The notes under the pieces: generated by a model
What the model was told of the DNA's origin: nothing
What the model saw: the letters and a program-made list of their open reading frames with translations, nothing else
Database searches by the model: none
Program-made: the position numbers and the translations under genes
Shown here: in pieces, positions 1-37,094 of the stretch
Layout of the letters: each line of letters starts with the position of its first letter
Numbering within the stretch: the first letter of the stretch is position 1
Origin: Alphaproteobacteria bacterium
GTDB taxonomy: Bacteria > Pseudomonadota > Alphaproteobacteria > Puniceispirillales > Puniceispirillaceae
Assembly: GCA_018666135.1 (NCBI GenBank)
Contig: JABJAN010000013.1
Span: 1 to 37,094, forward strand
Direction: 5' to 3'
DNA: 37,094 bases

Positions 1-22
1 GCCTTTTCCAAAATACAAATAT

Positions 23-47
23 AGCAAAACAACTTCTTGCTTTTTTT
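23..47 (+). terminator. Weak terminator-like hairpin upstream of rpoZ
   Basis: Seen: a 5-bp inverted repeat, AGCAA (23-27) with TTGCT (37-41), separated by a 9-nt loop and running into seven T residues (41-47). This fits a weak intrinsic terminator for a plus-strand gene lying left of the window. The stem is short and A/T-rich, so it may be chance. Confidence 0.35.
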
Positions 48-53
48 AAGTTT

Positions 54-83
54 TTGAGCTATTGTTCGAACTAAATTTATCCT
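54..83 (+). promoter_or_regulatory. Possible sigma70-type promoter for rpoZ-rsh
   Basis: Seen: TTGAGC (54-59) and TATCCT (78-83), each matching four of six consensus bases, 18 nt apart and just upstream of rpoZ. The -10 box lies close to the ribosome binding site, so the leader would be very short. In A/T-rich DNA such matches arise often, so this is only a candidate. Confidence 0.2.
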
Positions 84-105
84 CGTTTCGGAAGTGAGAA
101 TTTTT

Positions 106-519
106 ATGGCACGTGTAACTGTAGAAGATTGCATTGAGAGAATTCCTAATCGGTTTGAATTAGTTCTTACCGCTGGTCAAAGAGCAAGGGCAATCCAAAA
201 AGGTGAGTTGTTAACAATAGATCGTGATAACGACAAAAATCCAGTTGTTGCCTTGCGCGAAATAGCCGCAGAAACCATTGATAGAGATAAGATTCAAGAT
301 GCTATTGTTCGAGGTCTTCAGCGCTTAAACGAGCGTGAAGAAGAAGTTGTAGCTGATGAGGCTGCCCTTGAAGCTAAAAGTGAAATGGATGAGTTTTCTT
401 CGAAATATGAGGCAGATTTATATGGAGAGAATTCTGGAATGCAGGTTGGACATTCAGATGATATTGATTCAACGGGCTTTCAGGATGTTGATATTAACTT
501 GCTCAATAGTGATGACTAG
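106..519 (+). CDS. rpoZ: DNA-directed RNA polymerase subunit omega
   Basis: Omega subunit of RNA polymerase, which helps assemble the beta-prime subunit and in many proteobacteria contributes to ppGpp binding. The product (137 aa) begins with the family-typical [19 protein letters not shown] and continues with the conserved helix around ARAIQKG. An in-frame GTG at 94 would add four residues, but the ATG at 106 gives the canonical N-terminus and has a GGAAG ribosome binding site (90-94). The C-terminal half after about residue 80 is a Glu/Asp-rich, low-complexity tail, longer than in E. coli omega but common in Alphaproteobacteria. It is followed after 38 nt by rsh, so omega and the ppGpp enzyme are probably co-transcribed. 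Confidence 0.96.
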
Positions 520-557
520 TCTGCCATCTCTCACTGAGACACTTTAGGGGAACTGAA

Positions 558-2726
558 TTGGCAGTTTCTGCTGTAACAGATACTTCTTTAGATAACGCGT
601 TTAGTAACCTTCTGAACAGAATTAGATCCTATAATCCTTTTGTTGATGTAGATAGGTTATCCTTAGCTTATGAGCTTGGAAAAAAAGCGCATAATGGTCA
701 GTTTAGAGCATCTGGTCATGCCTATTTCACCCACCCCATTGCAGTTGGTCATTTGTTAGCAGATATGCATCTGGATACAGATACAATTATCACCGCACTT
801 CTCCATGATACCGTCGAGGATTGCGATATAACTTTGGATGATATCTCTAGTAGGTTTGGAGATGAAGTCGCCAGCCTAGTAAATGGTGTTACCAAATTAA
901 GCCGCATTGAAAATCAATCACCAGATATGAGGCAGGCTGAAAATTTTCGAAAATTAATGGTTGCAATCAGCCAAGATATTCGGGTTCTGCTGGTAAAATT
1001 AGCAGATCGATTGCATAATATGCAAACCATAGATTCCATCGCGCGCTTAGAAAAAAAAGAAAGAATTGCTAGAGAAACAATTGAAATATTTGCGCCTTTG
1101 GCAGAGCGACTTGGTATTACTCAGTTTCAATCCGAACTTGAGGATATCTCATTTAGTATTTTATACCCTGAAATGCGTGAGTCCATTCAAAACAGGCTTG
1201 AATTTCTAGCGGCTGAATCAGAAAATGTAATTCCAAGAATTTGCTTGGAGTTACAGACACTTATTTCAGATAATGGCATAGAATGCCAAGTTACAGGTAG
1301 ACGAAAATCAGCATATTCTATTTGGCGCAAAATGCAACATCGACAGATGGGCATGGACCAGTTAGCAGATATTATGGCATTTAGACTGATTGTTTCTTCA
1401 ATTCCTCAATGTTATGAAGCACTTGGCATCGTTCATACACATTTTCCAATGGTCATGGGCAGAATGAAGGATTATATTTCGACGCCAAAAAGAAATGGAT
1501 ATAGATCTATTCATACTGGCGTTATTGGGCCTCTTAATAGACGTATTGAAATTCAATTACGAACTGCAGATATGCATGATTTGGCTGAGCGAGGCGTGGC
1601 TGCTCATTGGGATTATAAATCTGGTCGCTCTGTTAGCTCTGAGGATTCATTTGGATGGGTTCAAGAATTAGTGAGCCTGATTGAGATGAATAGTGGGGAT
1701 GACGAGTTTTTAGAATATACCAAAATGGATATGTATTCTGATCAAGTTTTTTGTTTTACCCCTCGTGGAGATCTCATCAGTCTCCCGGCGGGTGCAACCG
1801 CAGTAGATTTTGCTTTTGCAGTTCACTCTAAAGTAGGTCGCCATTGTTGCGGTGTCGAAATTAATGGAAAAAACAGGCAATTAGCATCAGAGTTAAAAAA
1901 TGGGGACCAAGTCCTTATCAAAACAGAACCAGAAGCTAAACCAATAGCTGAATGGGAAGAATTTGTTGCTACTGGCAGGGCACGTTCTGCGATTAGACGA
2001 TTTATCCGTGAAGAACATATTATAGAATTTAGCAGAGTTGGAAGAGCCCTATTAGAAAAGGAATATAGATTTCATAATGTCGCTTTACAAGAATCTGCCA
2101 TAAAATCCTCTCTTAACGCTTTTAAGGTGTCTAGGTCAGAAGAATTATTTGCAATGATAGCAGAAGGTAAAGTTACTGTTTCTGAAGTTATCAATAGACT
2201 AAACCCAGAATTAGGTAATGTGGTAAAACCAGCTGATGTAAAAGACACTTCTATTCAAAAAAAGAAAAAAGATAGCTCAGATACGTTTAATATATCTGGG
2301 ATGAATCCTGGTATGGCGTTGCATATTGCTAATTGCTGCCATCCTGTGCCTGGGGATAAAATAATAGGGATTTTAACCACAGGTAAAGGATTAACTATTC
2401 ATGCAAGAGAATGCATTACCCTTTCTAAATTTACAGATGTTCCAGAATTATGGGTTAAAGTTGATTGGAAGCGAAATGACAAAAAATGGGTTGCTGGAAG
2501 AATACAAGTAACTTTGCTAAATGAAACAGGAGCTCTTGCCGCACTTACCACCATCATCGCCCAACAAGCAGGCAATATTTCTTATATTCAATTTACTAAA
2601 AGAACAGCAGATTTTTTTACGCTCCTTCTTGATGTGGATGTAGCTAATTTGTCGCAATTGAAATCTATCATGTCGGTAGTTAGAACGAATCAGTATGTTG
2701 AATCTGTTGAACGGGTATTAATGTAG
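558..2726 (+). CDS. spoT: Bifunctional (p)ppGpp synthetase/hydrolase (Rsh)
   Basis: RelA/SpoT homologue that makes and degrades the alarmone (p)ppGpp in the cytoplasm. Domains in order: HD hydrolase (about 30-190, with His59 and the HD..ED motif at 83-84/87-88, so hydrolase looks active); synthetase (about 240-360) with R302-M-K-D305, the RxKD loop of bifunctional enzymes rather than the ExDD of RelA, and GYRSIHT after it; TGS (about 396-455); the Cys-Cys-His-Pro motif of the zinc-finger region; and a C-terminal ACT domain (about 650-722). Length 722 aa is normal for an alphaproteobacterial Rsh. Translation starts at TTG 558, supported by AGGGGAA (546-552). It may be named rsh, relA or spoT; single-copy status cannot be judged from this window. 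Confidence 0.96.
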   Translation: MAVSAVTDTSLDNAFSNLLNRIRSYNPFVDVDRLSLAYELGKKAHNGQFRASGHAYFTHPIAVGHLLADMHLDTDTIITALLHDTVEDCDITLDDISSRFGDEVASLVNGVTKLSRIENQSPDMRQAENFRKLMVAISQDIRVLLVKLADRLHNMQTIDSIARLEKKERIARETIEIFAPLAERLGITQFQSELEDISFSILYPEMRESIQNRLEFLAAESENVIPRICLELQTLISDNGIECQVTGRRKSAYSIWRKMQHRQMGMDQLADIMAFRLIVSSIPQCYEALGIVHTHFPMVMGRMKDYISTPKRNGYRSIHTGVIGPLNRRIEIQLRTADMHDLAERGVAAHWDYKSGRSVSSEDSFGWVQELVSLIEMNSGDDEFLEYTKMDMYSDQVFCFTPRGDLISLPAGATAVDFAFAVHSKVGRHCCGVEINGKNRQLASELKNGDQVLIKTEPEAKPIAEWEEFVATGRARSAIRRFIREEHIIEFSRVGRALLEKEYRFHNVALQESAIKSSLNAFKVSRSEELFAMIAEGKVTVSEVINRLNPELGNVVKPADVKDTSIQKKKKDSSDTFNISGMNPGMALHIANCCHPVPGDKIIGILTTGKGLTIHARECITLSKFTDVPELWVKVDWKRNDKKWVAGRIQVTLLNETGALAALTTIIAQQAGNISYIQFTKRTADFFTLLLDVDVANLSQLKSIMSVVRTNQYVESVERVLM

Positions 2727-2755
2727 ACAGTAAATTTTTGTGGTGAGGCAATCAG

Positions 2756-3277
2756 ATGTTATTTAAACGCAGAAATGCATTGCCATTTTTAGATAAGCTT
2801 TTGAATTTGGTGCGTCCTAGAAAAGGGTATATGCGCGCGATAGAATATCTAAAAAAACGTTTTTATCGTATGACAGAGTCAAATTATTCCATGGCGATGG
2901 GGTTTACTTGCGGTGCCATATTAAGTTTTACGCCATTTGTTGGGTTTCATTTTATTATAGCAGGGTTCATAGCCTATTTAATAAATGCCAGCATTTTTAT
3001 GGCTGCACTTGGAACCTTGGTTGGTAACCCATGGACTTTTCCTTTGATGTGGTGGGGAAGTCTAAAAATTGGTAACCTAGCCCTAAGCAATTTGGGATAT
3101 TCAATTTTTACAAATAATGTCGAGGTGAATAATATTTTCTCAGACATCTATTCTATAATGATCCCATGGATTGTTGGGTCTTTTATTATTTCCCTAATTT
3201 TAGGTCCTCTTATATATTTAACAGTTTATTGGACAATAAAAATTTTAAGGGCAAGATTTAATAAAAAACAAAAGTGA
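2756..3277 (+). CDS. DUF2062 family membrane protein
   Basis: Small integral membrane protein (173 aa) of the DUF2062 family; the biochemical function is unknown. A basic N-terminus (residues 1-45) is followed by hydrophobic segments at about 47-75 and 78-110, containing the family-typical GNPWTFPLMW, and a C-terminal pair of hydrophobic stretches at about 128-165, ending in a basic tail. GTGAGG just upstream of ATG 2756 is a reasonable ribosome binding site. It sits 29 nt after rsh; a DUF2062 gene in the rsh-pdxJ-acpS neighbourhood is commonly seen in Alphaproteobacteria, but what it does for the stringent response or the membrane is not known. Confidence 0.85.
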   Translation: MLFKRRNALPFLDKLLNLVRPRKGYMRAIEYLKKRFYRMTESNYSMAMGFTCGAILSFTPFVGFHFIIAGFIAYLINASIFMAALGTLVGNPWTFPLMWWGSLKIGNLALSNLGYSIFTNNVEVNNIFSDIYSIMIPWIVGSFIISLILGPLIYLTVYWTIKILRARFNKKQK

Positions 3278-3403
3278 TAAATTTTAATCACAGAACTTAA
3301 AATATAGTGTAATGGGTGTAAAAATATAATTCGTCTGAATTTATGACTATTGGCTTTGTTTCTGGGATGATTTTTTTGGTAGCTATTTATTGTTAGGCGG
3401 TGT

Positions 3404-3410
3404 CGGAGGT
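3404..3410 (+). promoter_or_regulatory. Ribosome binding site fixing the pdxJ start
   Basis: CGGAGGT lies six nt before ATG 3417. This strong Shine-Dalgarno match selects ATG 3417 over the in-frame TTG at 3390, which has no such site and would add nine non-conserved residues. Confidence 0.75.
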
Positions 3411-3416
3411 ATCTAT

Positions 3417-4157
3417 ATGAGTGATTTAATGGCAAGAAAAATTAGATTAGGGGTAAATATAGACCATATTGCAACCTTGCGTAATGCACGAGGAGGCTTG
3501 CATCCAGATCCTGTTCGCGCTGCCAAAATTGTTGAGGCATCTGGCGCAGATGGCATAACGATACATTTGCGAGAAGATAGAAGACACATTAGAGATCAAG
3601 ATGTAAGAGATATTATTAGCTTATCTTCCCTACCAGTGAATCTTGAAATGGCAGCTAGCAGTGAGATGCTTTCAATTGCCTGTGAAGTAAAACCCAATGC
3701 GGTATGTATTGTACCTGAAAATAGAATAGAAATAACAACAGAAGGAGGGTTGGCAGTAGCATCCCAGCAACAAAAGCTTTTGCCAATCATTCAGGAACTG
3801 AAAAAAAATAATATTCGAATATCCCTTTTTATTGATCCACATATTCAAGAAATAGAGGCTGCAGCACAATTAGGAGCAGATATCGTAGAATTTCACACTG
3901 GTAAATATTGTGATACCATGGGAATGCGTCAAGAAGAAGAATTAGGTAAATTGAAAAACGCCTCAAAACGTGCAGACTCCATGGGCATCGAAGTTCATGC
4001 TGGACATGGTTTGAGCTTTGACAATGTTGTCAGTATCGCGGCAATCCCAGAAGTAAAAGAATTAAATATTGGGCATTTTATTATTGGTGAGGCTGTTTTT
4101 TCTGGTCTTTCAAATGTAATACAAGAAATGCGTGATTTAATAACCAAACCCGCATGA
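3417..4157 (+). CDS. pdxJ: Pyridoxine 5'-phosphate synthase
   Basis: TIM-barrel enzyme that condenses 1-deoxy-D-xylulose 5-phosphate with 3-amino-1-hydroxyacetone 1-phosphate to pyridoxine 5'-phosphate, the ring-closing step of DXP-dependent vitamin B6 synthesis. The 246-aa product has the family signatures LGVNIDHIATLRNARGG near the N-terminus, DGITIHLREDRRHI, the NLEMA strand, IVEFHTGKYC and HAGHGL, followed by a GHFIIGEA phosphate-binding region. Normal length. The stop codon is inside the first unit of a 19-bp tandem repeat. Followed by acpS, as in many proteobacteria (the pdxJ-acpS pair), but with an unusually long spacer here because of that repeat. Confidence 0.96.
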   Translation: MSDLMARKIRLGVNIDHIATLRNARGGLHPDPVRAAKIVEASGADGITIHLREDRRHIRDQDVRDIISLSSLPVNLEMAASSEMLSIACEVKPNAVCIVPENRIEITTEGGLAVASQQQKLLPIIQELKKNNIRISLFIDPHIQEIEAAAQLGADIVEFHTGKYCDTMGMRQEEELGKLKNASKRADSMGIEVHAGHGLSFDNVVSIAAIPEVKELNIGHFIIGEAVFSGLSNVIQEMRDLITKPA

Positions 4158-4218
4158 TATTACCAAACCCGCATGATATTACCAAACCCGCATGATATTA
4201 CCAAACCCGCATGATATT
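4143..4218 (+). repeat. Four perfect tandem copies of a 19-bp unit at the pdxJ 3' end
   Basis: The 19-bp unit ACCAAACCCGCATGATATT occurs four times head to tail without mismatch (4143-4161, 4162-4180, 4181-4199, 4200-4218). Copy 1 encodes the last residues and TGA stop of pdxJ (4155-4157); the other three are non-coding. The perfect identity suggests recent expansion by slippage or unequal exchange. Too short and spacer-less for CRISPR. Confidence 0.97.
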
Positions 4219-4225
4219 AATTGAA

Positions 4226-4231
4226 TATAAT
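4226..4231 (+). promoter_or_regulatory. Candidate -10 box upstream of acpS
   Basis: A perfect TATAAT lies 8 nt beyond the tandem repeat and 50 nt before the acpS start. No good -35 box is visible; the -35 position would fall inside the last repeat copy. An acpS-lepB-rnc promoter here is possible but unproven in this A/T-rich sequence. Confidence 0.3.
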
Positions 4232-4280
4232 AAAAAACAACTAGCACATTCCGAGTAGATTTATTGATAAGAGATATGGC

Positions 4281-4688
4281 TTGATTTTAGGTATTGGAAC
4301 AGATTTATGTGATATTCGTCGGATTGAAAAGATACGCACCCGTTATCAATCAAGCTTCGATAATAAAATATTAACACAAAGAGAACAAGAAGAGCTAATC
4401 CATCGGTCCGATAAAAATGCTTATGTTGCAAAACGCTTTGCTGCTAAAGAAGCGATTTATAAAGCTTTTCAATTTACAGACCAAGATAAAATTGGTTGGC
4501 AGGATGCTGAAATTTTAAATTCAGGTAATAAAGGGGCACCAGTGGTAAGTCTTTATGCGAATTGTTTGAACAAATTTAACCAGCAGTTGGCAGTTGCTCA
4601 AACAGGTGCTATTCATCTTTCTTTAACAGATGAATATCCATATGTTATGGCATATGTAATTATCGAAAAAAATACAAACAGCATATAG
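4281..4688 (+). CDS. acpS: Holo-[acyl-carrier-protein] synthase
   Basis: Transfers the 4'-phosphopantetheine arm of CoA to the serine of apo-acyl carrier protein, activating it for fatty acid and lipid A acyl synthesis. The 135-aa product opens with MILGIGTDLCDIRRIE (metal ligand Asp8) and carries RFAAKEAIYKAF with the second metal ligand Glu57, both diagnostic of AcpS-type phosphopantetheinyl transferases. The start is TTG 4281, which places the conserved ILGIGTD correctly; only a weak AAGAGA ribosome binding site precedes it, and the nearby ATG 4276 is out of frame and stops immediately. Next gene lepB begins 34 nt later. Confidence 0.94.
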   Translation: MILGIGTDLCDIRRIEKIRTRYQSSFDNKILTQREQEELIHRSDKNAYVAKRFAAKEAIYKAFQFTDQDKIGWQDAEILNSGNKGAPVVSLYANCLNKFNQQLAVAQTGAIHLSLTDEYPYVMAYVIIEKNTNSI

Positions 4689-4722
4689 CAGCGCTCTATT
4701 TTAATATGAGGGAAGTGAATTG

Positions 4723-5496
4723 ATGGCTCCTAAAAATTCTGATTATAAGTCTTCGCAAAGGGATTCTATAAAAAAGAATTCTGGCATTGGTGAAACAATA
4801 AGAATGATACTTATTGCAGGCATTGTTGCGTTGTCTTTTCGTTCTCTTGTAGCAGAACCTTTTAATATTCCGTCAGGGTCAATGATCCCAACATTACTAG
4901 TTGGTGATTATTTGTTTGTTTCTAAATATGCGTATGGATATTCGAAATACTCTTTTCCATTTGCAATGGCTCCTATCAAAGGCAGGATAGCATCAAGCTT
5001 GCCAGAGCGGGGAGAGGTCGTTGTGTTTAGACTTCCCTCAGATGTGTCTCTTGATTATATAAAGCGAGTAGTTGGTCTGCCAGGAGATAAAATACAGGTT
5101 ATTGATGGTATTCTTCATATTAATGGTGCGGCTGTGTCTAGACGGCAAATAGGGGAGGTCGATGTAACTAACGGTTTTTCTACTATTCGTGCTATTTTAT
5201 ATGAAGAGATTTTTCCCAATGGTCATACCCATGTGATTGAAGAATTCAGAGATGACTTAACATTTGATAATACCCCCTTATATATAGTCCCAGAGGGGCA
5301 TTTATTTATGATGGGTGATAATAGAGATAATTCACGTGATAGTAGAAGCCAGGGCGTAGGCTTTGTCCCAGTTGAAAATCTGATTGGTCGTGCAGAATTT
5401 TTGTTTTTTAGTCACAACAACTCCTCCAGCCTATTTGAAATTTGGAAATGGCCATTGGCGATAAGGTATAACCGCATAGGACAGGGTATTCATTAA
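4723..5496 (+). CDS. lepB: Signal peptidase I
   Basis: Inner-membrane serine protease that removes signal peptides from exported proteins, with its active site facing the periplasm. The 257-aa product has one N-terminal membrane segment (about 26-44), then the nucleophile box PSGSMIPT with Ser53, the general-base region DYIKRVVGLPGD with Lys114, and the conserved GDNRDNSRDSRS near the C-terminus. ATG 4723 is preferred to the adjacent TTG 4720 because GAGGGAAG (4708-4715) is well spaced from it. The stop TAA overlaps the rnc ATG by one base (TAATG), implying translational coupling; lepB-rnc-era is a classical cluster. Confidence 0.96.
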   Translation: MAPKNSDYKSSQRDSIKKNSGIGETIRMILIAGIVALSFRSLVAEPFNIPSGSMIPTLLVGDYLFVSKYAYGYSKYSFPFAMAPIKGRIASSLPERGEVVVFRLPSDVSLDYIKRVVGLPGDKIQVIDGILHINGAAVSRRQIGEVDVTNGFSTIRAILYEEIFPNGHTHVIEEFRDDLTFDNTPLYIVPEGHLFMMGDNRDNSRDSRSQGVGFVPVENLIGRAEFLFFSHNNSSSLFEIWKWPLAIRYNRIGQGIH

Positions 5497-6170
5497 TGAA
5501 TTCTGGAACGCTGGAGTCGTTACAAACTATCTTGGGATATCAATTTAACACCCCATCTTTATTGCTACAGGCACTTGCACATAGAAGTGTGTTTACTTCT
5601 AACGCCTCTTATGAACGGCTTGAATTTTTAGGAGATAGAGTACTTGGACTAATATTGGCAAGGCACTTATTTTTAGAATTTAAAACAGATGATCAGGGCA
5701 AGCTAACAAAACGATTTCATGCACAAGCACAACAATCCAGATTATATGAAATTGCGCTAAAAATTGAATTACAAAAATACATTATTGCAGAAAAAGGCAC
5801 AGACCTTACAACACAGCCATCTATTTTAGCAGATGTGGTGGAATCAGTTATTGCAGCATTATATTTAGATGGGGGTTTAGAAGAAGCAGAGCGCTTTATA
5901 ATTCGCTATTGGGATTGGCAGGGTGATGTTCCTGAAGATATCTTGCATAACCCAAAATCAGCCTTGCAGGAGTGGTCTGAGGCACATGGTCTTGGTCTTC
6001 CATCTTATGAGTTAGTAGAAAAAAAAGGACCAGACCATCTGGCTGAATTTACAACAAAGGTAAAGATTGAAGGGTATCATCCCGCAACAGGGTCTGGTTC
6101 GTCAAAAAAATTATCAGAACAGGACGCTGCAAAACAATTAATGGTATTTTTAACCAAACAGAGTAGTTGA
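5496..6170 (+). CDS. rnc: Ribonuclease III
   Basis: Double-strand-specific endoribonuclease that processes rRNA precursors and some mRNAs. The 224-aa product has an N-terminal endonuclease domain with signature ERLEFLGDRVLGL (Glu40, Glu43, Asp47) and the second acidic cluster LADVVESVIAALYLDGG (Asp113, Glu116), the four-carboxylate metal centre. A C-terminal double-stranded RNA-binding domain spans about 152-222, recognisable from PKSALQEW, YELVEKKGPDH and the GSSKKLSEQDAAKQ helix. Start overlaps the lepB stop by one base. Upstream of era, as in most proteobacteria. Confidence 0.97.
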   Translation: MNSGTLESLQTILGYQFNTPSLLLQALAHRSVFTSNASYERLEFLGDRVLGLILARHLFLEFKTDDQGKLTKRFHAQAQQSRLYEIALKIELQKYIIAEKGTDLTTQPSILADVVESVIAALYLDGGLEEAERFIIRYWDWQGDVPEDILHNPKSALQEWSEAHGLGLPSYELVEKKGPDHLAEFTTKVKIEGYHPATGSGSSKKLSEQDAAKQLMVFLTKQSS

Positions 6171-6177
6171 AATAGTA

Positions 6178-7119
6178 ATGACATCAAACATGGAAACATC
6201 AACTGATACGAATACACGGGCTGGTTTTGCCGCCTTGATTGGTGCGCCAAATGCTGGCAAGTCAACCTTGATGAATTATATTGTAGGTGCCAAGGTTTCC
6301 ATTGTTACGCCTAAAGTTCAGACAACACGTTCTCGGATAAGGGGCATTGCTATGGCAGGTAATTCACAAATTATATTTGTCGATACCCCAGGCATTTTCA
6401 AGCCAAAAAGAAGATTAGACAGGGCGATGGTTCATGCAGCTTGGCAGGGAACAGATGAAGCAGATGTCACCTTGTTACTTCATGATTGCGCTCGTGCCAC
6501 GATAGATGAAGACACACACTCTATTGTAAAACAAATTATTAAGATTAAACAGGAATTTCCAAAAAGAAAATTTGCGTTAATTTTAAATAAAATTGACTTA
6601 ACAAAGCCAGAATCTTTATTAGGAAGAGCAGAGGAATTATCACAAATGCTTGAATTTGAAAAAGTGTTTATGATATCTGCAGAAAAAGGCAAGGGGATTG
6701 AAGACCTTGTTAGTTGGCTTGCTAATCAGATGCCACAAAGCCCGTTTCTTTTTGATCCAGAGGATTTGTCAGACTTGCCTCAGAGGCAATTAGCAGCTGA
6801 AATATTGCGTGAAAAATTATACTTAAATCTGCACCAAGAATTACCCTATCAGCTTACTGTTGAAACAGATAGTTGGCAGGAAAAAGAAGATGGAAGCGCT
6901 GAGATATATACAAGTATTTATGTCTCAAGAGAAGGGCATCGTGGCATTGTTTTAGGAAAAAAAGGACAATCAATGAAGCGAATTGGTCAGTCTGCTCGAA
7001 TGGAACTAGAATCTATGTTTGAAAGAAGAATTCATTTATTTACGCATGTTAAATTCCGTAAAGACTGGATGAATGACCCAGACCGCTATCGCAATTGGGA
7101 CTTAGAATTTGATGCCTGA
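6178..7119 (+). CDS. era: GTPase Era
   Basis: Ras-like GTPase that binds the 3' end of 16S rRNA and assists 30S subunit assembly. The GTPase domain has G1 GAPNAGKST (22-30), G3 DTPG (69-72) and G4 NKID (137-140); a C-terminal KH RNA-binding domain contains the GHRGIVLGKKGQSMKRIG loop. Length 313 aa is normal. The start is uncertain: ATG 6178 and ATG 6190 are both in frame, neither with a strong ribosome binding site, and the first 14 residues are a poorly conserved Thr/Asn-rich leader. The 3' end overlaps the recO start by 8 nt. Confidence 0.96.
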   Translation: MTSNMETSTDTNTRAGFAALIGAPNAGKSTLMNYIVGAKVSIVTPKVQTTRSRIRGIAMAGNSQIIFVDTPGIFKPKRRLDRAMVHAAWQGTDEADVTLLLHDCARATIDEDTHSIVKQIIKIKQEFPKRKFALILNKIDLTKPESLLGRAEELSQMLEFEKVFMISAEKGKGIEDLVSWLANQMPQSPFLFDPEDLSDLPQRQLAAEILREKLYLNLHQELPYQLTVETDSWQEKEDGSAEIYTSIYVSREGHRGIVLGKKGQSMKRIGQSARMELESMFERRIHLFTHVKFRKDWMNDPDRYRNWDLEFDA

Positions 7120-7846
7120 TTGGCAAGATGACGGCATTATTCTTAGTAGTAGGGCATATGCTGAGTTGCATAGTATCACTACTGTTTTAACAAAAGAGCA
7201 TGGGCGTCATGCAGGGTTGGTACAGGCAGGACAATCAAACAAGAAACGCTCGACATTGCAGCCAGGGTGTTTGGTAGATGTGCAATGGCGGGCAAGGTTA
7301 GATGAGCAGCTTGGCACTTTCAAGCTAGAGCTTTCTAAAAATTATTCTGCGGCATTAATAGACACCCCTATAAGGCTTGCCGCATTATCTAGTATGTGTA
7401 GTTTGCTTGAAACCTGTTTGCCAGAGCGTGAACCACAGCCTTCATTATGGCAAGCAACAACAGCCCTTTTACAAATATTATCACTCTCTGAAAAAGAGCA
7501 GGAATGGCTGAATTTTTTTATTAAATGGGAATTGGGATTGTTACAGGAATTAGGGTTTGCATTAAATTTAGAAAAATGTGGTGTCACAGGCACAGAAGAA
7601 AATTTAGCGTTTGTTAGCCCTAAATCTGGAAATGCGATCAGTAAGTTAGCAGCTGGTAGCTATGCTGACAGGCTTTTGTTGCTTCCAATGTGTCTTGGAG
7701 GTCATGAATTAATTGATAACGAGCTTACAGGCGGAATAAAAATAACAGGTCATTTTTTACGAAAACACATCTATTTTCCGCTTGATAAAGACCTTCCATC
7801 AGCAAGAGAGAGACTAGCAAATATGGTAGAATCATCTAATTGGTAA
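7112..7846 (+). CDS. recO: DNA repair protein RecO
   Basis: RecFOR-pathway mediator that helps load RecA on SSB-coated single-stranded DNA. The 244-aa product has an N-terminal OB-fold (about 1-80: WQDDGIILSSRAYAE, then HAGLVQAG) and an all-helical C-terminal domain with the alphaproteobacterial CGVTG...AFVSPKSG segment. Only one of the four zinc-finger cysteines of Gram-positive RecO is visible at that point, so it probably does not bind zinc there. ATG 7112 lies inside the end of era (ATGCCTGA overlap), making coupled translation likely; an in-frame TTG at 7109 adds one Met and is less likely. Confidence 0.92.
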   Translation: MPDWQDDGIILSSRAYAELHSITTVLTKEHGRHAGLVQAGQSNKKRSTLQPGCLVDVQWRARLDEQLGTFKLELSKNYSAALIDTPIRLAALSSMCSLLETCLPEREPQPSLWQATTALLQILSLSEKEQEWLNFFIKWELGLLQELGFALNLEKCGVTGTEENLAFVSPKSGNAISKLAAGSYADRLLLLPMCLGGHELIDNELTGGIKITGHFLRKHIYFPLDKDLPSARERLANMVESSNW

Positions 7847-7890
7847 CCCAATATATTGTAATTTAATACAGATAACGCTATCAAGTTAAT

Positions 7891-10119
7891 ATGGTAGATT
7901 TTAATAACATTATAACAGATAATCCATCTTCTATTGCCGCAACAGATTTTGCCTCTGCTCTATCTGAGCGTTACTTAGCCTATGCGTTATCTACGATAAC
8001 CTCGCGCTCGCTTCCAGATGTAAGAGATGGATTAAAACCAGTGCATCGCAGATTGTTATTTGCCATGCGTCAGTTAAAACTTGACCCAGATCAGTCATAT
8101 AAAAAATCTGCTCGTGTCGTTGGCGATGTAATTGGTAAATATCATCCCCATGGCGATAGCGCTATTTATGACGCAATGGTTAGGTTGGCGCAAGAATTTG
8201 CAATGCGTTATCCTTTGGTAGATGGACAAGGTAACTTTGGGAATATTGACGGTGATAATGCTGCCGCAATGCGATATACAGAGGCGCGCCTAACCACTGT
8301 TTCTCGCCTTCTTTTGTCAGGTATAGATGAGAATGCTGTAGATTTTAGACAAACCTATGATGGTGAGTCAGAAGAGCCTATATTATTGCCAGCAGGTTTT
8401 CCAAATTTACTTGCAAATGGGGCACAAGGAATTGCGGTGGGTATGGCTACCAGTATTCCGCCTCATAATGTTCTAGAACTAGTTGATGCTGCGAAGCATT
8501 TGATAAAGCATCCTGGGGCATCAATAGAAAAATTGATGGATTTTGTTAAGGGGCCTGATTTTCCAACTGGCGGGGTACTTGTGGAACCGCAAAATTCAAT
8601 TCTATCTGCTTATCAGACAGGAAAAGGCAGTTTTAGGTTACGGTCACATTATTTTGTTGAAAAAGAAAAAAATGGTCTTTGGCGTATCATTGTAACTGAA
8701 ATTCCATATCAGATACAAAAATCACGTCTAATAGAGAAACTAGCTGACGCGTTGCAGCAAAAAAAGCTGCCTATGTTATCAGATATAAGAGATGAGTCTG
8801 CAGAAGATGTGCGTATTCTGCTAGAGCCTAAATCAAGAAAATTATCACCAGAAGCGGTTATGGAAAGTCTGTTTCAGGTAACTGACCTTGAAATAAGAAT
8901 ACCCCTGAATTTAAACGTTCTTGATAGTGACAATAAGCCAAATGTGCTTAGCTTGCGGCAGGCACTGCAGCAATGGCTTGAACATAGAAAGAATGTATTA
9001 TTACGTCGCGCTCAGTTCCGATTAGATGCCATTGCCAAGAGACTGGAAGTTGTGGCTGGCTATTTAGTGGTTTTTCTTAATCTTGACGAGGTGATTGAAA
9101 TTATCAGGGAGCAAGAGCACCCAAGAGATGCCTTAATGTCTCGCTTCGCACTTAGTGAATTTCAAGCAAATACAGTTCTTGACATGCGCCTTCGCTCACT
9201 TCGACGACTAGAAGAAGAGGGCTTGAAAATTGAACAGAATAAATTATCAGCAGAACAAGAAGAATTGCAAACTCTAAAAGCAAGTGAAGAATTGCAATGG
9301 CAAAAAATTAATATTGAATTATCAGAGTTAAAAGCTGCATTTATTAAACAAGATATGCGCAGAACACGCCTTGGCACTGCCCCCGAAATTGATTTTGACC
9401 CTATGGAAATGCTGGTTGAAAAAGAACCAGTAACTGTCATTTGTTCCGAAAAAGGGTGGATTCGGGCAATGAAAGGTCATTTGGATCTTGCGGCAGAATA
9501 TAAATTTAAAGAAGGGGATGGCCCTCAATTTATTCTTCATGCAGAAACAACTGATAAATTAATATTATTTAATGATATGGGGCGTTTCTTTACGATTAGC
9601 TGTGATTCTCTGCCGAAAGGGCGCGGTTTTGGTGAACCCTTAAACTTAATTATTGATATTTCTGCAAATCAAAAACTTATTGCAATGTTTAAGGCTGATA
9701 CAGACCAGCTGTTACTAGCTTCGAATAAAGGCTATGGTTTGCGTGTGCTAACAGCCAATGTGATAGCGCAGACAAAAAACGGAAAGCAGATATTAAATCT
9801 TGGCCCAGATGAGAGAGCACAAACTTGCCTTCCTGTTAAGGCAGATATGGTTGCAAGCGTTGGGAAGAACAGAAAATTATTGATTTTTCCTGTTTCTGAA
9901 ATACCAGAAATTGCCAAAGGAAGAGGTGTGATACTACAACGCTTTAAAGAAGGGGATCTTGCTGACATTACCTTGTTTGATAGTCAAGAAGGTCTCAACT
10001 GGCAGACTAATGGGGACAGAATGCGGCATCTAACCAATTATTCAGATTGGGTTGGAAAAAGAGGTGGCGCTGGAAAACTCACGCCAAATGGTTTTCCAAG
10101 ACCTGCCCGTTTTACCTAA
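7891..10119 (+). CDS. parC: DNA topoisomerase IV subunit A
   Basis: Breakage-reunion subunit of topoisomerase IV, which decatenates sister chromosomes with ParE. The 742-aa product shows the 5Y-CAP region with [17 protein letters not shown] (40-56), the quinolone-resistance region [13 protein letters not shown] (Ser90 and Asp94, wild-type-like), and the active-site Tyr129 in [30 protein letters not shown] and a coiled coil (about 440-480) follow, then a C-terminal beta-pinwheel. No canonical gyrase GyrA-box (QRRGGKG) is seen; the equivalent segment reads [13 protein letters not shown], which supports ParC rather than GyrA. ATG 7891 has no strong ribosome binding site. It runs tail-to-tail into bpt across a 12-bp repeat array. 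Confidence 0.94.
10071..10098. other. Perfect 8-bp inverted repeat in the parC 3' end
   Basis: TGGAAAAC (10071-10078) and GTTTTCCA (10091-10098) are exact reverse complements with a 12-nt loop, inside the last codons of parC. It could form a 3'-end stem protecting or terminating the parC transcript, but there is no proper U-tract right after it, and the sequence also has to code for protein. Confidence 0.4.
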
Positions 10120-10167
10120 AATTACTTAGTCAATTACTTAGTCAAATACTTGGTCAAATACTTAGTC
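10120..10167. repeat. Four tandem 12-bp repeats between convergent parC and bpt
   Basis: Four head-to-tail units follow the parC stop directly: AATTACTTAGTC twice (10120-10131, 10132-10143), then AAATACTTGGTC (10144-10155) and AAATACTTAGTC (10156-10167). They differ at two positions only. The last copy contains the TAA stop of bpt (10162-10164, minus strand). Read in the bpt frame each unit is GAC-TAA-GTA-(A/T)TT, so most copies carry an in-frame stop. Confidence 0.95.
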
Positions 10168-10905
10168 AATTTCATCGTTAATTACATCATCCTGCCATTT
10201 GCCATCAACAAATAGCTGATATGGCTTGAAACGAGATTTATATGTCATTTTTGGGCTATTTTGAACCAAATACCCTAAATAAAGCCATTTTTTAGAGAGC
10301 GTTTCTGTCATTCTAATAGCATCTAAAATTAGAAATGTTCCAAGAGATTGTTTTTCACAATTTGGATTAAAAAAACTATAGACAGCGCTTAGCCCATCTC
10401 TTTGGTTATCCATTAACATACATGCAATAAGATTTTTGTTTTGATCCCGATATTTAATCATAAAAGTATCTATAGGGGAATTATGTATCATGGCATGAAA
10501 ATCACTATAAGACATAGTGGCCATCTGACCGTCATTATGTCTAGAATTCAAATAGGTTTTGAATAATTCAAAGGCTTCGTCATCTGCCTTTGTATCATCG
10601 CTGGTAACACTCAAAGAGGCATTTTTTGACAAAATACGTTTTGCACTCTTTGAAAATACGTATTTTTGAGTATTAACGCGAATAGGAACGCATGCATTAC
10701 AATTAACACAAACAGGACGATAAACCCAATTTTCAACGCGTCTAAAACCACTTTCTGCTAATTGGTCATGAATATATGGTGCGTCAGATATATCTGCGGC
10801 AAGTCTCTGCTCTGCTCTATTTTTTATATAAGCACATTCATGACTTCGCGTGAGCCGCAGATTAAGTGGTTTTTGATTAAGTATAAATTTTGTTTGATCC
10901 ATCAT
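10162..10905 (-). CDS. bpt: Aspartate/glutamate leucyltransferase (Bpt/Ate family)
   Basis: Aminoacyl-tRNA-protein transferase of the N-degron pathway; bacterial Bpt enzymes add Leu from Leu-tRNA to proteins with N-terminal Asp or Glu, marking them for ClpS/ClpAP degradation. The 247-aa product has the N-terminal HECAYIKNRAEQR region and the diagnostic cysteine motif RPVCVNCNACVPIRV, then a GNAT-like C-terminal half with SAVYSFFNP, GTFLILDAI and YLGYLVQNSPKMTYKSRF, all family-typical. Two consecutive ATG codons (10905, 10902) could start it. The Leu-versus-Arg specificity is inferred from the bacterial family, not shown by a residue here. Its last codon lies in the 12-bp repeat array. Confidence 0.92.
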   Translation of the reverse strand: MMDQTKFILNQKPLNLRLTRSHECAYIKNRAEQRLAADISDAPYIHDQLAESGFRRVENWVYRPVCVNCNACVPIRVNTQKYVFSKSAKRILSKNASLSVTSDDTKADDEAFELFKTYLNSRHNDGQMATMSYSDFHAMIHNSPIDTFMIKYRDQNKNLIACMLMDNQRDGLSAVYSFFNPNCEKQSLGTFLILDAIRMTETLSKKWLYLGYLVQNSPKMTYKSRFKPYQLFVDGKWQDDVINDEID

Positions 10906-10999
10906 TTCATTCTATCTGTTTAAAGCAACCATATGCAAATCAGTTTTTTGAAATAATCCTTTTTAATACATTAAATTATTAAAACCTGACCCTAAAAAC

Positions 11000-12247
11000 T
11001 CAGTACCTATTAAATTGTTCATCTAAAAGCTGAACTTCAAAGCCGATTTTTCTAAGAGTGGAAATTATATCATCTGCGTGAGGAGAGTCTCTGGTTTCTA
11101 TTACGACATCTATTTTGGCTAACTTAGCTGGCACATTATAAAAAAGTCTTTGGTGTATAACTTCAATGATATTTCCCTGATTTTGACTGATACAATGCGC
11201 AATTTTTGCAAGCATTCCTGGCTCGTCACTTATCCCTATACGTATTCTTACCAATCTTCCGTCAGATAATAATGTACGATTAAGGATAGAGCTTAACATT
11301 CTGCTATCTATATTGCCGCCACAAATTATGATGCCAACTCGTTTATTACGAAATTGTTCTTGATGCGCATAGATGGCAGCAAGTCCAGCAGCACCAGCTC
11401 CCTCAGCTACAATTTTTTGGTGTTCTATAAGGGCGCCTATTGCCCATTCAATCTGTCTCTCATTAACCAAAATTATATCTTCTACAAGTTCATTAACAAT
11501 AGGCTGAGTAAGTAACCCTGGCGTTTTAACAGCTATTCCTTCTGCGAGAGTGTCGCCGCCAGACTGAGATGATAACCCCGCAAGTGCACGGCTCATAGAT
11601 GGGTAGAGTTCACTTTCAACGCCGTATATTTTAATTTCGGGGTTTAAAGATTTCGCAGCAATAGCAATGCCAGAAATAAGCCCACCACCGCCAATGGGTA
11701 CGATAAGACAATCAAGGTTGGGCGCTGCTTCTAATATTTCAAGCCCAATGGTAGCTTGTCCATTAATAATATGCACATCATCATATGGATGAATAAGGTT
11801 ATATCCATATTTATTTCTTAGCTCATCAACTGTCTGTCTAGCTTCGTCTAATGATCTGCCTTTTAATATAATTTCTGCCCCATAGGCTTTTGTTTTGGAA
11901 ATTTTTGTAAATGGAGTTTGCTCTGGCATTATGATAACAGATTTTATTTTTTCATGTTGTGCGCGAAAAGCCAATGCTTGAGCGTGATTACCTGCAGACA
12001 TGGCAATTACGCCTGTTTTTTTTGCGTCTTCTGACAGTGATTTAAGCGCAATGAAGGCGCCTCTGGATTTAAAGGATGAAGTATGTTGGATATTTTCTAA
12101 TTTTAAATATAACGAGTTTACAAATAACTGGGATAATGAAGGTGCATAAATGGTTGGAGTGTGCAGGATATTGCCATCCAACTGTTTTGCTGCTTGCTTC
12201 ACACTGGTTATATTAATGCCATGAAAGTCAGGTTGAGTAAGGGACAT
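11000..12247 (-). CDS. ilvA: Threonine ammonia-lyase (threonine dehydratase) with ACT domain
   Basis: PLP-dependent enzyme deaminating threonine (and usually serine) to 2-oxobutyrate and ammonia, the entry to isoleucine synthesis or a catabolic step. The 415-aa product has the fold-type II PLP Lys60 in SSFKSRGA, the AMSAGNHAQALA loop, the phosphate-binding PIGGGGLISG, and a single C-terminal ACT-like domain from about residue 330 (RIRIGISDEPGMLAKIA). One ACT module and about 400 residues match the TdcB/short IlvA group rather than the two-ACT E. coli IlvA. Start ATG 12247 is backed by GGAGG on the minus strand (12253-12257). Whether it is biosynthetic or catabolic cannot be decided; the ilvA symbol is therefore provisional. 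Confidence 0.9.
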   Translation of the reverse strand: MSLTQPDFHGINITSVKQAAKQLDGNILHTPTIYAPSLSQLFVNSLYLKLENIQHTSSFKSRGAFIALKSLSEDAKKTGVIAMSAGNHAQALAFRAQHEKIKSVIIMPEQTPFTKISKTKAYGAEIILKGRSLDEARQTVDELRNKYGYNLIHPYDDVHIINGQATIGLEILEAAPNLDCLIVPIGGGGLISGIAIAAKSLNPEIKIYGVESELYPSMSRALAGLSSQSGGDTLAEGIAVKTPGLLTQPIVNELVEDIILVNERQIEWAIGALIEHQKIVAEGAGAAGLAAIYAHQEQFRNKRVGIIICGGNIDSRMLSSILNRTLLSDGRLVRIRIGISDEPGMLAKIAHCISQNQGNIIEVIHQRLFYNVPAKLAKIDVVIETRDSPHADDIISTLRKIGFEVQLLDEQFNRY

Positions 12248-12368
12248 GAATGCCTCCGTTTAATGAACTGCATAAAACTTAGTGAAGGCGAAGCCATATT
12301 TACGTTATATTCAGGACACGACTATTTAAAGACTAATTACAATAGGGTTTGCAAGAATTCTTCACAAA

Positions 12369-13373
12369 TTATATTTGCCCATCTTGAATCTTTTGTGCAA
12401 TCAGAGGTGCAAAATAAGTTAGAATAGCACACGCGCCAGCGCGTTTAATGCCTAAAATTGCTTCTGTAATTGCGGCGTCTTCTGATAACCACCCATTTTC
12501 TATTGCAGCCATTAGCATGCTATATTCGCCAGATACCTGATAGGCAAAACACGGAATGTCAAATCTATTATTTATTTCTTTGATTATATCTAAATAGGGC
12601 ATGGCTGGTTTTACCATGACTATGTCTGCGCCTTCTGTAATATCCAAAGATACTTCAGAGATTGCCTCTCTATAATTACGAGAATCCATCTGATAGGTTG
12701 ATTTTCCGCTATTTCCAGCTAATTTGCCAGCGCCAACAGCTTCTCGAAAAGGACCGTAAAATGCAGAGGCATATTTTGCGGCATAGGATGAAATAATGGT
12801 ATCATGATACCCATTTTCTTCTAATGCATTGCGAATTTTTCCAATTCTGCCATCCATCATATCTGATGGTGCTAAAATATCACAGCCAGCCTGGGCAAGC
12901 AAAAGAGCTTGTTTTACCAAGCTTTCAATTGTTTTATCATTAAGTATTTCTTCCCCATCAATGATGCCGTCATGTCCATGAGTTGTATAAGGGTCAAGTG
13001 CAACATCACATATAATCATTAAATTTGGAAATTTAGCTTTGACTTCCTTTAAGCATCTACAAATAAGTGTATTTGGATTTAAGGCATCACTTCCAACAGC
13101 ATCTTTTTTGTCAGATTCCAGCTTTGGAAATAAAGCTATCATCTGTATTCCAAGCAAAACTGCAGTTTCACATTGACGTAAAATTTGGTCAATTGAATAC
13201 CGAAACACGCCTGGCATGGAGCCAATAGGCTGTTTTAAATTATCGCCTTCAATTACAAATAAGGGCCAAATAAGGTCTGATTGATGTAGATTAGTTTCTG
13301 CCACAACTGAGCGAATTGCCGGAGTGCGACGAAGGCGCCTTAATCTTGTTGCTGGAAATTGTCTGGGTGTCAT
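12369..13373 (-). CDS. hemB: Delta-aminolevulinic acid dehydratase (porphobilinogen synthase)
   Basis: Condenses two 5-aminolevulinate molecules to porphobilinogen in haem synthesis. The 334-aa product carries both active-site lysines, Lys200 (SSYAAKYASAFYGPF) and Schiff-base Lys255 (MVKPAMPYLD). At the active-site metal position it reads DVALDPYTTHGHDG (Asp123, Asp127, Asp135), where zinc enzymes have three cysteines, so this is the zinc-independent, Pseudomonas-like form, probably Mg-stimulated (family knowledge). YQMDSRNYREA is also conserved. The ribosome binding site is weak. It is followed on the same strand by the threonine ammonia-lyase gene after 121 nt, a gap in which I see no clear terminator. 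Confidence 0.96.
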   Translation of the reverse strand: MTPRQFPATRLRRLRRTPAIRSVVAETNLHQSDLIWPLFVIEGDNLKQPIGSMPGVFRYSIDQILRQCETAVLLGIQMIALFPKLESDKKDAVGSDALNPNTLICRCLKEVKAKFPNLMIICDVALDPYTTHGHDGIIDGEEILNDKTIESLVKQALLLAQAGCDILAPSDMMDGRIGKIRNALEENGYHDTIISSYAAKYASAFYGPFREAVGAGKLAGNSGKSTYQMDSRNYREAISEVSLDITEGADIVMVKPAMPYLDIIKEINNRFDIPCFAYQVSGEYSMLMAAIENGWLSEDAAITEAILGIKRAGACAILTYFAPLIAQKIQDGQI

Positions 13374-13407
13374 ATAAAAAATTCCATCATTTATTTATTT
13401 ATCACAG

Positions 13408-13437
13408 GTTATACTAAGATAGGGCATAAAGAGACAA
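13408..13437 (-). promoter_or_regulatory. Candidate hemB promoter
   Basis: On the minus strand, TTGTCT (13437-13432) and TATAAC (13413-13408) are separated by 18 nt and end about 35 nt before the hemB start. The -10 box matches five of six consensus bases and the -35 box four. It lies in the 271-nt gap between the divergent hemB and acyl-CoA hydrolase genes, where a promoter for each is expected. Confidence 0.4.
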
Positions 13438-13605
13438 ATAGAATTTAAAAAATCAAAATAATCTCCTGCTTGCGATGAATCATATCTGGCAAAAAAACCT
13501 TGTATGTGAGACATTCTACCTATCAAATAAATGACATATTTTATTACAAAAACCGAATAAAACCTAAAAAACCAAAAAAAATAAGTTGGTACATTAATTA
13601 GGGCG

Positions 13606-13611
13606 TATAAT
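13606..13611 (+). promoter_or_regulatory. Candidate -10 box for the 3-hydroxyisobutyryl-CoA hydrolase gene
   Basis: A perfect TATAAT about 34 nt before ATG 13645, in the divergent gap with hemB. The upstream region has only a weak -35 candidate (AAGTTG, 13583-13588, 17 nt away). The remainder of the gap (13438-13582) is A-rich with no gene or repeat that I can support. Confidence 0.38.
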
Positions 13612-13644
13612 GGTATATGAATTGGCAAATAAATGGGACTCACT

Positions 13645-14703
13645 ATGACGAATTATGTTCATTTTACTCAGAGTGGTAATGCTGGGATTATTGAATTAGA
13701 TAGACCAGATGCTTTACATGCGTTGAGCATTGATATGGTTATGAAAATGGCTGAATCCCTTTTGCTTTGGCAGAAGGATAACACGGTAGGTCATATAATT
13801 ATTTGTTCTACTGGCGAGCGTGCATTTTGTTCTGGTGGAGATGTAAGAGAGGCTGTTTCTTATGTAAAGGCAGCCCCAGAGGGATTGTCTGCAGAACCTT
13901 ATTTTAGAGAAGAATATAATCTTGATAATATTATTGCTACCTATTCTAAGCCAATCATATCACTGGTAAATGGCGTTGTTATGGGGGGTGGTTTGGGGCT
14001 GTGTCATAATGGAACTATCACAATAGTTAGTGAGACGATTAAATGCGCCATGCCAGAAACAGCAATCGGATTATTTCCAGATGTGGGTGCGAGTCTATTT
14101 TTAAGAACACCAGGAATACCTGTCGGTTTGATGCTCGGTATGACAGGGCAGATTATAGGAGCAGGTGATGCTCTTCGTTGGCAAATTGCTAATAATTGTG
14201 TCCCATTTTCCCAGTTTCGTGAATTAAAAAAGAAATTATGTTCGAGTGAAAGCCATATCTTGGCACTTCAGAATGTGATTGCAGAATTTGAGATACCATC
14301 GCCAAAGGCTGAATTTGCACTAAAAGAAGAACTTATCAATACGTTATTTCAAGGCTCAGTCACACAAATTATTGCTAATGTTGAGGCGCATTTAACTATT
14401 TCAGAAGTTGCAAAATGGCATCAATCACTCACCACTCGATGTCCTGCATCCATCTATGTTATTCATCGTCTGCTATCGCAAATGTCGCCATCTGTTTCTG
14501 TAACAGAAGCATTGCAGATGGATTTTCAACTAGCGTGTAATATGATGCGTCGTTCTGATTTCTCCGAGGGGGTAAGAGCTGTTTTGATTGATAAGGATAA
14601 TAATCCAATTTGGGCTCCCAATAAGATTGAATCTGTAACTGAAACAGATATAAATTCAATTTTTCAGTTTGACTCATCGCTTACATTGCATAAAACCCAA
14701 TAG
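13645..14703 (+). CDS. 3-hydroxyisobutyryl-CoA hydrolase-like protein (enoyl-CoA hydratase superfamily)
   Basis: Crotonase-fold protein, probably hydrolysing 3-hydroxyisobutyryl-CoA in valine breakdown. Of its 352 residues, the first 200 form the crotonase core: RPDALHALS, the oxyanion-hole segments ERAFCSGGDVRE and NGVVMGGGLGL, and PETAIGLFPDVG, where Glu138 and Asp146 match the catalytic pair (Glu169/Asp177) of human HIBCH. The longer C-terminal half fits the ECH_2 (HIBCH) group rather than the 260-aa hydratases. ATG 13645 is preferred to ATG 13633 because GGGA (13635-13638) is spaced for it. No other valine-degradation gene is adjacent, so the physiological substrate is inferred from the motif alone. 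Confidence 0.85.
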   Translation: MTNYVHFTQSGNAGIIELDRPDALHALSIDMVMKMAESLLLWQKDNTVGHIIICSTGERAFCSGGDVREAVSYVKAAPEGLSAEPYFREEYNLDNIIATYSKPIISLVNGVVMGGGLGLCHNGTITIVSETIKCAMPETAIGLFPDVGASLFLRTPGIPVGLMLGMTGQIIGAGDALRWQIANNCVPFSQFRELKKKLCSSESHILALQNVIAEFEIPSPKAEFALKEELINTLFQGSVTQIIANVEAHLTISEVAKWHQSLTTRCPASIYVIHRLLSQMSPSVSVTEALQMDFQLACNMMRRSDFSEGVRAVLIDKDNNPIWAPNKIESVTETDINSIFQFDSSLTLHKTQ

Positions 14704-14770
14704 ATATTTTAGTTAGTCAAATCCATTAAAGTGCCGTAGAAAAATCTATTCAACCCCTTCAGAGATGCAT

Positions 14771-16111
14771 ATGAAACTTTCAAATTATTTTTTGCCTGTC
14801 TTAAAAGAAAATCCAAAGGATGCTCAAATAGCGTCGCATCGGTTGATGTTGCGTGCTGGTATGATCCAACAATCTAGTGCGGGCATTTACTCATGGTTAC
14901 CACTTGGCTTGAAAGTTTTAAGCAAAATAGAGCAAATCGTTCGCGAAGAACAAGATAAGGCTGGCGCTTTAGAAATAAAAATGCCAACCATACAACCAGC
15001 AGAAATCTGGCAGGAATCTGGACGATATGATGATTATGGTCTGGAGATGCTTCGGGTAAAGGACAGGCATGATAGAGATATGCTATATGGTCCAACAAAT
15101 GAAGAACAGGTAACTGATATATGTCGTACACATATTAGAAGCTATCGCTCATTACCTTTAAATTTATATCATATTCAATGGAAATTTAGAGATGAAGTAA
15201 GACCAAGATTTGGTGTTATGCGGGGGCGTGAATTTTTAATGAAAGATGCTTATTCATTCGATAATTCTGCTGAAGCTGCCAGAGTGGCTTATAATAAAAT
15301 GTTTGTTTGTTATCTTAAAACATTTGCCAGAATGGAATTAACGGCAATTCCTATGGAGGCTGACACAGGACCTATCGGTGGTGATATGAGCCACGAATTT
15401 ATTATCCTAGCAGATACAGGGGAATCAGGCGTTTATTTTCATAAGGATTGGATGAATAAAAATTTAGTTGCTGATATTGATTATGATGCAGATTTAGAGC
15501 CTGTCATTAAAAAATTTACTGAATTATATGCTCGCACTGATGAAAAGCATGAACCAGATAATTGCCCTATTGATGTATCTGAGCTAATCCAAAAAAGGGG
15601 CATTGAAGTTGGTCACATCTTTTATTTTGGAACAAAATATTCCCATGCCATGGGCGCATCTGTATCAGGAGCAGACGGCAAGCCAGTTGATTTACACATG
15701 GGGTCATATGGAATTGGCGTTTCAAGATTGGTTGGCGGTATAATTGAGGCTAGTCATGATGAAAAAGGAATTATATGGCCTGAATCAGTTGCCCCATTTA
15801 CAGTTGCAATTGTTAACCTAAAGCCTGGTCATGGAACCGCTGATGCCTTAAGTAAAAAATTATATGATGCCGCCATTATGAACGGACATGATTGTCTTTA
15901 TGATGATAGCTCAGAAAGCGCTGGTGCTAAGCTTGCTACCATGGATTTAATTGGTATTCCTTGGCAGTTAGTTTTAGGCCCAAGGGGATTAGAGAAAAAT
16001 ATAGTAGAATTAAAGCATCGTAAATCTGGAAAAACCATAGAGATTACTGCAGAATTGGCTTATTCTTTTATTTCTAGTAAGGGCAGCTTAACACTGCCAG
16101 AAACAGCCTAA
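14771..16111 (+). CDS. proS: Proline-tRNA ligase, short form without editing insertion
   Basis: Class II aminoacyl-tRNA synthetase charging tRNA-Pro. At 446 aa it lacks the roughly 180-residue editing insertion found between motifs 2 and 3 in E. coli ProRS, as is usual in Alphaproteobacteria, where a free-standing YbaK/ProXp protein edits mischarged Ala-tRNA-Pro (family knowledge). Visible are motif 1 around [26 protein letters not shown], motif 2 ([17 protein letters not shown]), motif 3 ([14 protein letters not shown]) and a C-terminal anticodon-binding domain from about 350. ATG 14771 follows AGAGA by six nt; the ATG at 14765 has no room for a ribosome binding site. lolC begins 20 nt downstream. 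Confidence 0.96.
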
Positions 16112-16131
16112 TAAAGGACGTCAATTATACA

Positions 16132-17379
16132 ATGTTTTCTCCATTAGAAAGACTGTTAGCATTCAGATATCTGCGATCTCGTCGTTCTGAGGGCTTCATC
16201 TCAGTTATAGCCTGGTTCTCTTTTGCAGGAATCACTTTAGGGGTGGCTACCTTGATAATCGTAATGTCGGTTATGAACGGTTTTAGAGCAGAGCTGGTAA
16301 ACCGAATTTTAGGTCTTAATGGTCATCTTGGTGTTTCTTCAACTCAAGCTAATGGAATTGCCGATTTTGAGGAATTAACTCTTACGATATCACAAAATGC
16401 GAATGTATTAGCAGCGACTCCACAGATTGAATCACAAGTGCTGGTTTCTGCTAATAATGTCACCATAGGCGCTGTTGTGCGTGGCGTAATTTGGTCAGAC
16501 TTGGCGATGCGAAGACCTTTATGGAACAGTCTTACTGATGATGATATTAATCAGTTTAAGCAAGGCGATTCTATTTTAATCGGCAAAACGATGGCCCGAA
16601 ACCTTAACCTTACCAGTGGAGATACTATTACATTACTCGCTCCAAAGGGGAGGGTTACTGCTTTTGGCTCTTTACCTACAAGACAGAGTTTTAAGATCGC
16701 TGGCTTGTTCGATGTGGGTATGCATGAATATGATTCAAATTTTATATTTATGCCATTACCTGCCGCTCAAAAGTTCTTTTCAATGTCAAAGAGCGTAAGT
16801 GGCATTGAGCTATATATTAGTCAGCCAGATAATGCGCCTTTTGTTAAACAGGCCTTATCAAAAATATTACCTGAAAAAGTAGTTATTTTTGATTGGATGG
16901 ACAGAAATAAAAATTTTCTGAATGCACTTGAGGTTGAACGAAATGTAATGTTTCTAATTTTAACGCTTATTATTTTGGTGGCTGCTTTTAATATTATTTC
17001 ATCTATGATTATGCTGGTTCGTTCTAAAAATGCAGATATTGCAGTGCTTCGAACGATGGGTCTTGGCAGAGCAAGTTTGCTTAAAATATTTTTGTTAACT
17101 GGAACTTCTATTGGAATTGTAGGCACTTTTTTTGGCAGTTTACTTGGGCTGTTATTTTGTTGGAATATCGATGGCATTAAGACATTTATTGAAAATCTTA
17201 CAGGGGCAGAGTTATTTTCAGCAGAAATTTATTTTCTATCAAAGTTGCCAGCCGTAGTTGACCCAATGGAGGTTATGGTGGTGGTGATGATGGCACTAGG
17301 ACTTAGTCTTTTGGCCTCAATTTATCCAGCATGGCGTGCCACGGCTATCGCACCTGCGGAGGTGTTGCGATATGAATAG
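16132..17379 (+). CDS. lolC: Lipoprotein-releasing ABC transporter permease LolC/LolE
   Basis: Inner-membrane permease of the Lol system, which extracts outer-membrane lipoproteins and hands them to LolA. The 415-aa product has the LolC/E topology: one membrane helix near the N-terminus (about 24-48, within the conserved FISVIAWFSFAGITLGVATL region and MNGFR), a large periplasmic domain (about 50-265), then three membrane helices (about 268-295, 315-345, 376-400) of the FtsX fold, with the conserved NIISSMIMLVRSKNADIAVLRTMG coupling region. Only one permease gene precedes lolD, so it probably acts as a homodimer, as in other Alphaproteobacteria. Ends in ATGAATAG, overlapping lolD by 8 nt. Confidence 0.95.
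   Translation: MFSPLERLLAFRYLRSRRSEGFISVIAWFSFAGITLGVATLIIVMSVMNGFRAELVNRILGLNGHLGVSSTQANGIADFEELTLTISQNANVLAATPQIESQVLVSANNVTIGAVVRGVIWSDLAMRRPLWNSLTDDDINQFKQGDSILIGKTMARNLNLTSGDTITLLAPKGRVTAFGSLPTRQSFKIAGLFDVGMHEYDSNFIFMPLPAAQKFFSMSKSVSGIELYISQPDNAPFVKQALSKILPEKVVIFDWMDRNKNFLNALEVERNVMFLILTLIILVAAFNIISSMIMLVRSKNADIAVLRTMGLGRASLLKIFLLTGTSIGIVGTFFGSLLGLLFCWNIDGIKTFIENLTGAELFSAEIYFLSKLPAVVDPMEVMVVVMMALGLSLLASIYPAWRATAIAPAEVLRYE
17356..17364 (+). promoter_or_regulatory. Ribosome binding site for lolD inside lolC
   Basis: GCGGAGGTG, seven nt before ATG 17372 and within the last lolC codons, is a strong Shine-Dalgarno match. It fixes the lolD start at 17372 rather than at an in-frame upstream codon (17336), and implies lolD is translated from the lolC message. 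Confidence 0.75.
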
Positions 17380-18058
17380 CCACCCATTAGAGTTAAGCAG
17401 GATAAAGCGTATTTTTAAGCAAGGAGAAAATTATTTAAATATCCTTGATTCTGTCGATCTTACCCTAACACCAGGAAAACTTACAGCCTTAGTTGGTCCT
17501 TCTGGATCTGGAAAATCCACCTTATTAAATATTGCGGGTTTATTAGAAAATCCAAGTAGCGGAGATGTGTGGATAAACGGTAAAAATGTTACAAAATTAT
17601 CAGAAACGCATAAAACAATATTTAGGCGAAAAAACATTGGATATGTTTTTCAAGTACATCGCTTGCTGCCAGAATTTAATGCGTTAGAGAATATTGTCAT
17701 TCCTCAAATGATTAATGGTCTGGCAAGAAGTGGAGCAGAAGAAAGGGCTATTCAACTGCTTAAAATGGTAAATTTAGAAAATCGAAAAAACCACAGGCCT
17801 GGTCAACTCTCTGGCGGAGAGCAGCAACGTATTTCAATCGCAAGAGCGTTATCAAACGCGCCGCCAATATTGCTTGCAGATGAGCCTACAGGTAATTTAG
17901 ATCCAGCGACAGCTTCCGACGTGTTTGGATATTTAAAGCAAATTGTCTATGCCAGCAATACAGCTGCTTTAATTGTAACGCATAATATGACTTTGGCTAA
18001 TAATATGGATGAAATATTGGAAATTCGAAATGGCGCAATCCAAAGAGTGATGGGGTAA
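17372..18058 (+). CDS. lolD: Lipoprotein-releasing ABC transporter ATP-binding protein LolD
   Basis: ATPase that powers LolC-mediated lipoprotein release at the inner membrane. The 228-aa product has Walker A GPSGSGKST (42-50), Q-loop GYVFQVHRLLPEF, ABC signature LSGGEQQR (146-153), Walker B ILLADEPTGNLD (Asp170, Glu171) and switch His in VTHNM. The VHRLLPEFNALENIVIPQMI stretch is characteristic of LolD. It overlaps lolC by 8 nt at its start and dnaE by one base at its end (TAATG), so the three genes appear translationally coupled. Confidence 0.96.
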   Translation: MNSHPLELSRIKRIFKQGENYLNILDSVDLTLTPGKLTALVGPSGSGKSTLLNIAGLLENPSSGDVWINGKNVTKLSETHKTIFRRKNIGYVFQVHRLLPEFNALENIVIPQMINGLARSGAEERAIQLLKMVNLENRKNHRPGQLSGGEQQRISIARALSNAPPILLADEPTGNLDPATASDVFGYLKQIVYASNTAALIVTHNMTLANNMDEILEIRNGAIQRVMG

Positions 18059-21000
18059 TGAAGCCACGGTTTGTTCATCTTCGCGTGCATACAGCTTATT
18101 CATTATCTGAATCTACGCTGCGCATAGCTAAGCTTGCAGAACTGGCGCAAAATGATGCGCAACCTGCAATGGCAATTACAGATAGCCAGAATTTATTTGG
18201 TGGTTATGAGTTTTCAAAATTAATGGCGCAATCTGGGGTGCAACCGATTATTGGGGCCTCTATTTTTTTGCGAGATGAGCAAGGTGTTGGTGAAGTTGTC
18301 TTGCTGGCGCAAAATGAAGATGGATACAAAAATCTGAGTAAACTCATGTCTGATGCTTGGATGCAGTGTGATGGCTCTGAGCGACCTCACATTGAATTAG
18401 AGCAATTTTTTAGCTTGTCGGATGGTCTTATTTTACTAACAGGCGGCGCTAAAAACGGCTTTATTGCTACAAGTGCACTACAGTCAATGAAATTGGCAGA
18501 AGCCAGATTAGAGAAGCTGAATCAAAATTTATCAGGTAGAATATATATTGAACTTCAAAGACATGGAATTCAGGAAGAAATTAATGCTGAAGATAAATTA
18601 TTGGCTTTGGCATATAATTTAAAACTACCTTTAATTGCGACGAATGATTGCCATTTCGAAAATGATGAAATGTTCGTTCCTCAAAAAATTCTTACGTGTA
18701 TTGCTACAAATCAGCGTCTTGCAAGTATGAATGCGTATCATCAATCAGCGCATCACCGGTTTAAATCGACAGAAGAGATGCATACGCTATTCAAGGATAT
18801 TCCAGAGGCAATAAGTAATAGTGTCGTAATTGCGGAACGATGTGCCTTTATGATTCAGGACAGAAAACCTATCTTGCCTGAATTTGTTGATAGTGAAGGT
18901 CGCACTCCAGAACTGGTTTTAAAAACCGTATCTGCGGAACGGCTGAAACAGCGAATTGAATTGCTAGAAGCATCAGGTCAATTAGAGTTTGAGTATGAAG
19001 CATATCTTGAGCGTATGACGTATGAATTATCAGTTATTATTGAAATGGGATTTACAGGATATTTTCTGATTGTTTCAGATTTTATAAATTGGGCAAAGAA
19101 TAACAATATTCCTGTTGGACCTGGGCGGGGTTCTGGGGCAGGATCTGTTGTTGCATGGGCTTTGCGTATTACAGACCTTGATCCCTTAAAATGGGGCTTG
19201 TTATTTGAACGATTTTTAAATCCTGAACGTGTGTCGATGCCTGATTTTGATATTGATTTTTGTCAGGATAGACGAGATGAGGTCATTCAGTATGTTCAAC
19301 AAAAATATGGTGTAGATAGAGTTGCTCAGATTATTACATTTGGAAAATTACAAGCAAGAGCGGCGCTAAGAGATGTTGGACGTGTACTTGATATGCCATA
19401 TGGGCAAGTTGATAAAATTGCTAAATTAATTCCCAATAACCCAACTAAACCAACTACGATAAAACAAGCGTTGGAAACGCAAGATGAATTATCCTCTATT
19501 TACAATGATGATGAGCAGGTCAAAAATCTAGTGCAATCAGCCATGCAGTTGGAGGGGTTGTATCGTCATGCATCAACACATGCCGCCGGTTTGGTGATTA
19601 GTGACAGACCATTGCCAGAGCTGGTTCCTATATATCGTGATCCTCGTTCTGAAATGCCTGTTACACAATTTAATATGAAATATGTTGAACAGGTTGGTTT
19701 GGTAAAGTTTGATTTTCTTGGTTTAAAAACGCTTACCGTGGTTCAAAAAGCTCTGAGCTTGATTGAAGAAACAGGTGTAAAAATTGATCTTGAGCGTATT
19801 CCACTTAATGATGAAGCTACTTTTAATATGCTTGCTGAAGGAGACACGATAGGCGTTTTTCAGCTAGAATCATCTGGGATGAGAGAAGTATTGCGAGGAT
19901 TAAAACCCGATAGATTTGAAGATATTATAGCTGTTGTTGCCTTATATAGACCAGGTCCGATGGAAAATATACCAACCTATATTAGCAGAAAACATGGGCG
20001 GGAACCGGTTGTTTATATGCATGAAAAGTTACAGCCAATTTTGTCTGAAACTTATGGAATTATGATTTACCAAGAGCAAGTTCAACAAGCGGCTAGGGAT
20101 TTGGCAGGATATACACTTGGTAGCGCTGATATTTTAAGACGTGCTATGGGTAAAAAAATACAATCTGAAATGGATGCCCAAAAGGCAAAATTTGTAGAAG
20201 GCTCTGTTAATAACAATATTGATGCTAAGCTAGCAGCTCAGATTTTTGAGCAAATTTCCGCATTTGCAGGTTATGGCTTTAATAAATCTCATGCTGCAGC
20301 CTACGCGTTGATTTCTTATCAAACAGCCTTTCTGAAGGTAAATTACCCTGTACAATTTATGGCAGCCTTGATGGCGTTAGATGCAGGAAATATAGAAAAA
20401 CTAGCCGTGTTTAGGCAAGATTGTGTAAGTCATAAAATTGCTGTTTTACCGCCAGATATAAATTCTTCACAAGCAAGTTTTTCAGTTGAGAAAACCGAGA
20501 ATAGTGAATTAGCAGTGCGTTATGCGCTTGGCGCCATAAAAAATGTGGGTGAGGAAGCGATGCGCCAGCTATGCAAGACACGCGATACGGTGGGCAGGTT
20601 TTTATCAATAGAACAATTTGCCCATCACCTGCCGCGTGAAGTTGCCAATAAACGTCAAATTGAAAATATGGTAAATGCAGGGGTATTTGATCATCTGCAT
20701 GAGAATAGAAGGCAGGTTTTTGATGCAATTGACACAATATTAAATACGTCGAATTTTGTAAGAAAAGAAGCAAATTCTCAGCAAGAGAATCTATTTGCAG
20801 GAGGCTCAGACGAACCAGAATACACGGCAATCAGGTTCAGTTCACATTCTGAATGGAGTCAATCAGAAAAAATGTCACGTGAGTTTGACGCATTGGGACT
20901 TCATTTAAGCGCACATCCTCTTGACCAATATGAAAATCAACTTGCAAGGCTAAAGGTAGTATCAAGTGCCTCCCTTGAGACGATGCTTTTTGATGGTGTT

Positions 21001-21483
21001 GCGCGTAGGGTAATAATGGCAGGGCAGCTTACTTCTGTTCAGCAACGTGTTTCACAAAAAGGCAATCGATTTGCTTTTCTTCAATTTACTGATAAGTCAG
21101 GTATTTTTGAGATAACCTGTTTTTCTGACTTGCTTCTTAAAAATAGGGAAAACCTAAGGGAAGGCAATATTCTGGTTATGCATTTAGAAGCAAAGCTAGA
21201 AAATGGGTCTGTTCGTTTACTTGCTCAGAGAATAGAACGTGTGGAGGATAAAATCTCTGCCTCTCATAGGGGTATTGGAATATGGCTAAAAACAGCTGAA
21301 TGTATTGAGGATATCAAAACTGTCCTTGGCGAAGATGGAGGCGGGCGGGCCTCTGTTGCTTTTTACATTGAAGATGTGGCTTCGCACATACAGATATCGC
21401 TTCCAAACAGCTTCCAATTATCTGGTGATTGCAGAGAAAAATTAAAAACCATCTCAGGAATCTTAAAAATTCAGGATATTTAA
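18058..21483 (+). CDS. dnaE: DNA polymerase III subunit alpha
   Basis: Replicative DNA polymerase catalytic subunit (1141 aa). Order of domains: PHP (about 4-280, starting with HLRVHTAYSLSEST), polymerase palm and thumb with GPGRGSGAGSVVAW and catalytic PDFDIDF (Asp398, Asp400) plus Asp552 in KFDFLGLKTL, fingers with FQLESSGM and YRPGPM, HhH region, an internal clamp-binding motif QENLF (909-913), and a C-terminal OB-fold (about 980-1060, VIMAGQLTSVQQR). The length is normal for DnaE1 and distinguishes it from the shorter DnaE2 error-prone polymerase. Coupled to lolD at the start; followed by a weak hairpin at 21499-21522. Confidence 0.97.
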   Translation: MKPRFVHLRVHTAYSLSESTLRIAKLAELAQNDAQPAMAITDSQNLFGGYEFSKLMAQSGVQPIIGASIFLRDEQGVGEVVLLAQNEDGYKNLSKLMSDAWMQCDGSERPHIELEQFFSLSDGLILLTGGAKNGFIATSALQSMKLAEARLEKLNQNLSGRIYIELQRHGIQEEINAEDKLLALAYNLKLPLIATNDCHFENDEMFVPQKILTCIATNQRLASMNAYHQSAHHRFKSTEEMHTLFKDIPEAISNSVVIAERCAFMIQDRKPILPEFVDSEGRTPELVLKTVSAERLKQRIELLEASGQLEFEYEAYLERMTYELSVIIEMGFTGYFLIVSDFINWAKNNNIPVGPGRGSGAGSVVAWALRITDLDPLKWGLLFERFLNPERVSMPDFDIDFCQDRRDEVIQYVQQKYGVDRVAQIITFGKLQARAALRDVGRVLDMPYGQVDKIAKLIPNNPTKPTTIKQALETQDELSSIYNDDEQVKNLVQSAMQLEGLYRHASTHAAGLVISDRPLPELVPIYRDPRSEMPVTQFNMKYVEQVGLVKFDFLGLKTLTVVQKALSLIEETGVKIDLERIPLNDEATFNMLAEGDTIGVFQLESSGMREVLRGLKPDRFEDIIAVVALYRPGPMENIPTYISRKHGREPVVYMHEKLQPILSETYGIMIYQEQVQQAARDLAGYTLGSADILRRAMGKKIQSEMDAQKAKFVEGSVNNNIDAKLAAQIFEQISAFAGYGFNKSHAAAYALISYQTAFLKVNYPVQFMAALMALDAGNIEKLAVFRQDCVSHKIAVLPPDINSSQASFSVEKTENSELAVRYALGAIKNVGEEAMRQLCKTRDTVGRFLSIEQFAHHLPREVANKRQIENMVNAGVFDHLHENRRQVFDAIDTILNTSNFVRKEANSQQENLFAGGSDEPEYTAIRFSSHSEWSQSEKMSREFDALGLHLSAHPLDQYENQLARLKVVSSASLETMLFDGVARRVIMAGQLTSVQQRVSQKGNRFAFLQFTDKSGIFEITCFSDLLLKNRENLREGNILVMHLEAKLENGSVRLLAQRIERVEDKISASHRGIGIWLKTAECIEDIKTVLGEDGGGRASVAFYIEDVASHIQISLPNSFQLSGDCREKLKTISGILKIQDI

Positions 21484-21498
21484 AATAATTACTGTTTG

Positions 21499-21526
21499 AA
21501 AAGCATATTTTAATTTGCTTTTTGCA
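21499..21526 (+). terminator. Weak terminator-like hairpin after dnaE
   Basis: AAAAGCA (21499-21505) pairs with TGCTTTT (21516-21522) around a 10-nt loop; the 3' arm itself provides the T-run. It begins 15 nt after the dnaE stop, where a terminator is expected before the rpsB leader. The stem is A/T-rich, so termination may be partial. Confidence 0.45.
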
Positions 21527-21573
21527 TAAAAACAGCTTATTACCCTAACAAAATTCACACATGAAGAACGCTC

Positions 21574-21649
21574 ATTGGCAAATTCCAATATTAAGGGCAT
21601 TCCGGTGAGAGATTTTTCTCTTTCACACTTCATGGAGGTTTAACCGGAG
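21574..21649 (+). promoter_or_regulatory. Structured 5' leader of rpsB (possible autoregulatory element)
   Basis: The 181-nt gap between dnaE and rpsB holds three stems: ATTGG/CCAAT (21574-21578 with 21585-21589); an outer stem TTCCGGT/ACCGGAG (21600-21606 with 21643-21649, one G-U); and an inner stem GAGAGA/TCTCTT (21607-21612 with 21617-21622) stacked directly on the outer one. The outer 3' arm ends 3 nt before the rpsB ribosome binding site AGGAGG (21653-21658). In gammaproteobacteria S2 represses its own leader; a similar role here is inference. A three-codon ORF (ATG GAG GTT TAA, 21632-21643) also lies in the loop. Confidence 0.5.
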
Positions 21650-21664
21650 AACAGGAGGATTAAC

Positions 21665-22489
21665 ATGGCTCTCCCTACATTTACTATGCGCCAACTACTA
21701 GAAGCAGGTGTTCACTTTGGACATCATACTCGCAGATGGGACCCGAGAATGGGACCGTTTATTTTTGGTGAGCGTAACAATGTTCATATTTTAGATTTAC
21801 AACAGACCGTTCCTCTGTTGCATCAGGCTATTAAAGCACTTCGAGATACTACAGCAAAAGGCGGTCGTGTGTTGTTTGTTGGCACTAAAAGAGTTGCCTC
21901 TGAAAAAATTGCAGAAACAGCAAGAGAATGTGGTCAATATTTCGTTAACCACAGATGGCTTGGTGGTATGTTAACAAACTGGGCTACAGTAACTCAATCA
22001 ATCCGCCGCTTGCGTGAGCTTGAAAAACAGCTTGAGAGTGAAGAAATTCAGCAGCTTACTAAAAAAGAGGTGCTCCAACTCACACGTGAACGTGATAAGC
22101 TAGAGCTTACCTTGGGCGGCATTAAGGATATGGGCGGTTTGCCAGATATGCTGTTTATTCTGGATACTAATAAAGAAGATATAGCTGTTGCAGAGGCAAA
22201 TAAACTTGGGATTCCAGTAATTGCGGTTGTGGATAGTAATGCAAGTCCAATAGGAATTGATTTTCCTATCCCTGGTAATGATGATGCAATGCGGGCAATA
22301 TCATTATATTGCGAGCTAGCACGCGATTCCATTTTAGATGGTCTGCAGCAAGAATTAGTGGCAAGTGGTCAAGATATTGGCAATGCATCTGAGGCTCCTG
22401 TTGAGGTGCTAGAGACTGTTGAAACACCTGCTGAAGTATCATCAGAGGCAGTGCAGGCGACAGCTGCTGAAGATGGAGTAACAGCCTAA
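21665..22489 (+). CDS. rpsB: 30S ribosomal protein S2
   Basis: Small-subunit ribosomal protein S2, joining late in 30S assembly and needed with S1 for mRNA binding. The 274-aa product shows [33 protein letters not shown] at its start, [24 protein letters not shown], the coiled-coil insertion (about 110-160) and [12 protein letters not shown] with [11 protein letters not shown]. The last 45 or so residues form an acidic Glu/Ala/Val-rich tail not needed for the core fold and common in Alphaproteobacteria. AGGAGG seven nt upstream is the best ribosome binding site in the window, as expected for a highly expressed gene. Precedes tsf, the near-universal bacterial order. Confidence 0.98.
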
Positions 22490-22530
22490 TTTTTTAATAA
22501 TTAAGTGTTATCCAAAATTAATTTAATTTA

Positions 22531-22563
22531 TTGTCTAAACTGCTTAGCTGTTTAGGCAATTTT
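22531..22563 (+). terminator. rpsB-tsf intercistronic attenuator/terminator hairpin
   Basis: TTGTCTAAAC (22531-22540) pairs over all 10 positions (one G-U) with GTTTAGGCAA (22550-22559), around a 9-nt loop, followed directly by TTTT (22560-22563). This is the most convincing intrinsic terminator in the window. Since tsf follows 28 nt later and is normally co-transcribed with rpsB, partial termination (attenuation) that lowers EF-Ts relative to S2 is the likely role. Confidence 0.72.
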
Positions 22564-22591
22564 AATAAAAGCTGAATAAAGGATTAGTAAA

Positions 22592-23512
22592 ATGGCTGTT
22601 ACTGCTGCATTAGTAAAACAACTGCGTGAGACCTCTGGCGCTGGAATGATGGATTGTAAAAAAGCATTGGAAGAAACCAATGCCAATATTGACGCTGCAA
22701 TTGATTGGTTGCGAACTAAAGGTCTTGCAACTGCTGCCAAAAAATCAGGCAGAGTAGCATCTGAGGGGCTGGTAGCTATTCATGTAGAAGGCACTTCTGC
22801 TGCGATGGTGGAACTAAATGCAGAAACAGATTTTGTTTCCAGGAATGACGATTTCCAAGCTCTAGTTATCAATTTAGCGAAGCTTGCAAATAACGCAACA
22901 GACATTGAAACACTTAATACATTAGCGTTTCCAAATACACAAAGAACAGTTGCTGAGGAAATAACCCACAACATTGCTACTATCGGTGAAAATATGATGC
23001 TTCGCCGTATGCAAAAAATTCAAGTTAATAAAGGTGCAGTTGTCCCTTATATTCATAATGCTACGGCTGATGGTATGGGACGCATTGGTGTATTGGTCGC
23101 ACTGGAATCGGACGCCAGCTCTGAGGTTTTAGCATCTCTTGGAAAACAGATTGCTATGCATGTAGCTGCAACTAAACCAGCTTCATTATCTGTAGAGTCA
23201 CTTGACCCATCTATGGTAGCAAGAGAGCGAGAGGTTTTAATAGAACAGGCAAAGGAATCTGGTAAGCCACAGGAAATAGCTGAAAAAATGGTAGAGGGTA
23301 GGATTCGCAAATTCTATCAAGAAGTAGTATTGTTAGAACAGACATTTGTAATTGATGGCGAAAGTAGGGTGGCTGATGTTATTCAAAAGACTGCCAAAGA
23401 AGCTGGAAGCGATATTACATTAACAGAATTTGGTCTATTTGTTTTAGGTGACGGGATTGAAAAAGAAGAAACTGATTTTGCTGCTGAGGTTGCTGCACAA
23501 TTAAGTAAATAA
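22592..23512 (+). CDS. tsf: Elongation factor Ts
   Basis: Guanine nucleotide exchange factor for EF-Tu. The 306-aa product starts with a UBA-like N-terminal domain (VKQLRETSGAGMMDCKKAL, then IDAAIDWLRTKG), then the EF-Tu-contacting ELNAETDFVSRNDDF segment (about 73-88), two core subdomains with HVAATKPASL, and the C-terminal FYQEVVLLEQTFV helix region. AAAGGA lies eight nt before ATG 22592. Sits 102 nt downstream of rpsB, across an attenuator-type hairpin, and 33 nt upstream of pyrH. Confidence 0.98.
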   Translation: MAVTAALVKQLRETSGAGMMDCKKALEETNANIDAAIDWLRTKGLATAAKKSGRVASEGLVAIHVEGTSAAMVELNAETDFVSRNDDFQALVINLAKLANNATDIETLNTLAFPNTQRTVAEEITHNIATIGENMMLRRMQKIQVNKGAVVPYIHNATADGMGRIGVLVALESDASSEVLASLGKQIAMHVAATKPASLSVESLDPSMVAREREVLIEQAKESGKPQEIAEKMVEGRIRKFYQEVVLLEQTFVIDGESRVADVIQKTAKEAGSDITLTEFGLFVLGDGIEKEETDFAAEVAAQLSK

Positions 23513-23515
23513 ACG

Positions 23516-23531
23516 CATAATCTACATTATG
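23516..23531 (+). other. Small palindromic hairpin in the tsf-pyrH spacer
   Basis: CATAAT (23516-23521) and ATTATG (23526-23531) form a perfect 6-bp stem with a CTAC loop, right after the tsf stop and 14 nt before the pyrH ATG. No T-run follows, so it is not a standard terminator. It could mark mRNA processing or be chance in A/T-rich sequence. Confidence 0.35.
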
Positions 23532-23545
23532 AATTGAGACAGTCA

Positions 23546-24268
23546 ATGTTGGAATTCAAATACAAACGTATTTTGCTTAAAATATCAGGTGAATCGCTGA
23601 TGGGAGAGCAGGAATACGGTATTGACACTGACATGGTTAACCGTGTTGCTGGCGAAATTGCTGACGTGGTGTTGCAAAATGTTGAGGTTTGCCTGGTGAT
23701 AGGAGGCGGCAACATTTTTCGGGGTGTTTCAGCTTCTGCAGCCGGGATGGAACGGTCAACGGGTGATTATATGGGGATGTTGGCTACAGTTATGAATGCG
23801 CTTGCGATGCAGAATGCGCTTGAAAAACTGAACATACCAACACGTGTGCAGTCGGCATTACCAATTAGTGCTGTTTGTGAGCCATATATTAGAAGACGCG
23901 CTATGCGTCATATGGAAAAAGGCAGAGTAGTTATCTTCGCTGCTGGCACAGGCAACCCATTTTTTACCACGGATACTGCTGCAGCCCTTCGCGCTTCTGA
24001 GATGAATTGTAATGTAATTATGAAGGGAACTCGCGTTGATGGTGTTTATTCAGCCGATCCTGAAAAAGATGTTAACGCAATCCGATATGACAAATTATCT
24101 TATATGGATGTTCTATCTAAAGATTTAAAAGTAATGGATGCGACTGCCATTTCATTGGCACGTGAAAATAAAATACCTATAATGGTGTTTTCAGTTACCC
24201 AAACTGGTGGTTTAGATAAGGCATTAAGGCATCAAGATGCTTTTACGCTTGTAATTGATGACGAGTGA
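23546..24268 (+). CDS. pyrH: UMP kinase
   Basis: Hexameric amino-acid-kinase-family enzyme phosphorylating UMP to UDP, allosterically controlled by GTP and UTP in proteobacteria. The 240-aa product begins [15 protein letters not shown] and has the conserved [10 protein letters not shown] loop, ADYMG-like [45 protein letters not shown], and the [11 protein letters not shown] motif. ATG 23546 matches the usual N-terminus; the in-frame TTG at 23534 would add four residues. Placed between tsf and frr as in most bacteria; frr follows after 15 nt. Confidence 0.97.
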
Positions 24269-24283
24269 AGGAGGAAAAATAAG

Positions 24284-24841
24284 ATGGCTGAAATAGATAT
24301 GGAAGATGTTAAGCGCCGTATGGAAGGCGCATTATCTAACCTTAGTAATGAATTTTCAGGTTTGCGGGCGGGACGAGCGTCGGTTGCAATGCTAGACCCA
24401 GTGAGTGTTGATGCTTATGGTTCTAAAATGCCCATTAGTCAGTTAAGTAATGTATCAGTGCCAGAATCGCGGTTATTATCTGTGTCTGTTTGGGATGCGT
24501 CTCTTGTAAGTGCAGTTGAAAAAGCCATTCGCGAATCTGATCTTGGTCTAAACCCACAGGTTGAAGGAAGCGTTATTCGTGTCCCAGTTCCAGAACTTTC
24601 TGAAGATAGACGAAAAGATATGGCAAAAGTTGCAAGCCGATATGCAGAGGCAGGCCGCGTTTCTGTGCGTAATGTTCGACGAGATGCGATAGAAACAGTT
24701 AGAAAAGACGAAAAGGCAGGCGAAATATCTGAAGATGAGCGTCATAATTACGAATCAGATATTCAAAAAATCACAGATGGGTTTGTTGGTCGTATTGATG
24801 ATATGCTATCAAAGAAAGAAAAAGATATTACTCAAGTATAA
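24284..24841 (+). CDS. frr: Ribosome recycling factor
   Basis: With EF-G, splits post-termination ribosomes. The 185-aa product shows the RRF three-helix body: RRMEGALSNLSNEFSGLRAGRAS at the N-terminus, the hinge and small domain around LDPVSVDAYGSKMPISQLSNVSVPE, and the C-terminal RRKDMAKVASRYAEAGRVSVRNVRRDA helix. AAGGAGG (24268-24274), starting on the last base of the pyrH stop, is nine nt before ATG 24284. Last gene of the translation cluster before the envelope genes begin 26 nt later with uppS. Confidence 0.98.
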   Translation: MAEIDMEDVKRRMEGALSNLSNEFSGLRAGRASVAMLDPVSVDAYGSKMPISQLSNVSVPESRLLSVSVWDASLVSAVEKAIRESDLGLNPQVEGSVIRVPVPELSEDRRKDMAKVASRYAEAGRVSVRNVRRDAIETVRKDEKAGEISEDERHNYESDIQKITDGFVGRIDDMLSKKEKDITQV

Positions 24842-24867
24842 AGGTTTCCTATTCAGGTTTTTTAGAC

Positions 24868-25626
24868 ATGCAGCATTTAGCAATCATTATGGATGGAAAC
24901 AGGCGCTGGGCAAAAGAGAATGCTCTTTCTATTGTTTATGGTCATGATAAAGGTGCACAAACATTATCTGAAATAGCACGAGAAGTTGCCCGTATTGGAA
25001 TACCTTATTTAACCGTGTTTGCGTTTTCTGCTGAAAACTGGAAACGGTCAAATACAGAAATAAACGCCCTTTTTAGCTTAATGAGGCGTTATTTAAAGCA
25101 AGAAATCAAAACATTTAGCGATGAAAATATACAGCTGAAATTCATTGGGGACATTGCGCCTTTTCCAGAAGATTTGCAGGCATTATTTAAATCTTCGGAA
25201 GCGCAAACAAAAAATAATAATTCTATTACCCTCACAATTGCCGTAAATTATGGCGGTATGCAGGATATTATTAATGCTGCTTCAGATTTTAACTCATCGG
25301 GTTCTGATTTGAGTTCAAGTAAGAATTTAAAAGCATTTAAATCAAAATTAATGACTTCTTTCTTACCGCCAGTAGATATGTTGATTAGGACTGGAAAAGA
25401 AAAAAGAATTTCTAATTTTCTTATTTGGGATTGTGCTTATGCCGAATTATATTTTTCGGATAGCTATTGGCCTGAATTCGGAATATCTGACTTGCATGAA
25501 GCAGTTGAAGATTGGAATTCACGTATTAGACGTTTTGGCGGAAGTGTTGATATTACGGCAACCGATGTCAATGACCTTCCTAAAAATGTTATTCAAATAG
25601 AAAAAATCACTGTTAATGAAAGATAG
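24868..25626 (+). CDS. uppS: Undecaprenyl diphosphate synthase
   Basis: Cis-prenyltransferase adding isopentenyl units to farnesyl-PP to make the C55 carrier lipid for peptidoglycan and O-antigen. The 252-aa product begins with the active-site motif IIMDGNRRWAKEN (Asp9 binds Mg/diphosphate) and contains TVFAFSAENWKR, AVNYGGMQDI and the C-terminal RTGKEKRISNFLIWDCAYAE with FSDSYWPEF, all family signatures. Ribosome binding site is weak. The last 11 nt overlap cdsA, consistent with coupled translation; its IPP supply depends on dxr, encoded two genes on. Confidence 0.96.
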   Translation: MQHLAIIMDGNRRWAKENALSIVYGHDKGAQTLSEIAREVARIGIPYLTVFAFSAENWKRSNTEINALFSLMRRYLKQEIKTFSDENIQLKFIGDIAPFPEDLQALFKSSEAQTKNNNSITLTIAVNYGGMQDIINAASDFNSSGSDLSSSKNLKAFKSKLMTSFLPPVDMLIRTGKEKRISNFLIWDCAYAELYFSDSYWPEFGISDLHEAVEDWNSRIRRFGGSVDITATDVNDLPKNVIQIEKITVNER

Positions 25627-26386
25627 ACTTCCAGATATCAGTAGAAGAATGACAGGTATATTATTGCTTCTACCTTTTATGGTTTTGTTTTTGATGGGAA
25701 AACCATTTTCTCAGATTACATTTGTTGTAATTTCTGTAATTATGATGTTTGAATTTGCCTTTCTTATCTCAAAAAACACTTGGATGAGATCGGCATTAAT
25801 ATCGCTTATTAGCGTTTTTGGAATGATGAGTTTTTTTGCAATTGCGCCATTCTATCATTTGATTATTCTTGCCGGCATTATATTAATTTTATTCTGTTTT
25901 TTTTCTTATCAAACAGTGGCAATTGGGCTTGCATTATCCCTTCTTTCATACAGTGTTGGACTGTTTTCTCATCATGAATTTTTTCAAGAGATTATGTTGT
26001 ATATCGTCGTAACTATTATATCGGTCGATATTGGGGCTTATCTTGTTGGAAGGTTTGTAGGTGGACCAAAATTACTCCCTCTGGTTAGTCCTGCCAAAAC
26101 AATATCAGGAGCAATAGGCGGATTAATTGGCGGCATGATTTCAGGAACGATTATATGTTATATTTTATCTGTAGAAATTACAGTTTGGCTTCTACTAGTC
26201 ACTATGTTGGTGGCAATATTAGCCCAAATTGGGGATATAACAGAATCATTTTTTAAAAGAGCAATCAATACCAAAGATAGTGCAAAGATTATTCCAGGTC
26301 ATGGGGGTTTTATGGATAGGTTTGATGGATATTTATTTGTTATTCCCTTATTTGCGTTATCCCCTGTAGATAGATTATTTGTTTAA
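25616..26386 (+). CDS. cdsA: Phosphatidate cytidylyltransferase
   Basis: Polytopic inner-membrane enzyme making CDP-diacylglycerol, precursor of all phospholipids. The 256-aa product is mostly hydrophobic helices, with SPAKTISGAIGG (about 157-168) and the C-terminal CDP-diglyceride synthetase signature spanning residues 211-237 (key residues KR, KD, PGHGG, MDRFD), complete. Overlaps uppS by 11 nt at its start and dxr by one base at its end (TAATG). Length is on the short side but typical of alphaproteobacterial CdsA. Confidence 0.95.
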   Translation: MKDRLPDISRRMTGILLLLPFMVLFLMGKPFSQITFVVISVIMMFEFAFLISKNTWMRSALISLISVFGMMSFFAIAPFYHLIILAGIILILFCFFSYQTVAIGLALSLLSYSVGLFSHHEFFQEIMLYIVVTIISVDIGAYLVGRFVGGPKLLPLVSPAKTISGAIGGLIGGMISGTIICYILSVEITVWLLLVTMLVAILAQIGDITESFFKRAINTKDSAKIIPGHGGFMDRFDGYLFVIPLFALSPVDRLFV

Positions 26387-27540
26387 TGACAAAAGCGATT
26401 ACGATATTAGGAGCAACAGGTTCAGTTGGAGCAAGTACACTTTCTATTATCAGAGAAAACAGAAATAGTTTTGAGATAGTTGGTCTTACCTCGCATTCAA
26501 ATGCTGAGTTATTAGCAGCTTTGGCAGTTGAGTTTGCGCCTAAATATGTTGTTCTATCAGATGTTCGTCATATCGCTGTATTAGAACAAAAATTGGCAGC
26601 AACCGATATTCAAATTCTCACTGGAGAAGAGGGGCTTGAATTTCTTGCAATACAAAAAGCCGACCTAGTAGTGGCTGCTATAACCGGTTTTGCTGGATTT
26701 AAGCCAGTGTTTGCTGCAATTAACGCTGGCACAGACATCGCGCTTGCCAATAAAGAGGCACTTGTAGCAGGGGGGCATTTATTAATGCCACTTGCAACGC
26801 AAAAAGGAGTTACACTCCTACCAATTGATTCTGAGCATAATGCGATTTTTCAATGTATGATGGGACAAAAATGGGATCATGTTGAGCAGGTAACTCTAAC
26901 CGCATCTGGCGGTCCATTTTTATCTATGACATCACAGGAAATGTATCATGTTCCTCCGTCGCGTGCGCTAAAACACCCAACTTGGAGTATGGGTGCAAAA
27001 ATAACAATAGATAGCGCCACTATGATGAATAAAGGCTTTGAGTCACTTGAAGCGGCTTGGTTATTTGGATTAGATAAAAAACAAATATGTGCCATTATTC
27101 ACCCTCAGTCAATAATGCATGGTTTTGTTAAATTTAAAGATGAGAGTGTGATTGCACATCTAGCGCCAACTGATATGAAGGTACCAATATCGCATGCGTT
27201 AGGCTGGCCTGAGAGATTGAAAATCACCTGTGAAAAACTAAATTTAACACAAATATCTAATTTGGAATTTACAGAAATAAAGGAAGATCAATTTCCAAGC
27301 TATAATCTTGCATATCAATTAATTGGAGATAATCCGTGTTATGCAATTGCATTAAATGCCGCTAATGAGATAGCGGTTGCACTTTATCTTGATAAACAAG
27401 TTTCATTTGGTGATATTTATAAAATAAATGCTAAAACAATAGATTTAATAAAGCTAACTGAGCTTCCAGATTATCACTCTATTATTGACTATAATAATTA
27501 TGCACGCAATATTGCACATTCGATTCTACCATCTCTTTAA
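26386..27540 (+). CDS. dxr: 1-deoxy-D-xylulose 5-phosphate reductoisomerase
   Basis: NADPH-dependent enzyme converting DXP to 2-C-methyl-D-erythritol 4-phosphate, the committed step of MEP-pathway isoprenoid synthesis. The 384-aa product shows the NADPH-binding LGATGSVGAST near the N-terminus, ALANKEALVAGG, the metal site PIDSEHNAIFQ (Asp148, Ser149, Glu150), the flexible-loop and HPTWSMGAKITIDSATMMNKGFE catalytic region, and IIHPQSIMHG. Start overlaps cdsA stop by one base. It shares its substrate DXP with PdxJ and feeds isoprenyl-PP to UppS, both encoded in this window. Confidence 0.97.
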   Translation: MTKAITILGATGSVGASTLSIIRENRNSFEIVGLTSHSNAELLAALAVEFAPKYVVLSDVRHIAVLEQKLAATDIQILTGEEGLEFLAIQKADLVVAAITGFAGFKPVFAAINAGTDIALANKEALVAGGHLLMPLATQKGVTLLPIDSEHNAIFQCMMGQKWDHVEQVTLTASGGPFLSMTSQEMYHVPPSRALKHPTWSMGAKITIDSATMMNKGFESLEAAWLFGLDKKQICAIIHPQSIMHGFVKFKDESVIAHLAPTDMKVPISHALGWPERLKITCEKLNLTQISNLEFTEIKEDQFPSYNLAYQLIGDNPCYAIALNAANEIAVALYLDKQVSFGDIYKINAKTIDLIKLTELPDYHSIIDYNNYARNIAHSILPSL

Positions 27541-27574
27541 TTTTTTTCTGACCTAACGTGAGTTTATATAATCC

Positions 27575-28657
27575 ATGGCCTCTTTCGGAATTTTTGAGAC
27601 AATACTGTCTTTTATCTTGGTGTTAACGCCCATTGTTTTTATCCATGAGTTGGGTCATTTCTGGGTTGCACGAAAGATGGGTGTTGTAGTCGATGTTTTT
27701 TCAATTGGATTTGGAAAAGAAATCTTTGGTTGGACCGATTCACATGGGACACGGTGGCGGTTTGCTTGGATTCCGCTTGGTGGATATGTTCGGATGAGAG
27801 GGGATGATAACGCATCTGGTAGTTTTTCAAAGGCTGCTAAATCTATCCAAGGTAGCTTTGCAGGGGCATCTCTTTATGCACGAATAGCTATAGTTGCAGC
27901 TGGCCCGCTTGCTAATTTTATCTTAGCTTTTATTTTATTTATAGGTCTTTATATGGGCGCAGGGAAACTTTTTATTCCGCCCATTATTGATGATGTGTTG
28001 CCTGATAGCGCTGCTGAAAGCGCAGGACTTCTGCCTGATGATTTGGTTCTGAAAATAAATAACAGTCATATTTCAGATTTTAATGATTTAAGAATGTATA
28101 TTTTCGAATCTCCAGGCAAATCAATAACAATAGAAGTAGATAGAGATGGTGAACAAATTGAAATATTGGCAACACCAAACTCTATTTATCTTGAAAAGTT
28201 AGATATTTTTGCAGGGCAACTTGGAATTAGATCTCCTGTTGGTGAATTTAGAAGGCTTGGGTTGGCAGAGGCAATTACAGAATCTGGGTATGAATGCTGG
28301 TCGATAACTGTTGGTATGGTAAGGGGAATATCAAGATTATTAACAGGTAATGCCCAAATGGGTGAAATTGGTGGTCCAGTACGAATTGCACAATTTTCAA
28401 GAGATGCATTATTTCAAGGGATTACAAGTTTAGTATTTTTTATCGCATTAATTTCTATTAATCTTGGGTTAGTTAATTTGCTGCCTATTCCAGCACTTGA
28501 TGGTGGTCATCTTACCTTTTATCTAATTGAGGCAATTATTGGTAAGCCTCTGCCGGAATCGTGGCAAAATTTATTAATGAGGGGTGGCATAGCATTTTTA
28601 TTATCACTAATGCTGTTTGTTACGATTTATGATATTGTTAGAGGTGTGTTCAATTAA
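27575..28657 (+). CDS. rseP: RIP metalloprotease RseP (site-2 protease)
   Basis: Inner-membrane zinc protease of the S2P family; in E. coli it cleaves anti-sigma factor RseA, and it also clears signal-peptide remnants. The 360-aa product has HELGH at 24-28 in the first membrane helix, GYVRMRGDD, a single central PDZ domain (about 130-205, around VLPDSAAESAGLLPDDLVLKIN) and the C-terminal NLLPIPALDGGH motif supplying the third zinc ligand. E. coli RseP has two PDZ domains; one is visible here, and that shorter form is common in Alphaproteobacteria. Its substrate in this organism is unknown. Ribosome binding site is weak. Confidence 0.94.
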   Translation: MASFGIFETILSFILVLTPIVFIHELGHFWVARKMGVVVDVFSIGFGKEIFGWTDSHGTRWRFAWIPLGGYVRMRGDDNASGSFSKAAKSIQGSFAGASLYARIAIVAAGPLANFILAFILFIGLYMGAGKLFIPPIIDDVLPDSAAESAGLLPDDLVLKINNSHISDFNDLRMYIFESPGKSITIEVDRDGEQIEILATPNSIYLEKLDIFAGQLGIRSPVGEFRRLGLAEAITESGYECWSITVGMVRGISRLLTGNAQMGEIGGPVRIAQFSRDALFQGITSLVFFIALISINLGLVNLLPIPALDGGHLTFYLIEAIIGKPLPESWQNLLMRGGIAFLLSLMLFVTIYDIVRGVFN

Positions 28658-28666
28658 GCATAGTAA

Positions 28667-28683
28667 CCAAATATAAAATTTGG
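28667..28683 (+). other. Inverted repeat in the rseP-bamA spacer
   Basis: CCAAAT (28667-28672) and ATTTGG (28678-28683) are exact reverse complements around a 5-nt loop (ATAAA), ten nt after the rseP stop. No T-run follows. It may be a processing or stability stem between rseP and bamA, or a dyad operator-like site; nothing further can be said. Confidence 0.35.
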
Positions 28684-28735
28684 AATGCTTTGTGCAACCA
28701 TTTAAAGATAGTATGCCGGTGAAAAGGATTTCGAA

Positions 28736-31012
28736 ATGACGACGTTTAAACAGCTTTGTAAGAAAAATAGTCTTATCGGCGCACTTCTGTTTGTTTGTTT
28801 TGTTTATAGTACACAAGCATTTGCTGAAAAAATTTCTGATATTCAGGTTAATGGTAATCAGCGAGTATCTGAAACAACAATAAGATCCTATTTACCGTTA
28901 GAACCTGGAGATGATTTTTCTACTGCAGTATTAGACAGCACCATAGATAGGTTATTTTCAACTAGCTTATTTAGTAATGTAGATATTGTAAATAACAAAG
29001 GGGTTGTTACCATCACAGTTACAGAAAACCCTATTATCAATAGAGTAACTGTTGAAGGCAATGATGTGCTTGATACTGACATACTAGTATCACAGCTTGG
29101 TATTGAGCCACGGCGTGTGTATACCAAAAAAGTTGCCTTAGATGGTATGCAAAAATTATTGGAAATTTATCAATTATCTGGGCGTTATGGGGCGTCTGTT
29201 GTGCCTGTTGTTATTGAGCTTGAAAATAATCGCATTGATCTTATTTTTGAAGTAGATGAAGGACCATTAATTAAAATTACTTCTGTTCAATTCAATGGAA
29301 ATGAGCGCTTCTCAGATAGAAAATTAAAACAGGTTATTTCAAGTAGATCCCAACGTTGGTGGGCATTTTTATCATCTTCAGACAAATATGACGAGAATAG
29401 GCTTGATTATGATAGTCGTTTATTGCGTCAATTTTACTTATCCAGAGGATATGCGGATATAAACATAAAGCGGGCTCGCGGGGGATTGCTTCCAGATAGG
29501 TCTGGGTTTGCTATTTCATTTGTTTTAGAAGAGGGACCCTTATATCAATTTGATAAAATTGAAATAGTGTCAAAAATTGAAAATATAAATGCAGATGAAC
29601 TTGATACGGCACTCACATTTGTATCTGGTGACAGATATGACGTTCGAAAATTAGAAGAAAGCCTGCTTGCCATAACAAATCGGCTAGGAAATCTTGGCTA
29701 CGCTTTTGTTAATGTTTCACCCACTATTGCAACAGATCCTGATAACGGATTGCTTAATATTAAAATTAGCGTAGACCCGTCCCGTAAAAACTATGTTGAG
29801 CGCATTGAAATAATAGATAATTCGCGCACTGCTGATTTCGTTATTAGAAGAGAAATGCAGCTTGTAGAAGGGGATGCCTATAATAATTTGAAACTTCAAC
29901 AATCTATCAGAAATATTCGCAATCTTGGATTTTTCAGGGATGTTTCAGTGAAATCAAAACCTGGTTCAACCCCCGAGCAAAGCGTAATCGAAGTAGGTGT
30001 AGAAGAGCAATCAACTGGCAATCTTGCTGTTGGTATAGGATATTCGAGTATAGACCAATCATCATTTTCATTTGGAATTGATGAGAAGAATTTTCTAGGT
30101 ACAGGTCGTGCGATTGGATTTAGTTCTGTAATTTCATCCAAAAAATCAGATTTTGATGTATCAATTTCAGAGCCCTTTTTTCTTGGCAGAAACTTATCAG
30201 CATCTGCCAGTGTGTATCAAAATAAGGTTAAAGGAACGTCAGTTACTATTGAAAGACGTGGATTTGGCGTGGGGTTTGGATTTAGAGCGGCAAATAGCGT
30301 TTATCATAATTTAACCTATAATTTAGCAGAGAGTGAAACGGATACCACCGATACAACTGCTGCTTCTTCAACAGGAGAAGATGGCCTGAAACTGCTTAGC
30401 TCTGCTGTAGGTTATAGGCTGGGGATTGAAAAACGGGATAATCGTTTTGACCCTACTGAGGGATATTTTGCAGAAATTGCTGAAACTTATTCTGGTTTAG
30501 GAGGGAATGTTACTTTTCTTAAATCGGTAGTAAAAGGTGCTTATTATGTGCCAATATCATTTGAACGCTTTGTTCTTGGGGCAAGAGCAGAAGCAGGTGT
30601 TGTCAACGGTTTGGGTGAAAATATTACGCAATCTAATCGCTTTTTACTAGGTGGTAATAAAATCCGTGGATTTGATGGAAGTGGTATTGGCCCAAGAGAT
30701 TCAAGCAGTAATGCGGCGGTTGGAGGCAATCAATATTATGCAGGTAGTTTTGAGATAATTTCTGATGCTGGATTAAACCCAGACTTAGGCATGCGATGGA
30801 CTTTTTATGCAGATTATGGGTCTGTGTGGGGCACTGACTACCCAACAGGGGTGGATGGAGCAGATGATGATAGCATGAGACAATCTATTGGTTTTGGTAT
30901 TTTATGGGATACTGCTATTGGTCCATTATCATTTTATTGGGCTGACCCAATATCAAAACAATCTTATGATGCGTTAAGAGAATTCCAATTTACTATTGGT
31001 ACACGCTTGTAA
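28736..31012 (+). CDS. bamA: Outer membrane protein assembly factor BamA
   Basis: Central subunit of the BAM complex, which folds beta-barrel proteins into the outer membrane. The 758-aa precursor has a Sec signal peptide (residues 1-30, hydrophobic core then AFA, cleavage before EKISDI), five POTRA repeats (about 31-430, each starting with patterns like IQVNGNQRVSETTI, RVTVEGNDVLD, VQFNGNERFSD), and a C-terminal 16-strand barrel (about 430-758). The barrel has the RGFD-type motif as IRGFDGSGIGPRD, which belongs to loop 6, and ends in an aromatic-rich FQFTIGTRL strand. AAAGGA lies seven nt before ATG 28736. Lies between rseP and skp, the usual order. Confidence 0.97.
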   Translation: MTTFKQLCKKNSLIGALLFVCFVYSTQAFAEKISDIQVNGNQRVSETTIRSYLPLEPGDDFSTAVLDSTIDRLFSTSLFSNVDIVNNKGVVTITVTENPIINRVTVEGNDVLDTDILVSQLGIEPRRVYTKKVALDGMQKLLEIYQLSGRYGASVVPVVIELENNRIDLIFEVDEGPLIKITSVQFNGNERFSDRKLKQVISSRSQRWWAFLSSSDKYDENRLDYDSRLLRQFYLSRGYADINIKRARGGLLPDRSGFAISFVLEEGPLYQFDKIEIVSKIENINADELDTALTFVSGDRYDVRKLEESLLAITNRLGNLGYAFVNVSPTIATDPDNGLLNIKISVDPSRKNYVERIEIIDNSRTADFVIRREMQLVEGDAYNNLKLQQSIRNIRNLGFFRDVSVKSKPGSTPEQSVIEVGVEEQSTGNLAVGIGYSSIDQSSFSFGIDEKNFLGTGRAIGFSSVISSKKSDFDVSISEPFFLGRNLSASASVYQNKVKGTSVTIERRGFGVGFGFRAANSVYHNLTYNLAESETDTTDTTAASSTGEDGLKLLSSAVGYRLGIEKRDNRFDPTEGYFAEIAETYSGLGGNVTFLKSVVKGAYYVPISFERFVLGARAEAGVVNGLGENITQSNRFLLGGNKIRGFDGSGIGPRDSSSNAAVGGNQYYAGSFEIISDAGLNPDLGMRWTFYADYGSVWGTDYPTGVDGADDDSMRQSIGFGILWDTAIGPLSFYWADPISKQSYDALREFQFTIGTRL

Positions 31013-31061
31013 AAATAATAGGCTAGAAATGTTCTGCTTTTTAGAAAGGTTAAAATAGATA

Positions 31062-31655
31062 ATGTTGGCTAATCATTTTCGTTTTCTGCTTGCTTCCACG
31101 CTGTTGGTAAGTATGTTTTATCTACCTAATAATGTGCTGAATGCTCAAGAAAAAGCGCCTGTTGAATTGCAGGATACCTATAATGTGGGACGGGTAGCTA
31201 TTGTTAATATTGAACGCGTTCTAAGAGATGCTATGGCAACAGAACGAGTGCGGTTACTATTAGATAATAAGCGTGAAGAATTTCAAAATGACTTTGCCAC
31301 ACGTGAGGCTAGCCTTCTTCAAATTGAAAAAGATTTGCAATCTAAAAGAACATTATTGTCAGAAGAAGCCTATCGTGCAGAAGTAAATCAATTTCAAAAT
31401 GAGGTTGCTTCAATTCAAAAAGAAATTCAATTTAAACGTCAAGCTCTTGATAAGGCATTTCAAGAAGCTCAAGATGAAATACGCTCTCTTGCATTGGAAA
31501 TTGTTGCTGAAGTAGCTGCTAGTCAAAGACTGGATTTGGTTCTAAATAAAAATGCGGCACTGGTATTTAGGCAAGATATTAATGTTACTGACGCCGTAAT
31601 TGCAGAGCTTAATGAGCGTACTAAAAACGCAAGATTAGAAATTCAGGAAGAATAG
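31062..31655 (+). CDS. skp: Periplasmic chaperone Skp/OmpH family
   Basis: Holdase chaperone carrying unfolded outer-membrane proteins through the periplasm to BamA. The 197-aa precursor has a signal peptide (about 1-28, cleaved after LNA), a short variable segment, then the OmpH domain starting with VAIVNIERVLRDAMATERVR and long heptad-patterned helices (about 75-150) forming the tentacle coiled coil, and a C-terminal strand region LDLVLNKNAALVF. AGAAAGG precedes ATG 31062 at a rather long distance. Position between bamA and lpxD confirms the assignment. Confidence 0.93.
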   Translation: MLANHFRFLLASTLLVSMFYLPNNVLNAQEKAPVELQDTYNVGRVAIVNIERVLRDAMATERVRLLLDNKREEFQNDFATREASLLQIEKDLQSKRTLLSEEAYRAEVNQFQNEVASIQKEIQFKRQALDKAFQEAQDEIRSLALEIVAEVAASQRLDLVLNKNAALVFRQDINVTDAVIAELNERTKNARLEIQEE

Positions 31656-31659
31656 CTTT

Positions 31660-32712
31660 GTGACGATTGATCGTAGTTTCTTTTCAGACCCAAAATCAGT
31701 ATCAATCGCTACTATCTTAGAGTTAGGGACCTGTAGTCTTAAAAAAGGTAGTTCTGATTTTGTTGTAAAAGATATTAATAATATAACTCAAGCAGCATCA
31801 GGGGTTTTGGTATTTGCTAAGGATGAAAAACAGGTATCTTGTCTATCCCAAAAGTCGGGTTATGTCATAATAACTACAGCAGAAATATATGATGCCTTTG
31901 GTAATGATGTCCTTAAACACTCTGAGATAATTTTAGTAGCAGAGACACCAAGATATGTGTTTGCACAGATATGCTCTCTTATTTATCCAGATGATAGAGA
32001 TGACATTAATTTTATTCATCCCACAGCGATAATTGATAAAACGGCACAGATATCAGAAGGGGTAGTAATTGGACCATTCTGTCATATTGCATCTGGTGTT
32101 CATATAGGTGCAGGAAGCAGGCTAGGCGTAGGCGTTACATGTGATAGGTCAGTAATTATAGGCAATAATTGTAAAATAGGTGACTATGTAACACTCGAAA
32201 AAGTTATTTTAGGGGATAATATTGATATCGGAGCGCAAACTGTTATCGGTAAAGCTGGTTTTGGGTTTGAGATTTCTGGCGATGACATACAAAAAATACC
32301 CCATTTTGGAAGAGTTTTAATAGGCAGTAATACAAGTATTGGAAGTAATAGTTGTATCGATAGAGGAACATTTGGCGATACTGTAATAAGCGAACTTGTG
32401 ATGATTGATAACATGGTTCATATTGCTCATAATGTACAGATTGGAAGAAAATCATGTATTTTAGCCCAGGCTGGAATTGCGGGTAGTAGTGTTATACAAG
32501 AAAATTGTATCATTGGAGGTCAAACTGGAATTTCTGACCATGTTAATATAACTTCAAATACAATAATTTTATCTCATTCTGGGGTTACAAAATCGATTAC
32601 AATTCCAGATGTTTATGTTGGGTTTCCTGCAACTAATGCGCGGTCTTTTTGGCGCGAACAGGCAAAACTTCGAAAATTAGATAAGAAAATAAAAAATAAC
32701 GACAAGGATTAA
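31660..32712 (+). CDS. lpxD: UDP-3-O-(3-hydroxyacyl)glucosamine N-acyltransferase
   Basis: Third enzyme of lipid A synthesis, N-acylating UDP-3-O-acylglucosamine with 3-hydroxyacyl-ACP. The 350-aa product has an N-terminal uridine-binding domain (about 1-110), then left-handed beta-helix hexapeptide repeats (about 115-310, beginning at HPTAIIDKTAQISEG), catalytic His257 in VHIAHNVQIG, and a C-terminal helix. Start is GTG 31660, four nt after the skp stop, with CAGGAAG about ten nt upstream; no ATG fits. Followed by fabZ after 11 nt. Confidence 0.96.
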   Translation: MTIDRSFFSDPKSVSIATILELGTCSLKKGSSDFVVKDINNITQAASGVLVFAKDEKQVSCLSQKSGYVIITTAEIYDAFGNDVLKHSEIILVAETPRYVFAQICSLIYPDDRDDINFIHPTAIIDKTAQISEGVVIGPFCHIASGVHIGAGSRLGVGVTCDRSVIIGNNCKIGDYVTLEKVILGDNIDIGAQTVIGKAGFGFEISGDDIQKIPHFGRVLIGSNTSIGSNSCIDRGTFGDTVISELVMIDNMVHIAHNVQIGRKSCILAQAGIAGSSVIQENCIIGGQTGISDHVNITSNTIILSHSGVTKSITIPDVYVGFPATNARSFWREQAKLRKLDKKIKNNDKD

Positions 32713-32723
32713 GGGATAAGTGT

Positions 32724-33179
32724 ATGACACAAACATTTACAATGGATTATCGTGATATAGAAGCAGCAATTCCGCATCGCCCCCCCTTTCTTTTGATTGA
32801 TAAAGTTATTGATATTGTCCCAGGGCAATCAGCTACAGGTATTAAAGCGGTGAGTGGGGGGGAGCCTTATTTTGCAGGTCATTTCCCAGGGCACCCAATA
32901 CTGCCTGGCGTGCTGATCGTTGAAGCATTAGCACAAGTTGCTAGCTGTATTTTTGCGTATACGATGCCAGGGGAAGCACAGGATAATTTATTTTTTCTTA
33001 CTACGGTTGATAAAACTAAGTTTAGGAAGTCTGTTCATCCAGGCGATATGCTGCATTTGAAAGTAGAAATAGTAGGTGGTAAAGGGCCGCTTAAAAAATT
33101 CAAAGGCATTGCAGAGGTTGATGGTAAAAAAATGGCAGAAGCAGAATTATCTGCAATGGTTGTACCTAGAAATAAATAA
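32724..33179 (+). CDS. fabZ: 3-hydroxyacyl-[acyl-carrier-protein] dehydratase FabZ
   Basis: Hot-dog-fold dehydratase of fatty acid elongation; it competes with LpxA/LpxD for 3-hydroxyacyl-ACP, so its place among lpx genes balances membrane lipid and lipid A. The 151-aa product has IPHRPPFLLIDKV and the active-site segment AGHFPGHPILPGVLIVEALAQ with His53 and Glu67. AAGGGA (32711-32716) is seven nt before ATG 32724. Two homopolymers stand out: C7 at 32780-32786 (codons of HRPP) and G7 at 32856-32862 (codons of SGGE). Both are compatible with an intact reading frame. Confidence 0.97.
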   Translation: MTQTFTMDYRDIEAAIPHRPPFLLIDKVIDIVPGQSATGIKAVSGGEPYFAGHFPGHPILPGVLIVEALAQVASCIFAYTMPGEAQDNLFFLTTVDKTKFRKSVHPGDMLHLKVEIVGGKGPLKKFKGIAEVDGKKMAEAELSAMVVPRNK

Positions 33180-33213
33180 AAATAATTAACTTAAATGTCG
33201 TTAAGGTTTTATA

Positions 33214-34029
33214 ATGTCGCCATTAATCCACCCGACCGCAATTATAGATAAAAAAGCTGAAATTGGAAATAATGTTCAAATTGGCGCTTATAGTGTAATT
33301 GGAGCAGATGTTGTGTTGCATGATAACGTCTGTTTGCAGTCTCATATTGTTGTCGAAGGACCAACTAGTATTGGCAAAGGCACACAAATATACCCTTTTT
33401 GTGTAATTGGGACACCAGCGCAGCATACGAAATATAAAGGTGAGCCAGCAACACTGGAAATTGGAGCTAATAATATAATTCGGGAGAAAGTTTCAATTCA
33501 TAGAGGCACAGAAATTGGCGGGATGAGTACAGTTATTGGTAATAATAATTTTATTCTTGCTGATTGTCACATTGCTCATGATTGTAGTGTCGGCAATAAT
33601 AATGTGTTTGCAAATGGCGTTGCATTGGGGGGGCATGTAATAGTTGGTAATCACTGCTTTATGGGTGGTTTTTCAGCAGTGCAGCAGTTTGTAAGGATAG
33701 GAGATATTGTTATGATTGGTGCGAAGTCACTAGTTACGCAAGACATCATACCATTTTCAATTGCTACTGGTATTCCGTGTGATTTAAGAGGGGTTAATAT
33801 TATCGGACTGAAGCGTCAAAATTATACGCCCGCACAAATCACCCATACACGTAATATTTTTAAAAATTTATTTGAAGGTGAAGGGCAATTTTCTTCACGG
33901 TTAGAAAGTGCCTATTCTCGTTTTGGTTCTGATTTATTAGGGGGTAAAATTTTTGACTTTATCCAGAGTAAAAATCATAGACCAATTTGTATGCCAATTA
34001 ATGTAAATTTTTCAGATACGGAAGAGTAA
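33214..34029 (+). CDS. lpxA: Acyl-ACP-UDP-N-acetylglucosamine O-acyltransferase
   Basis: First enzyme of lipid A synthesis, transferring 3-hydroxyacyl from ACP to UDP-GlcNAc. The 271-aa product is a left-handed beta-helix with hexapeptide repeats from HPTAIIDKKAEIG (residue 6) to about 190, catalytic His122 in CHIAHDCSVG, GGHVIVGNHCFMGGFSAVQQFVRIG, and the helical C-terminus starting NIIGLKRQNYTPAQI. AAGG (33203-33206) is the likely ribosome binding site. A G7 run (33627-33633) encodes part of LGGHV. The next gene lpxI starts directly after the stop codon. Confidence 0.97.
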   Translation: MSPLIHPTAIIDKKAEIGNNVQIGAYSVIGADVVLHDNVCLQSHIVVEGPTSIGKGTQIYPFCVIGTPAQHTKYKGEPATLEIGANNIIREKVSIHRGTEIGGMSTVIGNNNFILADCHIAHDCSVGNNNVFANGVALGGHVIVGNHCFMGGFSAVQQFVRIGDIVMIGAKSLVTQDIIPFSIATGIPCDLRGVNIIGLKRQNYTPAQITHTRNIFKNLFEGEGQFSSRLESAYSRFGSDLLGGKIFDFIQSKNHRPICMPINVNFSDTEE

Positions 34030-34863
34030 ATGACTAAAAAATCCCTATCATTAAATAAATATGGGGTGATTTGTGGGGCTGGGCAAGTGCCTCTAAAGAT
34101 AGCCCATATACTAAAAAATCAAGGATTCTCAGTGCATATTGTAAAGTTAGCAGGGGAAGCAAATGCTGATTATTCGTCATTTTCATTTGTAGAAATCCAA
34201 ATTGGTCAATTAGAAAAAATTTCTGAATATTTTGTAGAAGAAAAATGCACAGATATTATTTTTTCTGGAAAAATTCACCAGTCATCTATTGCACATATTA
34301 ACCCAGACAAAACATTAACTTCCATATTGGCGGGCTCAAAACTGGCTGGGGACAACTACATCTTAGAGGCAATAGGGGCTTATTTTAAAGGTCAGGGATT
34401 TGATGTAATATCTGAGGATCAGGTTTTGCCAAGAGAATCTTTGTCACAAAATTATAGATCTAGCAAAATAGCTGAAGGGAGAATCAAGGAAGATATAGAT
34501 ATTGGAATAGAGTTTTTATCCCAAATAAGCCGGTTTGATGTTGGTCAATCTCTCATAATACAATCTGGTAGGGTTTTGGCGCTTGAAGCAGCTGAAGGCA
34601 CAGATGAGATGATTAAAAGGGCATCTGCGTTAATTGATCCAGATAGCTCGCCAGCAATATTTATGAAAATGGCTAAAATTGGTCAGTCTTTGATGCATGA
34701 TCTTCCTGTATTTGGTCTTAACACAATTGAGTTTCTCACCAGAAGTAATATTAAAATTGTTTGTTTGCAGGCGGAAAAATGTAAATTGGCAGAACCATTA
34801 GTTCAAATAGAAGCCGCAATGTTGAGGGCAGATATCAGCCTTTATGCAGTTAATTATGAATAG
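34030..34863 (+). CDS. lpxI: UDP-2,3-diacylglucosamine pyrophosphatase LpxI
   Basis: Hydrolyses UDP-2,3-diacylglucosamine to lipid X, the step done by LpxH in E. coli; LpxI (formerly DUF1009) is the alphaproteobacterial alternative first shown in Caulobacter. The 277-aa product has the N-terminal GVICGAGQVPLKIA, the LAGDNYILEAIGAYFKGQGFDVI stretch and the C-terminal domain with GRVLALEAAEGTDEMI, MKMAKIGQ and DLPVFGLNTIE, all family hallmarks. ATG 34030 abuts the lpxA TAA with no spacer. Its end overlaps lpxB by 8 nt (ATGAATAG). No LpxH is seen in the window. Confidence 0.95.
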   Translation: MTKKSLSLNKYGVICGAGQVPLKIAHILKNQGFSVHIVKLAGEANADYSSFSFVEIQIGQLEKISEYFVEEKCTDIIFSGKIHQSSIAHINPDKTLTSILAGSKLAGDNYILEAIGAYFKGQGFDVISEDQVLPRESLSQNYRSSKIAEGRIKEDIDIGIEFLSQISRFDVGQSLIIQSGRVLALEAAEGTDEMIKRASALIDPDSSPAIFMKMAKIGQSLMHDLPVFGLNTIEFLTRSNIKIVCLQAEKCKLAEPLVQIEAAMLRADISLYAVNYE

Positions 34864-36013
34864 AGAGCATTATTTTATACTTGCAGGCGAGACATCTGCT
34901 GATTTACTTGGTGCGAGTCTAATGCGGTCTATGCAAAAAATTTCGCCCAGCTCAATTAAGTGGATTGGGATCGGTGGAGAGCAGATGCAAAAGCAAGGAC
35001 TTATCTCTAATCTTCCTATTTCAGAATTATCAGTAATTGGAACATTAGATGCATTAATTTCTTACCAACGTCTTTTGAGAGTTGCCAAGCTGCAAATCGC
35101 GCAGATATTGAAAGTACGGCCAAAAGTGGTTTTTACTGTTGATACAAAGCAATTCTCGCTAAAATTTGCCATGTTACTGCGAAAAGAAATGGATAAGGCT
35201 AACTGGCATGTGCCCATTATCCAATTAGTTGCGCCCACTATTTGGGCGTGGGGTAGATGGCGTGCAAAAAAGTTTGAGCAAAATTTTGACGCGATATTAT
35301 GCCTTTTTCCCTTTGAGCCAGCTTATTTTGAATCAACAAAGACTAAGGCTATATATGTTGGACATCCAGAGGCAGGTAGGGTCCCTGAGCTAAAAAAAAT
35401 ACGTACAAATGTTGGCAATAAGATACCTCCTGTTGTTGGGTTATTTCCAGGTAGTAGAGATAAGGAAATAGACTATAATTTGCTTGATATGCTAGAAGCT
35501 GCCAGAATATTTAATATAAATTTTCCACAGTATAGATTTTTACTCCCAACGACCTCTGGTTTAGAAAAAGAGGTCAGAAAACAAATTGAATCTTATGATT
35601 TAGATATAGAAGTAGTTGTTGGTATAAATGCATTTAAGAATGCGCTATCTCAAATTTCAGCTGCATTATGTGTTTCTGGTACAGCTACGCTGCAGCTTGC
35701 TTTAAACGCTGTCCCTGCTGTTACCTGTTATAAAACAAGTTTCTTAAATTTTTGGATAATGAGATTTTTAGTTAAAGTTAAAGATCCTATTTTGCCCAAT
35801 ATATTATTGGGACGCACCCTATATCCCTGTCATTTGCAGTCAAAGCAAACACCAATAGCATTATCATCGTCATTACAACAGATTTGTGAAAAAATGCCTG
35901 ATTATCAAAAGACGATGATAGCTGAGGCAGAACGCTTGGGGAAACTTTTGCTAGCTGATGGCAAGGACTTTGAAACAGTCCTTGCAAAAAGCTTAAAGCA
36001 ATTCATCAATTAA
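34856..36013 (+). CDS. lpxB: Lipid-A-disaccharide synthase
   Basis: GT-B glycosyltransferase (family GT19) joining lipid X and UDP-2,3-diacylglucosamine to make the lipid A disaccharide at the inner membrane. The 385-aa product begins HYFILAGETSADLLGASL and shows WIGIGGEQMQKQGL, VFTVDTKQFSLKFA, APTIWAWGRWRAKKF, CLFPFEPAYF, GLFPGSRDKEI and the donor-site VSGTATLQLAL. ATG 34856 gives the usual short N-terminus; ATG 34844 would add four residues. It overlaps lpxI by 8 nt. The 3' end holds a perfect 9-bp inverted repeat, and only 4 nt separate its stop from the convergent gltA stop. Confidence 0.96.
   Translation: MNREHYFILAGETSADLLGASLMRSMQKISPSSIKWIGIGGEQMQKQGLISNLPISELSVIGTLDALISYQRLLRVAKLQIAQILKVRPKVVFTVDTKQFSLKFAMLLRKEMDKANWHVPIIQLVAPTIWAWGRWRAKKFEQNFDAILCLFPFEPAYFESTKTKAIYVGHPEAGRVPELKKIRTNVGNKIPPVVGLFPGSRDKEIDYNLLDMLEAARIFNINFPQYRFLLPTTSGLEKEVRKQIESYDLDIEVVVGINAFKNALSQISAALCVSGTATLQLALNAVPAVTCYKTSFLNFWIMRFLVKVKDPILPNILLGRTLYPCHLQSKQTPIALSSSLQQICEKMPDYQKTMIAEAERLGKLLLADGKDFETVLAKSLKQFIN
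35961..35985. other. Perfect 9-bp inverted repeat at the lpxB 3' end
   Basis: GCAAGGACT (35961-35969) and AGTCCTTGC (35977-35985) are exact reverse complements with a 7-nt loop, ending 28 nt before the lpxB stop. The stem contains five G-C pairs. On the plus strand it is followed by five A, on the minus strand by no T-run, so it is not a textbook terminator in either direction. At a convergent junction with 4 nt between stops it may serve as a shared 3'-end stem. Confidence 0.5.
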
Positions 36014-36017
36014 GTAG

Positions 36018-37094
36018 TTATTTGCGTTTAGACAATTCAACATAGCCACGAACATCAGGACCAGTGTATAATTGTCTTGGCCTTCCTATACGCTGCATTG
36101 GATCTTCAATCATTTCTTTCCACTGAGATATCCAGCCAACTGTTCTTGCAACTGCAAATAAAACTGTAAACATTGATGTTGGGAACCCCATAGCCTTTAG
36201 AATAATACCAGAGTAGAAATCAACATTTGGATATAGCTTTTTATCAATGAAATATTGGTCATTTAAGGCAATGTTTTCTAATTCCATTGCCAATTCTAAA
36301 AGCGGATCGTTAATTCCAAGCTTGTTTAATACATCATGACACGCTTCTCTCATTACCTTGGCTCGTGGGTCAAAATTCTTATATACGCGGTGACCAAATC
36401 CAAATAAACGGAATGGATCATCTTTATCACGTGCACGATTTACATATTCAGCAATATTTGATTTATCCCCCATTTCTTGAAGCATATTTAGCACTGCTTC
36501 GTTTGCGCCACCATGAGCAGGTCCCCATAAAGAAGCAATGCCAGCTGCGATACACGCAAATGGATTTGCACCAGACGAGCCAGCAAGACGAACCGTAGAT
36601 GTAGATGCATTTTGTTCATGATCAGCATGTAGAATTAATATTTTATCCATTGCGTTCGCAATAATTGGATCAGGAACATAATCCTCAGCTGGGACTGAAA
36701 AACACATTTGTAAGAAGTTTTCTGCATAAGATAATTCGTTTTTTGGATAGTTAAATGGCTGTCCAATTGAATATTTATATGCCATTGCTGCAAGAGTTGG
36801 CATTTTTGCGATTAGCCTGCGTGACGCTATCATCCGTTGATGTGGATCTTGGATGTCTGTGGAATCATGATAAAATGCGGATAATGCTCCAGTCACGCCG
36901 CATAAAATAGCCATAGGGTGAGCATCTCTTCTAAATCCCGTAAAAAAAGTAGATATTTGCTCATGCACCATTGTATGATGAGTAATTGCATGATCAAACT
37001 CAACTTTGGAATCAGCACTAGGAAGCTCTCCATTTAAAAGGAGATATGCCACCTCTAGAAAATCAGATTTTGCCGCTAATTCTTCGATTGGATA
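36018..37094 (-). CDS. gltA: Citrate synthase (3' part; 5' end outside the window)
   Basis: TCA-cycle entry enzyme condensing acetyl-CoA and oxaloacetate. The reading frame stays open to the right edge of the window, giving 358 residues without an N-terminus; the first visible residues, [25 protein letters not shown]-like, belong to the large domain, so roughly 70-80 residues are missing compared with the usual type II (about 430 aa) enzyme. The apparent start at 37052 is only an internal GTG valine. Catalytic residues are present: His in [11 protein letters not shown], His in [14 protein letters not shown], and Asp in PNVDFYSGI. Tail-to-tail with lpxB, 4 nt between stops. Confidence 0.96.

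Follow-up and report, generated by a model that had tools for sequence, protein, structure and literature searches.

Bacterial minisatellites, or VNTR, share with the array described here, at the border of pdxJ and acpS, the perfect head-to-tail units of tens of bases, the place at a gene boundary and the restriction to one lineage. A VNTR is defined by a copy number that differs between strains, and the pdxJ array is known from one genome of its species. The MIRU repeats of mycobacterial senX3-regX3 likewise set tandem units between co-directional genes with overlapping stop and start signals. MIRUs form a dispersed family of longer units, whereas the unit of the pdxJ array has no other sites in its genome and thus does not represent a dispersed family. 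In Mycobacterium tuberculosis, tandem copies also stand upstream of an operon gene; in the excerpt drawn on here, it is promoter DNA that is repeated, while the pdxJ array lacks promoter support (PMC12817950). The tandem repeats of archaeal Borgs provide the closest described picture. They are perfect, place-specific and recent, sometimes begin in the end of an ORF, and include an intergenic 20-nt unit, according to the part of the Borg study that was used (PMC9879509). The present case differs from that partial account in its bacterial genome, in fewer arrays and in several imperfect ones (PMC9879509). Among the titles and abstract openings found in a literature search, none concerned this pdxJ-acpS array.

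Sequence and position of the array

The window, i.e. the whole stretch of 37,094 nucleotides that was analysed, carries the features listed in Table 1. TRF reports a tandem repeat at 4143-4219 with a period of 19, 4.1 copies and 100% matches; its score of 154 is the highest of the 17 TRF rows in the window. Exact copies of ACCAAACCCGCATGATATT occupy 4143-4161, 4162-4180, 4181-4199 and 4200-4218. A reading made earlier from the sequence alone (the sequence-only reading) had described four perfect 19-bp tandem repeats that span the pdxJ stop and are followed by TATAAT. Both observations hold: the TGA at 4155-4157 lies within copy 1, and the hexamer at 4226-4231 follows the array after 7 intervening nt. 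The head-to-tail order and the high identity (4.1 copies, 100%) are those of a minisatellite or VNTR. By judgement rather than calculated probability, three more exact 19-bp copies are not reasonably put down to chance.

Table 1. Features of the pdxJ-acpS junction and tandem arrays discussed in the text. Positions refer to the window unless preceded by a locus handle (L).
Feature	Position	Strand	Basis and remarks
pdxJ (pyridoxine 5'-phosphate synthase)	3417..4157	+	Pfam PF03740, E=1.3e-97, profile 1-234 of 234; PDB relatives 1m5w, 1ho1
Four perfect tandem copies of ACCAAACCCGCATGATATT, 19-bp unit	4143..4218	+	TRF and sequence
A/T-rich DNA with TATAAT 4226-4231, separating the array from the segment next to acpS	4219..4243	+	Relatives show no recognisable counterpart; degenerate copies of the unit not detected in 4219-4280
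Segment directly before acpS resembling the G007 pdxJ 3' tail; may be left over from an ancestral junction with overlap	4244..4280	+	Shuffle test
acpS (holo-ACP synthase), start TTG 4281	4281..4688	+	Pfam PF01648, E=3.4e-12; start at the same place as in 8 genus relatives
Second array, 12-bp unit, 4.3 copies (90%), includes bpt stop, between convergent parC and bpt	10120..10171	-	TRF, relatives read
Different short imperfect array at the bpt stop of G003	L180 1472-1505		11 bp, 3.1 copies, 82%, score 47
Own-genome noncoding array covering a stop codon	L138 14025-14124		18 bp, 5.7 copies
Own-genome noncoding array covering a stop codon	L154 4254-4307		14 bp, 3.9 copies
Own-genome noncoding array covering a stop codon	L191 16114-16158		16 bp, 2.9 copies
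Own-genome noncoding array	L210 8072-8155		12 bp, 7.0 copies, perfect
Perfect array in an open frame reaching the contig end	L153 10524-10606		15 bp, 5.5 copies; assembly may break at repeat

Exact matches to ACCAAACCCGCATGATATT in the 1.77-Mb assembly are confined to the four array copies. At up to three mismatches, the own genome yielded 2 further scattered single matches, compared with 1 for the reversed control. Across 10 genus genomes, and with the array set aside, 4 single matches were obtained for the unit and 4 for the reversed control, and a dispersed repeat family was rejected. An exact 19-mer match in viral contigs (L053) was present as a single copy, in a sequence read over 201 nt, and was taken as chance. 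In the 62 nt on either side of the array, older degenerate copies of the unit were not found; on the downstream side 60% of mononucleotide shuffles matched or exceeded the best score, on the upstream side 71%.

The start of pdxJ was read by eye as the ATG at 3417, while the ORF tool gives the TTG at 3390. The Pfam alignment of the predicted PdxJ stops at the codon 4140-4142. This residue is also the last one aligned in six of nine PDB matches, including the E. coli PdxJ structures 1m5w and 1ho1. The array thus starts at the first base past the conserved PdxJ domain. Every copy contains a TGA, of which the first is the one used, so that gain or loss of whole units leaves PdxJ unchanged.

The pdxJ-acpS spacer in relatives and the origin of the array

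At the equivalent place in the eight genus relatives, the acpS start codon is TTG in seven and ATG in G003. The distance from the pdxJ stop to the acpS start amounts to 123 nt in the window, compared with -4 to 29 nt in all 29 relatives inspected. The two genes overlap in 16 of these junctions and are separated by 1-29 nt in the other 13; the ATGA overlap of G056 was read by eye from the sequence. The 29 junctions, from 8 genus and 21 family or order relatives, are those returned with loci among 53 relatives with a pdxJ match. G009, which is 73% complete, gave no pdxJ match. More distant PdxJ relatives in a wider contig set (80 loci retained from 582 confirmed ones) and in viral contigs (5 loci) do not exceed 58% identity, apart from a single 54-residue fragment at 80%, and the comparison does not include their spacers. 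Within the genus, the C-terminal tails of PdxJ and the overlap with acpS differ (L024-L031), with gaps of -4, 14 and 19 nt.

This spacer comparison, suggested in the sequence-only reading, confined the array to one lineage: none of the 29 relatives inspected has it, and it is absent from the nine other genus genomes searched. The expected lengthening of the pdxJ-acpS spacer by the array is borne out by 123 nt against at most 29 nt. Perfect identity had also been taken as a sign of recent expansion. The copies are indeed perfect and specific to the lineage, with all 29 relatives lacking them, and the expansion is probably recent.

The three extra copies account for 57 of the 123 nt. The remaining 66 nt still exceed the spacer of every relative inspected (maximum 29 nt), and other new or rearranged DNA must therefore be present, TATAAT included. 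The 37 nt before acpS were compared with the last pdxJ codons of the genus relatives. The score of G007 was reached by 2 of 2000 mononucleotide shuffles, as the best of eight and uncorrected. The corresponding counts, again out of 2000, were 23 for G002, 159 for G001, 183 for G003, 255 for G005, 509 for G008, 665 for G004 and 667 for G006. When 62 nt before acpS were used, G007 was again best with 33 of 2000 shuffles, followed by G001 with 79. These scores suggest, with moderate strength, that both the array and the A/T-rich DNA beside it may have arisen inside a pdxJ tail that was once longer or overlapped acpS. A MAFFT alignment (A1) with six of the eight genus relatives gave the array an odd placement and served as a lead only.

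The array is probably the product of a recent slippage expansion: a lineage-specific minisatellite that grew in unconstrained DNA and widened the distance between pdxJ and acpS. One 19-bp segment would have been multiplied, by slippage during replication or by unequal exchange. The expansion would have hit a freely varying part, namely the few codons that follow the conserved PdxJ domain and the DNA between pdxJ and acpS, presumably as a selectively neutral change. With a TGA of its own in each unit and the first one used, growth or shrinkage by whole units would be tolerated by PdxJ. The acpS start, now 123 nt from the pdxJ stop, would formerly have overlapped pdxJ or stood within 29 nt of it, and translational coupling, if there was any, should have loosened. 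Slippage or unequal exchange in free DNA would explain the perfection of the copies, their uniqueness, their place, their absence in relatives and the other arrays of the genome. The 66 nt of spacer beyond the extra copies count against an account by slippage alone, since more than unit slippage must have occurred. An ordinary minisatellite of one lineage is the most likely classification, to which a possible excess of arrays in the genome adds some interest. The pdxJ array may also plausibly be a hypervariable locus, as had been suggested. It is a candidate marker for strain typing and an example of an often overlapping gene junction that is pulled apart without harm to either protein.

Other arrays in the same genome

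Tandem arrays were counted with a stricter filter (period of at least 8, 2.5 copies, 85% matches, score of at least 50), which was chosen after the result of a laxer one had been seen. The own genome was sampled in 61 stretches (42%; 747,024 bases including the window); 17 arrays passed there, 13 of them outside gene calls, and 6 of the 17 are perfect (100% matches). Eight genus relatives, sampled in 40 stretches (553,081 bases), gave 3 arrays that passed, none of them noncoding. With the window left out, 11 noncoding arrays stand against 0 (p=0.0018), and 15 arrays of all kinds against 3 (p=0.015). Under the laxer filter (period of at least 6, 2.8 copies, score of at least 40), 294 kb of the own genome yielded 15 rows and 388 kb of four relatives yielded 12 (9, 2, 0 and 1; some rows overlap), and several rows of G003 are noncoding. 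This contrast is milder, so the excess of arrays over the relatives varies with the threshold chosen. G001 and G002 contributed small samples (25 and 29 kb). The noncoding fraction is alike, with 0.081 in the own genome and 0.068-0.131 in four relatives.

Stop codons are covered by 5 of the 13 noncoding arrays, as under random placement (0.355), and a preference of arrays for stop codons was rejected. A start codon is covered by 1 of the 13, that of a doubtful 83-codon ORF, compared with 0.378 at random (p=0.019). Both comparisons use crude gene calls, i.e. longest ORFs with leftmost starts, and on these calls the noncoding arrays seem to avoid start regions. Stop coverage at the random rate together with start coverage below it fits arrays that survive where they are tolerated. 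The 12-bp unit of the second array was not seen in the six genus relatives read at bpt, and the array at the bpt stop of G003 is a different one (Table 1). In the genus, gene tails may be sites of array gain and loss. A loss of mismatch repair (MutS or MutL) was rejected as a cause; MutS and MutL matches above the curated cut-off are present in the own genome.

The units of the 13 noncoding arrays are mostly dissimilar: 2 of 78 pairs reach the level of 1% of shuffles, where 0.8 are expected. The pooled units are slightly A-rich (0.409 compared with 0.352 behind stop codons), a difference from 186 bases, which are too few for a claim. A core, CAGAATAA/TTATTCTG, is common to the arrays at L214 84-132, L191 16114-16158 and L180 1472-1505. 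Noncoding DNA of the own sample contains CAGAATAA 17 times, some of them within these arrays; for 40 letter-shuffled words the mean is 5.0 and the highest count 12.

From these counts it could be supposed that the lineage, more than its relatives in the genus, passes through an active wave of tandem-array formation, mostly with unrelated units and similar to that of Borgs. The pdxJ array would be one recent product, and arrays of this kind would remodel the ends of genes and break the coupling of operon genes that overlap. This is unlikely, and its odds are lowered by the milder contrast under the laxer filter and by the short array that G003 has at its own bpt stop. Should complete genomes confirm the excess, the forces behind bursts of tandem-repeat birth could be studied in a bacterium.

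Promoter tuning, assembly and reinitiation

The sequence-only reading had also assigned a role to TATAAT as part of a putative acpS promoter. The hexamer would be the -10 element and the number of upstream copies would set promoter strength, as for the promoter repeats of M. tuberculosis. A perfect -10 hexamer does stand about 50 nt before the acpS start. The promoter tandem repeats of M. tuberculosis are described as phase-variable in an excerpt of the report (PMC12817950). In E. coli, pdxJ and acpS each also have a promoter of their own, as stated in the part of a review that was used (PMC8708148). For TATAAT 4226, an acceptable -35 element at 16-18 nt was not found, and the site is missing from the 4 promoter-like sites listed for 3800-4800. 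Their number, compared with 4.3 in shuffles, is at chance level in a scan that used the sigma-70 consensus only. TATAAT occurs 58 times in the window, where 52.9 occurrences are expected; a count of 58 is attained in 29 of 100 shuffles, and at this chance frequency the hexamer by itself means little. It also lies in DNA that is missing from the 29 inspected relatives, in which the genes overlap or leave at most 29 nt. The promoter role was thus not upheld. Nor would copy number alter the DNA just upstream of the supposed promoter, as had been proposed: the -10 hexamer is outside the array and the copies are identical, so the same DNA stands beside TATAAT whatever the count. Tuning of acpS by the array is very unlikely, and while some acpS promoter is possible somewhere, nothing links it to TATAAT 4226-4231. 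Terminator-like sites were absent from 3800-4800, and the RNA of 4135-4290 is predicted to fold no better than its shuffles (z=+1.38; an equal or better fold in 186 of 200 shuffles).

An assembly artefact would mean that the true locus has one copy or a different number. The assembly is a draft of 134 contigs, and the perfect array in L153 reaches a contig end, so repeats may trouble the assembly. The pdxJ array, in contrast, lies inside a contig of 37 kb, and its 76 bp are shorter than a common short read. Assembly errors are expected to collapse arrays rather than to expand them, according to the portion consulted of PMC12817950. An artefact is rated as very improbable.

The faintest chance is given to a ladder of termination and reinitiation, in which the ATGA of each copy lets a ribosome leaving PdxJ restart stepwise, so that copy number sets ribosome arrival at acpS as in coupled overlapping genes: overlapping starts and stops do exist in the array and pdxJ and acpS overlap in 16 of the 29 relatives inspected, but little weight is placed on the ladder because its ATGs are preceded by AACCAAACCCGC or TACCAAACCCGC, without a Shine-Dalgarno-like sequence, and because the chain arises from the ATGA in the unit, as it would from any ATGA-containing unit with a length of 1 modulo 3, and stops 36 nt short of acpS. 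The chain runs from the ATG at 4154 (13 codons) to 4195, from the ATG at 4192 to 4224 and from the TTG at 4221 to 4244.
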